Both the position numbers and the translations under genes were made by a program. A stretch of DNA of 64,000 nt from the NCBI GenBank assembly GCA_021795235.1, contig JAJYPP010000011.1:1-64000 (forward strand). Direction: 5' to 3'. Positions within the stretch are counted from its first letter, which is position 1; every line of letters begins with the position of its first letter. Shown piece after piece: positions 1-64,000 of this stretch. The DNA is from a bacterium (lineage in GTDB: Bacteria > Chloroflexota > Dormibacteria > Aeolococcales > Bog-877). The notes beneath the pieces are model-generated. The model saw nothing but the letters and a program-made list of their open reading frames with translations, was not told the DNA's origin and ran no database searches.

Positions 1-310
1 CTACCACACTTCTCTCAGCTGGCTCGCTTCGTCCATCCCATCCGCCAGGGCTCGTCGCCGCTCCCGGCTTGCCCTACGTCCCCCGACCAAGCCACCGGGC
101 ACCTCAGCCGAGGACCTGAATAGTTACCGTGGCATGAGGCACTGAGTGTCACGGCATCAGCCCCCTTCTCGCCTCGGGGCAGCCGACCCGCGCCACTACA
201 GCCGCCCTGCGTGATCGCTCCCTTGAGCAAGGGCCGACTCCGCGTACTGCGTCCCAGTGTCCAGCTGGCGACTACTACCCCAACGGACACCCCTACCCAG
301 TCGAACAGAG
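1..310. other. Non-coding or unrecognised left edge
   Basis: No open reading frame here has recognisable family motifs or a convincing start with a ribosome binding site. If the tRNA fragment at 403-447 is an attachment-site half, this stretch is the outer end of an integrated element that continues to the left of the window. That is inference from the orientation of the tRNA fragment, whose 5' half is missing on this side. Confidence 0.35.
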
Positions 311-389
311 GCGGACAGCAGCGGACAATTGCCCCCCAAACGTACCCCCAATTGATCTCGAAACGGACGTCTGCGAACAGTCGCGGACA
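311..389. repeat. Paired GCGGACA repeats beside tRNA fragment
   Basis: GCGGACA occurs at 311-317, 321-327 and 383-389, with a one-mismatch copy GCGAACA at 373-379. The copies form two pairs, each with a 10 bp (one helical turn) offset, and the second pair ends 14 bp before the tRNA fragment. Short direct repeats beside a tRNA-derived core are typical of arm-type binding sites of tyrosine integrases. That role is inferred; the repeats themselves are seen directly. Confidence 0.5.
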
Positions 390-402
390 TCCGCCAGATC
401 AA

Positions 403-447
403 CTGAAAAACCCGGTGTCGGCGGTTCGATCCCGCCCCTCGGCACCA
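403..447 (+). pseudogene. 3' half of tRNA-Phe(GAA), probable att-site remnant
   Basis: The sequence reads as the 3' half of a tRNA. It has an anticodon loop CTGAAAA (403-409, anticodon GAA at 405-407) and the 3' anticodon strand ACCCG. A five-base variable loop GTGTC follows, then a perfect T arm (GGCGG 420-424 pairing with CCGCC 432-436 around TTCGATC), an acceptor strand CCTCGGC, discriminator A and an encoded CCA at 445-447. Nothing upstream pairs with the anticodon or acceptor strands, so the 5' half is absent. Such fragments arise when an integrative element recombines within a tRNA gene and leaves an intact copy at its far end. By orientation the element would lie to the left. The minus-strand translation over it (RGGIEPPTPGFSV) is the familiar spurious peptide of tRNA 3' ends. 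Confidence 0.7.
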
Positions 448-1924
448 GTTCTTGATCTCGCACCCACGGCACCACCTAGGCTGTACGGGCCAGTTGACCA
501 CAGTCTTGACCACAGCCGAGACCTTCAGCAGGTGCGCCGGTGGCGCGCTCTCCAAGGCCTCCCGAAACATGTCGGGTTCCAGGCGCGGTGAACCAGAGGG
601 GTCTAAGTCTCATTGCCCGGAAAGCTACGGCTCTGGGCGCCCGCCAGCCGACGCACCGTGTTGTCCTTGACCCGTTCAGCGGCCTGCCCGGCGCGTTTCA
701 AGCTGATGGCGGGCCTCTATGCAGTCGATGGTGTAATGATCGGCGAAACCGTGCTTCCAGTAGGAATGAGGTGTGCTACCTACGGTTCACCGAACGCTGC
801 GAGCCGCCGTCGAGGACACTTTGAGGGGGTCCACGCCGATCCAACAGCTCGAAAGGGCAGTCACACGCCTGACCGGTGACAGGAACTCCACCGGAGGCAT
901 CTGCAGCCATGGCCGCCCCCTCACCTCGCGTGCCGGATCGACTGGTGGAGCCTAAGAAATCTTTATAGACCCATCGGATCCGCAGCCTCCAAGACGGCTC
1001 TGCCAAGGCCGAGAACAATCTCCTGAGAACACAGTGTCCAGAGGCGCGCCCTCGAGTGGCAAGATGGGCTGCGGCCATCCTCACACGCGGTCTGCTGAAG
1101 CATCACCCCCTTGTCTCCCAGTGTCCACCCCCACGCCACGCGCCCACGATCGAAACTGCTTGCCTGCCAGCTGAGTCGTGCTGGAAGTCCAGGTGGCGCC
1201 CTGCGCCTCCCGAAGCACCAGGCCAATGTCCTCGGCTCGGGCTCTCGGGTGATCCTCCAACATCGCAAGGGCTCGTTTGGAGCCCCTGACGTGCATCTCC
1301 AGAGCAACTCGTAACGCTGCCACGTCAACGCCCGATGGACCAAACACCGCAGGGTTCACCTCCCAGCCTCTCGAACGCGAAGCGTCCAAAAGAGCTAGCC
1401 TAGACAAGTCAGACCGGCACTTCTCAAGCCGGCTCTTCGGGCCCCGCAACGCCTTGCCCATAAGTTGCCTGACCCCGGACTTGGGACACCACGGAATGCT
1501 GGCGAGTTGCCGAGTCGCGGAGCAGACCCGATGATCCGCGAAGGATCCCAGGGTCCCGGCCAGACTTGGCACGGGGCTGACCCTCCCCGGCGCGATGATC
1601 GATCCTGACAACAACCGTGACAACAACCGGCGCGGACGGAGGCGGACGCTCCCGGTCAATCGGACTCCCGCCCGCGGGTCCTTCGCGATCAAGACGGACG
1701 CTGGCAGACGGCGATGAACACTGCCCGCCAGGGCTGGATGACCTGAAGCCGACGCTGGGTACCGGCCCAGTGAACGGCTACAACTGGTGAGATAGAGGCC
1801 AAAGCCAGAGCCAAGCCAGCCGACAGAGCGGATTGTGGGACGCCCACGCGGGTCCGGACGCTCTTCGCTTGGCCAGGCCCGGATCCTACCCCAGAAGAGC
1901 CGATCGTCCAAATGAGCGTCGGTA
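448..1924. other. Long region without a supportable gene
   Basis: About 1.5 kb between the tRNA remnant and the first toxin-antitoxin pair. The longest frame lies on the minus strand (stop near 1081). Its last ~130 codons look weakly coding-like but match no family I recognise, and its upstream part overlaps the plus-strand genes at 1948-2555. A minus-strand peptide near 780-845 (IGVDPLK followed by TAA-like residues) faintly resembles the N-terminus of IS110 transposases but meets a stop within about ten codons. I read the stretch as decayed mobile DNA. Confidence 0.3.
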
Positions 1925-1938
1925 GTACTCTGTAGTAC
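1925..1938. promoter_or_regulatory. Inverted repeat at toxin-antitoxin promoter
   Basis: GTACT-CTGT-AGTAC is a perfect inverted repeat 9 bp before the ATG at 1948. It overlaps a tandem GTAGTACTCT / GTAGTACACT arrangement, and TACACT (1936-1941) could serve as a -10. Type II modules are usually autorepressed by their antitoxin through such repeats. That role is inferred from position. Confidence 0.4.
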
Positions 1939-1947
1939 ACTGAGCGA

Positions 1948-2229
1948 ATGGATGGCTGCGACTGGAGCTTTGCTGAGAATCACATGCGAGACCGTCATGG
2001 CATTGAACCGGCTTGGGCAGAGGAGGCGCTCCGTGACCCTGACGCACTCACGATCAGACCAGATCCGGCCAGCAGGTCGGGACGAAGTGTCCGCACCATC
2101 GGCTTCTCCACATCCGCGGGCTGCCTGCTCACGATCATCACAGTCGCTGAAGGAACGGTTACCTATGGAGTCAATGGTTGGCGCGCGAGTGTAACCGATA
2201 TGCGGCGCTACAAGGAGGACTTGCAATGA
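1948..2229 (+). CDS. Probable toxin-like protein of a type II TA pair
   Basis: A 93-residue protein. Its opening (residues 1-30) has the pattern W-x-F-x-E-N-H ... R-H-G-I-x-P-x-W-A-E-E-A-L-x-D-P, followed by beta-rich segments containing V-R-T-I-G-F and L-L-T-I-I-T-V and a basic C-terminus (M-R-R-Y-K-E). This order resembles small BrnT-like RNase toxins and related uncharacterised proteins, but I cannot name the family with confidence. The stop overlaps the next start (ATGA at 2226-2229), so the two are translationally coupled. The partner is a ribbon-helix-helix-like protein, which supports a toxin-antitoxin reading. Toxin-first order is known for several families, including brnTA. Confidence 0.55.
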   Translation: MDGCDWSFAENHMRDRHGIEPAWAEEALRDPDALTIRPDPASRSGRSVRTIGFSTSAGCLLTIITVAEGTVTYGVNGWRASVTDMRRYKEDLQ

Positions 2230-2555
2230 GCGATGAAATCGCCCGAGTGGTTGCCGAGGAAGCCGCAGCCTCCGAGGCCAACCGCGACGCACCGGTATTG
2301 GCCGACTCCACAGTCAACAGGCCAAACCGGCCTCGTTCGGCTGTTTACTCAGTCCGGCTCAATCTCGAGGAGGTGGCCTCGCTGCAGGCCCTGGCTGAGG
2401 AGGTGGGCGTTCCGGCTTCGACGCTTGTCCGTTCGTGGATCGTTGACCAGCTCCGCTCCGCACGCGGCGAGTTCGGAGAAGCCGAGGCAGAGCTGCGCGC
2501 CGCCCAGCTTCACCTGGCACACCTCCAGCGCCACCTCGCCCGGCCCGTACCGTGA
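2226..2555 (+). CDS. Ribbon-helix-helix (CopG-like) antitoxin
   Basis: A 109-residue protein taken from the ATG at 2226, which overlaps the upstream stop by four bases and follows AAGGAGG in the end of that gene. Residues about 38-75 (Y-S-V-R-L-N-L-E-E-V-A-S-L-Q-A-L-A-E-E, then G-V-P-A-S-T-L-V-R-S-W) match a ribbon-helix-helix fold. It has a short DNA-contacting strand followed by two helices with the V-P-x-S-T-L-x-R turn. The C-terminal third is Glu/Ala-rich and probably helical, a common toxin-binding extension. Predicted to neutralise the 93-residue partner and to repress the pair by binding the inverted repeat at 1925-1938. Family-level call is good; partner function is inferred. Confidence 0.65.
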   Translation: MSDEIARVVAEEAAASEANRDAPVLADSTVNRPNRPRSAVYSVRLNLEEVASLQALAEEVGVPASTLVRSWIVDQLRSARGEFGEAEAELRAAQLHLAHLQRHLARPVP

Positions 2556-2784
2556 TCGACCTGCCCCCTCCACTACCCGAGACTACTACGAAGCGATCCA
2601 CAAGGGGCCGGTAGGAGCGCCGCACCACGGTTGCCAGGCGCCAAGGGCATGCCGACAGCGCTGGTGACCGTCCTCCGAGAGGCCTCCGCATTGAGGTTCG
2701 AAGGAGCCGGCCCCCCATCGGCAATTGAGGCGGCGCCCACCGCGATCGTGCCACGGAGTGACACACAGTGGTACACTTTCCGGT

Positions 2785-3198
2785 GTGGCTGACCATTACA
2801 CCTTGCGGCTGGCGCCCGCCACGCGGCAGCGGCTCGTAGAGTGGGCGCGCCGCGCCGGTCTTCCTGAGCGCACCCTGGCACAGCGCTACGTTGACGAGGG
2901 GCTGCGCCACGACGCGCATCCACTGATCCAGTTTCTCGATGGGCCGAGTGGGCGCCGCGCGAGCCTGCTTGGCCGAGGACTGGACGTCTGGGAGGTCATC
3001 GCCACGATCCGAGACAACGACGGATCAATCGCACAGGCAGCCGATTACCTTCAGGTCCCGACCGGGCTGGTTGAGGCGGCGGCGGCATACTACGGTGAGT
3101 ACACGGACGAGATCGACGAGGAGATCGCGCTCAACGAGGCCGAGTACGAGCGCGGTCGCGCGTCGGCCTTAGCCGCAGAACGCGCTCTGGCTACGTGA
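2785..3198 (+). CDS. DUF433-type antitoxin (VapB-like)
   Basis: A 137-residue protein started at GTG 2785, because the frame upstream (from 2725) runs through the likely promoter: TACACT at 2772-2777 and an AGTG/CACT repeat. Residues about 5-45 carry an arginine-rich helix pair (R-Q-R-L-V-E-W-A-R-R-A-G, then L-A-Q-R-Y-V-D-E-G). Residues 65-110 carry the DUF433 pattern D-V-W-E-V-I-A-T-I-R ... I-A-Q-A-A-D-Y-L-Q-V-P-x-x-L-V-E-A-A-A-A-Y-Y, a winged-helix-like segment. DUF433 proteins are usual partners of DUF5615 PIN-like proteins, which is what follows here with a GTGA overlap. Confidence 0.72.
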   Translation: MADHYTLRLAPATRQRLVEWARRAGLPERTLAQRYVDEGLRHDAHPLIQFLDGPSGRRASLLGRGLDVWEVIATIRDNDGSIAQAADYLQVPTGLVEAAAAYYGEYTDEIDEEIALNEAEYERGRASALAAERALAT

Positions 3199-3563
3199 GG
3201 GCCCTACTGGATGAACATCTCTCCCCACAGATCGCGGAGTTGCTGCGCCAAGCGGGCTATGACGTCGTAGCAGTTGCCGATCGCGACGACCTGGTCGGCC
3301 TCAGCGACAGGATGATCCTTGAGGCCGCGAGCAGCGAACGTCGCGCCGTGGTCACTAACAACATCAAGGACTTCCGTCCGCTAGCAGCCGAGTGGCTCGC
3401 GCAAGGTCGAACGCACGGCGGTCTGATCTTGCTGCCCTCGTCGCGCACGCGCACCCGCACTGCCGTTTCCGCTCTGGCTGGCGCCATCGAACGTGTTCTT
3501 CGCAGCCACCCAGACGGGCTGATCGGCAGTGAGCGCTGGATCGGTCCGCTGGGGGGCGTGTGA
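3195..3563 (+). CDS. DUF5615 PIN-like toxin
   Basis: A 122-residue protein opening R-A-L-L-D-E-H-L-S-P, the metal-binding N-terminal motif of DUF5615/Mut7-C-like PIN-fold proteins. It continues with G-Y-D-V-V-A-V, D-R-M-I-L-E-A-A (second acidic site) and V-V-T-N-N-I-K-D-F (third site) in the usual order. PIN-like toxins of this class are predicted ribonucleases. The GTG start overlaps the DUF433 stop by four bases, so the antitoxin is made first and the genes are coupled. Length is normal and all acidic positions I can place are intact, so it looks functional. Confidence 0.75.
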   Translation: MRALLDEHLSPQIAELLRQAGYDVVAVADRDDLVGLSDRMILEAASSERRAVVTNNIKDFRPLAAEWLAQGRTHGGLILLPSSRTRTRTAVSALAGAIERVLRSHPDGLIGSERWIGPLGGV

Positions 3564-3658
3564 CGGTCTCCGATCGCCGTCAAGAGCACCGTTCCTAAGA
3601 GCTGTTCCAGTTGAGAAACGCCCGCCGAGACGACCCCCATGATGGGGCTTGCTGACTT

Positions 3659-3758
3659 ATTCCGATATCGGAATTAGGTCCCATTATGCCGACCCCAGGG
3701 TTATGCCGATGTGGGACCGTCAGCGAGTTCGAATTGGCGGAGTCTTGTCGGCATAACC
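3659..3758. repeat. Palindrome plus TTATGCCGA inverted/direct repeats
   Basis: A perfect 16 bp palindrome ATTCCGATATCGGAAT lies at 3659-3674. GGTTATGCCGA at 3699-3709 is repeated exactly in inverse as TCGGCATAACC at 3748-3758. A direct copy, TTATGCCGA, lies at 3684-3692. No gene overlaps. Clusters like this mark recombination or transposon-end sites; together with the integrase scrap at 6348 they suggest the end of a lost mobile element. The remainder of the 3564-4120 gap holds no gene I can support. Confidence 0.5.
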
Positions 3759-4120
3759 ACCGGAGCTTCGAGCGGCACGAGCACGGAGGTACAGCAGCGG
3801 GCGACCGCGGGTTTCGGATCGGTCGTGCCGGTTGGATGACCCCGAACACCAACGGCAAGCGCTCGCCTGCGAAACGTCGCCGCGCCCGGAGGGAGGCCTC
3901 GGCCTCACCCGGCCTGAGAGCGAACCTTCCCTTCGCGGTAGTCTGTCCAGATGCCACCACGAAAGTGCGTGTCGAGGGGTTCGGGGCAGCCCCCGCATCA
4001 GATGAGGGCGATCGTCACCAGTCAGTTGACAAGGGACTACCTGAGAATGCCATCTAGAGGGTGGGGTCGGCTCAAGCCGACACGGGGAGCCAATGCGTGG
4101 GCGACCATTGGCTCATCGGC

Positions 4121-5476
4121 ATGAATGCGCAGCTAGAAGCGGCCCTTCGCGAGATTGTAGAGGCCGAGATGGAGCGCTGGGGAGTTCCCGGAGTCGTGAT
4201 CGGACTGCTGCGGGGAGGGAAGTCCGAGGCTGTCGCCTTCGGCGTTGCAAGCGTCGAGAGTGGGTATCCCATGCTCCCGGACTCTGCCTTCCGGATTGCC
4301 TCCGTGACCAAGCCAATCGTAGCCACCTTGGTCGCGACTCTCATCCAGGAGGGTCGGATCAACCCCGACGGGCCACTGGCCGATTACCTTCCCGACCTCA
4401 AACTCCCGGAGTCAGGCGAGGCTGGAATCACGGTCCGTCACCTACTCACTCACACGTCGGGTCTGGATACGGAGCTTCCCGTGAACTTGACCTCGTTCGG
4501 GAACGGCGATGACGCTGCCAGCCGACTCGCGGCGAGCCGGCCCCCTGTCATGCAGTGGGCGAGACCCGGTCGTGTCTTCTCCTACTCCAACTTTGGCTAT
4601 TGGCTGCTGGGCGCCATCGTCGGCCAATGCACCTCGAGCACGTTTGAGAGCGCCATGCGGCAACGGCTTCTGCGTCCGCTGGGACTGAACCGGACATTCC
4701 TCTTCGCCGGCGAAGCCATCACGCAGCCCATTGCAGTTGGTCACCGCCCAGGCGGTCCCTCATCTCACGTCCATTCTGTCGTCCGCAACTGCTACGCTCC
4801 TGCCCGCGTCCGCGTCGCCTCAGGAGGCCTGATTGCCACCGCTGCAGACCTGCTGACCTTCGCCAGCCTGTACCTTGGCTCGTCCACCAGCCACCTACTC
4901 AACGAAGAGCATCTCGAGTACCTGGTGCAGAGGGCCGCAGCGCCAGGCTGGGGAGGCCACTACGGTTGGGGATGGTGTCTTGAAGAGCGGGGAGGCGAGC
5001 TGGTCATCAAGCACGATGGCGGCGCGGCCGGGTTCGCGACGACGCTTCAGATCGTGCCCGCCCGGGACTTCGCTCTCGTCGTCCTGACCAACAGCTCACG
5101 ATTCGTTGCTATGAGCCGGATCGCCGACTGGGCAATGGGACAGTTCGCGGGACTGAATCGGACTCCGCCACAGGCCGTGCCAGCGGATCCCGAGGTCTTG
5201 GGCATGCTGGCGGGGCACTACCGTTCCTGCACCAGCTCCATCCAAGCTGAGCCCAGAGGGGACGGCTTGCAGCTCGAACTCACCGACCTGGACCCGCTCA
5301 CAGGCGAGGCTGAAGGCTTCACCTCTGGGTTCGCCGAGCCAATCGGCGATCACGGCTACTGCTTCCGCGACGGCGAGCTCGAGGGCATGCTGTTTGACTT
5401 CGTCGATCTGGAGGATGGCGCAAGCCGCGGCCCCTCTCACATCCGAATTGCCAGCCTGGCTCAGCGATCAATGTGA
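4121..5476 (+). CDS. Serine hydrolase, class C beta-lactamase family
   Basis: A 451-residue protein; the start is taken at ATG 4121 because the 20 codons upstream have no family similarity. The nucleophile motif S-V-T-K (S-x-x-K) is near residue 56, in the family's usual setting F-R-I-A-S-V-T-K. It is followed by L-L-T-H-T-S-G-L and the Y-S-N (Y-x-N) motif in F-S-Y-S-N-F-G-Y. H-D-G-G near residue 300 corresponds to the third motif. The C-terminal ~100 residues are a separate beta-rich extension common in esterase or D-aminopeptidase-like members. No signal peptide is evident, so it is probably cytoplasmic, acting on small esters or peptides rather than giving antibiotic resistance. Its stop overlaps the next start (GTGA). 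Confidence 0.8.
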   Translation: MNAQLEAALREIVEAEMERWGVPGVVIGLLRGGKSEAVAFGVASVESGYPMLPDSAFRIASVTKPIVATLVATLIQEGRINPDGPLADYLPDLKLPESGEAGITVRHLLTHTSGLDTELPVNLTSFGNGDDAASRLAASRPPVMQWARPGRVFSYSNFGYWLLGAIVGQCTSSTFESAMRQRLLRPLGLNRTFLFAGEAITQPIAVGHRPGGPSSHVHSVVRNCYAPARVRVASGGLIATAADLLTFASLYLGSSTSHLLNEEHLEYLVQRAAAPGWGGHYGWGWCLEERGGELVIKHDGGAAGFATTLQIVPARDFALVVLTNSSRFVAMSRIADWAMGQFAGLNRTPPQAVPADPEVLGMLAGHYRSCTSSIQAEPRGDGLQLELTDLDPLTGEAEGFTSGFAEPIGDHGYCFRDGELEGMLFDFVDLEDGASRGPSHIRIASLAQRSM

Positions 5477-6267
5477 CTGAAACCGACCCTGACGTGATCG
5501 CCTACTACGAGCGCGGACGGGAGGCACGCCGACTCACCGACATGTGCGTCCTGGAGCGCGTGAGAACCGAGGCGCTGCTGCACCGGTACCTTCCACCGCC
5601 GCCGGCGACTGTGCTCGACGTTGGCGGGGGACCGGGCCTCTATGCGAGCTGGCTTGCGGACTCCGGCTACGCGGTTCGCCTCATCGATCCCGTGCCGCTC
5701 CACATTGAGCAGGCAACGGAACTCGCACAGGGCCGCTTCGTTGCCGAGCTGGGGGACGCCCGCCACCTCTCGGCTCCCAGCTCGTCTGCCGACGCGGTAC
5801 TTCTACTGGGACCCCTCTACCACCTTCCAGAGGCAGCCGACCGGCGAGCCGCCCTCAGGGAAGCGCGGAGAGTGTGCCGACCCGGCGGCCAGGTGATCGC
5901 CGCTGCCATCAGCCACTGGGCAGGGCTGTTCGACCTCGTCGGTAGGGGTGCCCTGGATGCCGATCAGCTACGGCGCTGGTGGTCTCTCGTCGAGGAGACC
6001 GGAGGACAGCGAGCCAGTGACTCTCCTTGGTTCACCACCGCCTACTTTCACCGGACCTCAGAGCTCCGCCAGGAGTTTGCCGATGCCGGGCTCACCGATG
6101 TACAGGTAGTCGGCGTAGAAGGGATAGGCGGCCTACTACCCGATCAGACGGAGCGCATGGCCGACCCTGGACAGCGGGAGGTCTTGCTTGAAGCAGCCGC
6201 GATAACTGAGGGCGAGTCCGAATTGGCAGGGCTATCTGGACACCTTCTGGCAGTTGGCCGACGGTGA
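5473..6267 (+). CDS. Class I SAM-dependent methyltransferase
   Basis: A 264-residue protein. Motif I is clear at about residues 45-55 (V-L-D-V-G-G-G-P-G), followed by the acidic end of strand 2 (L-I-D-P), motif II-like L-G-D-A-R-H-L, then D-A-V-L-L-L-G-P-L-Y-H-L and the motif III region R-V-C-R-P-G-G-Q-V-I-A-A. These place it in the Methyltransf_11/25 group of Rossmann methyltransferases. The substrate is unknown. GTG 5473 overlaps the stop of the serine hydrolase, so the two are likely co-translated. Gene pairs of a beta-lactamase-fold protein and a methyltransferase are seen in accessory regions without a known joint role. Confidence 0.8.
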   Translation: MTETDPDVIAYYERGREARRLTDMCVLERVRTEALLHRYLPPPPATVLDVGGGPGLYASWLADSGYAVRLIDPVPLHIEQATELAQGRFVAELGDARHLSAPSSSADAVLLLGPLYHLPEAADRRAALREARRVCRPGGQVIAAAISHWAGLFDLVGRGALDADQLRRWWSLVEETGGQRASDSPWFTTAYFHRTSELRQEFADAGLTDVQVVGVEGIGGLLPDQTERMADPGQREVLLEAAAITEGESELAGLSGHLLAVGRR

Positions 6268-6347
6268 CCTTGCCGCCCGTTGCTGTCAGGGGTGACGGCC
6301 CAGAGACCAGTTGCGGGACCCGATCCGGCCACTTTGGGCGCCTTGCG

Positions 6348-6475
6348 TCAGCCCGGCGTGAGGAGGTCGTCCACGGCTCGCGCAGCCTCCGTTGCATCGA
6401 CTCCGACACCTGCGAATAGAGGTCGAGCGTGATCCCGACCGTGGCATGCCCGAGGAGTTCCCCACGACAGGCGCC
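6348..6475 (-). pseudogene. C-terminal scrap of a tyrosine integrase
   Basis: On the minus strand the frame reads E-L-L-G-H-A-T-V-G-I-T-L-D-L-Y-S-Q-V. This is the conserved L-L-G-H-x-x-x-x-x-T-x-x-x-Y box containing the second catalytic His and the Tyr nucleophile of phage-type integrases. Just after S-M-Q-R the frame breaks by one base; the other frame continues E-A-A-R-A-V-D-D-L-L-T-P-G and reaches a stop at 6348, the normal end of such proteins. The rest of the enzyme, including both catalytic Arg boxes, is missing. It is evidence that an integrative element once lay here. Confidence 0.7.
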
Positions 6476-6490
6476 CGCTATCGTTGATGC

Positions 6491-6922
6491 ATGCCCTCCG
6501 CAGACGTGGTAATAGAGCCATCCCCCGTCACCGACCTCTGTGAGGTCGTGGCGCTCTACCGCTCTGTGGGTTGGACCGCGTACGCAGACGCCCCCACTAC
6601 ACTCGAGGCAGCACTTCGCGGATCTTCGCGAGTCGTGACCGCCCGCCGCAGCGGAACCCTGGTAGGCCTCGCCCGGGTCATCACCGACGGCGCCACGATC
6701 TGCTACCTCCAAGATGTGCTTGTCCATCCCGATGCACGAGGAATCGGGATCGGCCGCGATCTCGTCGAGGCCTCGCTCCGCCCCTACGCGCACGTTCGCC
6801 AGAAGGTCCTGCTCACCGACCACGAGCCCGGCCAGCGAGCCTTCTACGAGTCGCTTGGCTTCAGCGAGACCCGAGACTACGGCCCCGGCACCCTGAGAGC
6901 ATTCGTCCGATTCGACAGCTGA
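6491..6922 (+). CDS. GNAT family N-acetyltransferase
   Basis: A 143-residue single-domain acetyltransferase. The acetyl-CoA-binding motif A is visible at about residues 75-95: L-Q-D-V-L-V-H-P-D-A-R-G-I-G-I-G-R-D-L-V, i.e. R-x-x-G-x-G/I. Motif B follows at F-Y-E-S-L-G-F. The N-terminal G-W-T-A-Y and L-V-G-L-A-R-V-I-T-D-G segments are typical of the YitI/Acetyltransf_10 subgroup. Substrate is unknown. It stands alone between the integrase scrap and the 3' end of leuA, and no clear ribosome binding site precedes the ATG. Confidence 0.8.
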   Translation: MPSADVVIEPSPVTDLCEVVALYRSVGWTAYADAPTTLEAALRGSSRVVTARRSGTLVGLARVITDGATICYLQDVLVHPDARGIGIGRDLVEASLRPYAHVRQKVLLTDHEPGQRAFYESLGFSETRDYGPGTLRAFVRFDS

Positions 6923-7141
6923 CTCACGGTCGTCGAGGGCACGGATCCGGCTCCCGCACCTCGCCACGACTGTGAGCAAACGCCCACTTGGTGAATCCCG
7001 ACTACTCAACCACCATCAAGGCGAGCAATCACACCATGAAGCCGCTACGAGTCCGCTGTGACGGCCCCGGGTCCCCCGCCACCGCACCCTGAGCCTCCGC
7101 CTACCTCGCCGTGGCGAACGGCTCGGCGCGAACGACAGCTG

Positions 7142-9439
<2,298 letters not shown>

Positions 9440-9469
9440 TTGACTGGCCCCCCCCGGGTGGGTTAGGCT
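9440..9469 (+). promoter_or_regulatory. gltB promoter
   Basis: TTGACT (9440-9445), an 18 bp spacer and TAGGCT (9464-9469) fit a housekeeping sigma promoter. Transcription would start around 9475-9477, inside the conserved GGCAAG that opens the leader. The ilv leader promoter sits at the same distance from its own GGCAAG. Confidence 0.65.
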
Positions 9470-9472
9470 TGT

Positions 9473-9562
9473 GGCAAGTTGCGAACTGTATCCAGCGTCT
9501 TGCCGGCCATGAGCCACTCCTGCTGCCTAACGGCACCGATTACAGGAGGGCAGGTCACCTAG
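9473..9562 (+). promoter_or_regulatory. gltB leader with motif shared with ilv operon
   Basis: The leader opens GGCAAGTTGCGAAC. Exactly 66 nt after its first base comes ATTACAGGAGGGC, then AGGTCACCTAGACGC. The same two blocks with the same 66-nt offset occur in the ilv leader at 37905-37994. A frame from TTG 9479 to TAG 9562 has 27 codons and ends I-T-G-G-Q-V-T, parallel to the ilv frame, but it is not rich in Glu or Gln codons. GGCAAG can pair with CUUGCC at 9499-9504, and AGGGC of the second block can pair with GCCCU in the 5' arm of the following terminator. That is the layout of a transcription attenuator or riboswitch. Ligand or sensed signal unknown. Confidence 0.6.
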
Positions 9563-9582
9563 ACGCGGCGCATATCTAGAGG

Positions 9583-9627
9583 ACAGAACCGGCCCTTCGA
9601 ATATTCGGAGGGCCGGTTCTGTTTTAT
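9583..9627 (+). terminator. Intrinsic terminator in gltB leader
   Basis: A perfect 14 bp stem (9583-9596 with 9609-9622) encloses a loop that is itself self-complementary (CGAATATTCG), and TTTTAT follows. It lies 39 bp before the gltB start, so reading through it must be regulated if gltB is to be expressed from this promoter. Confidence 0.85.
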
Positions 9628-9665
9628 CAGGATCCGGGCCCTTCTAACGCCAGCACCAGTCATCC

Positions 9666-12600
9666 ATGGACCTTCCAGTCACTTCCCTTCCACCGGCGCC
9701 TGCCCCGGTCGGGCTCTATGACCCGTCCGCGGAGCACGACGCCTGTGGCGTGGGGTTCGTAGCCACCTTGAGGGCGACTCCAACTCGGGCCGTGGTGGAC
9801 TTGGGCCTCAGCGCCCTGCGCCGGCTCGCCCACCGGGGGGGGGTGGGAGCCGATCCCCGGACCGGGGACGGCTCGGGGGTGATGCTCGATCTGCCCCACG
9901 CCTTCCTGCGCCGGATTGCGGCCGAGGCCGACATATCGCTGCCGGCGCCCGGCAAGTTCGCGCTCGCCACCCTGTTTCTGCCCCAGCAAGAGGGGGACCG
10001 CCGAGCCTGCCAGGCGGTCCTGGAGGAGGAGGTCACAGGCGCCTCAATGCAGTTCTTGGGATGGAGGACAGTCCCGTGCCGGCCGCTCACGATCGGGGTC
10101 GTGGCCAGAGCCGCCCAACCAGTCATCCGCCAATGCTTTGTGGGGATGGGCAAGGAGGAGGAAGACTCTTTCGAGGACCGTCTGTACCCGTTGCGCAAGC
10201 GCGTGGAGAACAGGATTGCCCAGCTCGAATTCCAGAGCGAGACCAGCCGGGAACTGGTCGCCGTGGTCAGCCTCTCCACCCGCACCCTGATCTACAAGGG
10301 GCAGCTGACCGCGGCTCAACTCACGGCCTTCTACCCCGACCTGCTGGCCGCAGATCTGCGCAGCCGCCTGGCCATCTTCCACCAGCGCTTCAGCACCAAC
10401 ACTCAGCCGAGCTGGCGATTGGCTCAGCCCTTCCGATTCATCGCCCACAACGGCGAAATCAACACCCTGCGGGGCAACCGCAACTGGATGAGAGCGCGAT
10501 CCGGCAGCTGGCGGCACCGGATTGGCGGGGTGGGGCCGGATCAGGTGCAACCGGTGATCGAGGACTGGGGTAGCGACTCCACCGCCTTTGACAACACGGT
10601 CGAGCTCTTGGTCAGGAGCGGGCGCCCTTTGACCCAGGCCCTGATGATGATGATCCCGGAGGCCTGGGAGGATGTCCATGACCTCTCCCCAAGCCTGCGG
10701 GACTTCTACGCATACCACGCCAACCTGCTCGAGCCTTGGGACGGGCCGGCTGCGATCTCGTTCAGCGACGGACACCTGGTCGGTGCCGCCCTCGACCGCA
10801 ATGGCCTGCGCCCCGGCAGGTTCGTCGTCACCAGGGATGGCCTGGTGGTCCTGGCGTCGGAGGCCGGGGTCGTCGACTTCAGTCCCGAATCCGTGGTGGA
10901 GTTGGGACGGCTGTCACCAGGTGAGATGCTGGCGGTGGACCTCGAGCAGGGGCTCATCCACCGCAACGCCGAGATCAAGGCCGAGATCGCCCAGAGCTCT
11001 CCCTGGGGACGATGGGAGAGATCCCGGGTCCTACGGCTGTACGAACGCCACGAGAGCGGGGCCGACCCAGAGGTGCCCGTCCCAACCCTCGACGATCTGC
11101 TGGCTATGCACCAATGCTTCGGGTACTCGGAGGAGGAGCTCGTCAACGTCCTGGCCACCGCTGCCACCACGGGCCACGAGCCGGTCGCGTCGATGGGTGA
11201 CGACACCGCCTTGGCGGTGCTGTCGGGACGCCCCCGGCTGCTCTTCGACTACCTGTATCAGGGGTTCGCCCAGGTCACGAATCCTCCGCTCGACTCCATT
11301 CGTGAACGCCGGGTGATGTCGCTGCGCACCACCCTGGGGCCGGGTGGCGATCTGCTGGCGCCGGGCCCAGCGGTTCCGCCACGGATCGAGTTGGAGGGCC
11401 CGATCCTGACGGATGGCGGGTTGGCGCGCGTGCGGCAGCAGGGGTCGACTCGATTCAGATGCCGCACCTTGGCCGCGGTCTTCTCACCGGGCGCAGGGCC
11501 CGAGTCGATGTCGAGGGCACTGGCGGAGCTGGCCGAGGACGCCCAGCGCGCGGTCGAGGACGGAGTCCAGGTTCTCGTCCTCAGCGACCGCGATGTCGGC
11601 CCGGACCTGGCCCCCATCCCCAGCCTGCTCGCCCTTGGGCGAGTCCATCACCATCTGGTCAACCTGGGGCTGCGGACCAGGCTCAGTCTGGTGGTCGAAT
11701 CCGCCGAACCCCGCACCGCGCATCACATGGCATGCCTGATAGGCCACGGCGCGGAAGCCATCAATCCCTACCTGGCGCTGGCAACGGTGGCCGCCCTGGC
11801 CAGCGAGGATGAGCTCCCTCGGACCCGGTCACGCGCCCAGGCCAGGTCCGCCTACGTGGCGATGCTCACCGGAGGGATCCGGAAGGTCATCTCGAAGATG
11901 GGGATCTCGACGCTGGCGAGCTACTGTGGCGCCCAGGTCTTCGAGGCGGTCGGGATTTCCCAGGACGTGGTCCAGCTCTGCTTCCCGGGCACGCCGTCCC
12001 GGCTCGGCGGGGTCGATCTGGACTCACTGGCCCGCGACGTGCTCCGCCGTCATCGCGCCGCCTACCCGTGCTCACGATCGGGGGCCGAGCGCGAGGTGGG
12101 AGGCGACCACCGCTGGCGGGTGGGTGGCGAGTCCCACGCCTGGAATCCGGAGACCGTGGCCGCTCTCCAGCACGCGGTCAGGCAGGGATCCTCGGTCCGC
12201 TACGAGGACTTCCGCCGCCTCGCCGACGCCGAGGTGGGAGGTGCGATCTCCTTGCGGCACCTCCTGGAGCCGCGCCCGGGAGTCGAGGTCCCCCTGGAGG
12301 AGGTGGAGCCCGCGGTCGAGATCGTGCGTCGGTTCGTCACCGGCGCGATGTCCTTGGGCGCGCTGAGCAAGGAGGCGCACGAGACGCTGGCCGTGGCCAT
12401 GAATCGGCTCAGAGCCAAGAGCAACACCGGCGAGGGCGGTGAGGACCCGAGGCGGTACCGCCGACTCGAGGACGATGGCGAGCGCCGAAGCGCCATCAAG
12501 CAGGTCGCCTCAGGTCGCTTCGGCGTCACCATCGAATACCTGGTCAACGCGGACGACATTCAGATCAAGATGGCTCAGGGGGCCAAGCCAGGGGAAGGCG

Positions 12601-14264
12601 GTCAGCTGCCTGGACACAAGGTGGATGAGACCATCGCCCGACTTCGACACTCGAGCCCGGGTGTCGAGCTGATCTCCCCGCCCCCTCACCATGACATCTA
12701 CTCGATCGAGGATCTGGCCCAGTTGATCTGGGATCTCAAGCAGAGCAACCCCGCGGCCCGCATCAGCGTGAAGCTGGTCTCCTGCACCGGCGTGGGGACG
12801 GTGGCCGCTGGGGTGGTGAAGGCATGTGCCGACCACATCACGATTTCCGGGCATGATGGCGGCACCGGGGCAGCTCCGCTGTCCTCCATCAAGAGCGCCG
12901 GTCTGCCGTGGGAGCTGGGGCTGGCGGAGACCCAGCAGACGCTGGTGCGCCAGGGGCTGCGTTCCCGGGTGGTGCTGCAAGTCGACGGAGGGTTGCGCAC
13001 CGGTCGAGATGTCGTGATCGCGGCGTTGCTCGGTGCGGAGGAGTTCGGATTCGCCACTGCCGCCTTGGTCGCCAGTGGCTGCGTGCTCATGAGGGTGTGC
13101 CATCTCAACACCTGCCCAGTGGGGGTGGCCACCCAGGACCCCGTGCTCCGGCGCCGCTTCGCGGGTCAGCCGGAGCATGTGATCCGCTACTTCCTGATGG
13201 TGGCCGACGACACGCGGCGATGGATGGCCCGCCTGGGCTTCCGCAGCTTCGCCGACATGATCGGGCAGGTGCAGCGGCTCGGCACCCGCCCGGAGCAGTA
13301 CCCGGCCAGCGTCGGTGACCTGGATCTCACACCGCTGCTCGCCGTACCCGAGGCTAGAGCGGCGCAGCTGATGCGCGGCGGACACCGCCGCGATGCCGCC
13401 GCCGTGCGTAACCTCCGGGGCCAGGACCACCACCTGGAGCGAGCCCTGGATGTCCGCGCCCTGCGACGACTGGAGGGGCGGCTGGCCACAGGTCAGCCCA
13501 CCACTCTTGGTTTGACCGTGAACAACCGGGACCGTGCGGTCGGCTCCCTGATCAGCAGTGAGGTAACCCGGCTGCACGGGGGCACGGGCCTGCCGGACGG
13601 GACTGTCCACCTGCGCCTTCGCGGCATCGCCGGCCAGAGCCTGGGAGCCTGGCTCTGCCCCGGGCTGACCATAACCTGCGTGGGAGCCGCCAACGACTAC
13701 CCCGGCAAGGGCCTGAGTGGAGGCCGACTCGTGGTCATGCCCCCGCGTCGGTTATCGGTCGTCAGCACGGAGCAGGTGATTGCGGGAAACGTGGCGCTCT
13801 ACGGGGCCACCGCTGGCGAGGCGTTCTTCGCCGGCCGGGCCGGGGAACGGTTCGCGGTCCGCAACAGCGGCGCCACGGCTGTGGTCGAGGGAGTGGGCGA
13901 CCACGGCTGTGAGTACATGACCGGGGGCACGGTCTTGGTCCTGGGCTCGGTGGGCCACAACTTTGGGGCCGGAATGACCGGGGGCACGGCATACCTGCTG
14001 CGAGCTCACGCCGCAGCCCGCAAGCTGAGTTCGGAGTCGGTGGAGATGCGGCGCCCACCAGCCGCCGACCGGGCCCGCATCATGGGCCTGCTCCGCCAGC
14101 ACTGGGAGCTCACCCGCAGCCCGCTCGCCGCCGCGTTACTGGCCGAGCCCGAGGGCACCGCCGCTGCCCTGGTGGCGGTGCGTCCCCGACGGTCCACCGC
14201 TGTGCCCTCGGCCAAGCCCCGCATCGCCCACTTCGACTCCCAATCTGCAGTCGCCAGAGGCTGA
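9666..14264 (+). CDS. gltB: Glutamate synthase large subunit
   Basis: Transfers the amide of glutamine to 2-oxoglutarate, giving two glutamates. The 1532-residue length is typical of the bacterial NADPH enzyme. In order it shows the glutaminase nucleophile Cys (E-H-D-A-C-G-V-G-F, residue 27, after a short propeptide that should be removed) and H-R-G-G-V-G-A-D. The FMN/synthase domain carries G-E-G-G-E-D near residue 920 and G-H-D-G-G-T-G-A-A. The 3Fe-4S cysteines are in C-H-L-N-T-C-P-V-G-V-A-T, and the C-terminal beta-helix is G-G-x-G rich. Works with GltD three bases downstream. Expression is probably governed by the leader and terminator immediately upstream. Confidence 0.97.
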   Translation: MDLPVTSLPPAPAPVGLYDPSAEHDACGVGFVATLRATPTRAVVDLGLSALRRLAHRGGVGADPRTGDGSGVMLDLPHAFLRRIAAEADISLPAPGKFALATLFLPQQEGDRRACQAVLEEEVTGASMQFLGWRTVPCRPLTIGVVARAAQPVIRQCFVGMGKEEEDSFEDRLYPLRKRVENRIAQLEFQSETSRELVAVVSLSTRTLIYKGQLTAAQLTAFYPDLLAADLRSRLAIFHQRFSTNTQPSWRLAQPFRFIAHNGEINTLRGNRNWMRARSGSWRHRIGGVGPDQVQPVIEDWGSDSTAFDNTVELLVRSGRPLTQALMMMIPEAWEDVHDLSPSLRDFYAYHANLLEPWDGPAAISFSDGHLVGAALDRNGLRPGRFVVTRDGLVVLASEAGVVDFSPESVVELGRLSPGEMLAVDLEQGLIHRNAEIKAEIAQSSPWGRWERSRVLRLYERHESGADPEVPVPTLDDLLAMHQCFGYSEEELVNVLATAATTGHEPVASMGDDTALAVLSGRPRLLFDYLYQGFAQVTNPPLDSIRERRVMSLRTTLGPGGDLLAPGPAVPPRIELEGPILTDGGLARVRQQGSTRFRCRTLAAVFSPGAGPESMSRALAELAEDAQRAVEDGVQVLVLSDRDVGPDLAPIPSLLALGRVHHHLVNLGLRTRLSLVVESAEPRTAHHMACLIGHGAEAINPYLALATVAALASEDELPRTRSRAQARSAYVAMLTGGIRKVISKMGISTLASYCGAQVFEAVGISQDVVQLCFPGTPSRLGGVDLDSLARDVLRRHRAAYPCSRSGAEREVGGDHRWRVGGESHAWNPETVAALQHAVRQGSSVRYEDFRRLADAEVGGAISLRHLLEPRPGVEVPLEEVEPAVEIVRRFVTGAMSLGALSKEAHETLAVAMNRLRAKSNTGEGGEDPRRYRRLEDDGERRSAIKQVASGRFGVTIEYLVNADDIQIKMAQGAKPGEGGQLPGHKVDETIARLRHSSPGVELISPPPHHDIYSIEDLAQLIWDLKQSNPAARISVKLVSCTGVGTVAAGVVKACADHITISGHDGGTGAAPLSSIKSAGLPWELGLAETQQTLVRQGLRSRVVLQVDGGLRTGRDVVIAALLGAEEFGFATAALVASGCVLMRVCHLNTCPVGVATQDPVLRRRFAGQPEHVIRYFLMVADDTRRWMARLGFRSFADMIGQVQRLGTRPEQYPASVGDLDLTPLLAVPEARAAQLMRGGHRRDAAAVRNLRGQDHHLERALDVRALRRLEGRLATGQPTTLGLTVNNRDRAVGSLISSEVTRLHGGTGLPDGTVHLRLRGIAGQSLGAWLCPGLTITCVGAANDYPGKGLSGGRLVVMPPRRLSVVSTEQVIAGNVALYGATAGEAFFAGRAGERFAVRNSGATAVVEGVGDHGCEYMTGGTVLVLGSVGHNFGAGMTGGTAYLLRAHAAARKLSSESVEMRRPPAADRARIMGLLRQHWELTRSPLAAALLAEPEGTAAALVAVRPRRSTAVPSAKPRIAHFDSQSAVARG

Positions 14265-14267
14265 TCG

Positions 14268-15698
14268 GTGCCGGATCCACTGGGTTTCGTGCGCTTTCCG
14301 CGCACCAGTGCGCCCAGCCGCCCGGTCCACGAGCGGCTGGGGGACTACGCGGAGATTCACTTGGCAACCGGGGAAGGGCACCTCCGGGAGCAGGCGCGCC
14401 GCTGCATGGGATGCGGCATCCCCTTCTGCCATCAGGGCTGCCCGCTGCACAACCTCATCCCCGATTGGAACGCCCTGGTGGAACGGGAGAGCTGGCAGCA
14501 CGCCCTCTTGCGACTGCACCGGACCAACAACTTCCCCGAGTTCACCGGCAGACTCTGTCCAGCTCCTTGCGAAGCCAGCTGCGTGCTCTCAGTCAACGAC
14601 CAGCCGGTCTCGATCAAGGAGATCGAATGCTCGATCATAGATCGCGGCTTCGCGGAAGGTTGGGTCAGACCGCAACCGGCGGCAACCCGCAGCGGCCGGC
14701 GGGTTGCCGTCGTGGGATCCGGTCCCGCCGGCCTCGCCGCCGCCCAGCAGCTGGCCCGCCGGGGCCACCAGGTGACGGTGTTCGAAAGCTCGGATCGGCC
14801 AGGGGGGCTGCTCCGGTACGGCATCCCAGACTACAAGCTGCCGCGGGAGATTCTCGACCGCCGGCTGGCGCAGCTGGAAGCGGAGGGAGTCAGCTTCCGC
14901 TGCGATGTCACGGTTGGCCGGTCGCTGGCCGCCGCAGAACTCGTCGCGGAGAGCGATGCCATCTGCCTGGCCATCGGCGCCCGGCGACCGCGAGACCTCG
15001 ACATACCGGGGCGCCGCCTGACCGGGGTGCACTTCGCGCTGGACTATCTGGAGCAGCAGAATCGCCGGGTGGCGGGCCTGCCACCGCTGCCGGGGCGGCC
15101 CGAGATCTCCGCGGCCGGCCGGCGCGTCGTCATCTTGGGGGGCGGCGACACCGGAGCGGATTGCTTGGGGAACGCGCTCCGGGAGGGGTGCCGGGAGGTG
15201 GTGCAGTTGGAGCTGCTGCCGCAGCCACCGCTGACCCGCTCAGCCGGTAACCCGTGGCCCGAGTGGCCGATCATACTGCGGACCTCGCCCGCCCATGAGG
15301 AGGGCGGCCGGCGGCTGTTCGGGGCCGAGACGGTCAGCTTCCGGGGCCGCGCCGGAGCGGTGGTGGCCGTGGAGTTCCGCGACGTCACGCTGATCCACGA
15401 CAACTCCCATCGGGCCATCGAGCCCGTGGCCAACAGCCATCAGATGATCCCGGCGGATCTGGTTCTGCTCGCCCTCGGTTTCACCGGCCCGCTACTCGAC
15501 GACGTGCTCGCGCAATTGAGCGTGCCCATCGACCCGCGCGGGCGCGTGGCTGTGACCGCCGAGGGGCTGGCCGACCCGGCCGGCGTCTTCGCCTGCGGGG
15601 ACGCGGTCGCGGGGGCGTCGTTGGTGGTCAGCGCGATTGCGGCCGGCCGGCAGTGCGCCGCCGCCATGGATAGCTGGCTCCTTCGGCCCGGACCCTAA
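14268..15698 (+). CDS. gltD: Glutamate synthase small subunit
   Basis: A 476-residue NADPH-dehydrogenase subunit that feeds electrons to GltB. N-terminal cysteines for two 4Fe-4S clusters are visible in R-C-M-G-C-G-I-P-F-C and G-R-L-C-P-A-P-C-E-A-S-C. The FAD dinucleotide fold follows at V-G-S-G-P-A-G-L-A-A-A, the NADPH fold at I-L-G-G-G-D-T-G-A-D, and the C-terminal FAD motif at G-V-F-A-C-G-D-A-V. GTG 14268 lies three bases after the gltB stop, so the subunits are co-transcribed and probably coupled. All key residues are present. Confidence 0.96.
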   Translation: MPDPLGFVRFPRTSAPSRPVHERLGDYAEIHLATGEGHLREQARRCMGCGIPFCHQGCPLHNLIPDWNALVERESWQHALLRLHRTNNFPEFTGRLCPAPCEASCVLSVNDQPVSIKEIECSIIDRGFAEGWVRPQPAATRSGRRVAVVGSGPAGLAAAQQLARRGHQVTVFESSDRPGGLLRYGIPDYKLPREILDRRLAQLEAEGVSFRCDVTVGRSLAAAELVAESDAICLAIGARRPRDLDIPGRRLTGVHFALDYLEQQNRRVAGLPPLPGRPEISAAGRRVVILGGGDTGADCLGNALREGCREVVQLELLPQPPLTRSAGNPWPEWPIILRTSPAHEEGGRRLFGAETVSFRGRAGAVVAVEFRDVTLIHDNSHRAIEPVANSHQMIPADLVLLALGFTGPLLDDVLAQLSVPIDPRGRVAVTAEGLADPAGVFACGDAVAGASLVVSAIAAGRQCAAAMDSWLLRPGP

Positions 15699-15954
15699 GT
15701 CCGCCCGGCCAGACCAGCCGGCTCCTGCTGAGACCGCCCTGGCCCCAAGGTCGGCGGCCCCACCCACCCGCCTGCTCTGGTCGCCGATCCAGCTTGGGGT
15801 AGGGCAGGACGAAATGCTCTCGTGTCGTTGCCACGCATGGCGGCGCCAAACATTGTGACGTTGGCATGATGACCGCGTCGCCCCCTAGCCCGAAGATCTT
15901 CCGCAACGACGGCAACCCGACGACGTGCAGCGGGCCTGCGCACTAGGAGGACCA

Positions 15955-17343
15955 GTGGCCTTCATCCCCGCCGCCCCGTTTCTGAGCCCAGGCGACAACG
16001 CCTGGCAGTTGACCGCCGCCACATTTGTGGGGCTGCAGTCCATCCCGGGACTGGCGATTCTGTATGGAGGACTGGTCAAGCGCAAGTGGGCCGTCAGCTC
16101 CGCCCTCATGGCCGTGTACGCCTTCGCCGCGGTGATGGTCGTGTGGGTCCTGGCCGGCTTCAACATGGGCTTCGGCCATCCCTGGTTGGGAGACTTGGTG
16201 GGGATCCCCCAACCCACTCTCAGCGCCCTCACCGAAGAGGCGCGGGCGTCGATTCCCCTGCTTCGCGGCCTGATGCCTCAGATGGCGATCCCCCAGTCAT
16301 CGCTCATCTATTTCCAATTCGTGTTTGCCGCCATCGCCCCCATCATCCTGGCGGGGGCCGTTTTCGGCCGCATGAACCTGCGGGCTTGGATGATCTTCGT
16401 GCCCGCCTGGTCGCTGCTGGTCTACAGCGTGAACGCCTTCATGATCTGGGGAGGAGGCTGGCTCTCCCAGCTCGGGGTCGTGGACTACAGCGGTGGCTAC
16501 GTCATCCACGTGGCCGCCGGCATCTCGGGCTTCGTGGCGGCGCTGGTGGTCGGTCCGCGCATCTTGAAGGATCAGCGGGACTTCAAGCCCAACAACATGC
16601 TCCTGGCGGTGGCCGGCGCCGGCATCCTCTGGCTGGGCTGGAACGGTTTCAACGGAGGCGACCCCTACTTCGCCAACGCCGACGCGGCGGCGGCCGTCCT
16701 GAACACCAACCTGGCGACCGCGGTGGCGCTGCTGGCGTGGTTCCTCTTGGACATGACTCTCAACCGCAAGCTCTCCATGGTGGGAGCTATCAACGGCATG
16801 ATCTGCGGGTTGGTCGCCATCACGCCCGCGGCCGGTTACGTCGACGGCACCGGGGCCATCCTGGTCGGCCTCCTGGGCGCGGGGATTCCATGGTTCACCA
16901 TGAACCGGCTCAGCGAGCGGTGGCCGTTCCGGAAGGCGGACGACACCCTGGGAGTTGTCCACACCCACTTCATCGCCGGCGCCGTCGGGGGAATCATGGT
17001 GGGACTGCTGGCGACTCCAGCAATGCTGGTGTACGTCGGCAGAGGCGGCGCTGGAGCCTCCGTGACCGGCCTGTTCGCCGGGAACGCACACCAGCTCCTA
17101 GTGCAGTGCCTGGGGCTCCTGGTGGTCACGGCGTACTCCGGGACGATGACGTTCGGGATCCTGAAGGCCATCTCGCTGGTGGTCCCGCTGCGCATGTCGG
17201 AGAGGGAGCTCGAGGGGGGCGACCGCCTCATCTTTAACGAGGAAGTCTTCGAGCTTCACCACCCGATACCCCCGCCAGATCCTGTCGAGATTCCCACCGA
17301 GGCCGACGGGCGCCAGGCGCCGAGAGCACCGGTGATGAGCTGA
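15955..17343 (+). CDS. amt: Ammonium transporter (Amt/MEP/Rh)
   Basis: A polytopic inner-membrane ammonium channel, 462 residues from GTG 15955. That start is chosen because AGGAGG lies five bases before it, whereas the frame extends ten codons upstream without such a site. Family signatures include the N-terminal G-L-Q-S-I-P-G-L-A-I-L-Y-G-G-L-V helix, D-Y-S-G-G-Y-V-I-H-V-A-A-G-I-S-G-F with the first pore His, and H-T-H-F-I-A-G-A-V-G-G near the second pore His. About eleven hydrophobic segments are visible. The C-terminal tail (about residues 420-462) is charged and cytoplasmic. No glnK/PII gene follows, unlike the usual amtB-glnK pairing. Placement after gltBD suits ammonium assimilation. 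Confidence 0.93.
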   Translation: MAFIPAAPFLSPGDNAWQLTAATFVGLQSIPGLAILYGGLVKRKWAVSSALMAVYAFAAVMVVWVLAGFNMGFGHPWLGDLVGIPQPTLSALTEEARASIPLLRGLMPQMAIPQSSLIYFQFVFAAIAPIILAGAVFGRMNLRAWMIFVPAWSLLVYSVNAFMIWGGGWLSQLGVVDYSGGYVIHVAAGISGFVAALVVGPRILKDQRDFKPNNMLLAVAGAGILWLGWNGFNGGDPYFANADAAAAVLNTNLATAVALLAWFLLDMTLNRKLSMVGAINGMICGLVAITPAAGYVDGTGAILVGLLGAGIPWFTMNRLSERWPFRKADDTLGVVHTHFIAGAVGGIMVGLLATPAMLVYVGRGGAGASVTGLFAGNAHQLLVQCLGLLVVTAYSGTMTFGILKAISLVVPLRMSERELEGGDRLIFNEEVFELHHPIPPPDPVEIPTEADGRQAPRAPVMS

Positions 17344-17389
17344 GGAGATGGGAATCGCTCGCGGCCGGCGGTTTCTCGACCAAGCCAGC

Positions 17390-18454
17390 TCACAGACGGG
17401 CTGCGATGGCCGCGGTCAGCTCTTTGGTCGAGGCCGAGCCACCAAGGTCAGGGGTCATGATCCCCGCCTGAAGGGATAAGTCGGTGGCCTTCTCAATAGC
17501 CACGGCTGCGGCGGTGGCACCCCAATCTCCCAACAGCATCGCCAGGGTCAGGATGGCCCCCACCGGGTTCGCCACTCCGCGCCCTGCGATCTCGGGAGCC
17601 GCCCCATGGATCGGCTCGTAGAGCGATGGCAGCCCCGCTCGGCCAAGGCTGGCCGATGGGAGCAACCCCAGGGCGCCGGCCAGTGCGGCCGCCTCGTCGC
17701 TGAGGATGTCGCCGAGCAGGTTCTCGGTTACCACCACGTCGAAGCGGGACGGCCGTGACAGCATCTGCACCGCGAAGTCGCCAGGCTCCATGCGCTCGTA
17801 GTCGACGTCCGGGTGGCTGGCCGCCACCTTGTCCAGCACTCCGCGCCAGACCCTAGCGATCGCCAGCACGTCATGGGGGGCCACCGAGGTGACCCGACCG
17901 CGCCGTTGCCGAGCCATTCTGAATGCGGCCAACGCCACTTCGCGAACCTGCCCTGGCGTGTAGGCGAAAACGTCGCTGGCCCGACGGAGGCCGAGTTCAT
18001 CGACCGTCCGCAGGTGCGGCCCCGCATAGGCACCCGCGGCCAGCTCCCGCACGAAGAGGAGGTCGGCTTGATCGCGCAGGCTGGCGCGAATGGGCGAGCT
18101 GGCCGCCGTCCCAGGCCAGCCCCGCACGGGACGCAGAGCGGCGAAACAGCCCAGAGTGTGACGGAGAGCCAGGACGGCCGAGCCCGGGGGTGCCCCGTCC
18201 GCGGCCGCGCCGACCGTGTCGACGGCGCCCAGCAGGACCGCGCCGGCTCTCCTCGCCTGCTGGAGCACGGCCGCGGGTGCCACCTCCCCGCAATCCCTGA
18301 ACGCGGCTCGCCCCAGGGGTGCGCGGGAGACCTCCACCCGCCACGGAAGTCGGGGGGCGATCGCGACCAGGATCTGGAGCGCGGCATCGGTCACCTCGGG
18401 GCCGATGCCGTCGCCGCCAAGGACCAGCAGGTGGCGCACCGCGGCCGGGGTCAC
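17390..18454 (-). CDS. Homoisocitrate/isopropylmalate dehydrogenase-like protein lacking catalytic Lys
   Basis: Last gene of the lysine operon, 354 residues, GTG start overlapping the lysK stop. By position it should oxidise homoisocitrate to 2-oxoadipate. It has the family nucleotide site G-G-D-G-I-G-P-E, the substrate arginines (L-A-L-R-H-T-L-G, L-R-P-V, F-V-R-E-L), the Tyr of G-A-Y-A-G, and the metal region V-T-E-N-L-L-G-D-I-L-S-D-E. However, the catalytic segment that is S-V-D-K-A-N-V-L in this window's LeuB reads S-V-A-P-H-D-V-L here (residues 190-197). The catalytic Lys and the following Asn are therefore replaced, and the first metal Asp position also looks shifted (P-G-D-F). It may be a pseudoenzyme, a subunit of a heteromer, or a divergent enzyme; its activity cannot be assumed. 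Confidence 0.75.
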   Translation of the reverse strand: MTPAAVRHLLVLGGDGIGPEVTDAALQILVAIAPRLPWRVEVSRAPLGRAAFRDCGEVAPAAVLQQARRAGAVLLGAVDTVGAAADGAPPGSAVLALRHTLGCFAALRPVRGWPGTAASSPIRASLRDQADLLFVRELAAGAYAGPHLRTVDELGLRRASDVFAYTPGQVREVALAAFRMARQRRGRVTSVAPHDVLAIARVWRGVLDKVAASHPDVDYERMEPGDFAVQMLSRPSRFDVVVTENLLGDILSDEAAALAGALGLLPSASLGRAGLPSLYEPIHGAAPEIAGRGVANPVGAILTLAMLLGDWGATAAAVAIEKATDLSLQAGIMTPDLGGSASTKELTAAIAARL

Positions 18455-19575
18455 AGTTCGGTCAGGACCGTGGCCAGCACTGAGATCGCACGGCCGTAGT
18501 CATCGATGGCGATGGACTCCTCCGGAGTGTGATCGAGGCTGGCGTCACCAGGGCCGTACACAATCGCCGGACAGCGCCACACCGGCAGGACCACATTGAG
18601 GTCCGACGTCGCCAGCCTCCGCTGCCAGGTGGGGCTCATCCCGAGCGGGCCCATGGCCCGCAGGAAGGTCGCGGGGAGGGTCCCATGACGAGGCACCACC
18701 GCAGCCTCCTCGCCGGCATCAACCACCCAATCCGCGCCCGGAGCCGTGGCCCGGAGGCGGTCCAGCATCTGGGAACTGGACACGTGCGGAGGCAGGCGGA
18801 ACCCCAGCTGCACCAGAGCGTGTTCGGTGAGACCATCGGATCCGCTCTTGAAGCCCAGCAGGTGCGGGTGCACCGCCTCGAAGCCGCTGGCGTCACGGTT
18901 CACCTCATCGACCATCGAACGAATCGCCAGCCACGCCGCGACGCCGAGTTCGGCCGCCGTGGGGTCCGGGCGGGAGCTGTGGACGATCCCGCATCGGAAT
19001 ACGCCGTGGCATCGCAGGCGCCCGAGATAGCCCACCACCAGCCGAGATGATCCCGAGGGCTCGCCCACTATCAGGAAGTCGGGCGGCGGAAGGGCCCCGG
19101 CGAGATGGCGGGCTCCGAGCGAGGTGCTCTCCTCCGCCACCGCGCCCAGGATGTGAACGGGCCGGCGCAGCCGGCCGCTGCCGCGAGCCCTCAGCGCCGC
19201 CGCCACAAACGCAGCCAGCGGCCCTTTGGCATCGGAGGCACCCCGGCCGAACAGGCGTCCCGACTCAAGGACCGGCTCCCAGTGGCCGCCCACCGTGTCG
19301 ATGTGCCCGAGCAGGTAGACCGGCCCCGCGGCCGCGGCCCCGTGCGAAGGCTCCACCACGGCCACGACATTGCCGACCTCGTCTTTGCGAGCTGTGACCC
19401 CGCGGCTCTGCAACCACTTCACCAACCACTCCACCGCCGGCCCCTCCTGGCCGGACTCGCTGGGTATCCTCACCAGTTCTTGGAGCAGAGCCGCCTCGGC
19501 CGGGGTCGCTCCAGGCGGCTGCGACCAGCCGGCCCACCCCTCCCCTCGCGGCACCGCCGGGCCCGGTGCGGTCAC
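18451..19575 (-). CDS. lysK: LysW-lysine carboxypeptidase/hydrolase
   Basis: M20-family metallopeptidase that releases lysine from the LysW carrier in the final step. 374 residues from GTG 19575, which overlaps the lysZ stop (GTGA); the longer frame upstream runs through lysZ and is spurious. The di-metal ligands are all visible: L-L-G-H-I-D-T-V-G-G (His, Asp), R-G-A-S-D-A-K-G-P-L (bridging Asp), V-A-E-E-S-T-S (catalytic Glu and metal Glu), I-V-G-E-P-S-G, and a C-terminal L-D-H-T-P-E-E His. It belongs to the LysK/ArgE-ACY1-DapE group. Next to lysZ, lysY and lysW the assignment to the carrier pathway is firm. Confidence 0.9.
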   Translation of the reverse strand: MTAPGPAVPRGEGWAGWSQPPGATPAEAALLQELVRIPSESGQEGPAVEWLVKWLQSRGVTARKDEVGNVVAVVEPSHGAAAAGPVYLLGHIDTVGGHWEPVLESGRLFGRGASDAKGPLAAFVAAALRARGSGRLRRPVHILGAVAEESTSLGARHLAGALPPPDFLIVGEPSGSSRLVVGYLGRLRCHGVFRCGIVHSSRPDPTAAELGVAAWLAIRSMVDEVNRDASGFEAVHPHLLGFKSGSDGLTEHALVQLGFRLPPHVSSSQMLDRLRATAPGADWVVDAGEEAAVVPRHGTLPATFLRAMGPLGMSPTWQRRLATSDLNVVLPVWRCPAIVYGPGDASLDHTPEESIAIDDYGRAISVLATVLTEL

Positions 19576-20402
19576 TCTCGCGCCCTGGCAACGCCCCGCC
19601 GACGGAAGACGGTTCCCTGGCCACCGCAGGCCTTCGCCACCGGGTCCGCCACCCGCCCGTCCCCGAGCACCACCCGCTGGACACCGCCCTGGAGCGCCTC
19701 CCGCGCGGCCAGGACCTTGAGGCGCATGCGGCCCCTGGCAATCTCCATCGCCCGGCCGATCTCGTGGCGACGGACATCGGGGACCAGCGAATCGGGGTCG
19801 CCCGGATCCATCAGCAGGCCGGGCACGTCGCTGAGCAGGACCAGGGTGTCCGCGCCCAGGGCGCAGGCTACGCTGGCCGCCGCGCGGTCCCCGTCGACGT
19901 TCATCGGTCGGCCCTGTTCGGAGATGGCCGGAGGGCACAGCACCGGCATGTACTGGCCCTCCAGCAGCAGCCGCAGCAGCCCTGAGTTGACCTCGGTGAC
20001 GACCCCGGTCCGATCCCCGCGGAGAACCCGCTCCCGACCGCTGTCGTCGCGGGTCCGCAGCACCCCCTTCTCACGCCCCCGCAGAACCCCGCCGTCCAGC
20101 CCGGTCAGTCCGACCGCGTCGACACCACTGTTCCGGAGGCGCTGGACCACGGCCACATTGGCGCTGCCGGCGTAGACCATGGTGAAGATGTCCATGGTGG
20201 CGTCGTCGGTGTAGCGACTCTGGATCCCCGAGGCAGAGCGCACGTGGACCGGGGGATGTCCCAGCCGGGACGACAGTCGGTCCAACTCCTTGGAGGCTCC
20301 GTGGATCACTACCACCGGTTCCCGCTTCCATCGTTGGGCGAGGTCGGCGCAGATGGCTCCCCAGTCAATGGCGTCACCGCCGCCCACCTTCACCACCAGC
20401 AT
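19572..20402 (-). CDS. lysZ: [LysW]-aminoadipate kinase
   Basis: Acetylglutamate-kinase-family enzyme that phosphorylates the LysW-bound 2-aminoadipate side chain. 276 residues. An AGGAGG touches the first ATG (20408) but lies six bases before the second (20402), so the second is chosen, giving M-L-V-V-K-V-G-G-G. The amino-acid-kinase signatures are the N-terminal K-V-G-G-G, V-V-V-I-H-G-A-S, P-M-N-V-D-G-D-R-A-A and L-S-D-V-P-G-L. The long basic C-terminal end (R-R-R-G-V-A-R-A-R) could help contact the acidic LysW, which is speculative. It lies 34 bp after lysY. Confidence 0.92.
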   Translation of the reverse strand: MLVVKVGGGDAIDWGAICADLAQRWKREPVVVIHGASKELDRLSSRLGHPPVHVRSASGIQSRYTDDATMDIFTMVYAGSANVAVVQRLRNSGVDAVGLTGLDGGVLRGREKGVLRTRDDSGRERVLRGDRTGVVTEVNSGLLRLLLEGQYMPVLCPPAISEQGRPMNVDGDRAAASVACALGADTLVLLSDVPGLLMDPGDPDSLVPDVRRHEIGRAMEIARGRMRLKVLAAREALQGGVQRVVLGDGRVADPVAKACGGQGTVFRRRGVARARE

Positions 20403-20442
20403 GGCCATCCTCCTTCTCGCTGACGCGCCCGTCGCAGCGACT

Positions 20443-21480
20443 TCACAGCGGGTGCAGCCCGGTGAAGGTCAGGCCGGTCCGCTCATCCATCCCCGTGGCG
20501 CAGTTGAGCGCCTGGATCGCATTGCCGGCGGACCCCTTGCCCAGGTTGTCGAGAGCGGCGAACAGGCTCAGCCGCAGCCCCGAGCGGTCCAGTGAGAATC
20601 CCACGTCGCAGAGGTTGGTGCCCGAGAGCCAGCGCGGGTCGGGGAGGCGGTGAAGCCCGGAGCGCTGGGCGACCAGACGGACGAATGGCTCATCGGCATA
20701 GGTGGCTCGAAAGAGCTCCCGGACCTCCCGCTCCGTGACCGCCTCCGCCAGGAAGCAGCGCACCGAGATCGAGATCCCTCGGACCATCTCGACCGCCACC
20801 CCGGCGTAGCTCAGCTGCTCGGACGACCACCCGAGTGCCTGGGCGACCTCGGCGGCGTGACGATGCCCCTCGGGGGCGAACACGCGCACCGCGCGCGAGC
20901 GCTCCGGGTGATGAGAGCCGAGATCAGGCTGGGAACCGCCCGCCGAGGAACCGAATCTGGCCTCGACACAGGCCGGAGAGGTCAGCGCCCAACCCGCCCG
21001 GGCCAACGGCAGCAGGGCCAGGATTGTCCCCACGGCCGAGCAGCCCACTCCACTTATTAGCGGTGCCCCAGCCAGGCCGGCCCGGTGCAGTTCGGGCAGG
21101 CCGTACACCGCCGCGTCCAGAACCGACTGGGGCTCGGACTCGGTTCCGTACCACTGGCGAAATGTGGCCTGGTGGCGCAGTCGCAGACGGGTTCCGCAGT
21201 CGACCACCAGCGGCGCGCGCCCTCTCAGGTCATCCAGTGAAAGGCCCTGGCCTGGCTCGTCGGCCCCGGCAACCACCACGGCGTCGCAGCGCTCCAGGTC
21301 CGGCGGGGCGACGAAGCGCAGGTCCGTGAATCCGCGCAGGTTGGGATGGACCATCGTCACCGGTTTGCCGCGATGGGAGGCCGACGTCACCTGGGCCAGC
21401 TGGCACTCGGGATGGCCAAGCAGCAGGCGCACCAACTCGCCCCCGACGTACCCGGCCCCTCCGACCACGCTCACCCGCAT
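20443..21480 (-). CDS. lysY: [LysW]-aminoadipate semialdehyde/phosphate reductase
   Basis: NADPH-dependent reductase of the ArgC family acting on LysW-bound aminoadipyl phosphate. 345 residues. N-terminal Rossmann motif V-G-G-A-G-Y-V-G-G-E (residues 6-15). The catalytic Cys lies in I-S-G-V-G-C-S-A-V-G, and the G-H-R-H-A-A-E-V segment holds the family's His. The start overlaps the end of lysX by ten bases, consistent with translational coupling. Membership in LysY rather than ArgC rests on the operon context. Confidence 0.92.
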   Translation of the reverse strand: MRVSVVGGAGYVGGELVRLLLGHPECQLAQVTSASHRGKPVTMVHPNLRGFTDLRFVAPPDLERCDAVVVAGADEPGQGLSLDDLRGRAPLVVDCGTRLRLRHQATFRQWYGTESEPQSVLDAAVYGLPELHRAGLAGAPLISGVGCSAVGTILALLPLARAGWALTSPACVEARFGSSAGGSQPDLGSHHPERSRAVRVFAPEGHRHAAEVAQALGWSSEQLSYAGVAVEMVRGISISVRCFLAEAVTEREVRELFRATYADEPFVRLVAQRSGLHRLPDPRWLSGTNLCDVGFSLDRSGLRLSLFAALDNLGKGSAGNAIQALNCATGMDERTGLTFTGLHPL

Positions 21481-22361
21481 CGGTTCAGCTCCGCCACTTC
21501 CAGAACATGCTGGACCAGCAGGTCCGGGATGTCGACGCCGGTGGGCCCCACGCTGTTGCGAAACTCCATGGTGCCGTTGATCTCGTTGACCAACAGCCCT
21601 TCGGAGCTCTCCAGGAGATCCACGGCCAGCGCTCCTCCACCGACCGCGGCGGACGCCCGGCGGCAGACGTCGTCGAGCTCCGGCGATACCACCACCGGCT
21701 CAGCCACCGCGCCGCGGGCGGTGTTCGTGACCCAATGGCTGGAGCGCCGACCGATGGCCGCGACGGTTTGTCCGCCGATGACGAAGGCCCGCAGGTCCCT
21801 CCCCGGCTTGGCGACGTGGGCTTGGAGGTAGAGCACCCGGTGCAGGGCACCGCCCAGCTCTACCTTGTGCTCCAGAATGGCCTCGGCACCGTCGCGGTCG
21901 TTGACTCTGGAGACCAGCCGCCCCCAGGAACCGGTCACGGGCTTGACAACGCAGGGATAACCGAGTGCGTCCACGGCGTCGAGTCCGGCCTCCACCGTGA
22001 AGGCCACCCGGGCCGCGGGGGTGGGCACCCCGGCCGCCTCCAGCGCCAGCGTGGTTTGCAGCTTGTCGCCACAGGTGTCCAGCACCTGGGCGCGGTTCAC
22101 GGTCGCAACCCCCCACGCCGCCAAGACCCTGGCGATGGTGACCTGGCGAGCGTGGCTCAACGAGCGCAGCAGCACGACATCGCACCGGAGCAGGGTGGCG
22201 GTGGGTTCGGCTACCCTCCGGGGCTGCGTGAGCGGCGCGTCGAAGCGTCCATCGTCCACCCGGACCAACTCGACGTTCCGGCGGCGGGAGAAGGCCTCCA
22301 ACAGCAGCTTCTCCTCCACCCTCACCCGGGAGCAGACCAGACCGACGCGCAGCCCGCTCAC
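21471..22361 (-). CDS. lysX: LysW-aminoadipate ligase (ATP-grasp)
   Basis: RimK-like ATP-grasp enzyme that joins 2-aminoadipate to the C-terminal Glu of LysW. 296 residues; GTG 22361 overlaps the lysW stop (GTGA). Visible elements are C-V-V-K-P-V-T-G-S-W-G-R-L-V (nucleotide binding), V-N-E-I-N-G-T-M-E-F-R-N (metal and substrate site) and S-V-G-P-T-G-V-D-I-P. The E-F-R-N-S stretch corresponds to the region that separates LysX from ArgX, but I cannot decide from sequence alone whether it also charges glutamate for arginine synthesis. Confidence 0.92.
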   Translation of the reverse strand: MSGLRVGLVCSRVRVEEKLLLEAFSRRRNVELVRVDDGRFDAPLTQPRRVAEPTATLLRCDVVLLRSLSHARQVTIARVLAAWGVATVNRAQVLDTCGDKLQTTLALEAAGVPTPAARVAFTVEAGLDAVDALGYPCVVKPVTGSWGRLVSRVNDRDGAEAILEHKVELGGALHRVLYLQAHVAKPGRDLRAFVIGGQTVAAIGRRSSHWVTNTARGAVAEPVVVSPELDDVCRRASAAVGGGALAVDLLESSEGLLVNEINGTMEFRNSVGPTGVDIPDLLVQHVLEVAELNRCG

Positions 22362-22546
22362 TCGCCCCAGTCCTCCTCTATCTCGGGAGCCAAGGCGATC
22401 ACAGGCGGATTGACGGAGACCGCCTCCAACTCGGCCAGGCAGTCACCGCAGGGGAGAATCTCGCCATCCACGGTGCCGGGGGGGAGATCGACCCGGGCCC
22501 CACACTCGGGGCAGACAACTGGTTGGGGAACAGGATTAGTGGACAC
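22358..22546 (-). CDS. lysW: LysW amino-group carrier protein
   Basis: Small acidic carrier (62 residues) that masks the amino group of aminoadipate during lysine synthesis. The start is GTG 22546 because AAGGAGA lies eight bases before it; the frame runs 21 codons further into lysU without a site. Four zinc-binding Cys are seen in C-P-E-C and C-G-D-C, and the C-terminus E-I-E-E-D-W-G-E is the LysW signature whose final Glu is the attachment point. It overlaps lysU by 11 bp. Confidence 0.95.
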   Translation of the reverse strand: MSTNPVPQPVVCPECGARVDLPPGTVDGEILPCGDCLAELEAVSVNPPVIALAPEIEEDWGE

Positions 22547-23093
22547 TCTGACTTTCTCCTTGTGTGGCTTGCGTACCGACGTTCTGGGCGCATAGCGGCC
22601 CACATTCACCGCGCAGGCTGCCGTGCGCGCGCACCAGCTCCAGAACCCCGCCGTGGCGCGCGATTCGCTGAGCGAACTCAGGCAGGGGCCGGGCCCGCAA
22701 CACCCGGCCGGTGCCGAGATCCCGCAGAGTCCCCTGGGAGGGGTCGAAGTGGATTTCCGCCTGGTCCTCCACCCCAGTGCAATCGGGACACTCCAGGACC
22801 GGCAGCCCGCGGTTGATGGCGTTGCGGTAGAAGATTCGGCCGTAGCTGGGGGCGATGACGGCCGCGATCCCCGCGGCCTGGATGGCTATGACCGCGTGCT
22901 CCCGCGAGCTCCCGCACCCAAAGTCGGAGCCCGCGACGATCACGTCGCCGGGAGCGACCCGCTCGTGGAACTCGGGCCGAAGCTCGATGAAGCAGGCCCG
23001 GCCGAGGTCGGCCGGGTCGGTCGTCACGTTGTACCGGCCCGGGATGATCTGGTCGGTGTTCACCGAGTCGCCGAAGCGCCAGGCCCGGGCCAT
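22536..23093 (-). CDS. lysU: Homoaconitase small subunit
   Basis: Swivelling domain subunit (185 residues) that pairs with LysT to convert homocitrate to homoisocitrate. The start is the ATG at 23093, overlapping the lysT stop (TGATG); this gives the normal opening with G-D-S-V-N-T-D-Q-I-I-P-G-R-Y-N. The G-R-Y-N-V-T-T loop is the homoaconitase-type specificity loop, in place of the Y-L-R-T/F-L-K-R type of leucine enzymes. G-C-G-S-S-R-E-H-A and Y-G-R-I-F-Y-R-N-A are the conserved swivelling-domain motifs. An ~18-residue C-terminal tail after G-P-L-C is unusual and overlaps the lysW start. Confidence 0.92.
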   Translation of the reverse strand: MARAWRFGDSVNTDQIIPGRYNVTTDPADLGRACFIELRPEFHERVAPGDVIVAGSDFGCGSSREHAVIAIQAAGIAAVIAPSYGRIFYRNAINRGLPVLECPDCTGVEDQAEIHFDPSQGTLRDLGTGRVLRARPLPEFAQRIARHGGVLELVRAHGSLRGECGPLCAQNVGTQATQGESQSVH

Positions 23094-24328
23094 CAGGAGA
23101 TCTCCCTCGGGTCGGTGAGGCAACCGCGCAGGGCGGTGGCGGCGGCGGTGACCGGGCTCACCAGGTAGATCTCACTGCTGGGATCCCCCATCCGCCCCCG
23201 GAAGTTCCGGCTCATGGTCGTGACCGCCTTTTCGCCGGGCCCCAGGACCCCCTTGTGGCGGCCCAGGCAGGGGCCGCACCCCGGGCTCTCGACCGAGACC
23301 CCGGCGGCAACCAGGCTCTCGATGTAGCCGGCCCGGAGCGCAGCCAGGTAGACCTCCCTGGAGGCCGGCACCGCCACCGTCCGGACCGCCACCTGATGCC
23401 CTTGAAGCACCCCTGCCGCGGCGGCAAAGTCAGCCAGGCGACCGTTGGTGCAGGTCCCGATGAAGACCTGATCCACGGCCAGCCCCGCCAGCTCCCGCAC
23501 CGGGCGAGCGGTGTCCACCGCGGGCGGAGTCGCCACCATCGGCTCCAGGCTGTCGAGCAGGAAGACCTCGGTGCGCTCGTAGTGCGGCTGCGTCGGGCGC
23601 ACCATCCGGGGGGCCCGGGCTGTGCGGCCCTCGAGCCAGCTCCGGGTGACCTCGTCGGCGGCGAACATGCCCGCCTTGGCCCCCATCTCCACGGCCATGT
23701 TGCAAAGGGTCATCCGGTCGCCCATCGGCATTGCCCGGGCGGAGCTGCCGGTGTACTCGACCGCCCGATACCGGGCCCCGTCGCTGCCGATCCGCCCCAG
23801 CACGTTGAGGATCAGGTCCTTGGCCGTCACCGCCGGGCCCAGACGGCCCTCCAGGCGGACCTCGATGGTGTCGGGCACCCGCAGCCAGGTCTCGCCGGTG
23901 GCATAGGCGACGGCTACGTCGGTCGAGCCCATTCCGGTGGCGAACGCCCCGAAGGCACCCATCGTGACCGTGTGGCTGTCGGCGCCGACGATGATGTCGC
24001 CTGGCACCACCAGCCCGTGCTCGGGCAGCACCTGGTGGCAAACCCCATCTGTCAACAGGTTGGCCACCCGGTGTTCAGCCGCGAACGCTCGCGCCCTTTG
24101 TTGCTGCTGAGCGGCCGCCACCGTGGCGGCGGGGGTGATGTGATCCAGGACGACCACGGCCCGGTCGGGGTTGGCGACCCCGCGGCCGAGCGCCTGGAGG
24201 CCGTCGGCCACCAGGGGTGTGGTGGTGTCGTGGCTCATCACCAGGTCCACCGGGACGACCACCGTCGTACCTGCTTCGACCGGCCTGCCCAGATGGGCTC
24301 CGATGATCTCCTCAGCCAAGGTTCCCAT
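23093..24328 (-). CDS. lysT: Homoaconitase large subunit
   Basis: Iron-sulfur catalytic subunit, 411 residues, of the 3-isopropylmalate/homoaconitate dehydratase family. Cluster cysteines are present in F-I-G-T-C-T-N-G-R and P-G-C-G-P-C-L-G. G-A-D-S-H-T-V-T-M-G-A-F-G-A-F and M-S-H-D are the other family blocks. GAGGAG lies nine bases before the ATG. The ~410-residue size is that of the homoaconitase/archaeal subgroup, whereas leuC of this window is 477 residues. Lies two bases after hcs. Confidence 0.92.
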   Translation of the reverse strand: MGTLAEEIIGAHLGRPVEAGTTVVVPVDLVMSHDTTTPLVADGLQALGRGVANPDRAVVVLDHITPAATVAAAQQQQRARAFAAEHRVANLLTDGVCHQVLPEHGLVVPGDIIVGADSHTVTMGAFGAFATGMGSTDVAVAYATGETWLRVPDTIEVRLEGRLGPAVTAKDLILNVLGRIGSDGARYRAVEYTGSSARAMPMGDRMTLCNMAVEMGAKAGMFAADEVTRSWLEGRTARAPRMVRPTQPHYERTEVFLLDSLEPMVATPPAVDTARPVRELAGLAVDQVFIGTCTNGRLADFAAAAGVLQGHQVAVRTVAVPASREVYLAALRAGYIESLVAAGVSVESPGCGPCLGRHKGVLGPGEKAVTTMSRNFRGRMGDPSSEIYLVSPVTAAATALRGCLTDPREIS

Positions 24329-24330
24329 GG

Positions 24331-25491
24331 CTAGCTGCTCCTCAACGAGTGCAGGGCCGTCGTGACTACTCCGGCGGTGGCCGCCCGATCCAGGCGACGA
24401 TCCTCAGAAGCCTCCTTGATCGCTCTGGTGGCAGCCTCGACCTCGTGAGCGTCGGCAGCCCTGCCCAGAAGCGTCTCCAGGTAGCCCGCCACCGCATGGC
24501 GCCCCGTCAGGCGCGACCCCACCGCGATGACCCGCGCGCGCCCGACCACCGCGGGATCGATCCACTCGTAGGCGCTGGGCGAGCGCAGGACGGCGTTGCT
24601 GTGCACCCCGGCCACGTGGGTGAAGGCGTGGGCCGCAGTGAGCGGCTGGTTGAACGGGACCGGCATTCCGGACAGCTCCGCGACCCTGGCGTCCAGCGCG
24701 GGCAGGAGTTCCATCCGGTAGCGGCGTGCCTGCTCGGGGGCGACCGTGTACAGCCGCGCCAACAGACCGCTCAACGAGGTGATCCCGACCCGCTCCCCGA
24801 TCCCCAGCACTGTCACATCCAGACAGTCGGCTCCGGCCAGCCAGGCGGCCAGCGAGTTGGCGACCGAACAACCGGTGTCGTTGTGCCCGTGGAACTCCAG
24901 ACTCTGTCCCGGGTAACGCCGCCGCACCGCTCGCACCGTGGAGCTCACCGTGGCCGGCGTCGCGCACCCCACGGTGTCGGGGAGCCCCAGGCGGCTCGCA
25001 CCCGCCTCCACCGCGGTGTCAAAGGCCGCGAAGAGCCGGGACCTGGAAGTGCGAAAGGCGTCTTCGGCGCTGAATCTGACAAACGCGCCGGCCGAGCGCG
25101 CCAGCCCGACGGCCTCACGGATCCGCCGGGTCCGCTCCGAAGCGGACTGCCGGAGGCTGTGCTGAGCCAGCTCCGGCGACGTTCCCAAGAAGAGGTTCAG
25201 GCCGTCGGCACCGGCGCTGAGCGCCAGGGCGATATCTGCGGGGTGGCAGCGCAGGTGAACTCGGACTCTCGCCGACAGACCCAGCTGGAGGATCTCTCCC
25301 AGTTCCTCCGCTGCCCGCGGGGAGACGGCGGGAGATGGCACCTCCAGTTCGTCGACCCCAACAGCGTCAAGGGCCCGCGCCAGCTCCACCCGTTCAGCCG
25401 CCGAGAAATGCGCGTCCGCGAACTGTTCGCCCTCGCGCAGGGTGGTGTCGATCAGCCGCAGCTGTCGATCTCCGTGATCCAGTCGTCGCAT
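24331..25491 (-). CDS. hcs: Homocitrate synthase
   Basis: First enzyme of the AAA lysine pathway: condenses acetyl-CoA and 2-oxoglutarate. 386 residues, first gene behind the T-box. The DRE-TIM metallolyase motifs are intact: I-D-T-T-L-R-E-G-E-Q-F, E-F-H-G-H-N-D-T-G (HxH metal site), and G-I-G-E-R-V-G-I-T-S-L-S-G. F-T-H-V-A-G-V-H-S contains the late catalytic His. CCAGGAGG lies five bases before the ATG and can be masked by the leader (see T-box). NifV is a close relative, but no nif genes are near and the operon fixes the role. Confidence 0.93.
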   Translation of the reverse strand: MRRLDHGDRQLRLIDTTLREGEQFADAHFSAAERVELARALDAVGVDELEVPSPAVSPRAAEELGEILQLGLSARVRVHLRCHPADIALALSAGADGLNLFLGTSPELAQHSLRQSASERTRRIREAVGLARSAGAFVRFSAEDAFRTSRSRLFAAFDTAVEAGASRLGLPDTVGCATPATVSSTVRAVRRRYPGQSLEFHGHNDTGCSVANSLAAWLAGADCLDVTVLGIGERVGITSLSGLLARLYTVAPEQARRYRMELLPALDARVAELSGMPVPFNQPLTAAHAFTHVAGVHSNAVLRSPSAYEWIDPAVVGRARVIAVGSRLTGRHAVAGYLETLLGRAADAHEVEAATRAIKEASEDRRLDRAATAGVVTTALHSLRSS

Positions 25492-25497
25492 GGTAGC

Positions 25498-25828
25498 CTC
25501 CTGGCCCTACGGCCACGCCCAATCCGGACGACCGGAAACGGTCGTCCAAGAGGGCGCGACCGGAGCCCGAGGGCTCCGACCACGCGGTACCACCTCTTTT
25601 CGCCGGCGCCTCGCGACGCCGACCTTTGCGGGTGCCATCACACCCTGCCCCCATCACGGCGGGACTCCCGCTGGGTTCTACTCCCGAATTGAGGTCCGGT
25701 TTCTTCCCAGGGCTCGGAGGTCTTTTTCGAAAGGGGTTCCCTGCGGCTTTTCCAGCTACCGGCCGCTCTCTTGAGGGAGCCTGGTCTTCCTACTCTTCCT
25801 CGTCGTCGCCTCTGCTATTCAGTTGTGG
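25498..25828 (-). promoter_or_regulatory. T-box leader, lysine (AAG) specifier, likely translational
   Basis: Reading the minus strand, Stem I has AGTA (25794-25791) facing GAA (25728-25726), the loop-E pattern of T-box specifier loops, flanked by helices GAGG/CCTC and GGAAG/CTTTC. The specifier next to the invariant A is AAG (25724-25722), lysine. The conserved AGAGAGC apical element follows at 25771-25765. The T-box itself reads AGAGGTGGTACCGCG, with TGGTACC at 25592-25586 complementary to a tRNA end ACCA, and closes with CGCGCCCTCTT. No U-run terminator follows. Instead CCTCTTGG (25553-25546) can pair over eight positions with the ribosome site CCAGGAGG (25504-25497), so binding of uncharged tRNA-Lys should free the hcs start. 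Translational T-boxes of this kind are known from actinobacterial ileS. Confidence 0.88.
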
Positions 25829-25834
25829 ATCGGC

Positions 25835-25863
25835 ACCATAGCAGGTTGCCTGCGGTGAGCGCA
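25835..25863 (-). promoter_or_regulatory. Promoter of T-box/lys operon
   Basis: On the minus strand TTGCGC (25863-25858), a 17 bp spacer and TATGGT (25840-25835) fit a sigma-70-like promoter. It starts directly after the lysJ stop, so hcs and following genes can be transcribed independently of lysJ. The predicted start near 25828 lies about 17 bases before Stem I. Confidence 0.5.
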
Positions 25864-25871
25864 AGTCCGAA

Positions 25872-27152
25872 TCAGGCGGAGCTCGGTCGGGTGCCGCCCG
25901 AGCCCTCGGCCTCCGCCGCACGGCTCCCGGGCCGCTCCCGCCGAGGACCACCACCCTGGCCGGACAGGTCGGCGGTCGCCGTGAGGGCCGTCGCGAGCCG
26001 ATCCACCATGAGGTCGGCCTCTGCCTCGCTCAGGGTGAGCGCTGGAAGCAGGCGCAAGGTGCGCTGTCCCACCGGGTTGATGAGGAGCCCGGCGGTCAGC
26101 GCGGCCCGGGCCACCTCCCGGGCGATCGGTCGCCGCAGCCCGACCCCCAGCATCAAGCCACGGCCACGAACTTCAAGAATCGGGTGACCCGCGGCTGCCA
26201 GCGCCAGGATGCCGGCTCGCAGCCTCTCCCCGACTCGAGCCGCATTCTCGACCAGCCCCTCCCGCCTGATCGCGTCAATGACCGCGACCGCCGCCGCGCA
26301 GGCCAGGGGATTGCCTCCGAAGGTGCTGCCGTGGTCCCCCGGCTCGAACACATCCGCCCCCGGGCCCGCCAGGGTCGCGCCGATGGGCAGCCCTCCTCCC
26401 AAGCCCTTGGCGACCGTCATCACGTCGGGCACTATCCCGGACCACTGGTGGGCCCACATTCGGCCGGTCCGCCCCATCCCGGATTGCACCTCGTCGACAA
26501 TCAGGAGGCAGCCGTGGCGATCGCACAGTTCACGGACGGCGACCAGATCGGGGATGGGCAGGGGGAACACCCCGCTCTCGCCCTGCACCGGCTCCAGCAG
26601 GACGGCGGCCACGTGCTCATCGAGGGCGGCTTCCAGGGCACCCATGTCGCTGCGGGAAACCTGCCGGAACCCGCCGGGCAGGGGCTGGAACGGCTCCGCA
26701 TACCGAGGTGAGGCCGTCGCCGCCAGGGTGGCCATGGTGCGGCCGTGAAACGCGCCGGTCAGGGTCACGATCTCATAGGCCCCGGACTTGTGGGTCCGGC
26801 CCCACTTTCGGGCGATCTTGATGGCCGCCTCGTTGGCCTCCGCCCCGCTGTTGCTGAGGAAGACGCGGCTCGGGAACGCGCTCGCCACCAGCATCTCCGC
26901 CAGCAGTACCTGGGGCTCGGTGAAGTAGAGGTTGCTGGCGTGGACCAGACGTGCAACCTGGGCTGAAACCGCCTCCACCAGGGCTGGGTGACCGTGACCC
27001 AGGACGTTGACCGCGATGCCGCCGACGCCATCCAGGAGCCGGTCGCCCTGGTCGGTCAACACCCATGCTCCTTCGCCACCGACCAGGGTGACGGGCATCC
27101 TGGTGTAGGTGTCGCAAAGCACCGCGCTCGCCCGCTGCGAGAGCTCGGTCAT
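25872..27152 (-). CDS. lysJ: [LysW]-lysine/acetylornithine aminotransferase
   Basis: Class III PLP aminotransferase (426 residues) that aminates the LysW-bound semialdehyde. The order of motifs is G-V-G-G-I-A-V-N-V-L-G-H, S-N-S-G-A-E-A-N-E-A-A-I-K, the PLP Asp in I-V-D-E-V-Q-S-G-M-G-R-T-G, and the Schiff-base Lys in T-V-A-K-G-L-G-G-G-L-P-I-G. A ~30-residue Arg/Gly/Pro-rich C-terminal tail follows. ArgD and LysJ are hard to tell apart; neighbours favour LysJ, and a dual role in arginine synthesis is possible. It is upstream of the T-box, so not under that element, and directly follows the PHP gene. Confidence 0.88.
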   Translation of the reverse strand: MTELSQRASAVLCDTYTRMPVTLVGGEGAWVLTDQGDRLLDGVGGIAVNVLGHGHPALVEAVSAQVARLVHASNLYFTEPQVLLAEMLVASAFPSRVFLSNSGAEANEAAIKIARKWGRTHKSGAYEIVTLTGAFHGRTMATLAATASPRYAEPFQPLPGGFRQVSRSDMGALEAALDEHVAAVLLEPVQGESGVFPLPIPDLVAVRELCDRHGCLLIVDEVQSGMGRTGRMWAHQWSGIVPDVMTVAKGLGGGLPIGATLAGPGADVFEPGDHGSTFGGNPLACAAAVAVIDAIRREGLVENAARVGERLRAGILALAAAGHPILEVRGRGLMLGVGLRRPIAREVARAALTAGLLINPVGQRTLRLLPALTLSEAEADLMVDRLATALTATADLSGQGGGPRRERPGSRAAEAEGSGGTRPSSA

Positions 27153-27156
27153 TGGG

Positions 27157-28071
27157 TCATCCTGGTGTCAGCAGCTCGGCCAGGGCCGAGCTCGGCCCCG
27201 AGACGTTGAGCACCGATGTGGCCCCGAAGCCAGCGGCCCGGGCCACCTCCTGCGCCACCGCCAAGCCGGCGCCCAAGGTCTCCGGCTGGTGGGCGTCGCT
27301 GCCGATGGCCACCGCGCGCCCGCCGGCCTGCCGCCACCAGCGGACGACCTCGGGGGCAGGGCACAGCCCTCGGGCCTCGTCCATTCCCCGGGTCGTGTTG
27401 AGTTCCAGCGCCACCCCGCGCCTGGCCGCCGCCTCCAGGACCGCCTCGATCTCGGCGCGATAGTCCTCGGAGCGGTAGTTGGGATATCCCGCCGGCCAGT
27501 AGCGCTTGGGGTACTCCAGGTGGGCCAGAACCTGGAACTCGACGGGCGCCGCCAGCAGACCGAGCACTTCCTGAAAGTAGCTCCGCATCACCGACCCGGG
27601 GTCCAGCCCCCGGTCGCTACCCAGCTCGCTGCAGTCGACCAACTGACCTTCGCTCTCGACGCAGTGGAGCGAGCCCAGGACCAGGTCGAAGGTCCCCTGG
27701 CGGAGCACGGCCGTCGCCTCCACCGCGAAGCGATGCGGTTCCCCCAGCTCCACTCCGCTCCATATCGCCAGTCCGGGAAAGCGAACCCGGCAGCGGGTCA
27801 GGCATTCCATGTAGCCGGCGACATCCAGTTGCGCCCCGGCCGCGACCGGCGTGAAGTCCGCGTGCTCGGTGAAGGCCACCGCCCGCAGGCCCAGCTCCAC
27901 GGCCCGGGCGCAGGTCCTGTCCATGGACCCTTGGAGCGCGTCCCAGGACCACTGGCTATGGACGTGGAGGTCCGCGCTCGTCGGCTCAGGTTCTGCCGCC
28001 GCATGAAGCCCAGCGCCCGAGCCGGCCGCCGGGAGGCTGAACTGCTGAAGATGCGTCCGTCCCAAGGTCAT
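27157..28071 (-). CDS. hisJ: PHP-family histidinol-phosphatase
   Basis: Predicted to dephosphorylate histidinol phosphate, the step no other gene in this his cluster covers. 304 residues. PHP metal ligands are visible in A-D-L-H-V-H-S (residues ~33-39), A-F-T-E-H-A-D-F, L-G-S-L-H-C-V-E and the C-terminal I-G-S-D-A-H-Q-P-E. The first ~30 residues are Ala/Pro-rich and lie before the domain. The start overlaps the hisA stop (ATGA), so it is coupled to hisA. Only four bases separate it from lysJ. Confidence 0.87.
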   Translation of the reverse strand: MTLGRTHLQQFSLPAAGSGAGLHAAAEPEPTSADLHVHSQWSWDALQGSMDRTCARAVELGLRAVAFTEHADFTPVAAGAQLDVAGYMECLTRCRVRFPGLAIWSGVELGEPHRFAVEATAVLRQGTFDLVLGSLHCVESEGQLVDCSELGSDRGLDPGSVMRSYFQEVLGLLAAPVEFQVLAHLEYPKRYWPAGYPNYRSEDYRAEIEAVLEAAARRGVALELNTTRGMDEARGLCPAPEVVRWWRQAGGRAVAIGSDAHQPETLGAGLAVAQEVARAAGFGATSVLNVSGPSSALAELLTPG

Positions 28072-28775
28072 TCCCGCGCCAGCGCCTTGTCCGGATCCAG
28101 GGAACCGTCAAACAGCGCCCGGCCGACGATGGCGGCCTCGGCGCCAGCATCCTCAAGCGACGCCAGGTCCGCCAGCGAGCGGACCCCGCCCGCCGCCATC
28201 ACCGGAGCTCCCAACCCGACCAGACGCCGCACCCCCGAGTCGTCGGCCCCGGCCAGCATCCCGTCCCGCTCCGTGTCCGTGTAGACCAGCCGCCGGACCC
28301 CGCAGCCGAGCACCGCCCCGGCGGTCTGCAGCAGGTCCATGCCGGTGTCGGTGGTCCAGCCTCGGGACAGCAGTCGGCCGCGCCGGGAATCCAGCGATAC
28401 CACCAACCTGTCCTGGAATTCCGCAGCCAGCGCTGTCAGCAGGATTGGATCGGCCAGCGCCACCGTCGACACGATCACGCGCCGCACCCCCACCGCGAGC
28501 GCCGCCTCGATATCGGCCCGGTTGCGCGCTCCGCCCCCGGCCTGCACGGGCAGCCCCACCGCGCGGACAACTGCGGCGATCACACCGAGATTCTGCCACC
28601 GCCCCTCCCGGGCCCCATCCAGATCCACCATGTGCAGCCACGTCGCGCCCTGGGCCAGGTATCCCCGGGCCATTTCGACGGCACTGCAATCAGTCCTCAG
28701 GACATGCTCGTAGCGACCCTGGACCAGGCGTACGGGCTCACCCCCCAGCAGGTCGATGGCTGGGATCACAAGCAC
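28068..28775 (-). CDS. hisA: ProFAR isomerase HisA
   Basis: Isomerises the formimino-AICAR ribotide; TIM barrel of 235 residues from GTG 28775 (V-L-V-I-P-A-I-D-L-L-G-G). An in-frame ATG at 28826 would add 17 non-conserved residues and lies at the edge of the operator palindrome, so it is less likely. The two phosphate-binding half-barrel motifs are seen (Q-A-G-G-G-A-R-N and M-A-A-G-G-V-R-S) with catalytic Asp residues in A-I-D-L and V-Y-T-D-T-E-R-D-G. Whether it also does the TrpF reaction (PriA) cannot be judged. Divergent from the regulator and hisG. Confidence 0.93.
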   Translation of the reverse strand: MLVIPAIDLLGGEPVRLVQGRYEHVLRTDCSAVEMARGYLAQGATWLHMVDLDGAREGRWQNLGVIAAVVRAVGLPVQAGGGARNRADIEAALAVGVRRVIVSTVALADPILLTALAAEFQDRLVVSLDSRRGRLLSRGWTTDTGMDLLQTAGAVLGCGVRRLVYTDTERDGMLAGADDSGVRRLVGLGAPVMAAGGVRSLADLASLEDAGAEAAIVGRALFDGSLDPDKALARE

Positions 28776-28825
28776 GGCGCGGCCCTGCCCAGGGCAGTAA
28801 TCGGCCGGGTGGCGGCACCTCCGCA

Positions 28826-28851
28826 TATCATGCTACCATGCTAGCATGATA
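28826..28851. promoter_or_regulatory. Divergent his operator palindrome with embedded -10 boxes
   Basis: TATCATGCTA, six bases, then TAGCATGATA: a perfect 10 bp inverted repeat in the hisA/regulator gap. TATCAT at the left end can act as -10 for the plus strand, and the same hexamer on the other strand (28851-28846) for hisA. The right arm includes the start codon of the regulator gene. A TrpR-family regulator bound here would block both directions. Confidence 0.65.
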
Positions 28852-29169
28852 AAGCGGCCTCAGATCGTCTCCCCTCAGCCGGCACCTGGGGACGACCCGG
28901 CGGCGGACCTGTTCGCGGCCGTCGCGATGTTGACCTCCACCCAGGAGGCATCGGACTTCCTGCGGGACCTCTGCACGATCCAGGAGCTCCAGGCGCTCGC
29001 CACTCGCTGGCAGGTGGCTCGGCTGCTCCACCAAGGCATGCACTACCAGGAGGTCGCGGAGCGGACGGGGGCCAGCACCGCCACCATAAGCCGGGTCAGC
29101 AGCTGGCTGCGATTCGGGACGGGAGGCTACCGCACCATGCTCGAGCGCTGGCCGCAGACAAGCTCGTGA
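28846..29169 (+). CDS. TrpR/YerC-family regulator (probable HisR)
   Basis: A 107-residue TrpR-like DNA-binding protein. Helices at about residues 25-60 contain F-L-R-D-L-C-T-I-Q-E-L-Q-A-L-A-T-R-W-Q-V-A. The reading head is H-Y-Q-E-V-A-E-R-T-G-A-S-T-A-T-I-S-R-V, the family's helix-turn-helix. YerC-type proteins next to his genes have been proposed as histidine repressors (HisR) in Firmicutes. Here it is the first gene of the hisG operon and its own start codon lies in the palindrome, so autorepression is likely. GTGA overlap with hisG. Co-repressor identity (histidine?) is inferred. Confidence 0.85.
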   Translation: MIKRPQIVSPQPAPGDDPAADLFAAVAMLTSTQEASDFLRDLCTIQELQALATRWQVARLLHQGMHYQEVAERTGASTATISRVSSWLRFGTGGYRTMLERWPQTSS

Positions 29170-30044
29170 TCGACACCGGATCCCCCACTCAGCGACTGCG
29201 GCTGGCGCTGCCCAACAAGGGGCGCCTGTGTCAGCCGGCCCTGAACCTGCTCCGCGAGACCGGGCTGGTCTTCGAAGAGGACGATCGCCGTCTGTTCGCG
29301 CCCTGCCACAACTACCCCCTCGACCTGCTCTTTGTCCGCGCCGACGACATCGGCGAGTACACCCAGGACGGCGTGGTCGACCTGGGCATCACCGGGTCCA
29401 ACCTGTTGGAGGAGGCCGGCGCCGCCGTGGTCCACCGCCTGGAGCTCGGGTTCGGCCGCTGCCGCCTGCAGCTCGCCGCCCCGCATGCGGCCCAGATCAC
29501 CACCGCCGAGGACCTGGCCGGGCGCGTGGTCGCGACCTCGCACCCTCGGATCACGGCTGAGTTCTTTGCCGCGCGCCAGGTAAAGGTCCGCCTGATCGAG
29601 ATCAGCGGAGCGGTGGAGGTGGCGCCGCTCCTGGGAGTGGCCGACGCGATCGCGGACCTGGTGGCCAGTGGCAGCACCTTGGCCACCAACGGCCTCAAAC
29701 CGCTGGAGACGCTCCTGGAGTCGCAGGCGGAGCTGGTGGCCCACCAGAACCTGGCGCCGGACCGTCTCCGCCTTGTGGAGGAGCTGACTCTGATGATCGC
29801 CAGCGTCATCGCCGCCAGCCAGCGGAGGTATCTCATGCTCAACGCCCCGACCGACTCAGTCGAGCGGATTCGAAGCGTGATACCCGGGATGGGCGCTCCC
29901 TCGGTGATCCAGCTGGCTGCCCCCGGCATGGTGGCCATTCACGCCGTGGTCGATGCCGAGACGATCTGGCAACACCTCGGTCCACTCCGCGAGGCCGGAG
30001 CCTCGTCGATCCTGGTGCTGCCCATAGAGAAGTTGATCCCATGA
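29166..30044 (+). CDS. hisG: ATP phosphoribosyltransferase (long form)
   Basis: Joins ATP and PRPP, the first step of histidine synthesis. 292 residues is the long HisG, with a C-terminal ACT-like regulatory domain (about residues 215-292) that binds histidine; a HisZ partner is therefore not needed. The N-terminal L-A-L-P-N-K-G-R-L and D-L-G-I-T-G-S-N-L motifs and the PRPP region D-L-V-A-S-G-S-T-L are present. GTG start overlaps the regulator stop by four bases; the stop overlaps the hisD-hisC start. Confidence 0.94.
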   Translation: MIDTGSPTQRLRLALPNKGRLCQPALNLLRETGLVFEEDDRRLFAPCHNYPLDLLFVRADDIGEYTQDGVVDLGITGSNLLEEAGAAVVHRLELGFGRCRLQLAAPHAAQITTAEDLAGRVVATSHPRITAEFFAARQVKVRLIEISGAVEVAPLLGVADAIADLVASGSTLATNGLKPLETLLESQAELVAHQNLAPDRLRLVEELTLMIASVIAASQRRYLMLNAPTDSVERIRSVIPGMGAPSVIQLAAPGMVAIHAVVDAETIWQHLGPLREAGASSILVLPIEKLIP

Positions 30045-32335
30045 GTCAGGCACCGTCGCTCTCGAGGACCGCCTCATCCGACCGTCCCCACGCTGAAGGG
30101 GTGGACCGGGAAGCCCAGGCGATCCTGGACCAGGTCAGACGGGAGGGTGACCGCGCAGTCCGGTCTTTGACCATGCGATTCGACGGGGTCGCACCAGAGC
30201 AGACCAGAGTCGATCCCATGGAGCTCGCCAAGGCCCTGGACCAGGCGCCGGCTGCCCTGGTCGAGGCGCTCCGGGCCTCCGCCGCCAACCTCACTCGAGT
30301 CGGCCTGGCTCAGCGATTCTCGGAGGAGGTGGTCGACGTGCGACCGGGCGTCAAGGTGTGGAGGATCTGGCGCCCGCTGCATCGCGTCGGCGTCTACGTC
30401 CCGGGCGGACGTGCACCCTATCCGTCGTCGGTGCTGATGCTCTGCGTACCCGCGCGGCTGGCCGGCTGCGCGGAGGTCGTCATCTGCTCTCCTCCCGGCA
30501 AGGATGGGCTGCCAGCCCAGAACATCCTGGTCGCGGCCGCCGTCGCCGGGGTCACCGAGGTACACGCCATCGGAGGTGCTCAGGCAGTGGCGGCCATGGC
30601 GTATGGCACCGAGACCATGGCCAGGGTCGACAAGGTCTTCGGGCCTGGCAACGCCCATGTGACCGCCGCCAAGCGGCTGGTCTCCGGAGACGTGGCGGTC
30701 GACATGCCCGCCGGTCCCTCGGAGGTCATCGTGGTGAGTGATGGCTCCGTCCCCTCGAGCTGGATCGCGGCGGATCTGGAGGCCCAGGCGGAGCACGCTC
30801 CCGATGCTCTGGGGATCCTGGTCTCGACCAACCCGGTGCAGGCGGAGGAGGTCGCGCGGCTGGCGGATCCAAAGTACGCGGCGCAGATCCGGGTCCGCAC
30901 CGTCGCCAGCATGGAGGCCGCTCTGGAGGTCGCCAACGGCTTCGGCCCGGAGCACCTCATCCTGGCCTGCCGGGATGCGGAGTCCTGGCTCGGGTCGGTG
31001 ACCCACGCGGGCTCGGTCTTCCTGGGATCGCACTCCCCCGCGGCCGCCGGAGATTATGCGACCGGCGCCAACCACGTGATCCCGACCGGGGGCGCGGTGC
31101 GAGCCTACAGCCCGCTTGGTCTGGAAGCCTTCGGCCGCACCCTGCAGGTCCAGGCCATCTCGCCCCAGGGGCTAGCCCGGTTGGGGCCGGTGGTCGAGCC
31201 CCTGGCGCGCGCGGAGGGCTTTCTGGCACACCTGCGCTCGGTGCAGACCCGCCTGGACGCCCCGGCCGCGGCGGAGCGCAACGTTCCCCGGCCCCGTCGG
31301 GACGTGGCCGCCATGCACCCCTACCGCTGGGAGGCGTCGAACGCCGAGATCGCCGTCCGGGCGGGGATCAGCGAGCGGGAAGTGCTTCGTTTCGACACCA
31401 ACACCTGCCCTTGGGTGGGCGCGACACTGACCGGCCTGGACCACCTAGAACTCAACGAGTACCCGGATTCCGACTACCCCGGGCTGGTGTCCGCGGTCGC
31501 GGATTACGCCTCCTGCCCCAAGGAGACGATCACGGTCGGCGCTGGTGCCGACGAGTTGCTGCAGCTGCTCGCCCTGGCCTTCATCGGGCCCGGTGATCCA
31601 GCGGTGATCCCCGATCCCAGCTACGCCATGTACCGGACTCTCACCGAAGCCGCTGGAGGCCGACCCGTGATGGCACCGGTCAGCGACCCAGACCAGCTCA
31701 TGCGTTCCGCGCTCCAGGCCCGCCTCACCTGGCTCTGCAACCCCAACAACCCCACGGCGGAGCCGCTGCCGCCGGGGTTCGTCGAGGAGCTGGCCCGCCA
31801 GAGCTCTGGCCTGGTCGTGGTGGACGAGGCCTACTTCGAATTCTCCCAGACCACCTGCGCCCCGCTGGTTCGAGAGCTCGGCAACCTGGTCGTGGTGCGA
31901 ACCCTCAGCAAGGCCTTCGGCCTGGCCGGCGCCAGGGTCGGCTACGCGCTCTCGGGGCCGGAGGTTGCGGCCACGCTGGCCAGAGTCCGCCCCCCGGCCA
32001 GCCTCAGCACGATCTCCGCCGCTCTTGGTACTCGCGCCCTCAAAGAGGCGGCGACGATGCGAGCCAGAGTGCAGGCGCTGCTGCTAGAACGGCAGACCCT
32101 GGCGAATGCGATCGCGGCGATGGGCTTCACGGTCCCCCAGTCCTCGACCAACTTCCTGCTGGTCAGCTGTCCTTCCGGGCTGGCCGACTTCCTGGAGGCC
32201 AAGGGTCTCGTGGTGCGGCGGTTCCCGCAGGACCACGCCCTCAACGGATGGATGCGTGTCACCGTGCGGTCGGCTCAAGAGAACGCCCAGCTGCTCGACC
32301 GGTTGGCGACCTGGGATGGTCCCCGTGCCAGCTGA
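30041..32335 (+). CDS. hisDC: HisD-HisC fusion: histidinol dehydrogenase + histidinol-phosphate aminotransferase
   Basis: A single 764-residue frame carries two complete enzymes. Residues 1-~410 are HisD: G-V-Y-V-P-G-G-R-A-P-Y-P-S-S, M-P-A-G-P-S-E-V, Q-A-E-H-A-P-D-A (zinc ligands), G-P-E-H-L, G-D-Y-A-T-G-A-N-H and the C-terminal His of E-G-F-L-A-H. After a linker rich in Pro/Ala/Arg (about 405-424) residues 425-764 are HisC, a fold-type I PLP enzyme with C-N-P-N-N-P-T, V-V-D-E-A-Y and the Schiff-base Lys in R-T-L-S-K-A-F-G. The two catalyse non-adjacent steps (HisC, then phosphatase, then HisD). An in-frame ATG at 31313 opens the HisC part and could give a separate product. No frame interruption is seen at the joint. 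Confidence 0.9.
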   Translation: MSQAPSLSRTASSDRPHAEGVDREAQAILDQVRREGDRAVRSLTMRFDGVAPEQTRVDPMELAKALDQAPAALVEALRASAANLTRVGLAQRFSEEVVDVRPGVKVWRIWRPLHRVGVYVPGGRAPYPSSVLMLCVPARLAGCAEVVICSPPGKDGLPAQNILVAAAVAGVTEVHAIGGAQAVAAMAYGTETMARVDKVFGPGNAHVTAAKRLVSGDVAVDMPAGPSEVIVVSDGSVPSSWIAADLEAQAEHAPDALGILVSTNPVQAEEVARLADPKYAAQIRVRTVASMEAALEVANGFGPEHLILACRDAESWLGSVTHAGSVFLGSHSPAAAGDYATGANHVIPTGGAVRAYSPLGLEAFGRTLQVQAISPQGLARLGPVVEPLARAEGFLAHLRSVQTRLDAPAAAERNVPRPRRDVAAMHPYRWEASNAEIAVRAGISEREVLRFDTNTCPWVGATLTGLDHLELNEYPDSDYPGLVSAVADYASCPKETITVGAGADELLQLLALAFIGPGDPAVIPDPSYAMYRTLTEAAGGRPVMAPVSDPDQLMRSALQARLTWLCNPNNPTAEPLPPGFVEELARQSSGLVVVDEAYFEFSQTTCAPLVRELGNLVVVRTLSKAFGLAGARVGYALSGPEVAATLARVRPPASLSTISAALGTRALKEAATMRARVQALLLERQTLANAIAAMGFTVPQSSTNFLLVSCPSGLADFLEAKGLVVRRFPQDHALNGWMRVTVRSAQENAQLLDRLATWDGPRAS

Positions 32336-32918
32336 ACGCCGCGCCCAGCTGCACCGTGTCACCCGCGAGACCGAGGTGTCGGTGAGCCTGTCGCTGGATG
32401 GCACCGGCAGGGCCGATGCCTCCACCGGAGTCGGGTTCCTCGACCACATGCTCGAGAGCCTGGGCACCCATGCCCGCTTCGACCTGGAGGTGCGCGCCAC
32501 CGGCGATCTCCACGTCGACAGCCATCACACCGTGGAGGATGTGGCCGCGCTGCTGGGCGCGGCCCTGGACGAGGCGCTGGGCGATCGCAGCGGCATCGAA
32601 CGCTTCGGGCATGCGCTGGTGCCCATGGACGAGAGCCTGGCGTCGTGCGCGCTCGACTGCTCCGGGCGCGGAAACTCGGTGCTGCTGATGGGCTTTCCGA
32701 GCCCCACCGTGGGCGGGGTGCCCACCTCCTCAATCATCCATTTCTTCGAGGTTTTCGCACGCGCCTCGCAGGTCACCCTGCACCTGACCGCCACCGGCCG
32801 CGACGACCACCACATGGCCGAGGCGGCCTTCAAGGCCACCGCCCGGGCGCTGCGCGCGGCCGTCCGCAGCGATCCCAGCGGCCTCGGCCGCGCGCCCAGC
32901 ACCAAGGGCTCGCTGTGA
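32316..32918 (+). CDS. hisB: Imidazoleglycerol-phosphate dehydratase
   Basis: Monofunctional HisB of 200 residues. Two metal-binding halves are visible: G-V-G-F-L-D-H-M-L and D-S-H-H-T-V-E-D in the first, I-I-H-F-F-E-V and D-D-H-H-M-A-E-A-A-F-K in the second. ATG 32316 overlaps the preceding stop by 20 bases; GTG 32325 (11-base overlap) is an alternative, neither having a strong ribosome site. Lacks the N-terminal phosphatase of enteric HisB, in line with the PHP enzyme elsewhere in the cluster. Confidence 0.94.
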   Translation: MVPVPAERRAQLHRVTRETEVSVSLSLDGTGRADASTGVGFLDHMLESLGTHARFDLEVRATGDLHVDSHHTVEDVAALLGAALDEALGDRSGIERFGHALVPMDESLASCALDCSGRGNSVLLMGFPSPTVGGVPTSSIIHFFEVFARASQVTLHLTATGRDDHHMAEAAFKATARALRAAVRSDPSGLGRAPSTKGSL

Positions 32919-33535
32919 TCGGGGTCATCGACTACGGAGGCGGAAACCTGGCCAGCGTCGGCTACGCCCTCGACCGGCTCGGCGTCGAGTGGGCACTGGT
33001 GCGCCGGGCAAGGGAGCTCGATCGAGCCCAGTCGGTTGTCTTTCCCGGCGTGGGCTCAGCCGGCGCGGCCATGACCCGGCTCCGGGCTGCCGGTCTGGAT
33101 GTGGCCCTGGCCAACTACCTCGGATCGGGCAGGCCCTACTTGGGGATATGCCTCGGGCTGCAGCTGCTGTTCGAGGACAGCGCCGAGGACGGCGGCGCCT
33201 GCCTGGGGGCGTTGGCCGGGCGGGTGGTGCGGTTGGCGACTGCGGAGAAGTTGCCCCATGTGGGGTGGAACACGATCGAGCTCAACGGGCCCGGCGGTGC
33301 CCTGGAGGGGTTGGCGGGAGAGGCTTTCTACTTCACCCACTCGTACGTGGTACAGCCCGTCTCGCCCACCGTGGTGGCGGCGCGGACCACCCACGGCGTC
33401 CCGTTCGTCAGCGCCGTCGCGGCCGGCCCTGTCTTGGGAGTCCAGTTTCATCCCGAACGCAGTGGAAGAGCGGGCCTGCGGCTGCTGGCGAACTTCGCGG
33501 CCACCACCCAGCGAGCTCTGGCGGATGCTGGCTAA
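32915..33535 (+). CDS. hisH: Imidazole glycerol phosphate synthase, glutaminase subunit
   Basis: Class I glutamine amidotransferase (206 residues) that channels ammonia to HisF. Oxyanion and nucleophile region [11 protein letters not shown] holds the catalytic Cys (about residue 76). The His-Glu pair is in [14 protein letters not shown] is the HisH-specific block. GTG start overlaps the hisB stop (GTGA). Confidence 0.94.
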
Positions 33536-34280
33536 GCGCATCTGTCCGTGCCTGGATGTGGCCGCCGGCCGGGTGGTCAAGGGTCGCCGGTTCCAGTCCC
33601 TCAGGGACCAGGGCGACCCGGTGCTGCTGGCACGACGCTACGCCGATGAGGGAGCCGATGAGCTGGTCTTCCTGGACATCGAAGCCAGCCTGCAAGGTCG
33701 CGGGACCATGGTCGATCTGGTCAGCCGGGTGGCCCGCGAACTCTTCATCCCCCTCACGGTTGGAGGCGGGATCAGGTCGGAGAGTGACATCCGCCACCTG
33801 CTCCGCGCCGGTGCCGACAAGGTGGCGATCCAATCCGCAGCCGTCGGCGATCCCGAGCTGGTGGAGCTGGCGGCGACCAGCTTCGGCTCTCAGTGCGTGG
33901 TGGTGGCGATTGACGCTCGGCGGCACCAGCAGGGATGGGAGGTGTTCACCCATGGGGCGCGTCACCCCACCGGTCTCGAGGCCGTGAGCTGGGCGCTTGA
34001 CGTCGAGCGTCGCGGGGCCGGGGAACTGCTGGTCACCAGCATCGACCAGGACGGGGTCCGCCGCGGCTATGACCTCGAGCTCACCCGGGTGATCGCCGAC
34101 AGTGTCCACATACCCGTGATCGCATCCGGGGGAGCGGGAACGCCCGACGACCTGCTGGAGGTGCTGACCACCGGCCACGCCGACGCGGCCCTGGCCGCCT
34201 CCATCTTCCACAGCGGCGAATGGACCGTCGCCGCGGTCAAGGACAGGCTGCACGCGCAAGGGGTGGTGGTGCGGCGATGA
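33525..34280 (+). CDS. hisF: Imidazole glycerol phosphate synthase, cyclase subunit
   Basis: TIM-barrel cyclase (251 residues) that produces IGP and AICAR. Opening [17 protein letters not shown] contains the first catalytic Asp; V-V-V-A-I-D-A-R contains the second. Phosphate sites are T-V-G-G-G-I-R and I-A-S-G-G-A-G. ATG 33525 overlaps hisH by 11 bases. Confidence 0.95.
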
Positions 34281-34876
34281 AGCTCGAGGGACCGGCGGAT
34301 GTCAAGTTCGACGACCGCGGCCTGGTGACCGCCGTGGTCCAGGACTCCCTGACCGGAACCGTGCTGATGGTGGCCTACATGGACCGGGAGGCGCTCGGAC
34401 TGACGCTGGCAACCGGCCAGGCTCACTTTTGGAGCCGCAGCCGCCAGCGCCTGTGGCGCAAGGGGGAAACCTCCGGAGCCACCCTGGAGGTGGAGCTAGT
34501 GCAGGCCGACTGCGACGGCGACTGCCTCCTGGTGACTGCCCGGCCGACGGGCCCGACCTGCCACCTGGGGCGCCGCTCCTGCTTCGGTGAGCCTGCGATC
34601 TTGCTGGATCAGCTGCAGCAGACCCTGGAGTCGCGCCGGCAGTCGGCGCCACCCGGCTCGTACACCGGGGAACTGTTCGCCGCCGGCGAGCCGGGCATCT
34701 CGCGCAAGATCGGCGAGGAGGCGGTCGAGGTGATCTTGGCGGCTCACCAAGAGGACCAGGGCCAGCTGGTTGCCGAGGTGGCCGATCTGTGGTTTCACGC
34801 CATGGTGCTGCTGACGGCCCGCGGTCTCTCGCCGGCGGATGTCTTCGCCGAGCTGCGGCGTCGCCAATCCGGCTGA
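34277..34876 (+). CDS. hisIE: Bifunctional PR-AMP cyclohydrolase / PR-ATP pyrophosphatase
   Basis: A 199-residue two-domain enzyme for steps 2 and 3. HisI domain (about 1-105): [18 protein letters not shown] and metal site D-C-D-G-D-C, plus a Cys in G-R-R-S-C-F. HisE domain (about 110-199): [15 protein letters not shown] with [11 protein letters not shown] 34277 overlaps the hisF stop (ATGA); the preceding 19 codons in frame are hisF shadow. Confidence 0.94.
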
Positions 34877-35016
34877 TCGGCGGTCGCGCCATCGACCGGG
34901 GCCGCCAAGGCCGACGGATATGCCGTCTGCATGTGATGGTCCTGGCCGGGATGGGAAAGGGGCTGACCCGGTGGCCGCCGCCGACTCCGCCCGGTCCGAG
35001 AGACGACAATGACCCG

Positions 35017-35829
35017 ATGCCGGAGCGGATCGGTTACCAGGGCGAATCCGGAGCGTACTCCGATGAGGCGTGTCGCTCCCTGTTTCCGGGGAGGGACGCG
35101 GTCGGGCACCCGACCTTCGCCGGCGCGTTCGGCGCTGTCTTGGCGGGTCAGGTCCAGGCTGCGGTGCTCCCGGTCGAGAACAGTCGCGCGGGAGTCGTCC
35201 AGGAGGTGAGCGACCTCCTCTGGCAGCATTCCGGGTTGGGAGTGGTGGCCGAGCACGTGATGGCGATCCGGCACCAGCTGCTCTCTCGCGGGGGGGCCCC
35301 GGTTACCCGCGCCTGGTCGCACCCCCAGGCTCTGGCTCAGTGCGCAGACTGGCTGAATGCCCACGGGATCGTTCCGGTCCCCTTTCCCGACACCGCGGGC
35401 GCGGCTCGCCACGTGGCCACGTCCGGTGTCGCTGGCGACGGTGCCATCGCGTCGGCCCGAGCGGCGGAGCTCTACGGCCTTGTGGTCGTGGCCCAGAACG
35501 TGGCCGACGAGCCGTCGAACCAGACCCGCTTTGTGGTGGTGACCAGGACCAAGGGGGTGGCCACCGTACCCAGCGGGCCCGCCAAGGTGACGATGGGGTT
35601 CGTTGTCAAACATCGGCCCGGGGGCCTGGTGAGCGTGCTCCAGCTCTTCTCGACTCTGGGGCTGAACCTGAGCCGGCTGGACTCCAGGCCGATACCGGAT
35701 CAGCCGTTCCGGTACCGCTTCTACGCCGACGTCGAGCTGGAGGACGGAGCCCAGGCACCGGACCTGCTGCGGCAGTTGAAGGAGGTCAGCGAGGAGCTGC
35801 GCCCGTTCGGGGTCTACCCGCGCGCTTGA
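35017..35829 (+). CDS. pheA: Prephenate dehydratase
   Basis: Converts prephenate to phenylpyruvate for phenylalanine synthesis. 270 residues from ATG 35017, giving the family opening with [11 protein letters not shown]. The catalytic T-R-F motif is in [10 protein letters not shown]-terminal ACT domain (about 190-270: [10 protein letters not shown], then N-L-S-R-L-D-S-R-P) is the phenylalanine feedback site. It sits 140 bp after hisIE, probably on the same transcript. Its end overlaps the convergent ilvD by 16 bp. An upstream in-frame ATG (34936) would add non-conserved residues. Confidence 0.92.
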
Positions 35830-37550
35830 GCAGCCGGCGGTCCATCTCCAGCGCCTGGAACTGAGAGCACCGCTCCCTGGGCCGAACTGCCCACCAGGTG
35901 GGCGTACCTTGAGAAGACACCGCGCTCCACCGCCGGCGGCGGGGTCCAGGCACGACGGCGGTCCGCCCACTCCTGGTCGGAGAGGTCGACCGACATCGAG
36001 CGACCTTCGACGTCGATGGTGACCTGGTCTCCATCCCGGAGCAGGGCTATGGGGCCCCCGACCGCCGCCTCGGGTGCCGTGTGGCCGACCATGAGCCCAT
36101 GGGTGGCGCCCGAGAATCGCCCGTCGGTGAGCAGCGCCACACTGTCGCCCAGCCCCTGTCCGACCAGGGCTCCAGTCACCCCCAGCATCTCCCGCATCCC
36201 CGGCCCCCCACGAGGCCCCTCGTAGCGGATGACCACCACGTCCCCGGGCGTGATCCGGCGCGCCGACACCGCCGCCATCGCGTCCTCTTCGCAGTCGAAC
36301 ACCCGGGCGGGCCCGGTGTGCAACCTCCACTCGTGACCGGCAACCTTCACCACCGCCCCCTCAGGGGCGAGGGATCCGTGGAGAATGACCGTCCCCCCGG
36401 TCGGGCTCAGGGGCTCTCCCACGCTCCGCACCACGTCCTGACCATCCCGCTCCGGCGAGGCGGCGGCAGCCTGCGCCGCCGCGTCCCCCAGCGTCTGCCC
36501 GGTGCAGGTGAGCGCCTGGCCGACGAGCAGGTCGGCTTCCAGAAGTTTGCGCGCCAGCAGCGCCACCCCGCCCGCCCTTGTCAGGTCAACGGCGTTGTAG
36601 CGGCCCCCCGGGCGAAGGTCGGCAAGCCACGGCGTGCGCCGGCTGATCCGGTCGAAGTCGTCGATCTGCAGCGGGATCTGCGCCTCGTTGGCGATCGCCA
36701 GCAGGTGCAGCACCGCATTGGTCGAACCTCCGCTGGCCATCACCCCGGCGATGGCATTGGCGAAGGACTCCGGGCCGAGATAGGTGCTGGGCCGGCGGCC
36801 CGCCAGAACCATGTCGACGGCGCGCCGGCCCACCTCGGCGGCGACCCCCGGTTTGGCTGGATCGGTGGCGGCCACGCCCCCGGACTGCAGCGGGGCGATG
36901 CCGAGCAGCTCGATGGCCATGGCCATGGTGTTGGCCGTGAACTGGCCCCCGCAGGCTCCCGCCCCGGGGCAGGCGACGTCCTCCAGAGCCCGCAGGTCAT
37001 CGTCCGTGATCCTCCCGGCCTCGGCGGCGCCGATGGCCTCGAAGACGTCGATCACGGTGACGTCCCGGCCCCGAAACCGGCCCGGCTGGATGGATCCACC
37101 GTACAGGAGACATCCCGGGAGGTCCAGACGACAGAGCGCCATGGCCGCCCCCGGGATGGTCTTGTCACATCCCACCAGCGCCACCACCCCGTCCAGGAGA
37201 TGGCCACGGCACACCAGCTCGATCGAGTCGGCGATGACCTCGCGACTCACCAGCGAGGCCTTCATACCCTGGGTTCCCATGGCCACCCCGTCGCTGATGG
37301 CGATCGTGTTGAACTCCATCGGGGTCCCGCCCGCCTCGCGGATTCCCCTCTTCACGTCCTCCGCCAGCGAGCGCAGGCCCAGATTGCAGGGCATGGTCTC
37401 GATCCAGGTGTTGGCGATTCCGATCAGCGGGCGACCGAGGTCCTCATCGGAGTACCCAGCCCCCTTCAGCATGGCTCTGGCGGCGGCCCGCTCCCGACCG
37501 ACCACCAACCCCCGGCTCGGCAAGTCTGCAGATCTGGTCCCGCTGGTCAT
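35814..37550 (-). CDS. ilvD: Dihydroxy-acid dehydratase
   Basis: Iron-sulfur dehydratase forming 2-oxoisovalerate and 2-oxo-3-methylvalerate. 578 residues. Cluster cysteines are seen in [12 protein letters not shown] and [16 protein letters not shown], all conserved. The C-terminal segment G-R-F-S-G-A-T-H-G is the substrate loop with the catalytic Ser. It is transcribed away from the ilv operon leader and converges on pheA; the ~320 bp between its start and the ilv promoter holds short GGCCACCC and TGGTCC repeats but no gene. Confidence 0.95.
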
Positions 37551-37871
37551 CTAGGTGTCTCCCGGCTGAACTCGGCCACCTCGGTCGCGGCCACTCCGAC
37601 GGAGTCAAACCTTAGCAACCATGGGTGGCCGGGGGTGGCCGGGACACGGACCACGGGAATAGTGGACCACAGCTTGGGCCGGCCCGCGCCCGGCGTCGCC
37701 TGGTCTGGTGCGGGGATGAGCGACGACTCCGGGCGGCAGGGCGTCGGCTCCAGCCTCCACCCTCCAGCTGGTTCAGCACGAGTACTCGCCGCTGGTCATC
37801 TGAGTTCAAGGTGATCTTGTCCTTCATGACTGGACGGAGTCGCGCAACCACACCCAATCCCGGTCCCGGCC

Positions 37872-37900
37872 TTGACACCGGCGCCCGACGCTGGTATACC
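37872..37900 (+). promoter_or_regulatory. ilv operon promoter
   Basis: Consensus TTGACA (37872-37877), 17 bp spacer, TATACC (37895-37900). Transcription would begin near 37907, within GGCAAG, the same geometry as at gltB. Confidence 0.75.
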
Positions 37901-37904
37901 TATC

Positions 37905-37994
37905 GGCAAGTTGAACAGGCAATTCGTCGTTGTGCTGGCCGTCGAGAGCTCGATCGCTCTAGTAGCCCTAATTACAGGAGGGCTGGTCAGCTAA
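37905..37994 (+). promoter_or_regulatory. ilv leader: shared motif and BCAA-rich 27-codon frame
   Basis: The leader opens GGCAAGTTGAAC and 66 nt later has ATTACAGGAGGGC, then TGGTCAGCTAACGC, matching the gltB leader in sequence and spacing. A frame from TTG 37911 to TAA 37994 encodes 27 residues, 12 of them Val, Leu or Ile, including a V-V-V-L run and I-A-L-V-A-L-I. That is the composition of attenuator peptides for branched-chain operons. The TTG would be only a few bases from the predicted transcript start, so translation would be nearly leaderless. GCCCT (37965-37969) can pair with AGGGC (37979-37983), which can also pair with GCCC at the base of the terminator. These are alternative structures as in attenuation. 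Confidence 0.62.
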
Positions 37995-38021
37995 CGCCTG
38001 CGCGATTGGACTGAGCTGAAG

Positions 38022-38050
38022 CCCCCCGGTGAACCCCGGGGGGTTTTTTT
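38022..38050 (+). terminator. Intrinsic terminator in ilv leader
   Basis: CCCCCCGG (38022-38029) pairs with CCGGGGGG (38036-38043) around a six-base loop, followed by seven T. It lies between the leader and the first gene of the operon. A competing hairpin formed by GGCTGGTCAGCT (37981-37992) and AGCTGAAGCC (38014-38023) overlaps its first two bases and could act as antiterminator. Confidence 0.85.
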
Positions 38051-38125
38051 GTACCCCGAATCCAGACGACAAGCCACTTTCGGCCGAAAAAGAGCGAATT
38101 CACCCCAGTAGGAAGGAGACGCGCC

Positions 38126-38317
38126 ATGTCGGAGCACGACCGTTTCGATCGACAGGACCATGCGGGGACGCCGGGGTTCCCGCCCGACATCGAGCTCGAT
38201 GAGGCAGCCCGCAACTGGGTGCGGCATCACTCCCAAGCGGCTGCGAGGCCGCTGCGGCAGGTCGCGGCCGACGCCGCCATCACATCAGCCATCGGGCGAG
38301 CCTACGGACAGGACTGA
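38126..38317 (+). CDS. Small hypothetical protein at head of ilv operon
   Basis: A 63-residue protein, not recognised. It has a strong ribosome site (AGGAAGGAG, seven bases before the ATG) and lies nine bases before ilvB. The N-terminal half is acidic and polar (E-H-D-R-F-D-R-Q-D-H, then D-I-E-L-D-E-A-A-R-N-W-V-R-H-H). The second half is Ala/Arg-rich and probably helical, without membrane segments or Cys. It comes after the leader terminator, so it is made with the operon. It might bind acetolactate synthase or simply aid translational entry to ilvB; both are guesses. Confidence 0.6.
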   Translation: MSEHDRFDRQDHAGTPGFPPDIELDEAARNWVRHHSQAAARPLRQVAADAAITSAIGRAYGQD

Positions 38318-38326
38318 GATTCCAAA

Positions 38327-40060
38327 ATGAGTGCCTCCCTCGCCGCGCTGCCCCGCGACCCCGACGACCAGCCTGCCCGGCCCGCCGCCCAACCCCGGAG
38401 TGGTGCGGAGGTCCTACTGCAAGCTCTGGTAGACGAGGGGGTGGAGGTCATGTTTGGCCTTCCTGGCGGCGCCAACCTGCCCATCTACCAGCACCTTCCC
38501 GCCTCCCCCATCCGCCACGTCCTGGTCCGCCACGAGCAGGGTGCGGCCCACATGGCGGACGGCTACGCGCGAGCCTCGGGACGCGTGGGTGTGTGCCTGG
38601 CCACCTCGGGACCGGGAGCGCTCAACCTCATCACCGGGCTGGCGACGGCTCATTTTGACTCGGTGCCGGTCGTTGCCATCACCGGCCAGGTGGCCAACAG
38701 CGCCATCGGGACAGATGCCTTCCAGGAGTCCGATGTCATCGGCTCCACCATGTCGGTCACCAAGCACAGCTATCAGGTGCATGACGCCCGAGATCTGACA
38801 GCGGTCATGCGCGAGGCGTTCCACGTGGCCAGGACCGGCCGTCCAGGGGCGGTCCTGGTCGACATCCCCAAGGACGTTCAGCAGCAGCTCGTCTCTGGCG
38901 AGCCCTCCAATATCACCCGGCTTCGACCCCACCGCGAGCCCACCAGGCCAGACCCGGAACTGCTGGAGCGGGCGGCCTCGCTGCTGGCGGCGGCGGAGCG
39001 CCCGATGATACTCGCGGGCCGTGGGATTGCGATCGCGGGCGCGGAAGCCGCCCTGCAGACCCTCGCCGAGCGCCTCGACGCCCCCGTCGGCACCACCCTG
39101 CTCGGCACCGGCGTGTTCCCATCGAGCAGCCCCTTGGCGATGGGGCTGGTCGGCTTCATGGGCACCGGCTACTGCAACAAGGCGGTCAGTGACTGCGACT
39201 GCCTGCTGATGGTGGGGATGCGTGCCGACGATCGGGTCACCTGCCGGGTCGACCTCTTCGCGCCCCGGGCCCAGCACATGATCCACGTGAACATCGACCC
39301 CGCCGAGTTGGGCAAGACGGTCCCCGCCGACTGCCAGATCGCGGCGGATGCCAAATTCGCCCTGGAAGCCCTCATCGCCGCGATCCCGGCGCGGACCCGC
39401 CCCCGGTGGCGAGCCCAGGTCGCGGAGTGGCGGACCCGCCACCCCCTGCGCCATCCCCACAATGGCACCCTGCAACCCCAAGAGGTGCTGGCGGCCGCCT
39501 ACCAGCGACGCGGCGCCGAGGACATCGTGGTGGCCGACGTGGGGCTCAATCAAATGTGGGCGGCCACATCCTGGACCGGGGAGGCCCCGGGGATCTTCCT
39601 GAACTCCGGCGGAGCGGGCACCATGGGCTTCGCCCTGCCGGCGGCCATCGGGGCCAAGGCCGCGCATCCGGACCGGCTGGTCTTCGCCGTCTGCGGCGAG
39701 GGCGGGTTCGTGATGACGTTCCAGGAGCTGGCGACGGCGGTCGAGGCTGGCCTGGCGGTCAAGGTCATCATCCTCAACAACGGGCAGCTGGGCATGGTGC
39801 GCCAGTTCCAGGACGACTACTACGGTGGGGTGCGCTCCCAGATCGACCACGCGGTCATCCCCGACTTCGAGCTGATCGCCGCCGCCTTCGGATGCTTCGG
39901 GCGGCGCGTGGACAGCCTGGAGGAGGTGGGCGCGGCGATGGACGCGGCCATCGCCTACGACGGACCGGCCATCATCGACTGTCGCATCGACCCGGAAGCC
40001 AACATCTACCCCATAGTCCCCTTCGGGATGGGCCTGGCCGACTTCGTGGAGTGCCCGTGA
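38327..40060 (+). CDS. ilvB: Acetolactate synthase catalytic subunit
   Basis: TPP-dependent enzyme that condenses pyruvate with pyruvate or 2-oxobutyrate. 577 residues. N-terminal [10 protein letters not shown] and [16 protein letters not shown] contain the cofactor-activating Glu. A-F-Q-E-S-D-V-I-G and K-H-S-Y-Q-V follow. The C-terminal TPP motif reads [13 protein letters not shown] with I-I-L-N-N at its end. The normally invariant Asp of G-D-G is Glu here (residue 458), an unusual change at a metal ligand. The rest is intact and the gene leads ilvN and ilvC, so function as IlvB is still likely. Confidence 0.92.
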
Positions 40061-40656
40061 GCGTGGCTCAGAGCAATGCGGCGCTGGCGATCGACGCGGG
40101 AAGCGGCCTCTACCAAGGCGAAGTTGTCGTGGGCGACACCCCCCGGCTGGTGCTGGTGCGAGTCGAGGACAGGCCCGGGGTCCTTCAGCGCATCACCAAC
40201 TGCCTGGGACGCCGCGGCCTGCGACTCCTCAGCTGCGCCGTCGGGCAGGGCCCGGAGACCGGCATCCTGTCCCTTTGGATCAGGGTCGGCATGGGCGGAC
40301 AGCCACCCGACCAGGTGGTCAAGCAGCTGTCCAAGCTGATCGACGTGGTGAGCGTGGAGGACAGGACGAACCAGCAGCCGGTGGAGTGGGTCACGGCGCT
40401 GGTCGAGATCCGCACCGACCCGGAGGGGCACCGAATCGATGCCGCGCTCAGGGAGCGAGACCTCCGCGTCGTGGAGCGCCGGGAGGGATCGGTCCTGACC
40501 GCCGTCTCCGGAACCCCGCAGGACGTGGACGGGGCCCTCGCCGGCCTCCGCGGGCTGCCTATCATCGATTGGATTCTGAGCCGACCCATATCGCTGGGAG
40601 GCGAGGCCACGGACCGAGGTGCCGACACCCCGTCCAACCACGAGCAGAGGAGCTGA
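40057..40656 (+). CDS. ilvN: Acetolactate synthase regulatory subunit
   Basis: A 199-residue regulatory subunit. The N-terminal ACT domain (about residues 25-95) shows [21 protein letters not shown], the valine-binding region. A C-terminal ALS_ss_C-like domain covers about 100-180. The first ~22 residues precede the ACT domain and are not conserved. GTG 40057 overlaps the ilvB stop (GTGA). The G-R-R-G-L-R-L-L segment is more divergent than usual (normally G-x-N-I-x-S-L), so feedback behaviour may differ. Confidence 0.88.
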
Positions 40657-40661
40657 TCGCC

Positions 40662-41741
40662 ATGCAGATCTACTACGACAAGGACGCCGACCCGGCCGCG
40701 CTCGCCGGCAGCCGGGTCACCATCCTGGGGTACGGCAGCCAGGGGCACGCCCACGCCCAGAACCTGCGGGACAGCGGCTACCCGGTCAGGGTGGGGCTGC
40801 GGCCGGGCAGCGCCAGCCGGGCCCAGGCGTTGGCTGACGGGTTCGAGGTCGATGACCCGGTCACCGCAGCTCGTGACGCCGACGTGGTGATGGTCCTCAT
40901 CCCCGACCACGACCAGGCCGCCCTCTTCTCATCGGGCCTGACGGAGGCCCTGAAGCCCGGCTGCCTGCTCCTCTTCGCGCACGGTTTCTCCATCCACTAC
41001 GGGACCGTCGTTCCCCCCCGGGGTTGCGACGTCGCCATGGTGGCGCCCAAGGCTCCCGGTCACATGGTCAGGGCCTGCTTCCGGGACCGGGTCGGGTGCC
41101 CCGCCCTCCTGGCCGTGCATCAGGATGCGACCGGGCGAGCTCGGGAGCGCGCCCTGGCCTACGCCAGGGGCCTGGGCAGCACCATGGCGGGAGTCCTGGA
41201 GACCACCTTCAAGGAGGAGACGGAGACGGACCTGTTCGGAGAGCAGACGGTGCTGTGCGGCGGGGTGTCGGCACTGGTCACGGCCGCCTTCGAAACCCTC
41301 ACCGAGGCTGGCTACCAGCCCGAACTGGCCTATTTCGAGTGCCTGCACGAGCTCAAGCTGATCGTGGATCTCATGTATCAGGGTGGCCTCTCCCTGATGC
41401 GCTACAGCGTCAGCGACACCGCTGAGTACGGCGACTACGTCAGCGGCCCGGTGATCGTGGACGAGCATGTGCGCGAGCAGATGCGAGGAGTGCTGGCCCG
41501 CATTCAGGACGGCAGCTTCGCGGAGCGCTGGATCGACGAGAATCGCTCCGGTCGGTCCGGCTTCCTGGCCCAGCGCCAGGCGCACGCCAACCATCCCATC
41601 GAGGAGGTGGGGCAGCGGTTGCGCGCGCAGATGTCCTGGATCCGGCCGGTGGTGGCCGTCCCACCCCCGGGCGCTGCAACCACCGACCCGGCCTCGAAGG
41701 CCGCCGCCGCAGAACCATCCGCGGAGCTAGCGGTGCCATGA
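40662..41741 (+). CDS. ilvC: Ketol-acid reductoisomerase (class I)
   Basis: Reduces and isomerises acetolactate; 359 residues. Rossmann motif [10 protein letters not shown] (residues ~25-34) with loop R-P-G-S-A-S suggesting NADPH. Catalytic residues are in M-V-A-P-K-A-P-G-H and [12 protein letters not shown]. The last ~25 residues are an Ala/Pro-rich tail beyond the normal end. GAGGAG lies before the ATG, five bases after ilvN. Confidence 0.95.
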
Positions 41742-42154
41742 TCGTGAGCCAGCCATCTGCGGCCGACGACGTCGGGGGGCCGCCATCAGGCGAGGTGGTG
41801 CAGGTCTTCGACACCACTCTGGGCGATGGGGGGCAGGCACCGGGAGCAACCCTGCAGCTGGGCGACAAGCTGGCGATAGCGCACCAGCTCGCCCGGCTCC
41901 AGGTGGACGCGATGGAGGCCGGATTCCCCGCCTGCTCTCCCGATGACTTCGAAGCGGTCCAGCGGGTAGCCAGGGAGGTGGCGGTGCCGCTGGAGCTGAT
42001 CGGGATCGAGGTTCCGGAGCGCCAGATGCCGCAGGGGTGGAGCCGTTTCCTGGAGGTTGCCGACTCCACCAAGGAGGTCGAGGACGGGGCCTTGCTCCGT
42101 ATCGTCGGAGAGTTCGGGGCAGACCGGCCCGCAATCGCGACCGTGGCATCGTGA
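41738..42154 (+). CDS. Truncated LeuA-like protein, catalytic Arg lost
   Basis: A 138-residue ORF whose first ~90 residues match the start of class I LeuA: V-F-D-T-T-L-x-D-G-x-Q, then [11 protein letters not shown] and [15 protein letters not shown]. The motif normally D-T-T-L-R-D-G is D-T-T-L-G-D-G (Gly29), removing the catalytic Arg. The TIM barrel stops before the HxH metal site, so it cannot be a synthase. The last ~45 residues are unlike LeuA. It still has an intact frame and overlaps both neighbours by four bases (ATGA with ilvC, GTGA with leuB), which implies translation and perhaps a retained role. It could be a coupling remnant or a regulatory partner of LeuA or CimA. Confidence 0.7.
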
Positions 42155-43239
42155 GCACCGCCACCACCCCCCCCCTACATCTGGTCACCGTGCCCGGTGA
42201 CGGCGTTGGTCCGGAGGTGACCGCGGCCGCGCTGGCGGTCCTCCGGGCCGCACTGAGCAGTGCCGGGATCCGGATGGAGGTGTCCGAACACCCAATCGGC
42301 GGGTTGGCCCTGGACCAATCCGGAGATCCGCTCCCGGAGCCCACGCTCGCCGCCTGCCGCCGGGCCGACGCCGTCCTCCTAGGGGCGGTTGGGGGTCCGC
42401 GATGGGACCGGAGGAAACCCCGTCCCGAGGCAGGCCTCTTGCGTCTGCGGAGCGGTCTTGGGGCCTTCGCCAATGTGCGCCCGGTCCGGGTGATGGCCGG
42501 CGCCGAGATGCACAGCCCACTGAGACCGGAGATCGTCAGAGGCACCGACATCGTGTTCGTGCGCGAGCTCACGGGCGGCGCCTACTTCGGGAAGCCCCGT
42601 GGTGTGGAGGGGCGCCCGCCCGACAGACGGGGGGTCGACACCATCGAATACTCCGAGTCCGAGATCCGACGCGTCGCCGAGGTGGCGTTCACGCTGGCGC
42701 GGTCGCGCCGGCACAAGCTGACCTCTGTCGACAAGGCCAACGTGCTGGCCACCTCGGTGCTCTGGCGCGAGGTCCTCGACGAGCTGGCGGAGGCTCACCC
42801 GGACATCGAACTGGAGCACGCTCTGGTGGACAGCTTCTCGCTGCGGGTCCTGCTCGACCCTCGACGTTTCGACGTGGTGGTGACGGAGAACCTGATGGGC
42901 GACATACTGACCGACGAGGCGGCGGCCCTGGTCGGAACCCTGGGCACCCTGCCCTCGGCCAGCGGCGGCGGCGATGGCCCCTGGCTGTACGAGCCGGTCC
43001 ACGGCTCCGCCCCCGACATCGCGGGCAAGGGTCTGGCCAACCCGCTGGGAGCGATTGCCAGCACCGCCATGCTGCTGCGCCTCAGCCTCGGCCGCGAGGA
43101 CCTGGCCAAAGCGGTCGAGCAGGCGATCGGGGCAGTGGTCCAGGCCGGCTCCCTGACACCCGACATGAACGGCGCGCTCTCCACCCAGGCTGTCACGGAG
43201 GCAGTCCTCGCCCAGCTCGGGGAGCTGGTGCCGGCATGA
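42151..43239 (+). CDS. leuB: 3-isopropylmalate dehydrogenase
   Basis: Oxidative decarboxylation of 3-isopropylmalate; 362 residues from GTG 42151. All catalytic elements are present: [35 protein letters not shown], the catalytic Lys in S-V-D-K-A-N-V-L, and [11 protein letters not shown]. It is a useful contrast to the lys-operon paralogue, which lacks that Lys. Overlaps both neighbours by four bases. Confidence 0.95.
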
Positions 43240-44852
43240 GCAGCACGCCCCAACTCGAGGCAGCGGTCGTCCTCTACGACACCACCCTGCGCGACGGCAT
43301 GCAGGGGTACGGAATGCAGTTGAGCTTGGAGCAGAAACTGCGGCTCGCGCGGCGCTTGGATGACCTCGGGATTCCCTACGTCGAGGGAGGCTGGCCGGGG
43401 GCCAACCCCCGCGACACCGCGGTCTTCAGCCAGCTGCGCCAGCAGCCGCTGGAGCTGGCCCGACTCGCAGCCTTCGGGGCCACCTGCCGACCGCAATCTT
43501 CTGCGGCCTCCGACCCGGTGCTGCAGGCAACCCTGGCGGCCGGCACCCCGGTGGTCACGTTGGTGGGCAAAGCCTCGAGGTGGCAGGTGGAGACGGTCCT
43601 CCGCACCAGTCCGGAGGAGAACCTGCGGATGGTGCAGGACTCGGTGGCCCTGGCGGTCGGGTCCGGACGCGAGGTGGTCTTTGACGCGGAACACTTCTTC
43701 GACGGGGAGGCCGCCGATGCCGCCTACTCCCTGGCCGTGGTGCGGACGGCACGGCAGGCCGGCGCCAGCTGGATCGTCCTCTGCGACACCAACGGCGGCA
43801 GGCTGCCGGAAGAGATCGCCAAGGCCACAGCGGCTGTCCGCGAAGCGCTCGGCGACTGCCTGGGGATCCACTGTCACAATGACACTGGGACCGCCACCGC
43901 CGCCTCGCTGGCGGCCGTGAGCGCAGGTGCGAGGATGGTTCAGGGCACCCTCAACGGGACCGGGGAACGGTGTGGCAATGCCGACCTGTTGGTGCTGGCA
44001 GCCAACCTGCAACTCAAGATGGGCCGGCAGGTGCTGCCGCCCGACCGCCTGCGGGAGCTGCCGGCCGTCTCCCGGCAGTTCGACTCCATGCTCAACCGCG
44101 TGTCCGACCCCCAGCGCCCATACCTGGGAGCAGCGGCCTTCCTCCACAAGGCCGGCCTGCACGTGCAGGGGATGTCGCGGGCCGCGGCCGCCTACCAGCA
44201 CGTGGATCCCTTCCTGGTCGGCAACGACACCCGGGTGGTGGTCTCCGACCAGAGCGGACGCAGCAACGTGGCTGCCAAGGTCAGCGAGCTGGGATTGAGG
44301 TCGATCGACCCCAAGGCGAGCCTGGAGCTGATCGACACCATCAAGAGGCTGGAGGCGGAGGGATGGGCCTTCGAGGACGCCGACGCCTCCTTCGAGCTGC
44401 TGGTGACCAGAAGTGCCGGCGGCGACGCCGCTCCCTTCGAGCTGACCGAATCCCTGGTCGTGGCCCATGAGCATGCCCACGCTCAAGACGACTCCCCCGG
44501 CATCCAGGCCAGCGTCAAGGTCAAGGTGGGTGGGGCCCTGGTCCACACCGCCGCCGACGGCGCGGGGCCGGTCGAAGCCTTGGACAGCGCCCTGAGACGG
44601 GCCCTCATCCCCCACTTCCCCCACCTGGCCACGGTCCGCCTCATCGACTATCGGGTTCGCGTCATCGACGGGGAGAACGGCACCGCCGCTACGGTTAGGG
44701 TGGGCATCGACTCCACCGATGGGGACCGCACCTGGACCACCGTGGGCTGCTCCCCCGACATCTTGCGAGCTTCGGCGATGGCCCTGGTGGACAGCTACGA
44801 ATGGGCGGCTCGGCACAGTCCCAGCGCGATCCCCCTCTGCACCACGGCATGA
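43236..44852 (+). CDS. cimA: Citramalate synthase
   Basis: DRE-TIM synthase (538 residues) that makes citramalate from pyruvate and acetyl-CoA, opening threonine-independent isoleucine synthesis. [15 protein letters not shown] and [12 protein letters not shown] are CimA-type, as opposed to the E-A-G-F-P of LeuA. The HxH site is in [10 protein letters not shown]. The C-terminal LeuA allosteric domain (about 400-525) should bind isoleucine. ATG overlaps the leuB stop. Confidence 0.92.
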
Positions 44853-45099
44853 ACCGTGGCCACCTAAGCAGCTCCAGCGAGCACGCGCCCGCGGCACCCC
44901 CGGTTGGGGTCCCCGGGCGGGTCTTGGCTCAGCTGGCGACCGGAACCGCGGCGTCCACCACACCACCTTGGCCGGCTGTGTCCGGCCCGTCACTGGGATT
45001 CGGGGCCGTGGCTGCCACTCCTTCAATGGCATCAGCGCCACCTGTAACCCGCCGTACAAGCAACTGTTCCCCACCCCAACCAGAGGAGCTGCAGCCATA
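44853..45099 (+). other. Gap between cimA and leuC
   Basis: About 250 bp, the only sizeable gap inside the ilv-leu cluster. It is GC-rich with small GC hairpins (around 44895-44920), no U-run terminator and no convincing promoter. A 24-codon frame ending at the leuC start is not BCAA-rich. I see no supportable regulatory element. Confidence 0.3.
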
Positions 45100-46533
45100 A
45101 TGACCACCATGGTCGATGAGTCGCGGACGGCCTACCAGAAGATCTGGGAGTCCCACCTGGTCAGCGGCGACCCCAAGGAGCGGGTGCTCCTATATATAGA
45201 TCTCCACTTGGTCCACGAGGTGACCTCGCCGCAGGCCTTCGCCGGGCTGCGCTCCGCCGGCCGGAGGGTACGGCGGCCAGATCTGACGGTGGCGGTGATG
45301 GACCACCTGGTCCCGACCTGGGAGAGGAGCCGGCCCACCCCCGATCCCATAGGGCGCGAGCAGCTTCGCCAATTGGGGGAGAACTGCGCGGCCAGCTCGA
45401 TTCCGCTCTTCGACCTCCACCACGATCGGCAGGGCATCGTCCACGTCATCGGCCCCGAGCTGGGGCTCACCCAGCCGGGGATGACATTGGTCTGCGGGGA
45501 CTCCCACACCGCCACCCACGGTGCCTTCGGAGCGCTCGCCTTCGGAATCGGGACCTCGGAGGTAGAGCAGGTGCTGGCCACCCAGTGCCTCTGGCAGGCA
45601 CCCTCGCCGACCATGGAGGTCCGGATAGACGGGGAGCTGCCCGCCGGAGTGGTGGCCAAGGATGTCGCCCTGGGGGTCATCCGGAAACTGGGGGTGAGCG
45701 GGGGCCGCGGCTCGGTGGTGGAGTACACGGGCAGCGTCGTGCGGTCGCTCTCGATGGAGGGGCGCATGACGCTGTGCAACATGACCATCGAAGCCGGCGC
45801 CCGGGCCGGCATGGTCTCTCCCGATCAGACCACCGTGGCCTACCTTGCCGACCGTCCCGGCGTGCCCCGAGGCAGCGACTTCGACCGGGCGGCCCAGCGC
45901 TGGTTGAGCTTCGCCACCGACCCCGGCGCCCGCTTCGACCGCACCGAGCAGGTGCCCGCCTCCGATCTGGCTCCATTCGTTACCTGGGGGACCACCCCCG
46001 CCATGGTGACGCCGGTGACCGGGCGGGTCCCGTATATGGATGACCTCCCGAACGGCACCGACCGGGAAGCGGCCCGCCGTGCCCTCGAGTACATGGGCCT
46101 CACCGAGGGGACCGCCATCGAGGACATCTCGATCGAGCGCGTCTTCATCGGCTCTTGCACCAACAGTCGCATCGAGGACCTGCGCCAGGCGGCGGCCGTC
46201 GCCGCCGGCAAGCGGGTCCACCCCAAGGTGCGGGCGATGGTGGTCCCGGGATCGGGAACCGTGAAGCGGCAGGCCGAGCGAGAGGGACTGGACCGGATAT
46301 TTCGGGACTCGGGATTTGAGTGGCGGGAGGCGGGATGCTCGATGTGCCTGGGGATGAACCCCGACATCCTGCAGCCCCAGGAGCGCTGCGCGTCGACCTC
46401 GAACCGCAACTTCGAAGGCCGCCAAGGCGCCGGCGGCAGGACTCATCTGGTCAGCCCGGCGATGGCGGCGGCCGCGGCCATCCACGGTCACTTCGTGGAC
46501 GTGAGAGGCCTGGACATGGCCGAGCTGGTCTGA
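45100..46533 (+). CDS. leuC: 3-isopropylmalate dehydratase large subunit
   Basis: 4Fe-4S subunit, 477 residues, the usual size for bacterial LeuC. Cluster cysteines are in F-I-G-S-C-T-N-S-R and [21 protein letters not shown] is the substrate-side block. AGAGGAGC precedes the ATG by 10 bases. Acts with LeuD, and in CimA-dependent isoleucine synthesis also on citramalate. Followed by leuD after 15 bp. Confidence 0.95.
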
Positions 46534-46548
46534 GATAGGAGAACTCCA

Positions 46549-47187
46549 GTGCAACCCTTCACCGTCCATAACGGACTCTGCGCCACCCTGAGTCGGAACG
46601 ACGTGGACACCGACCAGATCGTCCCCAAGCAGTTCCTGAAGCGCACCGACAAGGACAGCTACGGCGAGGCCTGCTTCTTCGCCTGGCGCTACGACGATGA
46701 GATGCACCCCAAGCCGGACTTCGAATTGAACTCCCCGAGGTATGCGGGGGCCAGCGTCCTGGTGACGGGTCAGAACTTCGGGTGCGGGTCGTCGCGAGAG
46801 CACGCCGCCTGGGCGCTGCTGGGCTACGGCTTCAGGGTCGTGGTGGCCCCCACCTTCGCCGACATCTTCAGGACCAACGCCCTCCAGAACGGGCTCCTGC
46901 CCGTCGCTCTGACCGCGGAAGAGGTGGAGTTGCTGAGCCGGCGCGCCCGCAGCGAAGACGGCTACCGGGTCAAGGTGGACCTTCAGACTCAGTCCGTGAG
47001 CGACTCTCATGGCCACGTCGCCGACTTCGAGATGGAGGAGTTCTGGCGGGAGTGCCTGCTGGAGGGCCTGGACCCGATCTCGATGGCGGTGAAGCGCGAG
47101 GCCGAGATCTCGGCCTACGAGCGGCGGCGGTCACCCCTGCTGCCCAGGACCACCGCCATCGCCGGAGCCGCCGCGGAGGGCGTCTGA
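46549..47187 (+). CDS. leuD: 3-isopropylmalate dehydratase small subunit
   Basis: A 212-residue swivelling subunit; GTG 46549 follows TAGGAG by eight bases. R-N-D-V-D-T-D-Q-I-V-P-K-Q-F-L-K-R is the LeuD-type opening and specificity loop (compare G-R-Y-N-V-T in LysU). G-C-G-S-S-R-E-H-A-A-W-A-L and D-I-F-R-T-N-A follow. Last gene of the ilv-leu cluster. Confidence 0.95.
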   Translation: MQPFTVHNGLCATLSRNDVDTDQIVPKQFLKRTDKDSYGEACFFAWRYDDEMHPKPDFELNSPRYAGASVLVTGQNFGCGSSREHAAWALLGYGFRVVVAPTFADIFRTNALQNGLLPVALTAEEVELLSRRARSEDGYRVKVDLQTQSVSDSHGHVADFEMEEFWRECLLEGLDPISMAVKREAEISAYERRRSPLLPRTTAIAGAAAEGV

Positions 47188-47332
47188 GCGACGCCGACAC
47201 CCGCCTGCGGAAGCTGTCTGGGCGGGCCACCGCGTCTCCCCGGCCGCACCCTCGCGCTCTGGGCTCCCCACGCCCTGGTCCCCATCTGCTATCCTGCTCT
47301 GGTAGTTGCAATAAGGTGACTACAGCCTCTTG

Positions 47333-48736
47333 GTGATACCTCGCCCCGCTGGTGAAGCGGCGTCTTCGAGAAGCGTGACCACAGCGAAGCCGGCGAGGGC
47401 GAAATCGGGCATCTTGCCCAGGGACATCAAGTTGAACTCATTCCAGGACTTGGGTGTGCGTCCGCGCACCCTGGAGAACCTAGCGCGCCAGCGACTCGTG
47501 ACTCCGACCCCGGTGCAGCAGGAGGCGGTCCCCCTGCTCATATCGGGCCAAGATTGCGTGATCCAGTCGCCCACGGGGTCGGGCAAGACCCTGGCCTTCC
47601 TCATCCCGCTGTCGGAGATGCTCGACGGCCACCAGCAGAGTCCGCCCCGTGCCCTGATCATCACGCCCACCCGGGAGCTGGCCACCCAGATCGGGGGCGT
47701 CCTCAACCGGCTCGATCCCCGCCTGCGGGTGTCCTTGGTCTTCGGAGGCGTGGGCTACCAGGGACAGATCAACCAGCTCCGCACCGCCGACGTCATCATC
47801 GGCTGCCCGGGACGGCTGGTGGACATGGCCCAGCGGGGCGCGGCGCGCTTGGGCGCGGTCCAGTACCTGGTCCTGGACGAGGCCGACGAGATGCTCGACG
47901 CCGGTTTCGCCAAGGACGTGGAGAACCTGACCGAGCGCACCACCAAGAGGATCACACCGCTGCCCCGGCAGACGGTCCTGGCCTCGGCGACCATGCCGGA
48001 CTGGGTGGCCCAGATGGCCAAGAAGCACCTCAACAACCCCGGCCGGGTCACGGTTGCCCCGCCCGAGGAGGCGGACCTCGAACAGGGCCTGATCTCGATG
48101 CCCAAGGCGCAGAAGGTGGCATATCTCAGCCAGCTGCTGCAACAGTCGGCCTCCACCATCGTCTTCCACCGCACCAAGCACGGCGCCCGCAAGCTGGCTC
48201 ACGACCTCACCGTGCTCGGACATGCCACTGCCGAGCTCCAGGGCAACCTGTCGCAAGCGGCTCGTGATCGTGCCATCTCAGCCTTCCGCAAGCGCGAGGC
48301 CAAGGTGCTGGTGGCCACCAATGTCGCCGCCCGAGGCATCGACATCAAGGACGTCACTCTGGTGGTGAACTTCGAGCTTCCCGACACCGCTCTGTGGCTG
48401 ACCCACCGGGTGGGACGCACCGCTCGCAACGGCGCCAAGGGCAGGGCGCTCACCTTCCTGTCCGAGGATGACGGCGAGAAGTGGCGCAAGCTACGGCGAG
48501 ACGGAGCACCGGAGTTGCAATTCGTGGACGCCGGTCGGCTCCTTTCCACCGGCTCCATGCACTTCGTGGCCGGGGCACCAATCTCATCCGCAGCGGCCAG
48601 GAGCGGAGGCCGCGACCAGGGCCCGGGTCGGGGCCCGAGCCGCCGTCCAGGTCAACGGCCGGGAGGCGGATGGCGCGGCTCTCGCCAGGGCCAACCCTCG
48701 GGCGGGCGGTACTCGAGCTCGCGACCCGGGATCTGA
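47333..48736 (+). CDS. DEAD-box RNA helicase
   Basis: ATP-dependent RNA helicase of about 467 residues. Motifs in order: Q-motif F-Q-D-L-G ... T-P-V-Q (residues ~38-62), S-P-T-G-S-G-K-T (Walker A), P-T-R-E-L-A, D-E-A-D, S-A-T, and H-R-V-G-R-T-A-R-N-G (motif VI). A Gly/Arg/Ser/Pro-rich tail (last ~45 residues) follows, likely an RNA-binding extension. Start uncertain: TTG 47330, GTG 47333 and GTG 47378 are all possible, the last placed closer to the conserved domain. Role in ribosome assembly or RNA decay is typical of the family. Confidence 0.92.
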   Translation: MIPRPAGEAASSRSVTTAKPARAKSGILPRDIKLNSFQDLGVRPRTLENLARQRLVTPTPVQQEAVPLLISGQDCVIQSPTGSGKTLAFLIPLSEMLDGHQQSPPRALIITPTRELATQIGGVLNRLDPRLRVSLVFGGVGYQGQINQLRTADVIIGCPGRLVDMAQRGAARLGAVQYLVLDEADEMLDAGFAKDVENLTERTTKRITPLPRQTVLASATMPDWVAQMAKKHLNNPGRVTVAPPEEADLEQGLISMPKAQKVAYLSQLLQQSASTIVFHRTKHGARKLAHDLTVLGHATAELQGNLSQAARDRAISAFRKREAKVLVATNVAARGIDIKDVTLVVNFELPDTALWLTHRVGRTARNGAKGRALTFLSEDDGEKWRKLRRDGAPELQFVDAGRLLSTGSMHFVAGAPISSAAARSGGRDQGPGRGPSRRPGQRPGGGWRGSRQGQPSGGRYSSSRPGI

Positions 48737-48783
48737 GTACGCCAGCGCCGATCCCCTGGACCGTCGTGGCGCGAATGCCCTGG

Positions 48784-50007
48784 TCAGTCCAGGAGGGAGA
48801 GCAGCTCCGCCGCATCCATCGCCAGGCATAGCCGGCTGGCCCCTCTGGGGGTCGTCGGGTCGCACCCCGTCAACTCGCGGATCCGATTGAGGCGGTTGAG
48901 GACCGTGTTGCGGTGGCAGGGCACCTGCCGAGCGGTGTCAGCCGGCGATCCGCTCCCATCCAGGAAGATGCGCAAGGTGCGCACCATCGTTCTCCGCTCC
49001 TGCGCGGGCAGGGCCAGCACCGAGCCCATCACCATCACCGCCAGGCGCCGCGCGAGCTCGGGAGAGCTCACCAGCAGGGCCGACCCGAGACGGTCGTCGA
49101 GCGCCGCCACGGCGTGGCGGTGGGCGGGGATGGAGCGCAGCGCGAGTTCCGCCTGGCGATATGCCGCCGCCGCCTCGGACAGGTTGGCGAACAGCGGGCT
49201 CAACCCGGCTCGCAGGGGAACCATCCGCCCCAGACGGGCCTTCACCACCTCGGCCCCGCTTACGGGCGGCGCCACCAGACCGCACTTGCGTCCTTCCTGG
49301 GAAACCCACTCTGACCGCGCCCCGGCCTGCGCCAGAACCTCCCGGAGCGCCCGCTCCTCTGGTTCTGGCTCGATCACGGCCACCTGGTAGGGACCCTCCT
49401 CAGGCAGGCCCAGGCTCTCAGCCGCGAAGATGAGGTCAGGCTCCACCAGGATGCCGGAGAGGAGGCCGCGCAACAACGCCTGACGGCGAGTCCGATCACG
49501 CCCCACCCGCCCGGCTTCCGAGTGGCGGTAGGCCGTGCCGACCGCCGCCGACAGCTCGTCGGTGACCTGCCAGACCACGACCGCCGCCTCCATCAGGTCG
49601 TCGGTCGGCCGGTCCAGACGGCCGCGGGCCTCCGCCAGGAGCTCCTCCCAGATCACGCTGCCGCCGAGCCGGTAGGCGCGCAGGACGCTCTCCAGCGGCA
49701 CTCCCAGCTCCGCTCGGCTGCGACCGGTCGCCCAGGCCTGGTCCTTGGAGGGCTGGCGTCCCAGTGGCAGGCTGGCCAGCACCCCCAGGTACTCCTCCAA
49801 GCTGTCCCGGACTGAGCGGCGAAGCGCGTCGGCCGTCAGGAATCGCTCGGTGCGGTAACCATCGTCGCGCTGACAGATCACCTCGACGGTGCGGTCGGCT
49901 ATCCCATCCAATCGCTGCAGAAGGCTCTGGGCCAGTTTGGCCAGCACCGCCAGACTGGCCGGCGACGGCTCCCGCAGGGGTCCGCTGCTCGATGCCCCTG
50001 ACCGCAC
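48784..50007 (-). CDS. PucR/CdaR-family transcriptional regulator
   Basis: A 407-residue regulator. The C-terminal PucR-type helix-turn-helix (about 345-400) is clear: G-S-P-A-D-T-A-R-Q-V-P-C-H-R-N-T-V-L-N-R-L-N-R-I. A GGDEF-like central domain (about 215-310) contains G-L-S-P-L-F-A-N-L-S-E-A-A-A-A-Y-R-Q-A-E. The N-terminus is helical (RsbR/DUF-type sensor) with no membrane segment. It is the first gene upstream of and codirectional with the acyl-CoA cluster's 3' end, so control of that cluster is plausible but not shown. Confidence 0.87.
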   Translation of the reverse strand: MRSGASSSGPLREPSPASLAVLAKLAQSLLQRLDGIADRTVEVICQRDDGYRTERFLTADALRRSVRDSLEEYLGVLASLPLGRQPSKDQAWATGRSRAELGVPLESVLRAYRLGGSVIWEELLAEARGRLDRPTDDLMEAAVVVWQVTDELSAAVGTAYRHSEAGRVGRDRTRRQALLRGLLSGILVEPDLIFAAESLGLPEEGPYQVAVIEPEPEERALREVLAQAGARSEWVSQEGRKCGLVAPPVSGAEVVKARLGRMVPLRAGLSPLFANLSEAAAAYRQAELALRSIPAHRHAVAALDDRLGSALLVSSPELARRLAVMVMGSVLALPAQERRTMVRTLRIFLDGSGSPADTARQVPCHRNTVLNRLNRIRELTGCDPTTPRGASRLCLAMDAAELLSLLD

Positions 50008-50137
50008 TCACCACCTCCATCACCGGTAGCCCTGATGGGCGATCGCACATCGAGCATGGGCTGGCACGGGGGCAAGCCCTGGAGGCTAATCTTACGGTCG
50101 GGGCTCCACCCCGTACCGTGCTCGGTGTGCTCCTGCC

Positions 50138-51760
50138 CTACCGGTCGGTTGGAGCCACGGTGCCGTAGCGGGCGCGGATGACCTTCTTGTCGAACTTGCC
50201 AACCCCGGTCTTGGGGACCGCGTCCATGATCTCCAGGCGGTCGGGCAGCTGCCACTTCTCCCAACCCCTGGCCGTGAGGTGCTCCCGGACCAGCTCCAGG
50301 GTGACCTCGACCCCGGGCCGGGGAACCACCGCAGCCAGTGGCCGCTCCTGCCACTTCTCATCGGGGATGGCCACGACCGCCGCCTCCAGGACCCCCGGCA
50401 TCGCCATGATGTCCCCCTCCATGTCCACCGAGGAGATCCACTCCCCGCCAGACTTGATGAGGTCCTTGGTCCGGTCGACGATCACGAAGTAGCCCTCGGA
50501 GGTCATGGTGGCGACGTCCCCGGTGCGGAACCAACCGTCGTCGGTGAAGCGCTCGGGGCTTGCCCCGCCGCGGTAGCGGTCGATCACCCACGGGCCCCGG
50601 ACCAAGAGCTCGCCGATGGCCGCGCCGTCGCGCGCAACCTCCTCCCCCTGGTCGTCCACGACCTTGACATCGGCTCCCGGCAGCGGCAGCCCCGCCTTGA
50701 TCCTCACCTGCTGCCGGATCCGGTCTGGGTCCCAACCGAGCATCTTGTGCTTGGGCCAAGCCATGCTCATGACCGGAGAGGTCTCGGTCATCCCCCAACC
50801 CTGGACCAGGGTGATCCCGAACTCCCTCTCGTAGCGCTCGATCAGCGCCATCGGCGGCTGGCTGCCGCCCGCCATCAGGAAGCGCAGGTGCGGCAGCCGC
50901 ACCTGACTCCTGCTCAGCTCCTCGGCGACCCCGGCCCAGATGGTGGGGACCCCGGTGGCCAGGGTGACCTGCTCCTCCTCCAGCAGACGCACGATGGTGG
51001 GAGGGTCCATGTTGGGACCGGTGAAGACCTGCTTCGCCCCGACCATGGTGGCGGCGAACGGGGAACCCCAGGCGTTGACGTGGAACATGGGCACGATCGC
51101 CAACGTGCAGTCCTGCGGCCCCATGCCGGTGGCGGCCCCCGAGGTCGTGGTCAGCGCGTGCAGGTAGGTTGAGCGGTGCGTGTACTCGGCCCCCTTGGGC
51201 CTGCCGGTCGTGCCCGAGGTGTAGCAGATGCCGAATGTGGTGTCCTCGGGGATGTTGCGGCGGGGGTAGGTGGGCGGCTGGGAGGCCAGCAGCTGCTCGT
51301 AGCTCAGCACGTTGGGAAGCTCGGTCGGGGGGACGTCCTGCGAGAAGACCACGATGTGCCTGACCCCGGAGAGCGCCCCCCGGACTCGCTCCAGCACCGG
51401 CAGCAGGTTCTCCTCGACGAAGATGACCACGTCATCGGCATCCTGGATGATGAACTCAAGATCCGGGGTGGGAAGCCGGGGATTCAGGGTGTGCAGGACC
51501 CGTCCGGTGCAGGGGATGCCGAAGTAGCACTCCAGGTGGCGGTACCCGTTCCAGGCCAGGGTGGCCACCGGGGCGCCCTGGTCCAGGCCGAGCGAGTCGA
51601 GGGCGTGCATCAACTGCTGGGTGCGCCGACTGAAATCCGAGTAGGTGTACCGGTGCCGATCCTGAGGCCCCACCTGGGTCACCACCTCGGTGTCGGGGAA
51701 GTAACGCTCGGCGTGGTCGAACATCATCCAACTGTTGAGGGGTGCTTGCATCATGCCCAC
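50138..51760 (-). CDS. Acyl-CoA synthetase (AMP-forming)
   Basis: Activates a fatty or other carboxylic acid to its CoA thioester. 540 residues from GTG 51760, which lies nine bases after AGGAGG; ATG 51754 is an alternative. ANL-family motifs are Y-T-S-G-T-T-G-R-P-K-G (A3), G-W-G-M-T-E-T-S-P (A5), W-F-R-T-G-D-V-A (A7) and D-R-T-K-D-L-I-K-S-G-G-E-W-I-S (A8). The catalytic Lys is in P-K-T-G-V-G-K. The opening P-L-N-S-W-M-M-F-D-H-A-E-R-Y-F is typical of medium/long-chain AlkK/FadD-like ligases. Last gene of the cluster. Confidence 0.93.
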   Translation of the reverse strand: MGMMQAPLNSWMMFDHAERYFPDTEVVTQVGPQDRHRYTYSDFSRRTQQLMHALDSLGLDQGAPVATLAWNGYRHLECYFGIPCTGRVLHTLNPRLPTPDLEFIIQDADDVVIFVEENLLPVLERVRGALSGVRHIVVFSQDVPPTELPNVLSYEQLLASQPPTYPRRNIPEDTTFGICYTSGTTGRPKGAEYTHRSTYLHALTTTSGAATGMGPQDCTLAIVPMFHVNAWGSPFAATMVGAKQVFTGPNMDPPTIVRLLEEEQVTLATGVPTIWAGVAEELSRSQVRLPHLRFLMAGGSQPPMALIERYEREFGITLVQGWGMTETSPVMSMAWPKHKMLGWDPDRIRQQVRIKAGLPLPGADVKVVDDQGEEVARDGAAIGELLVRGPWVIDRYRGGASPERFTDDGWFRTGDVATMTSEGYFVIVDRTKDLIKSGGEWISSVDMEGDIMAMPGVLEAAVVAIPDEKWQERPLAAVVPRPGVEVTLELVREHLTARGWEKWQLPDRLEIMDAVPKTGVGKFDKKVIRARYGTVAPTDR

Positions 51761-51765
51761 GGCCG

Positions 51766-52806
51766 CTATCCTCCTGGCTGGCCATCCGGGGCAGGTCCTG
51801 CTGCCCCGGGCCCCGATTGTGACGAGAGCATAAGCCTGCGCGCGACCTCGGCGCGGTGGTGGTCCGGCGCTCCCCCGAAATGCTGGATCCAAAGAGCCCG
51901 CTTGTAGTAGCGGTGCAGAGCGCTCTCCCAGGTGAAGCCCATTCCGCCGTGGATCTGGATCACCCGTTCGCAGGTCCTGACCGCGGCCTCGGTGGCGGCG
52001 GAGTAGGCGGCCGGAGCCGCCAGGTCCAGGTCGTCCACGTCCCCGGCCAGGCACCACGCTGACCAGTAGGCCAGCGAACGGGCCAATTCGATCTCCACGT
52101 AGCTGTCCACCAACGGATGGGAGACCGCCTGATACGAGCCGATTTTTCTTTGGAACTGCTCCCTGGTGACGGCATGCTCGACCCCCCACTCCAGGACCTG
52201 TTGGGCCAGCCCCACCGCCTCCAACGCCAGCGCGCTCAGCCGCCGGCGGCTGAGGTCGCGGACCAGCCTGTCAGCGGACTCCCCAGTCGCCAGCAGCTCC
52301 CGGTCGCCGCCGCCGGGCAGGCGTCCCATCCTCCTGGTGGGGTCGATGGAGGGCAGCGCCTGCCCGGCGGCCGGCGCCAGGAACACCTCCCCGCGATCGA
52401 CCACCACCACCTGGTCCACCAGCGTCAGGTCCGGCACCAGCGCCGAGCCGGAGTTCGCGCACACCGACCAGCGGCTGCGGCCGGAGGCGAGCTCCGCCAG
52501 ACGCTCGCGGGGGATGGCTGGCCGAGCCAGCCCCACCGTGGACAGGAAGGGCCCGCAGTAGAGCCGACGACCGAACTCCTCGATCAGGATCGCCTCCTCC
52601 AGGAAGCTGAGCCCCGCCCCGCCCAGACTCTCCTCCACCGAGACCCCGAGCCAACCCAGATCCGCGATCTCCTGCCATGAGGAGGGGTCCCAGCCCTGGT
52701 CGGAGTCCGCCAACCGTCCCAAGTCGGTGCTGGGAAAGCGACGCTCAAGAAAGGTCCGGGCCTGCTGACGCAGCTCGTCCTGCTCCTCGCTGAAGGTGAA
52801 ATCCAT
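51766..52806 (-). CDS. Acyl-CoA dehydrogenase, short partner subunit
   Basis: A 346-residue acyl-CoA dehydrogenase-fold protein. N-terminal helices (F-S-E-E-Q-D-E-L-R) and the C-terminal R-V-I-Q-I-H-G-G-M-G-F-T-W-E block are recognisable. The middle beta domain is reduced, and I cannot find the Q-x-x-T/S FAD-contact block or an obvious catalytic base. It overlaps the following larger paralogue (TGATG at 52804-52808). Adjacent long/short pairs like this form alpha2beta2 dehydrogenases in actinobacterial sterol and related catabolism (FadE/ChsE pairs), which is the likeliest reading. Confidence 0.85.
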   Translation of the reverse strand: MDFTFSEEQDELRQQARTFLERRFPSTDLGRLADSDQGWDPSSWQEIADLGWLGVSVEESLGGAGLSFLEEAILIEEFGRRLYCGPFLSTVGLARPAIPRERLAELASGRSRWSVCANSGSALVPDLTLVDQVVVVDRGEVFLAPAAGQALPSIDPTRRMGRLPGGGDRELLATGESADRLVRDLSRRRLSALALEAVGLAQQVLEWGVEHAVTREQFQRKIGSYQAVSHPLVDSYVEIELARSLAYWSAWCLAGDVDDLDLAAPAAYSAATEAAVRTCERVIQIHGGMGFTWESALHRYYKRALWIQHFGGAPDHHRAEVARRLMLSSQSGPGAAGPAPDGQPGG

Positions 52807-53945
52807 CAGCGGGACCTGGGCAGCTGCAGCACGCGCTCGGCCACGATGTTGCGCAGAATCTCCGAGGCGCCCGCCTCGATGGTGTTGCCCCGACTGCGCA
52901 GCTGCTGATAGTGCCAGAACCCGTCGTCGAGGACCGCCTCCTCCCCCAGCAGATGCCGGGCCAGCTTGCCCACGCGCTGACTGGACTCAGACCAGGCGAG
53001 CTTGATCACCGAGCCCTCGGGGCCGGGCATCCCGCTGCGATCCAGCTGGCCCAACGATCGGTGGGCCGTCAGCTTGAGCGCCTGGAGCTGAATCCACTCG
53101 TGGGCGATCTGCGAAAGCCAGGGCTCGGCGGATTGGGGATTGGAGACCGCCAAGGTCAAGAGCCGACGGATGCCACTGTCGAGAAGGCCGGTCAGGGCGA
53201 AGCCCAAGGTCGCCCGCTCGTGCAGCAGGGTGGTCATCGCGACCTCCCAGCCACCGCCAATCTCGCCGAGCACGTTGGCGACCGGGACTTCGACATCGGT
53301 GAAGAAGATCTCGTTGAAGTCGGCGTCGCCAGTCATCTGCCGCAGCGGCCGCACCTCCACGCCTCGGGAGTGCATGTCAACCAGGAGATAGGTGAGGCCC
53401 CGGTAGCGGGGAGCCTCGGGATCGCTCAAGGTCAAGAGGATGCACCAATCGGCGATGTGGGCATAGGAAGACCACACCTTCTGCCCGTTGACCAAGAAGA
53501 TGTCCCCGCGCCGCTCGGCCCGGGTCCGGACCGAAGCCAGGTCAGAGCCCGCCGACGGCTCGGAGAAACCCTGGCACCAGATCTCCTCCGCCTTCAGGAT
53601 CCGCTGCAGGTGAGCGCTCTTCTGCTCCTGGGTGCCATGGCTCATGATGGTGGGCCCAGCCATCCCCAGGCCGATGGTGCCCACGTGGTGAGGGGCGTCA
53701 GCGCGGGCCAGCTCCTCGAGCACGATCCCCTCCTGGGCGTGGCGGCCTCCACCTCCCCCGTACTCCCTCGGCCAGGTTAGGCCCACGTAGCCCGCATCCG
53801 ACAGGGCCCGGCTCCACTCGCGGAGGAGCGGCAGGCGAGCTGTGCTGGCGCCCAAGCCGACCAGCTCCTGGGGCAGGTGCTGGGCGATCCAGGCGCGGAG
53901 CTCGGCGCGAAACCCCGCCTCCTCAGGCGTGTCCGTCAATTCCAC
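52806..53945 (-). CDS. Acyl-CoA dehydrogenase, catalytic subunit
   Basis: A 379-residue flavoprotein. It has W-C-Q-G-F-S-E-P-S-A-G-S-D-L-A-S and N-G-Q-K-V-W-S-S-Y-A (FAD and substrate blocks), and ends with G-A-S-E-I-L-R-N-I-V-A-E-R-V-L. The pattern is that of FadE26/ChsE4-like enzymes. Probably oxidises a CoA ester made by the ligase in the same operon, in complex with the shorter downstream subunit. Substrate not predictable. Confidence 0.92.
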   Translation of the reverse strand: MELTDTPEEAGFRAELRAWIAQHLPQELVGLGASTARLPLLREWSRALSDAGYVGLTWPREYGGGGGRHAQEGIVLEELARADAPHHVGTIGLGMAGPTIMSHGTQEQKSAHLQRILKAEEIWCQGFSEPSAGSDLASVRTRAERRGDIFLVNGQKVWSSYAHIADWCILLTLSDPEAPRYRGLTYLLVDMHSRGVEVRPLRQMTGDADFNEIFFTDVEVPVANVLGEIGGGWEVAMTTLLHERATLGFALTGLLDSGIRRLLTLAVSNPQSAEPWLSQIAHEWIQLQALKLTAHRSLGQLDRSGMPGPEGSVIKLAWSESSQRVGKLARHLLGEEAVLDDGFWHYQQLRSRGNTIEAGASEILRNIVAERVLQLPRSR

Positions 53946-54086
53946 AGTTCATCTCCTGGTCACTGCCGGTCGGACGGCGGCTGGCCGTGTCCCGGATTAT
54001 TGGCCTCGGCCGCTGGCAGCGCAATGTCCTAGGCCACAGAATGACTGGTCGCGCACTGTGCCATCGCCCACCTGGGCACTCCGATT

Positions 54087-54866
54087 TCACAAGCCCGGGC
54101 CGATGCTGTACCCGGCATCGATGGGGATCACCGCCCCGTTGATGTAGGAGGCGGCGTCCGACACCAGGAAGAGGATCACCCCGGCGACCTCCTCCGCCTC
54201 GGCGAACCGTCCCAGAGGATTGTGGCGCTGGGTCGCCTCCTGCACCGCTGGGCTCTCCACCAGGGGACGGGCGAAGTCGGTGCGAACCACCCCCGGGGCC
54301 ACCGCGTTGACCAGGATCCCGTCTGGTCCGAGTTCGACCGCCAGCTGCCTGGTCATCATGTTGAGCGCGGCCTTGGTCAGGTTGTAGACCCCAAGCCCGG
54401 GAGCCGGCGAGGCTCCCCCCACGCTGGAGACGTTCACCACCCGGCCCCCGTGGTCTCGCATCCACGCCTGATGGGCCTCCCTGGTGAGCAGCAGGGGACC
54501 CTGGAGGTTGACCGCGAAGGTCTTCTCCCAAGCCCAGGGCTCGACAGCCAGCAGCGGCCCGAAGTGGGGGCTGGCCGCGGCGTTGTTGATCAGGATGTCG
54601 AGTCGGGAGTACGCGCGCATCACCTCGGACACCAGCCGGCGGCAATCCTCGGGGCTGCCGGCGTTGGCGGGAACCGCGATCAGGTCGCCCCCGGGGTCCC
54701 GCGCCAGCTGCTGAGCCGCCTGCTCCAACTCCACCGGCTTGCGAGCCGAGATGGCAACCCGACATCCGCCCGCCAGGAGGGCGCGCGCGGTCGCGAACCC
54801 GATCCCCCTGGTGCCACCGGTCACCAGGGCGGCCTTGCCGGCCAGCGCTGAAGGCGACCCGTTCAC
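54087..54866 (-). CDS. Short-chain dehydrogenase/reductase
   Basis: Classical SDR of 259 residues: cofactor motif T-G-G-T-R-G-I-G (residues 16-23), N-N-A-A, catalytic Ser in V-S-S-V-G, Y-x-x-x-K in Y-N-L-T-K. A-R-K after strand 2 suggests NADP(H). C-terminal I-D-A-G-Y-S-I is typical. It lies in the acyl-CoA cluster, 10 bp after the other SDR, and may act on a hydroxyacyl or ketoacyl intermediate. Confidence 0.9.
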   Translation of the reverse strand: MNGSPSALAGKAALVTGGTRGIGFATARALLAGGCRVAISARKPVELEQAAQQLARDPGGDLIAVPANAGSPEDCRRLVSEVMRAYSRLDILINNAAASPHFGPLLAVEPWAWEKTFAVNLQGPLLLTREAHQAWMRDHGGRVVNVSSVGGASPAPGLGVYNLTKAALNMMTRQLAVELGPDGILVNAVAPGVVRTDFARPLVESPAVQEATQRHNPLGRFAEAEEVAGVILFLVSDAASYINGAVIPIDAGYSIGPGL

Positions 54867-54876
54867 GACCGACGGG

Positions 54877-55644
54877 TCAAGGGGCCCCTCGCACGTAGAG
54901 AGTCTGCCCGGTCACGTAGCTGGCGTCGTCACTGGCGAAGAACGCGATCGCTCCCGCCACGTCCTCGGGCTCGCCGACCCGGGCGATGGGGTTGGTGGCG
55001 GCGAAGCCATCACGCATCTGCTCGAAGGTGATCCCCATGCGCTCAGCGGTGGCCTCGGTCATGCGAGTGGCGATGAAGCCCGGGGCCACCACGTTGACGG
55101 TTATCTCGTAGCGCCCAAGCTCGAGCGCCAGGGTCCGAGCCAGCCCCTGGATTCCCATCTTGGCGGCGGAGTAGTTGGCCTGGCCGCGATTGCCCAGGGC
55201 CGAGGTGGAGGATATGAGGACGATCCTCCCTGAGCGCTGCTTGACCATGACCGCCTGGGCAGCCTGAGCGCAAAGGAAACTGCCCTTGAGATGGGTGTCT
55301 ATGACCAGATCCCAGTCTTCCTCGCTCATCTTGTGGGCCAGGTTGTCGCGGATGAGGCCGGCGCAGGTGACCAAGATGTCCAGACGCGAGAACTCGGACA
55401 CGGTCCGGGCAACCATCGCCTCGACCTGATCCTTGCGGCTCACGTCACAACCGACCCCGATCGCGCGCCCGCCATCCTGGCGGATTCCGGCGGCGGCCGC
55501 ATCCGCCACCTCCTGGTCGATGTCGGCGATGGCGACGGCGGCTCCCTCCTGGGCCAGGCGACGGGCCGTGGCGGCTCCGATACCCCTGCCCCCGCCGGTC
55601 ACCAGGGCGACCTTCTCCTGCAGCCTCAAATTGCCACCTCCCAT
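54877..55644 (-). CDS. FabG-like 3-oxoacyl reductase (SDR)
   Basis: SDR of 255 residues: T-G-G-G-R-G-I-G at 16-23, C-A-G (in place of N-A-G), catalytic Ser in I-S-S-T-S-A and Y-S-A-A-K. A-D-I-D after strand 2 suggests NAD(H), fitting an oxidative role as 3-hydroxyacyl-CoA dehydrogenase. The start overlaps the end of the hydratase gene (TGATG), linking hydration and oxidation steps. Confidence 0.9.
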   Translation of the reverse strand: MGGGNLRLQEKVALVTGGGRGIGAATARRLAQEGAAVAIADIDQEVADAAAAGIRQDGGRAIGVGCDVSRKDQVEAMVARTVSEFSRLDILVTCAGLIRDNLAHKMSEEDWDLVIDTHLKGSFLCAQAAQAVMVKQRSGRIVLISSTSALGNRGQANYSAAKMGIQGLARTLALELGRYEITVNVVAPGFIATRMTEATAERMGITFEQMRDGFAATNPIARVGEPEDVAGAIAFFASDDASYVTGQTLYVRGAP

Positions 55645-56108
55645 CAGGTTGAAGCGGGTGAACGATACAGCCGAGTGATGGTCTCCGCCACGCAGGCGGG
55701 TTTCTCCTCTCCCTCGATCTCAACTTTCACATCCAGCACCAGCTGGATCCCACCGGGCACCTCCTGGACCTCCTTGAGGGTCGCGGCGGCGCGCACTCGG
55801 GAGCCCACCGCCACCGGCGCGGTGAAGCGCACGCGGTTCAGGCCGTAGTTGACCGCCAGCGCCACGCCGTCACGTGGGATAAGGTCGGCCAGCATCACCG
55901 GCAGCATCGAGAGAGTGAGGTAGCCGTGGGCGATGGCGTGGCCGAAGGGCCCCTGCCCAGCCCGCTCCGGGTCCACATGGATCCACTGGTGGTCGCCGGT
56001 CGCGTCCGCGAACAGGTTCACCTGCTCTTGAGTGATCTGGTGCCAGGAACTGACCCCGAGCTGCTCCCCCAGCCGCCCAGGCAGTTCCTCGAGCTGGTCA
56101 GCGCCCAT
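55644..56108 (-). CDS. MaoC-family enoyl-CoA hydratase
   Basis: Hot-dog-fold hydratase of 154 residues from ATG 56108; the frame extends upstream by 45 non-conserved codons. The (R)-hydratase signature F-A-D-A-T-G-D-H-Q-W-I-H-V-D-P-E-R-A contains the catalytic Asp and His, followed by G-H-A-I-A-H-G-Y-L-T-L-S. Hydrates an enoyl-CoA for the coupled SDR. Confidence 0.92.
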   Translation of the reverse strand: MGADQLEELPGRLGEQLGVSSWHQITQEQVNLFADATGDHQWIHVDPERAGQGPFGHAIAHGYLTLSMLPVMLADLIPRDGVALAVNYGLNRVRFTAPVAVGSRVRAAATLKEVQEVPGGIQLVLDVKVEIEGEEKPACVAETITRLYRSPAST

Positions 56109-56273
56109 GGCCAGCCGGTCCTCGGCCCACGGTCGCGTCCGGATCAAGCACTGCCACCACCGCTCTATCTTCCGGCGCTTCCCACCAATGCCGCAATGGG
56201 CCATCTGCCAACACCTGGAGGCCAGCCCTGGGCGGGCGACCAAGGCGGCTGGTGAGGCGGCAGGTGAACCGGC

Positions 56274-57335
56274 TCACAGAAACAGCTCGGCAGCCAGGCG
56301 CAGGTTCTGCAGAGGGCCGCTGACCAGAAGCAGCGTCGGCAGGCCCTCCTTCCAGGCCGCCGCCTCCTCGGCGATCTTGCCTCTGGGCCCCACCAGGGCA
56401 ACCGCCTCCACCAACGACAGCGGCACCGCCCTGGCGGCGGCTAGGGGGTCTCCGCCCAGATAGAGGTCCCTGATCCTCTCCGCCTCCGCCGCGAAACCCA
56501 TCCGGCAGAAGAGGTCAAAGTGGAAATTGTGGCGGCGGCTGCCCATGCCTCCGGCGTAGAGGGCGATCAGGGGTCGGAGGCGGTCGGCGGCCTCGTCCAC
56601 CGTGTCGGCCATCACCAGGGGCAGGTTGGCCGCGATCTCGAAAGCCGGCGGCCGACCCTGAGGCTGGCGCCGGGCAAAGCCCTCGGCCAGCGCCGCCTCC
56701 TGCCAGCCGGACCGCTGCGGGGCGTGGAATCCGGCCAGCCATCCATCCCCTATCTCGGCGGCGAGGGCGATGTTGCGCGGACCCTCCGCCCCCAGCCAGA
56801 CTGGCACCTCGGTACGGCGGGGATGGACCGTCAGCCGCAACTCCTTACCCCGCCCGCCGGGCAGGGGCAGCTGGTAGCGCTCCCCGGAATAGGTCAGGGG
56901 CTGCTCGCGGCGCAGCACCCGGCGCACGATCTCGACATACTCACGGGTCGTCTGCAGCTGGGGCGAGAACGTCGCACCGTACCAGCCCTCCACGACCTGG
57001 GGTCCGGAAGCCCCCAGCCCCAGCACCACCCGCCCTTGGGACAGGTGGTCGAGGGTGGCCACGGCCATGGCGGTGGCGGCGGGAGCGCGGGCGTGCATCT
57101 GGGCGACGGCCGTCCCCAGGCGCACCCTCTTGGTGGCGCTGCCCCACCAGGCCAGCGGGCTGAGGGCGTCCGAGCCGTAGGCCTCGGCGGTCCAGATGGA
57201 GTCGAATCCCAGCCCTTCCGCTTCCGCCACCAAGCTGGCGGCGTCGGCCGGCGGCCGGGCTCCCCAGTAGCCCAGCGCCAGGCCCAGCCGGAGCGGTGGT
57301 CGGGGTGGGGGGGCGGCAGGGTCGTTCACCGCCAT
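56274..57335 (-). CDS. LLM-class (probably F420-dependent) oxidoreductase
   Basis: Luciferase-like monooxygenase-fold protein, 353 residues from ATG 57335 (upstream 34 codons are not conserved). G-L-A-L-G-Y-W-G near the start, A-E-A-E-G-L-G-F-D-S-I-W-T-A-E-A-Y-G-S-D and R-V-V-L-G-L-G-A-S-G-P-Q-V are the pattern of F420-dependent LLM proteins of Actinobacteria and relatives. V-W-L-G-A-E-G-P-R-N and the G-D-G-W-L block follow. Substrate unknown; clustering with acyl-CoA genes suggests a redox step on a lipid or terpenoid. Confidence 0.88.
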   Translation of the reverse strand: MAVNDPAAPPPRPPLRLGLALGYWGARPPADAASLVAEAEGLGFDSIWTAEAYGSDALSPLAWWGSATKRVRLGTAVAQMHARAPAATAMAVATLDHLSQGRVVLGLGASGPQVVEGWYGATFSPQLQTTREYVEIVRRVLRREQPLTYSGERYQLPLPGGRGKELRLTVHPRRTEVPVWLGAEGPRNIALAAEIGDGWLAGFHAPQRSGWQEAALAEGFARRQPQGRPPAFEIAANLPLVMADTVDEAADRLRPLIALYAGGMGSRRHNFHFDLFCRMGFAAEAERIRDLYLGGDPLAAARAVPLSLVEAVALVGPRGKIAEEAAAWKEGLPTLLLVSGPLQNLRLAAELFL

Positions 57336-57440
57336 CACATTAGCGGGCAGCTGGTCCGGGAGGGGATGCTTGGCGCATAGTTGTGCGGGTCGAGAGTTAG
57401 GCGCCCGGCGCGTCGGGACCGGGACTGAGGAGGTCACTCA

Positions 57441-58604
57441 ATGGCGGAAGCGGTCATCGTCGCGGCCGGGCGGTCGCCCATCGGCAGAGCGGGCAAGGGC
57501 TCCTTGGTCGACTGGAGGCCTGACGACCTGGGGGCCCACGTGCTCAGGCAGGTGCTGGCAAGACTGCCCCAACTCGACGCCAAGGAGATTGAGGACGTCA
57601 TCTGCGGATGCGGGCTCCCGGGCGGCGAATCCGGCTTCAATATGGGCAGGGCAATCAGCATCCTGGCGGGGGTCGACGCCCCCGGCACCACCATCACGCG
57701 CTACTGCAGCTCGTCGCTGCAGACCACCCGGATGGCCGTCCACGCCATCCGCGCCGGCGAGGGCGACACCTTCGTCTCCATGGGAGTGGAGACGGTGAGC
57801 CGCTACGGCTACGGGACCTCAGACCCGCCCGACGCTCGCAATCCCCGGCTTCTGCCCGGCAACGAGGAGGGCTTTCCCGACCTCTACCTGCCGATGGGGA
57901 TCACCGCCGAGAACGTGGCCGAGCGCGAGGGCATAACCAGGGAGGAGATGGACCAATTCGCCGCCCGCAGCCAGCAACGGGCGGTCGGGTCCCAGGCGGA
58001 TGGCTTCTTCCAGCGCGAGATCATCCCGGTCCCGCTGGCCGATGGCCGGGTGATGGACCGCGACGACGGTCCCCGCCCCAACACCACAGTGGAGGTGCTG
58101 AGCCAGCTGAAGCCGGTGTTCAAGGAGAACGGCACAGTCACCGCCGGCAACGCCTGCCCGCTCAACGACGGAGCGGCCGCTCTGGTAGTCATGTCGCTGG
58201 ACCGCGCCCTGGAGCTGGGGATCCGTCCTTTGGCCCGGGTGGTGGCGACCGCGGTCGCCGCCCTGGAGCCCGAATACATGGGCCTGGGCCCGATCCCCGC
58301 CACCGCCAGGGTGCTCCGCCGCGCCGGCATGACCATCGATGACATCGATCTGGTCGAGATCAACGAGGCCTTCGCGGCTCAGGTGATCCCCTCCGCCCGG
58401 GGCATCGGCCTGGACCCCTTGGGCGACAAGCTGAACGTCTTCGGGGGCGCGATCGCTCTCGGCCATCCGTTCGGGATGACCGGGGCCCGCATCACCTGCA
58501 CCCTGCTCAATGGGCTGGCGACCAGGGACAAGTCGGTCGGCCTCGAGACCATGTGCGTGGGCGGGGGCATGGGGATGGCGATGATCCTTGAGAGAATGTC
58601 CTGA
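57441..58604 (+). CDS. Acetyl-CoA acetyltransferase (thiolase)
   Basis: A 387-residue thiolase. The nucleophile Cys lies in R-Y-C-S-S-S-L-Q-T, followed by E-I-N-E-A-F-A-A-Q, G-G-A-I-A-L-G-H-P-F-G-M-T-G with the active-site His, and C-V-G-G-G-M-G with the second Cys. Probably performs the thiolytic step for the divergent acyl-CoA genes. GAGG lies 10 bases before the ATG. The ~105 bp divergent gap to the LLM gene should hold both promoters. Confidence 0.94.
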   Translation: MAEAVIVAAGRSPIGRAGKGSLVDWRPDDLGAHVLRQVLARLPQLDAKEIEDVICGCGLPGGESGFNMGRAISILAGVDAPGTTITRYCSSSLQTTRMAVHAIRAGEGDTFVSMGVETVSRYGYGTSDPPDARNPRLLPGNEEGFPDLYLPMGITAENVAEREGITREEMDQFAARSQQRAVGSQADGFFQREIIPVPLADGRVMDRDDGPRPNTTVEVLSQLKPVFKENGTVTAGNACPLNDGAAALVVMSLDRALELGIRPLARVVATAVAALEPEYMGLGPIPATARVLRRAGMTIDDIDLVEINEAFAAQVIPSARGIGLDPLGDKLNVFGGAIALGHPFGMTGARITCTLLNGLATRDKSVGLETMCVGGGMGMAMILERMS

Positions 58605-58678
58605 GCCAAGCCCGGACTGGCGTCGCGGACCCGGTCTGGTTCGGCGCAGAGCACCACTCGTCAGAGGCGACTCGGAAC

Positions 58679-58700
58679 GGGGCCCGCCGCTGCGGGCCCC
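58679..58700. terminator. Hairpin between convergent genes
   Basis: GGGGCCCGC (58679-58687) and GCGGGCCCC (58692-58700) form a perfect 9 bp stem with a four-base loop between the convergent thiolase and membrane-protein genes. No U-run on either side, so termination is probable by position only. Confidence 0.45.
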
Positions 58701-58703
58701 GAC

Positions 58704-59123
58704 TCAGAGATCCGGCGCCTGGTAACGGGCCACGGTGAAGGCGATGATGAGAGGGATGTCGACGGCGTAGACCGCCAGCATCATGGTGAGGAGCCAAATC
58801 TCGGGGCTGGGCACCCGGTCGAGGATGAAGACGTACTCCAGCATCCCGGCACTTATCGCGTAGGCGAGCAGCCCCCATTTGCCGACCTGGAAGAAGCGCT
58901 GCCGGGCGAACCGCCCGATCCGCAGCAGCAGGCCGACGTCGACCGCCACCAGCAGCACGGCCACCACCAGCAACAGGGAGGCCGGCAGGAGGGAGACGGG
59001 CCCGGGGATGTGGGAGGCCAGGTAGATTCCTCCGGCCACGATGAGAGCGAGGGCCCCGGTCGCGATCCCGGCCACCGGCGGCAGGGAATCGTAGGGCGCC
59101 TTGGGCCCGGCCATCTCCGCCAT
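58704..59123 (-). CDS. Small integral membrane protein
   Basis: A 139-residue protein with about four hydrophobic segments (I-A-T-G-A-L-A-L-I-V-A-G-G-I-Y; L-L-P-A-S-L-L-L-V-V-A-V-L-L; G-L-L-A-Y-A-I-S-A; L-L-T-M-M-L-A-V-Y-A-V-D-I-P). The start overlaps the stop of the next upstream membrane protein (TGATG), so the two are co-translated and may form a complex. I do not recognise the family. Confidence 0.7.
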   Translation of the reverse strand: MAEMAGPKAPYDSLPPVAGIATGALALIVAGGIYLASHIPGPVSLLPASLLLVVAVLLVAVDVGLLLRIGRFARQRFFQVGKWGLLAYAISAGMLEYVFILDRVPSPEIWLLTMMLAVYAVDIPLIIAFTVARYQAPDL

Positions 59124-59731
59124 CACACCGAGACCCGAGTCATGATCACCAGGGTGGCGACCTGCATCACCCCGGTCACCCCGGCGGTGTAGATGAAGCG
59201 CCGCATGAGTCTGGCGATGACCTCGCCGCGGGGGTGCGCTCTCCTCATCTCGAACAACACCGCGATGTTGGCCGGCTCCAGCACCCCCAGGGCTATCACC
59301 GCCATCACCCCGACCACGATGTAGGAGGCGACCAGCCAGCCGTGATTGGGCGAGCTGGCGCCCAGATTGCCCAGGTGGCGAGCCAGCTGGAAGCCGGACC
59401 CCAGGGTCATGGTGACCAGGGTGGGCATGATCAGGACCATCTTGGGCATGAAGCGGGCCGAGAACTCCATCCGGGCAGGGATCGAGAGGCGCCCCAGGAT
59501 GGGGCCGACCACCAGTCCCACGAAGAGGTCGATCGCGGTCCACAGTCCGCCTCCGACGACGTGGAAGAAGTCGAGCGCCCACAGCCAGTTGCCCGCGATG
59601 GCCACGATGAGCGCAACCAGCACCGCGGCCACCACGGGAAGCCCGCGCCGGGGCACGATCTCCAGCTCGCGTGGGGAGCTGGTTTGATCCTGGAGCTGGG
59701 CCCCGATCGGGACCCCGACCGGTGTCGCCAT
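59123..59731 (-). CDS. Integral membrane protein
   Basis: A 202-residue protein with about five membrane segments. After a ~30-residue cytoplasmic N-terminus come V-V-A-A-V-L-V-A-L-I-V-A-I-A, then D-F-F-H-V-V-G-G-G-L-W-T-A-I-D-L-F and further segments. The H-V-V-G-G-G-L-W pattern is reminiscent of CopD/YndG-type or cytochrome b-like membrane proteins in which the His faces a ligand. That is a weak resemblance, so no function is given. Confidence 0.7.
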   Translation of the reverse strand: MATPVGVPIGAQLQDQTSSPRELEIVPRRGLPVVAAVLVALIVAIAGNWLWALDFFHVVGGGLWTAIDLFVGLVVGPILGRLSIPARMEFSARFMPKMVLIMPTLVTMTLGSGFQLARHLGNLGASSPNHGWLVASYIVVGVMAVIALGVLEPANIAVLFEMRRAHPRGEVIARLMRRFIYTAGVTGVMQVATLVIMTRVSV

Positions 59732-59808
59732 CGAGGGCCTCCGCCAAGCCGAGTCCAGCGCCCGGCGTCAGAGAAGCTGCACCAACACAGCGTCGAAGTA
59801 GGCGAATC

Positions 59809-61029
59809 CTAGCTCGTTTTTGGAGCCGGGACAAGCTCTGGGGACAAGCAGAGATCCACTCGCTTGGTGGCCAGCACCTTGCCGGCGGCGGCCACGAGAG
59901 TGGCACGGGAGATCTCGCCCTGAGCCACCGCGGTCTCAACGGCAGCGGCGATGTTCTGCAGAGTCGTATCCGGAGCGGAGGTGTTGAACATCACCATGTC
60001 GGCTCCCGCCGCGATCGCCTGGACCGCCGCCTGAGGGATGCTGAGGTGCAGGGCCTGGATCGCACCGGCGTTCAACGAGTCGGTGATGACCAGACCCGAA
60101 AATCCCATCCGCTGGACGAGCAGGCCCTTGATCACGACCGGGGACAGGCTCGCGGGTGAGCTGGTGAGCCCAGGCACCGAGGCGTTGGCCACCATCACCA
60201 CCGGCACGCCGGCCGCCACCGCCGCCCGGAACGGGACCAGCCCCCCGGCCACAAGCGATGAGTAGGGCTGAGTCGCGGCCGGTCCGCTGTCCGGGTTGCC
60301 GTTGGCGCCGCCCAGCCCGGGGAAGTGTTTGAAGACCGGGATCACCCCGGCCGCCTCCAGGCCGTCCGCGAAAGCCAGGGCGTAGGTCGCAGCGATCTGG
60401 GGGTTGGCGCTGAACGATCTCATGCCATCCGGATTGCGGGCATTCGGTCCGGCCCCGCCGTCCACATCCGCCACCGGTGCCAGATCCATGGTCACCCCCG
60501 CCTCCAACATCCGCGCACCGACCGACTTCGCCAGGGCCTCAACCTGACCCGGGCTCATCGTCTGGGCCATCTGCCGCGCCCAGGGCATCCGCCCCACAAG
60601 GTTGGCCATGCGCTGCACGCCCCCGCCCTCCTCATCGGTCATGACCAAGGGGCCGACCCCCCCGGGGGCGCTCCGGACCAGGCTCTGGAGCGACGCTGCC
60701 GTGCCCAGCGGAGCCTGGGAGCCGAACAGGAGCACCCCCCCGACACCCTGGGCAACCGCGGGGGCCGCGGCCGCGATGTCCTCCTCCTCCACCGGTACGA
60801 TCACCAGCTGGGTGGCCAGCCGAGCCACGCTCCAGGAGGCCAGCCGGGTCTGGTTGGAGCAGGCGGGCGGGCGGTACGGGTGAGCCCCAACCGTGGCCGA
60901 CCCAGCCTTGAAGGGAGCGGCGGAGGCGGCCTTTGGAGGCGCTCCCTGAGGCCCACATCCCGCCAGCACCACGATCAGTGCCGTCGACAGGATGCCCGCC
61001 GCCGACCGGGACCTGCGGCGGATCGTCAT
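59809..61029 (-). CDS. GH3-like (NagZ-type) lipoprotein with altered His loop
   Basis: A 406-residue exported protein. Residues 1-25 are a lipoprotein signal ending L-A-G-C (lipidated Cys25). The TIM barrel of glycoside hydrolase family 3 follows: T-D-E-E-G-G-G-V-Q-R, D-L-A-P-V-A-D-V-D, R-S-F-S, K-H-F-P-G (234-238) and the nucleophile Asp317 in I-T-D-S-L. NagZ-type enzymes read K-H-F-P-G-H-G followed by D-S-H. Here the loop is K-H-F-P-G-L-G and D-S-G, so both His, including the catalytic acid/base partner, are gone. It may bind rather than cleave peptidoglycan sugars, or use a different base. About 300 bp upstream (61030-61331) have no supported gene. Confidence 0.85.
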   Translation of the reverse strand: MTIRRRSRSAAGILSTALIVVLAGCGPQGAPPKAASAAPFKAGSATVGAHPYRPPACSNQTRLASWSVARLATQLVIVPVEEEDIAAAAPAVAQGVGGVLLFGSQAPLGTAASLQSLVRSAPGGVGPLVMTDEEGGGVQRMANLVGRMPWARQMAQTMSPGQVEALAKSVGARMLEAGVTMDLAPVADVDGGAGPNARNPDGMRSFSANPQIAATYALAFADGLEAAGVIPVFKHFPGLGGANGNPDSGPAATQPYSSLVAGGLVPFRAAVAAGVPVVMVANASVPGLTSSPASLSPVVIKGLLVQRMGFSGLVITDSLNAGAIQALHLSIPQAAVQAIAAGADMVMFNTSAPDTTLQNIAAAVETAVAQGEISRATLVAAAGKVLATKRVDLCLSPELVPAPKTS

Positions 61030-61331
61030 CTCCGCAGCCTAACGGCAGCCGGGGCTGAGCGCGGCCCGCCGCCTATCTCAAGTGGATTGGAATCGACGAA
61101 ACCAGCCAGGGCCAGCAGTGCATGAGCTCGGGGTGCTGACCGAATCTTTGTCCCCATCCACTGCCGGGGACGGCTCCGGGAGGGCATCCGCCTCAGCGGA
61201 CGGCTTGGTCGTGGTCAGTGCCACTGTGCCGTCGGGCATGCTCCCTGCCATGGTCAGGATCTGGAGGTGACGGCCCAGTGCAACTTCCAAGACTCCGGCC
61301 CGCTTCCGTGGCAGGTGGTCTGGAATGGCAA

Positions 61332-61757
61332 TCAGGTCTCGCAGCGACGCTTCAACCCGTGGGCCTCCATCTCCAGATACCGCCGCGTGAGACGAGCCGT
61401 GAACAGGCCAAGGATTGGAGCCAAGGGCCCTAGCTGGTCGATGCTCAGGGTGACGTTTGTGGTTTCGTTGTCCCCGGCGCGAAGCCGGTGACCCCCCGTC
61501 GTGGTCACGCCTCCTCCACTGGACCGCCAGGAGAAAGATGTGCCGGCTTCGATCTCGGTGACGTGCCAGACCATGGCCTTCAGCCGGGGTTGCTTGAGCC
61601 GCACCCGGCTGCTCAGCCCCAGGGGTCCGGTATCGAGCCGTTCCAGTTCACTGACCGTCTCAGTCCATGCGGGCCACCGGTCAACGTCGACGAGGACGCT
61701 CCAGACCTCGGCTGCGGTGGCATCGATGACCACCGATGTCTCTACGTGCACAACCAC
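61332..61757 (-). CDS. SRPBCC-family protein
   Basis: A 141-residue START/Bet v1-like protein of the polyketide cyclase/dehydrase group. The opening E-T-S-V-V-I-D-A-T-A-A-E-V-W-S-V-L-V-D-V-D-R-W-P-A-W is the diagnostic N-terminal block. Strands with V-T-E-I-E-A-G-T-S-F-S-W and a C-terminal helix (L-T-R-R-Y-L-E-M-E-A-H-G-L-K) follow. Binds a hydrophobic ligand; which one is unknown. It is divergent from the tetR gene and its promoter region borders the TetR palindrome. Confidence 0.85.
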   Translation of the reverse strand: MVVHVETSVVIDATAAEVWSVLVDVDRWPAWTETVSELERLDTGPLGLSSRVRLKQPRLKAMVWHVTEIEAGTSFSWRSSGGGVTTTGGHRLRAGDNETTNVTLSIDQLGPLAPILGLFTARLTRRYLEMEAHGLKRRCET

Positions 61758-61821
61758 CTCCTAGCTCAACTGGTCCCGACCGCCCACGGGGCTCGACGTG
61801 CTCGCGGTCGCTTTCTCAATG

Positions 61822-61837
61822 TGTACCATATGGTACA
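61822..61837. promoter_or_regulatory. TetR operator palindrome
   Basis: TGTACCATATGGTACA is a perfect 16 bp palindrome whose last base is the A of the tetR start codon. It is a typical size and symmetry for a TetR dimer site and lies 65 bp from the divergent SRPBCC start. Autorepression and control of the downstream pump are inferred. Confidence 0.7.
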
Positions 61838-62466
61838 TGACGACGCGACCAGCCGCCCGGCCAGCCAGCCCCCGGGACCTGCTCCTCGATAAGGCGATCG
61901 ATCATCTGGCCACCCACGGCCTGGGCGATGCCAGCCTGCGCCAGCTCGCCGTGGCGCTGGGCACCAGCCATCGGATGCTCATCTACCATTTCGGCTCGAA
62001 GCAGGGACTTCTGGTGGGCGTGGTGCGGGCGGTGGAAGAGCGCCAGCGAGCGGCGCTGAACGGGCTCGTCGAAGAGATCGGATCCGCCTCCCCTGCTGAG
62101 ATCATGCGCCGGTTCTGGCGCCTGTTGGCTGATCCCGGCCTGTGGCCGCATGAGCGCCTCTTCTTCGAGCTGTACGGCCAGGCACTTCAGGGCAGACCCT
62201 ACGCGCTCCCGCTGCTAGACGGCATCGTCGATGCCTGGATCGAGCCAGCTGTCGAGCTCGCCCTCCGTCAAGGGCTGCCCGGAGACGATGCCAGGGCTCA
62301 GGCTCGCCTCGGGCTGGCGGTCATCCGGGGGCTGCTTCTGGATCTGCTGGCCACCGGCGACCGCCGGGGTGTGGACGACGCCATGGAGCACCACATCTCT
62401 TCCCTGGGCGCCCACGAGCCCGCCCCCCCCGGCGCGGACCGGTCGGAGCAGGAGGACGAGCGATGA
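61837..62466 (+). CDS. TetR-family transcriptional regulator
   Basis: A 209-residue regulator from ATG 61837; the in-frame GTG at 61798 would translate through the operator. Helix-turn-helix at about residues 15-60: L-L-D-K-A-I-D-H-L-A-T-H-G-L, S-L-R-Q-L-A-V-A-L-G-T-S and H-R-M-L-I-Y-H-F-G-S-K-Q-G-L-L. The C-terminal ligand domain is helical, and its tail is Pro- and acid-rich. The ATG is coupled to a palindrome, leaving almost no 5' leader. Its stop overlaps the MFS start (ATGA), giving a regulator-pump operon. Confidence 0.92.
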   Translation: MTTRPAARPASPRDLLLDKAIDHLATHGLGDASLRQLAVALGTSHRMLIYHFGSKQGLLVGVVRAVEERQRAALNGLVEEIGSASPAEIMRRFWRLLADPGLWPHERLFFELYGQALQGRPYALPLLDGIVDAWIEPAVELALRQGLPGDDARAQARLGLAVIRGLLLDLLATGDRRGVDDAMEHHISSLGAHEPAPPGADRSEQEDER

Positions 62467-64000
62467 GCACGGCTTCTCTCAACGGGTCGACGCCGGGGGC
62501 GCAGACGACGGCCCGCGGCGGCCGAAGCCGCTGGTGGGTGCTGGTGGCGATGGTGTTCGGCCTGTTCATGCCGATGCTCGACAACCTCGTCGTGAACGTG
62601 GCGCTGCCCACTATCCAGCGCAGGCTCGGGGCCGGAATCTCGGAGCTGCAGTGGATCATCGATGCCTACACGTTGACCTTCGCGGCGTTCATGCTCACCG
62701 GGGGCACCCTGGCCGACCACTACGGCCGCAAGCGTCTATTCCTGGTCGGCCTGTCGATCTTCACGCTGGGGTCGCTCACCTGCGGGCTGTCGAGCGGCAT
62801 CCACGAACTCATCGCCTTCCGGGCGCTCCAAGGTCTGGGCGCGACGATGCTATTGCCTGGCTCGCTGTCAATCCTAACCGCGACCTTCGCCGGGCGCGAG
62901 CGCGGTGCAGCGATCGGCATTTGGTCGGCGAGTTCGGGCCTCGCGGTGGCAATCGGCCCGCTCGTGGGCGGCTTCTTGGTCCAACACGTGGGCTGGCAGG
63001 CGATCTTCTTTGTCAACGTGCCCATCGGTGTGCTCGCCCTGGCGCTCACGGTCGTCGTGGTGCCCGAGTCGCGGGACACCTCCCGTAGTCGGCGGCTGGA
63101 CCCTCCGGGAGTCCTGACCGGAACGCTCGGGCTGTTGGCACTCGTCTACGCCACTATCGAGGGCAATACCCGCGGCTGGACCAACGGGTCCATCTTGGGC
63201 GCCTTCGCCCTCGCGGCCGTGCTGCTGGGTGCCTTCGTGTGGATCGAGGCGCACCGCGCCTCGCCCATGCTGCCTCTCGGGTTCTTCCGAGTCCCCACCC
63301 TCGCTGCTGCGATCGGGGTGGCCGCCGCGGTGTTCTTCGCACTGTTCGGTGTCACCTTCTTCTTCTCGCTCTACTTGCAGGACATCCAGGGCTACTCGCC
63401 GATCGGGGCGGGCGTGCGGCTACTTCCCTTCACCGCCATGATCCTGCTGTTGGCCCCGCTCGCCGGGCGGCTATCGGATCGTTTCGGCTCGCGGTGGCTC
63501 ATGACCGGCGGGACGGGGTTGCTCGCAATAGGGCTCGCCCTGGGTCTGCGCCTACAGGTGGGCTCCTCCTACTCGAGCGTCATCCTGCCCTCGCTGATGG
63601 TGATGGGCGCAGGGATGGCCCTCACAATGTCGCCGATGACGGCGGCGGTGTTGGGCTCGGTGGATCCCAGCCGGGCCGGAGTTGCCTCGGCAACGGAAAT
63701 GACCAGCCAGCAGGTCGGCGGGGTCGCGGGCGTAGCACTGCTCGGCGCGGTGGTCACGGGTGCCTTCCGCCAAGAATTCGCGGCGCACCTCGCCACGACT
63801 GGCCTTCCCCACAGCGTGGTCTCCGCAATCCTGGCCAGGACTGGTGCCAGCGCTGTCGCCGGCGCCACGCCCGTGCATGCAGCCCCACCGGGCACGTCGG
63901 TGGCCGTCATAGCCGGGGTCGTGGCCGCCGCACGCGGCTCCTTCGTGCAGGCGCTGCACCGGGGGCTGTTCGTTGCCGTCGGCATAACGCTGCTCGCCTC
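62463..64000 (+). CDS. MFS drug-efflux transporter, DHA2 type (truncated by window end)
   Basis: At least 512 residues; the frame is open at 64000. Membrane segments begin at W-W-V-L-V-A-M-V-F-G-L-F-M. M-L-D-N-L-V-V-N-V-A-L-P-T-I is the DHA2 first-helix signature (normally L-D-x-T-I-V-N-V-A-L-P). L-A-D-H-Y-G-R-K-R is motif A, and G-L-A-V-A-I-G-P-L-V-G-G is motif C, the antiporter motif. About 13 hydrophobic segments are present before the cut, so it is the 14-helix class, exporting drugs or metabolites by proton antiport. Co-translated with the TetR regulator, which probably senses a substrate. Confidence 0.9.
   Translation, partial: MSTASLNGSTPGAQTTARGGRSRWWVLVAMVFGLFMPMLDNLVVNVALPTIQRRLGAGISELQWIIDAYTLTFAAFMLTGGTLADHYGRKRLFLVGLSIFTLGSLTCGLSSGIHELIAFRALQGLGATMLLPGSLSILTATFAGRERGAAIGIWSASSGLAVAIGPLVGGFLVQHVGWQAIFFVNVPIGVLALALTVVVVPESRDTSRSRRLDPPGVLTGTLGLLALVYATIEGNTRGWTNGSILGAFALAAVLLGAFVWIEAHRASPMLPLGFFRVPTLAAAIGVAAAVFFALFGVTFFFSLYLQDIQGYSPIGAGVRLLPFTAMILLLAPLAGRLSDRFGSRWLMTGGTGLLAIGLALGLRLQVGSSYSSVILPSLMVMGAGMALTMSPMTAAVLGSVDPSRAGVASATEMTSQQVGGVAGVALLGAVVTGAFRQEFAAHLATTGLPHSVVSAILARTGASAVAGATPVHAAPPGTSVAVIAGVVAAARGSFVQALHRGLFVAVGITLLA

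Follow-up and report, generated by a model that had tools for sequence, protein, structure and literature searches.

A T-box leader with a lysine specifier and no intrinsic terminator before the LysW operon in a family of Dormibacteria

The 64,000-nucleotide stretch of DNA analysed here (the window) comes from an uncultured bacterium of the Dormibacterota/Chloroflexota. Both the Rfam T-box model RF00230 and a reading of the sequence show a complete T-box leader on its minus strand, in the space that separates lysJ from hcs. We think that this leader, equipped with a candidate promoter of its own, governs the LysW (alpha-aminoadipate) operon behind it through the translation of the first gene, hcs, and we would put the probability of this reading at roughly 0.7. 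The leader is a T-box judged by its fold, specifier, bulge, cognate tRNA and gene context; its lysine specificity and the LysW operon as its target are well supported, and what it senses is most likely uncharged lysine tRNA, although the binding of the tRNA is something that we infer.

The leader and the operon behind it

RF00230 aligns end to end (model positions 1-219 of 219) with window positions 25815-25547 on the minus strand, at 66.5 bits and E=3.5e-14 in a search of 701 bases. The preliminary description of this DNA had proposed such a check with the covariance model, and the match is clear, though below the gathering score of the model, which is 93 bits. This is why a window-wide Rfam search at the gathering threshold listed no matches. 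We reject the conclusion that no T-box is present, because the cut-off is a strict one that the clearest relatives also fail: none of 81 related genomes passes it (the best reaches 91.2 bits), even though some of them carry "textbook" T-boxes with terminators. In a search at E up to 10, this leader was the sole T-box found in the source genome. A lysine riboswitch (L-box, RF00168), which likewise exerts feedback control of lysine biosynthesis from a leader RNA but has another fold and senses free lysine, was considered and rejected, since neither the window-wide nor the leader Rfam search gave a match.

All the parts of the leader lie on the minus strand, and every feature named in the preliminary description (AGTA/GAA, AAG, AGAGAG, TGGTACC and the 3' arm) is present. 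Stem I (25712-25809), placed by the RF00230 alignment and conserved in the window's family, is of the long form and not shortened, with AGUA at 25794-25791, GAA at 25728-25726 and two distal elements, AGAGAG (25771-25766) and GGUAGCUGGAA. The specifier loop, in which AGUA faces GAA-A-AAG-A-CC, is in the Rfam consensus register, so the specifier (25722-25724, one base past GAA and followed by a purine) is AAG, for lysine. The antisequestrator, the equivalent of an antiterminator (25548-25598, from the RF00230 alignment and family conservation), has AAGAGG (25598-25593) as its 5' arm and CCUCUU (25553-25548) as its 3' arm, and between them a bulge UGGUACC (25592-25586), of the UGGN kind typical of T-boxes, whose UGGU can pair with the ACCA end of the tRNA. 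The genome encodes a tRNA-Lys(CUU) ending in ...GCACCA, matching the AAG specifier, as well as a tRNA-Lys(UUU); both have the discriminator A that suits a UGGU bulge, and the genes downstream are those of a lysine operon.

The first of these genes, hcs (24331-25491, minus strand), encodes a homocitrate synthase according to its best NCBIfam match, TIGR02146, which falls below its curated cut-off. Its ATG (25491-25489) stands 5 nt behind a Shine-Dalgarno sequence (SD) GGAGG (25497-25501). Then follow, together at 17390-24328 on the minus strand, hacA, hacB, lysW, lysX, lysY, lysZ, lysK and a gene for a homoisocitrate dehydrogenase-like protein, hicDH, which confirms the tightly packed nine-gene LysW operon described earlier; the same order is found in a relative, G010, including lysJ and the his neighbours. 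On the other side, lysJ lies just upstream of the leader. A promoter had been placed just behind it, and we find a candidate (25835-25864, minus strand) made of TTGCGC (25864-25859), an 18-nt spacer ending in TGC, and TATGGT (25840-25835), that is, an extended -10 arrangement. A similar TTGC...TGNTA pattern is seen at the corresponding position ahead of the leader in three relatives (L062, L063 and L166), but a strict sigma-70 consensus scan did not pick up the site in the window, which we keep as a candidate.

No lysA (diaminopimelate decarboxylase) was found in the source genome, so that, as far as can be judged from a 92%-complete assembly, the LysW operon looks like its only lysine route. 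Three genomes of the same genus (G001, G002 and G003) carry lysA, and a close hcs homologue was not found in them. Beside a PHP gene, G001 has an 86-residue lysK-like piece (L170:9513-9764), which gives the impression that these same-genus genomes lost the LysW operon and exchanged their lysine pathway. Metagenome contamination was rejected for the contig of the window, as its hisD-hisC fusion is 89% identical to that of a same-genus genome. This fusion, a single reading frame of 764 residues (window 30041-32335, plus strand), also exists in the same-genus genomes and in G010. Directly before hisG lies a small gene for a TrpR/YerC-like regulator (28846-29169, plus strand), named by eye, which keeps this position in four relatives and is possibly a regulator of his genes.

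Relatives with and without a terminator

It had been suggested to look for the same element before hcs in related genomes, and it occurs in five copies in the window's family (f1), in four genomes of four genera (the source genome, G010, G004 and, twice, G008), with AAG as specifier in all five, and those hcs proteins that are intact share 68-75% identity with that of the window. Common to the copies are GAA-A-AAG-A-CC, the antisequestrator with a hairpin following its 3' arm, the sequence GGCGUGGCC, the block GGCC-N-GGAG, and a start codon 5 nt past the SD; in G010 the outermost pair of the antisequestrator is G-C instead of A-U (one compensated pair). The second copy of T-box and operon in G008 (L166, contig C103) has an hcs and a hacA that are shortened or frame-shifted.

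Transcriptional T-boxes possess an intrinsic terminator, and here, as the preliminary description had stated, there is none. A terminator scan gave no terminator-like site on the minus strand of the leader region, and a hairpin followed by a U-run is found in none of the five family copies (which never have more than four T in eight bases), versus all 27 lysine T-boxes checked outside the family (16 f3 copies, f3 being another family of the class, and 11 others), where a stable hairpin and then a U-run come 33-49 nt past the T-box core. What does stand directly behind the 3' arm is the hairpin GACGACC/GGUCGUC (25527-25546, minus strand), present with changed letters in all five copies and with no U-run after it. 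Because the family lacks a terminator that every comparable lysine T-box elsewhere has, we infer that the output of the leader is likely translational rather than transcriptional.

The closest outsider is G181. Its T-box is 78% identical over 147 nt to the leader of G004 and its hcs is the sister of the family hcs genes in the tree (support 97/90), yet this orthologous T-box/hcs unit has a terminator. Within what is apparently one orthologous unit of sensor and gene, the expression platform has thus been changed; the change may have gone either way, the terminator form being the common one.

The leader shares with the transcriptional T-boxes of RF00230 the long Stem I, the AGUA/GAA specifier loop, the UGGN bulge and the antiterminator, but it has no terminator and ends directly at the SD of hcs. 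In this it resembles the translational T-boxes of actinobacterial ileS genes (PMC7583486, PMC10651847), which also lack a terminator, lead up to the SD and follow a two-state antisequestrator logic of the kind proposed below for the leader; it differs from them in that Stem I is not shortened, the amino acid is lysine instead of isoleucine and the target is a biosynthetic operon instead of a synthetase gene. Translational T-boxes usually have a shortened Stem I without the distal elbow-binding motif, with few exceptions allowed (PMC7583486). The long Stem I of our leader would be unusual in that class, and we count it as a point against a translational assignment.

How the ribosome site may be switched

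In the mechanism that we propose, Stem I would read tRNA-Lys by the AAG specifier. If this tRNA is uncharged, its ACCA end would pair with the UGGU bulge and stabilise the antisequestrator, which would lock the 3' strand GGUCGCGCCCUCUU and set free GGCGUGGCC; the latter could then close a small GGCC hairpin, leaving GGAGG open. With tRNA-Lys charged or absent, the 3' strand would pair with GGCGUGGCC instead and the neighbourhood of the SD would be drawn into pairing (in the window sequence, with the released T-box strand), so that initiation would fall at hcs and perhaps also at the tightly packed genes behind it.

Four minus-strand segments could carry this exchange. The first is GGUC (25578-25581, conserved as GGYC), able to pair with the second in the "on" state or with the fourth in the "off" state; the second, GGUCGCGCC (25553-25561), is the 3' strand of the antisequestrator and is also complementary to the third, GGCGUGGCC (25511-25519), which mimics the 5' strand of the antisequestrator; the fourth is GGCC (25503-25506), one base before the ribosome site, which may form a hairpin with the third or pair with the first. 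The third and the fourth are invariant in the five copies.

This was modelled by folding, in all five family copies, the region that begins with the 5' arm and ends at the start codon, with the antisequestrator either forced or left free. In each of them the SD is more open when the antisequestrator is forced, its mean unpaired probability being 0.59-0.80 as against 0.20-0.41 in the free fold. The forced state costs 7.6-10.8 kcal/mol (a gap of about 9 kcal/mol between "on" and "off"), as one would expect if the switch depends on tRNA to be turned on. When the sequence from arm to SD was shuffled, the mean energy gap was reached in 0.5% of sets and the mean difference in SD opening in 4.5% of shuffled five-copy sets, single copies being within the shuffle range. 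The partner of the 3' strand GGYCNCGCC is GGCGUGGCC in most free folds. In the window sequence and in L061 there is further pairing of the freed T-box strand, with the GGCC next to the SD and with bases of the SD itself; the burial of the SD differs among copies, with no one common way. An "off" state in which the 3' arm of the antisequestrator is held by GGCGUGGCC, as part of a four-strand GGYC/GGCC exchange, is thus the one favoured by the models.

The preliminary description had put forward a simpler idea, in which the 3' arm masks the SD directly by pairing of CCUCUUGG with CCAGGAGG. The complementarity is real (eight pairs, one of them G-U, in the window sequence, and seven or eight pairs in the other copies), and this would be the simplest sequestrator of the SD. 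In two of the five copies, however, the helix is interrupted by an internal mismatch, and in a third it is mismatched at its end. Forcing it puts the ensemble about 7-20 kcal/mol higher than the free fold. It also clashes with the conserved hairpin that follows the arm, and since it crosses the helix of the second and third strands, the two could form together only as a pseudoknot. A shuffle test of the pairing between the 3' arm and the sequence downstream, taken by itself, was not decisive, and helix-wise covariation cannot choose among the alternative helices, with five sequences in which most pairs never vary. On balance, this exact helix is probably not right, and we regard direct masking of the SD by the 3' arm as improbable. 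The earlier proposal of translational control by tRNA-Lys keeps its T-box, its lysine specificity, its operon and its missing terminator, and a translational output that is likely but not proven, while its sequestering helix is disfavoured.

About as improbable, or slightly more so, is that the lysine T-box controls transcription by means other than a classical terminator, such as Rho or pausing at strong GC hairpins. Such hairpins do stand behind the antisequestrator of the window leader, and the lysine T-boxes found elsewhere are all of the terminator type; against this, none of the five copies has a U-run, the terminator scan gave no terminator-like site, and the conserved block GGCC-N-GGAG abuts the SD. 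A decayed T-box, whose regulation would have gone with its terminator, might be suspected from the sub-threshold RF00230 score, the missing terminator and the damaged operon behind one of the two G008 copies, but it is very improbable given that the specifier loop, the T-box core, the antisequestrator and the SD-proximal elements are invariant or compensated at 68-75% hcs identity, and that a second T-box type of the family, before aspS, is terminator-less too.

That second type, with the specifier GAC, precedes a gene for an aspartate--tRNA(Asn)-type ligase (aspS) at L013 (G011) and L155 (G008), and has bases near its 3' arm (GCACUCC) that are complementary to the region of the ribosome site.

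To return to the translational reading, its most specific form remains tentative, and we hold it to be somewhat less probable than not: that the expression platform is a four-strand exchange of GGYC(1), GGYC(2), GGCC(3) and GGCC(4), with 1-2 and 3-4 paired in the "on" state and 2-3 and 1-4 in the "off" state, and that it replaced the terminator of the orthologous lysine T-box/hcs unit, or was replaced by it. If true, it would document a shift of T-box output between transcription and translation, with the sensor and its long Stem I left unchanged.

Lysine T-boxes on the LysW route in Chloroflexota

A search for a T-box core within 700 bases before hcs in other Chloroflexota, and at further loci, gave none beyond the window's family; weak core matches appeared at L107, L119, L129 and L139, the first of which proved on closer look to be no T-box. 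In family f3, an AAG T-box precedes hcs in 16 genomes, with a LysW operon including lysJ behind it in all three that were checked further. The pattern of the lysine specifier loop was also searched for over 400 genomes of the phylum. Lysine T-boxes were found before hcs-hacA in G181, before hcs in G157, before lysW in G123, before a LysW-like gene followed by lysX, lysY and lysZ in G212, before lysX in G427, G431 and G451, before dapA-dapB in G332 (dapB being named by eye), and, in G219, before a gene for a homoisocitrate dehydrogenase-like protein accompanied by a class I lysyl-tRNA synthetase. The lysine T-box on the LysW route is, from these sequences, a recurrent feature of the phylum. Those of G181, G157, G123 and f3 have the lysine specifier and the pathway in common with the window but carry the hairpin and U-run terminators that its leader lacks.

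Several other observations came with these searches. L207 (G181) has a bulge UGGGAUC where the window leader has UGGUACC, so that its tRNA-Lys would need a different discriminator base, and L212 (G396) has two tandem T-boxes, the first with a lysine specifier, with a terminator between them. Further T-box cores in f3 (L156, L157, L163, L164 and L165), most of which match no more than about 110 nt of the model, stand before genes for a small protein and for an enzyme that is of the thiamine-diphosphate type or resembles acetolactate synthase; a U-run seems to be missing at L163 and L165. In genomes of f2, a sister family of the order, T-boxes with terminators stand before acetolactate synthase (ilvB) at L158-L161.

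Lysine is among the rarest specificities recorded for T-boxes (PMC7778990), and for its targets we found descriptions of lysyl-tRNA synthetases (PMC2916919) and of a predicted permease (PMC2494555). The lysK/lysS T-boxes of Bacillus cereus, B. thuringiensis, Clostridium beijerinckii and Symbiobacterium (PMC2916919) are likewise lysine T-boxes that sense tRNA-Lys charging, but they act on lysyl-tRNA synthetase, whereas the T-box of the window would act on the LysW biosynthetic operon and has no terminator. We found no description of lysine T-boxes before LysW operons in the open literature searched (entries of TBDB may contain such cases unremarked), and the LysW route is apparently a target undescribed so far.

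In the hcs tree, the genes of the window's family and of G181 belong to a different deep branch from those of f3. A single vertical origin of the lysine T-box/hcs unit in the Dormibacteria families f1 and f3 is therefore not supported, and lysine T-boxes have come to precede homocitrate synthase lineages that are not sisters. Together with their presence before lysW or lysX in other families, this would suggest repeated recruitment of the T-box, or gene exchange behind the leader.

That lysine T-boxes precede genes of the LysW route in several Chloroflexota families names a feedback signal for this pathway, the charging of tRNA-Lys. Moreover, since the sensor is without a terminator in the window's family and with one in the orthologous unit, a change of T-box output between transcription and translation becomes directly testable.
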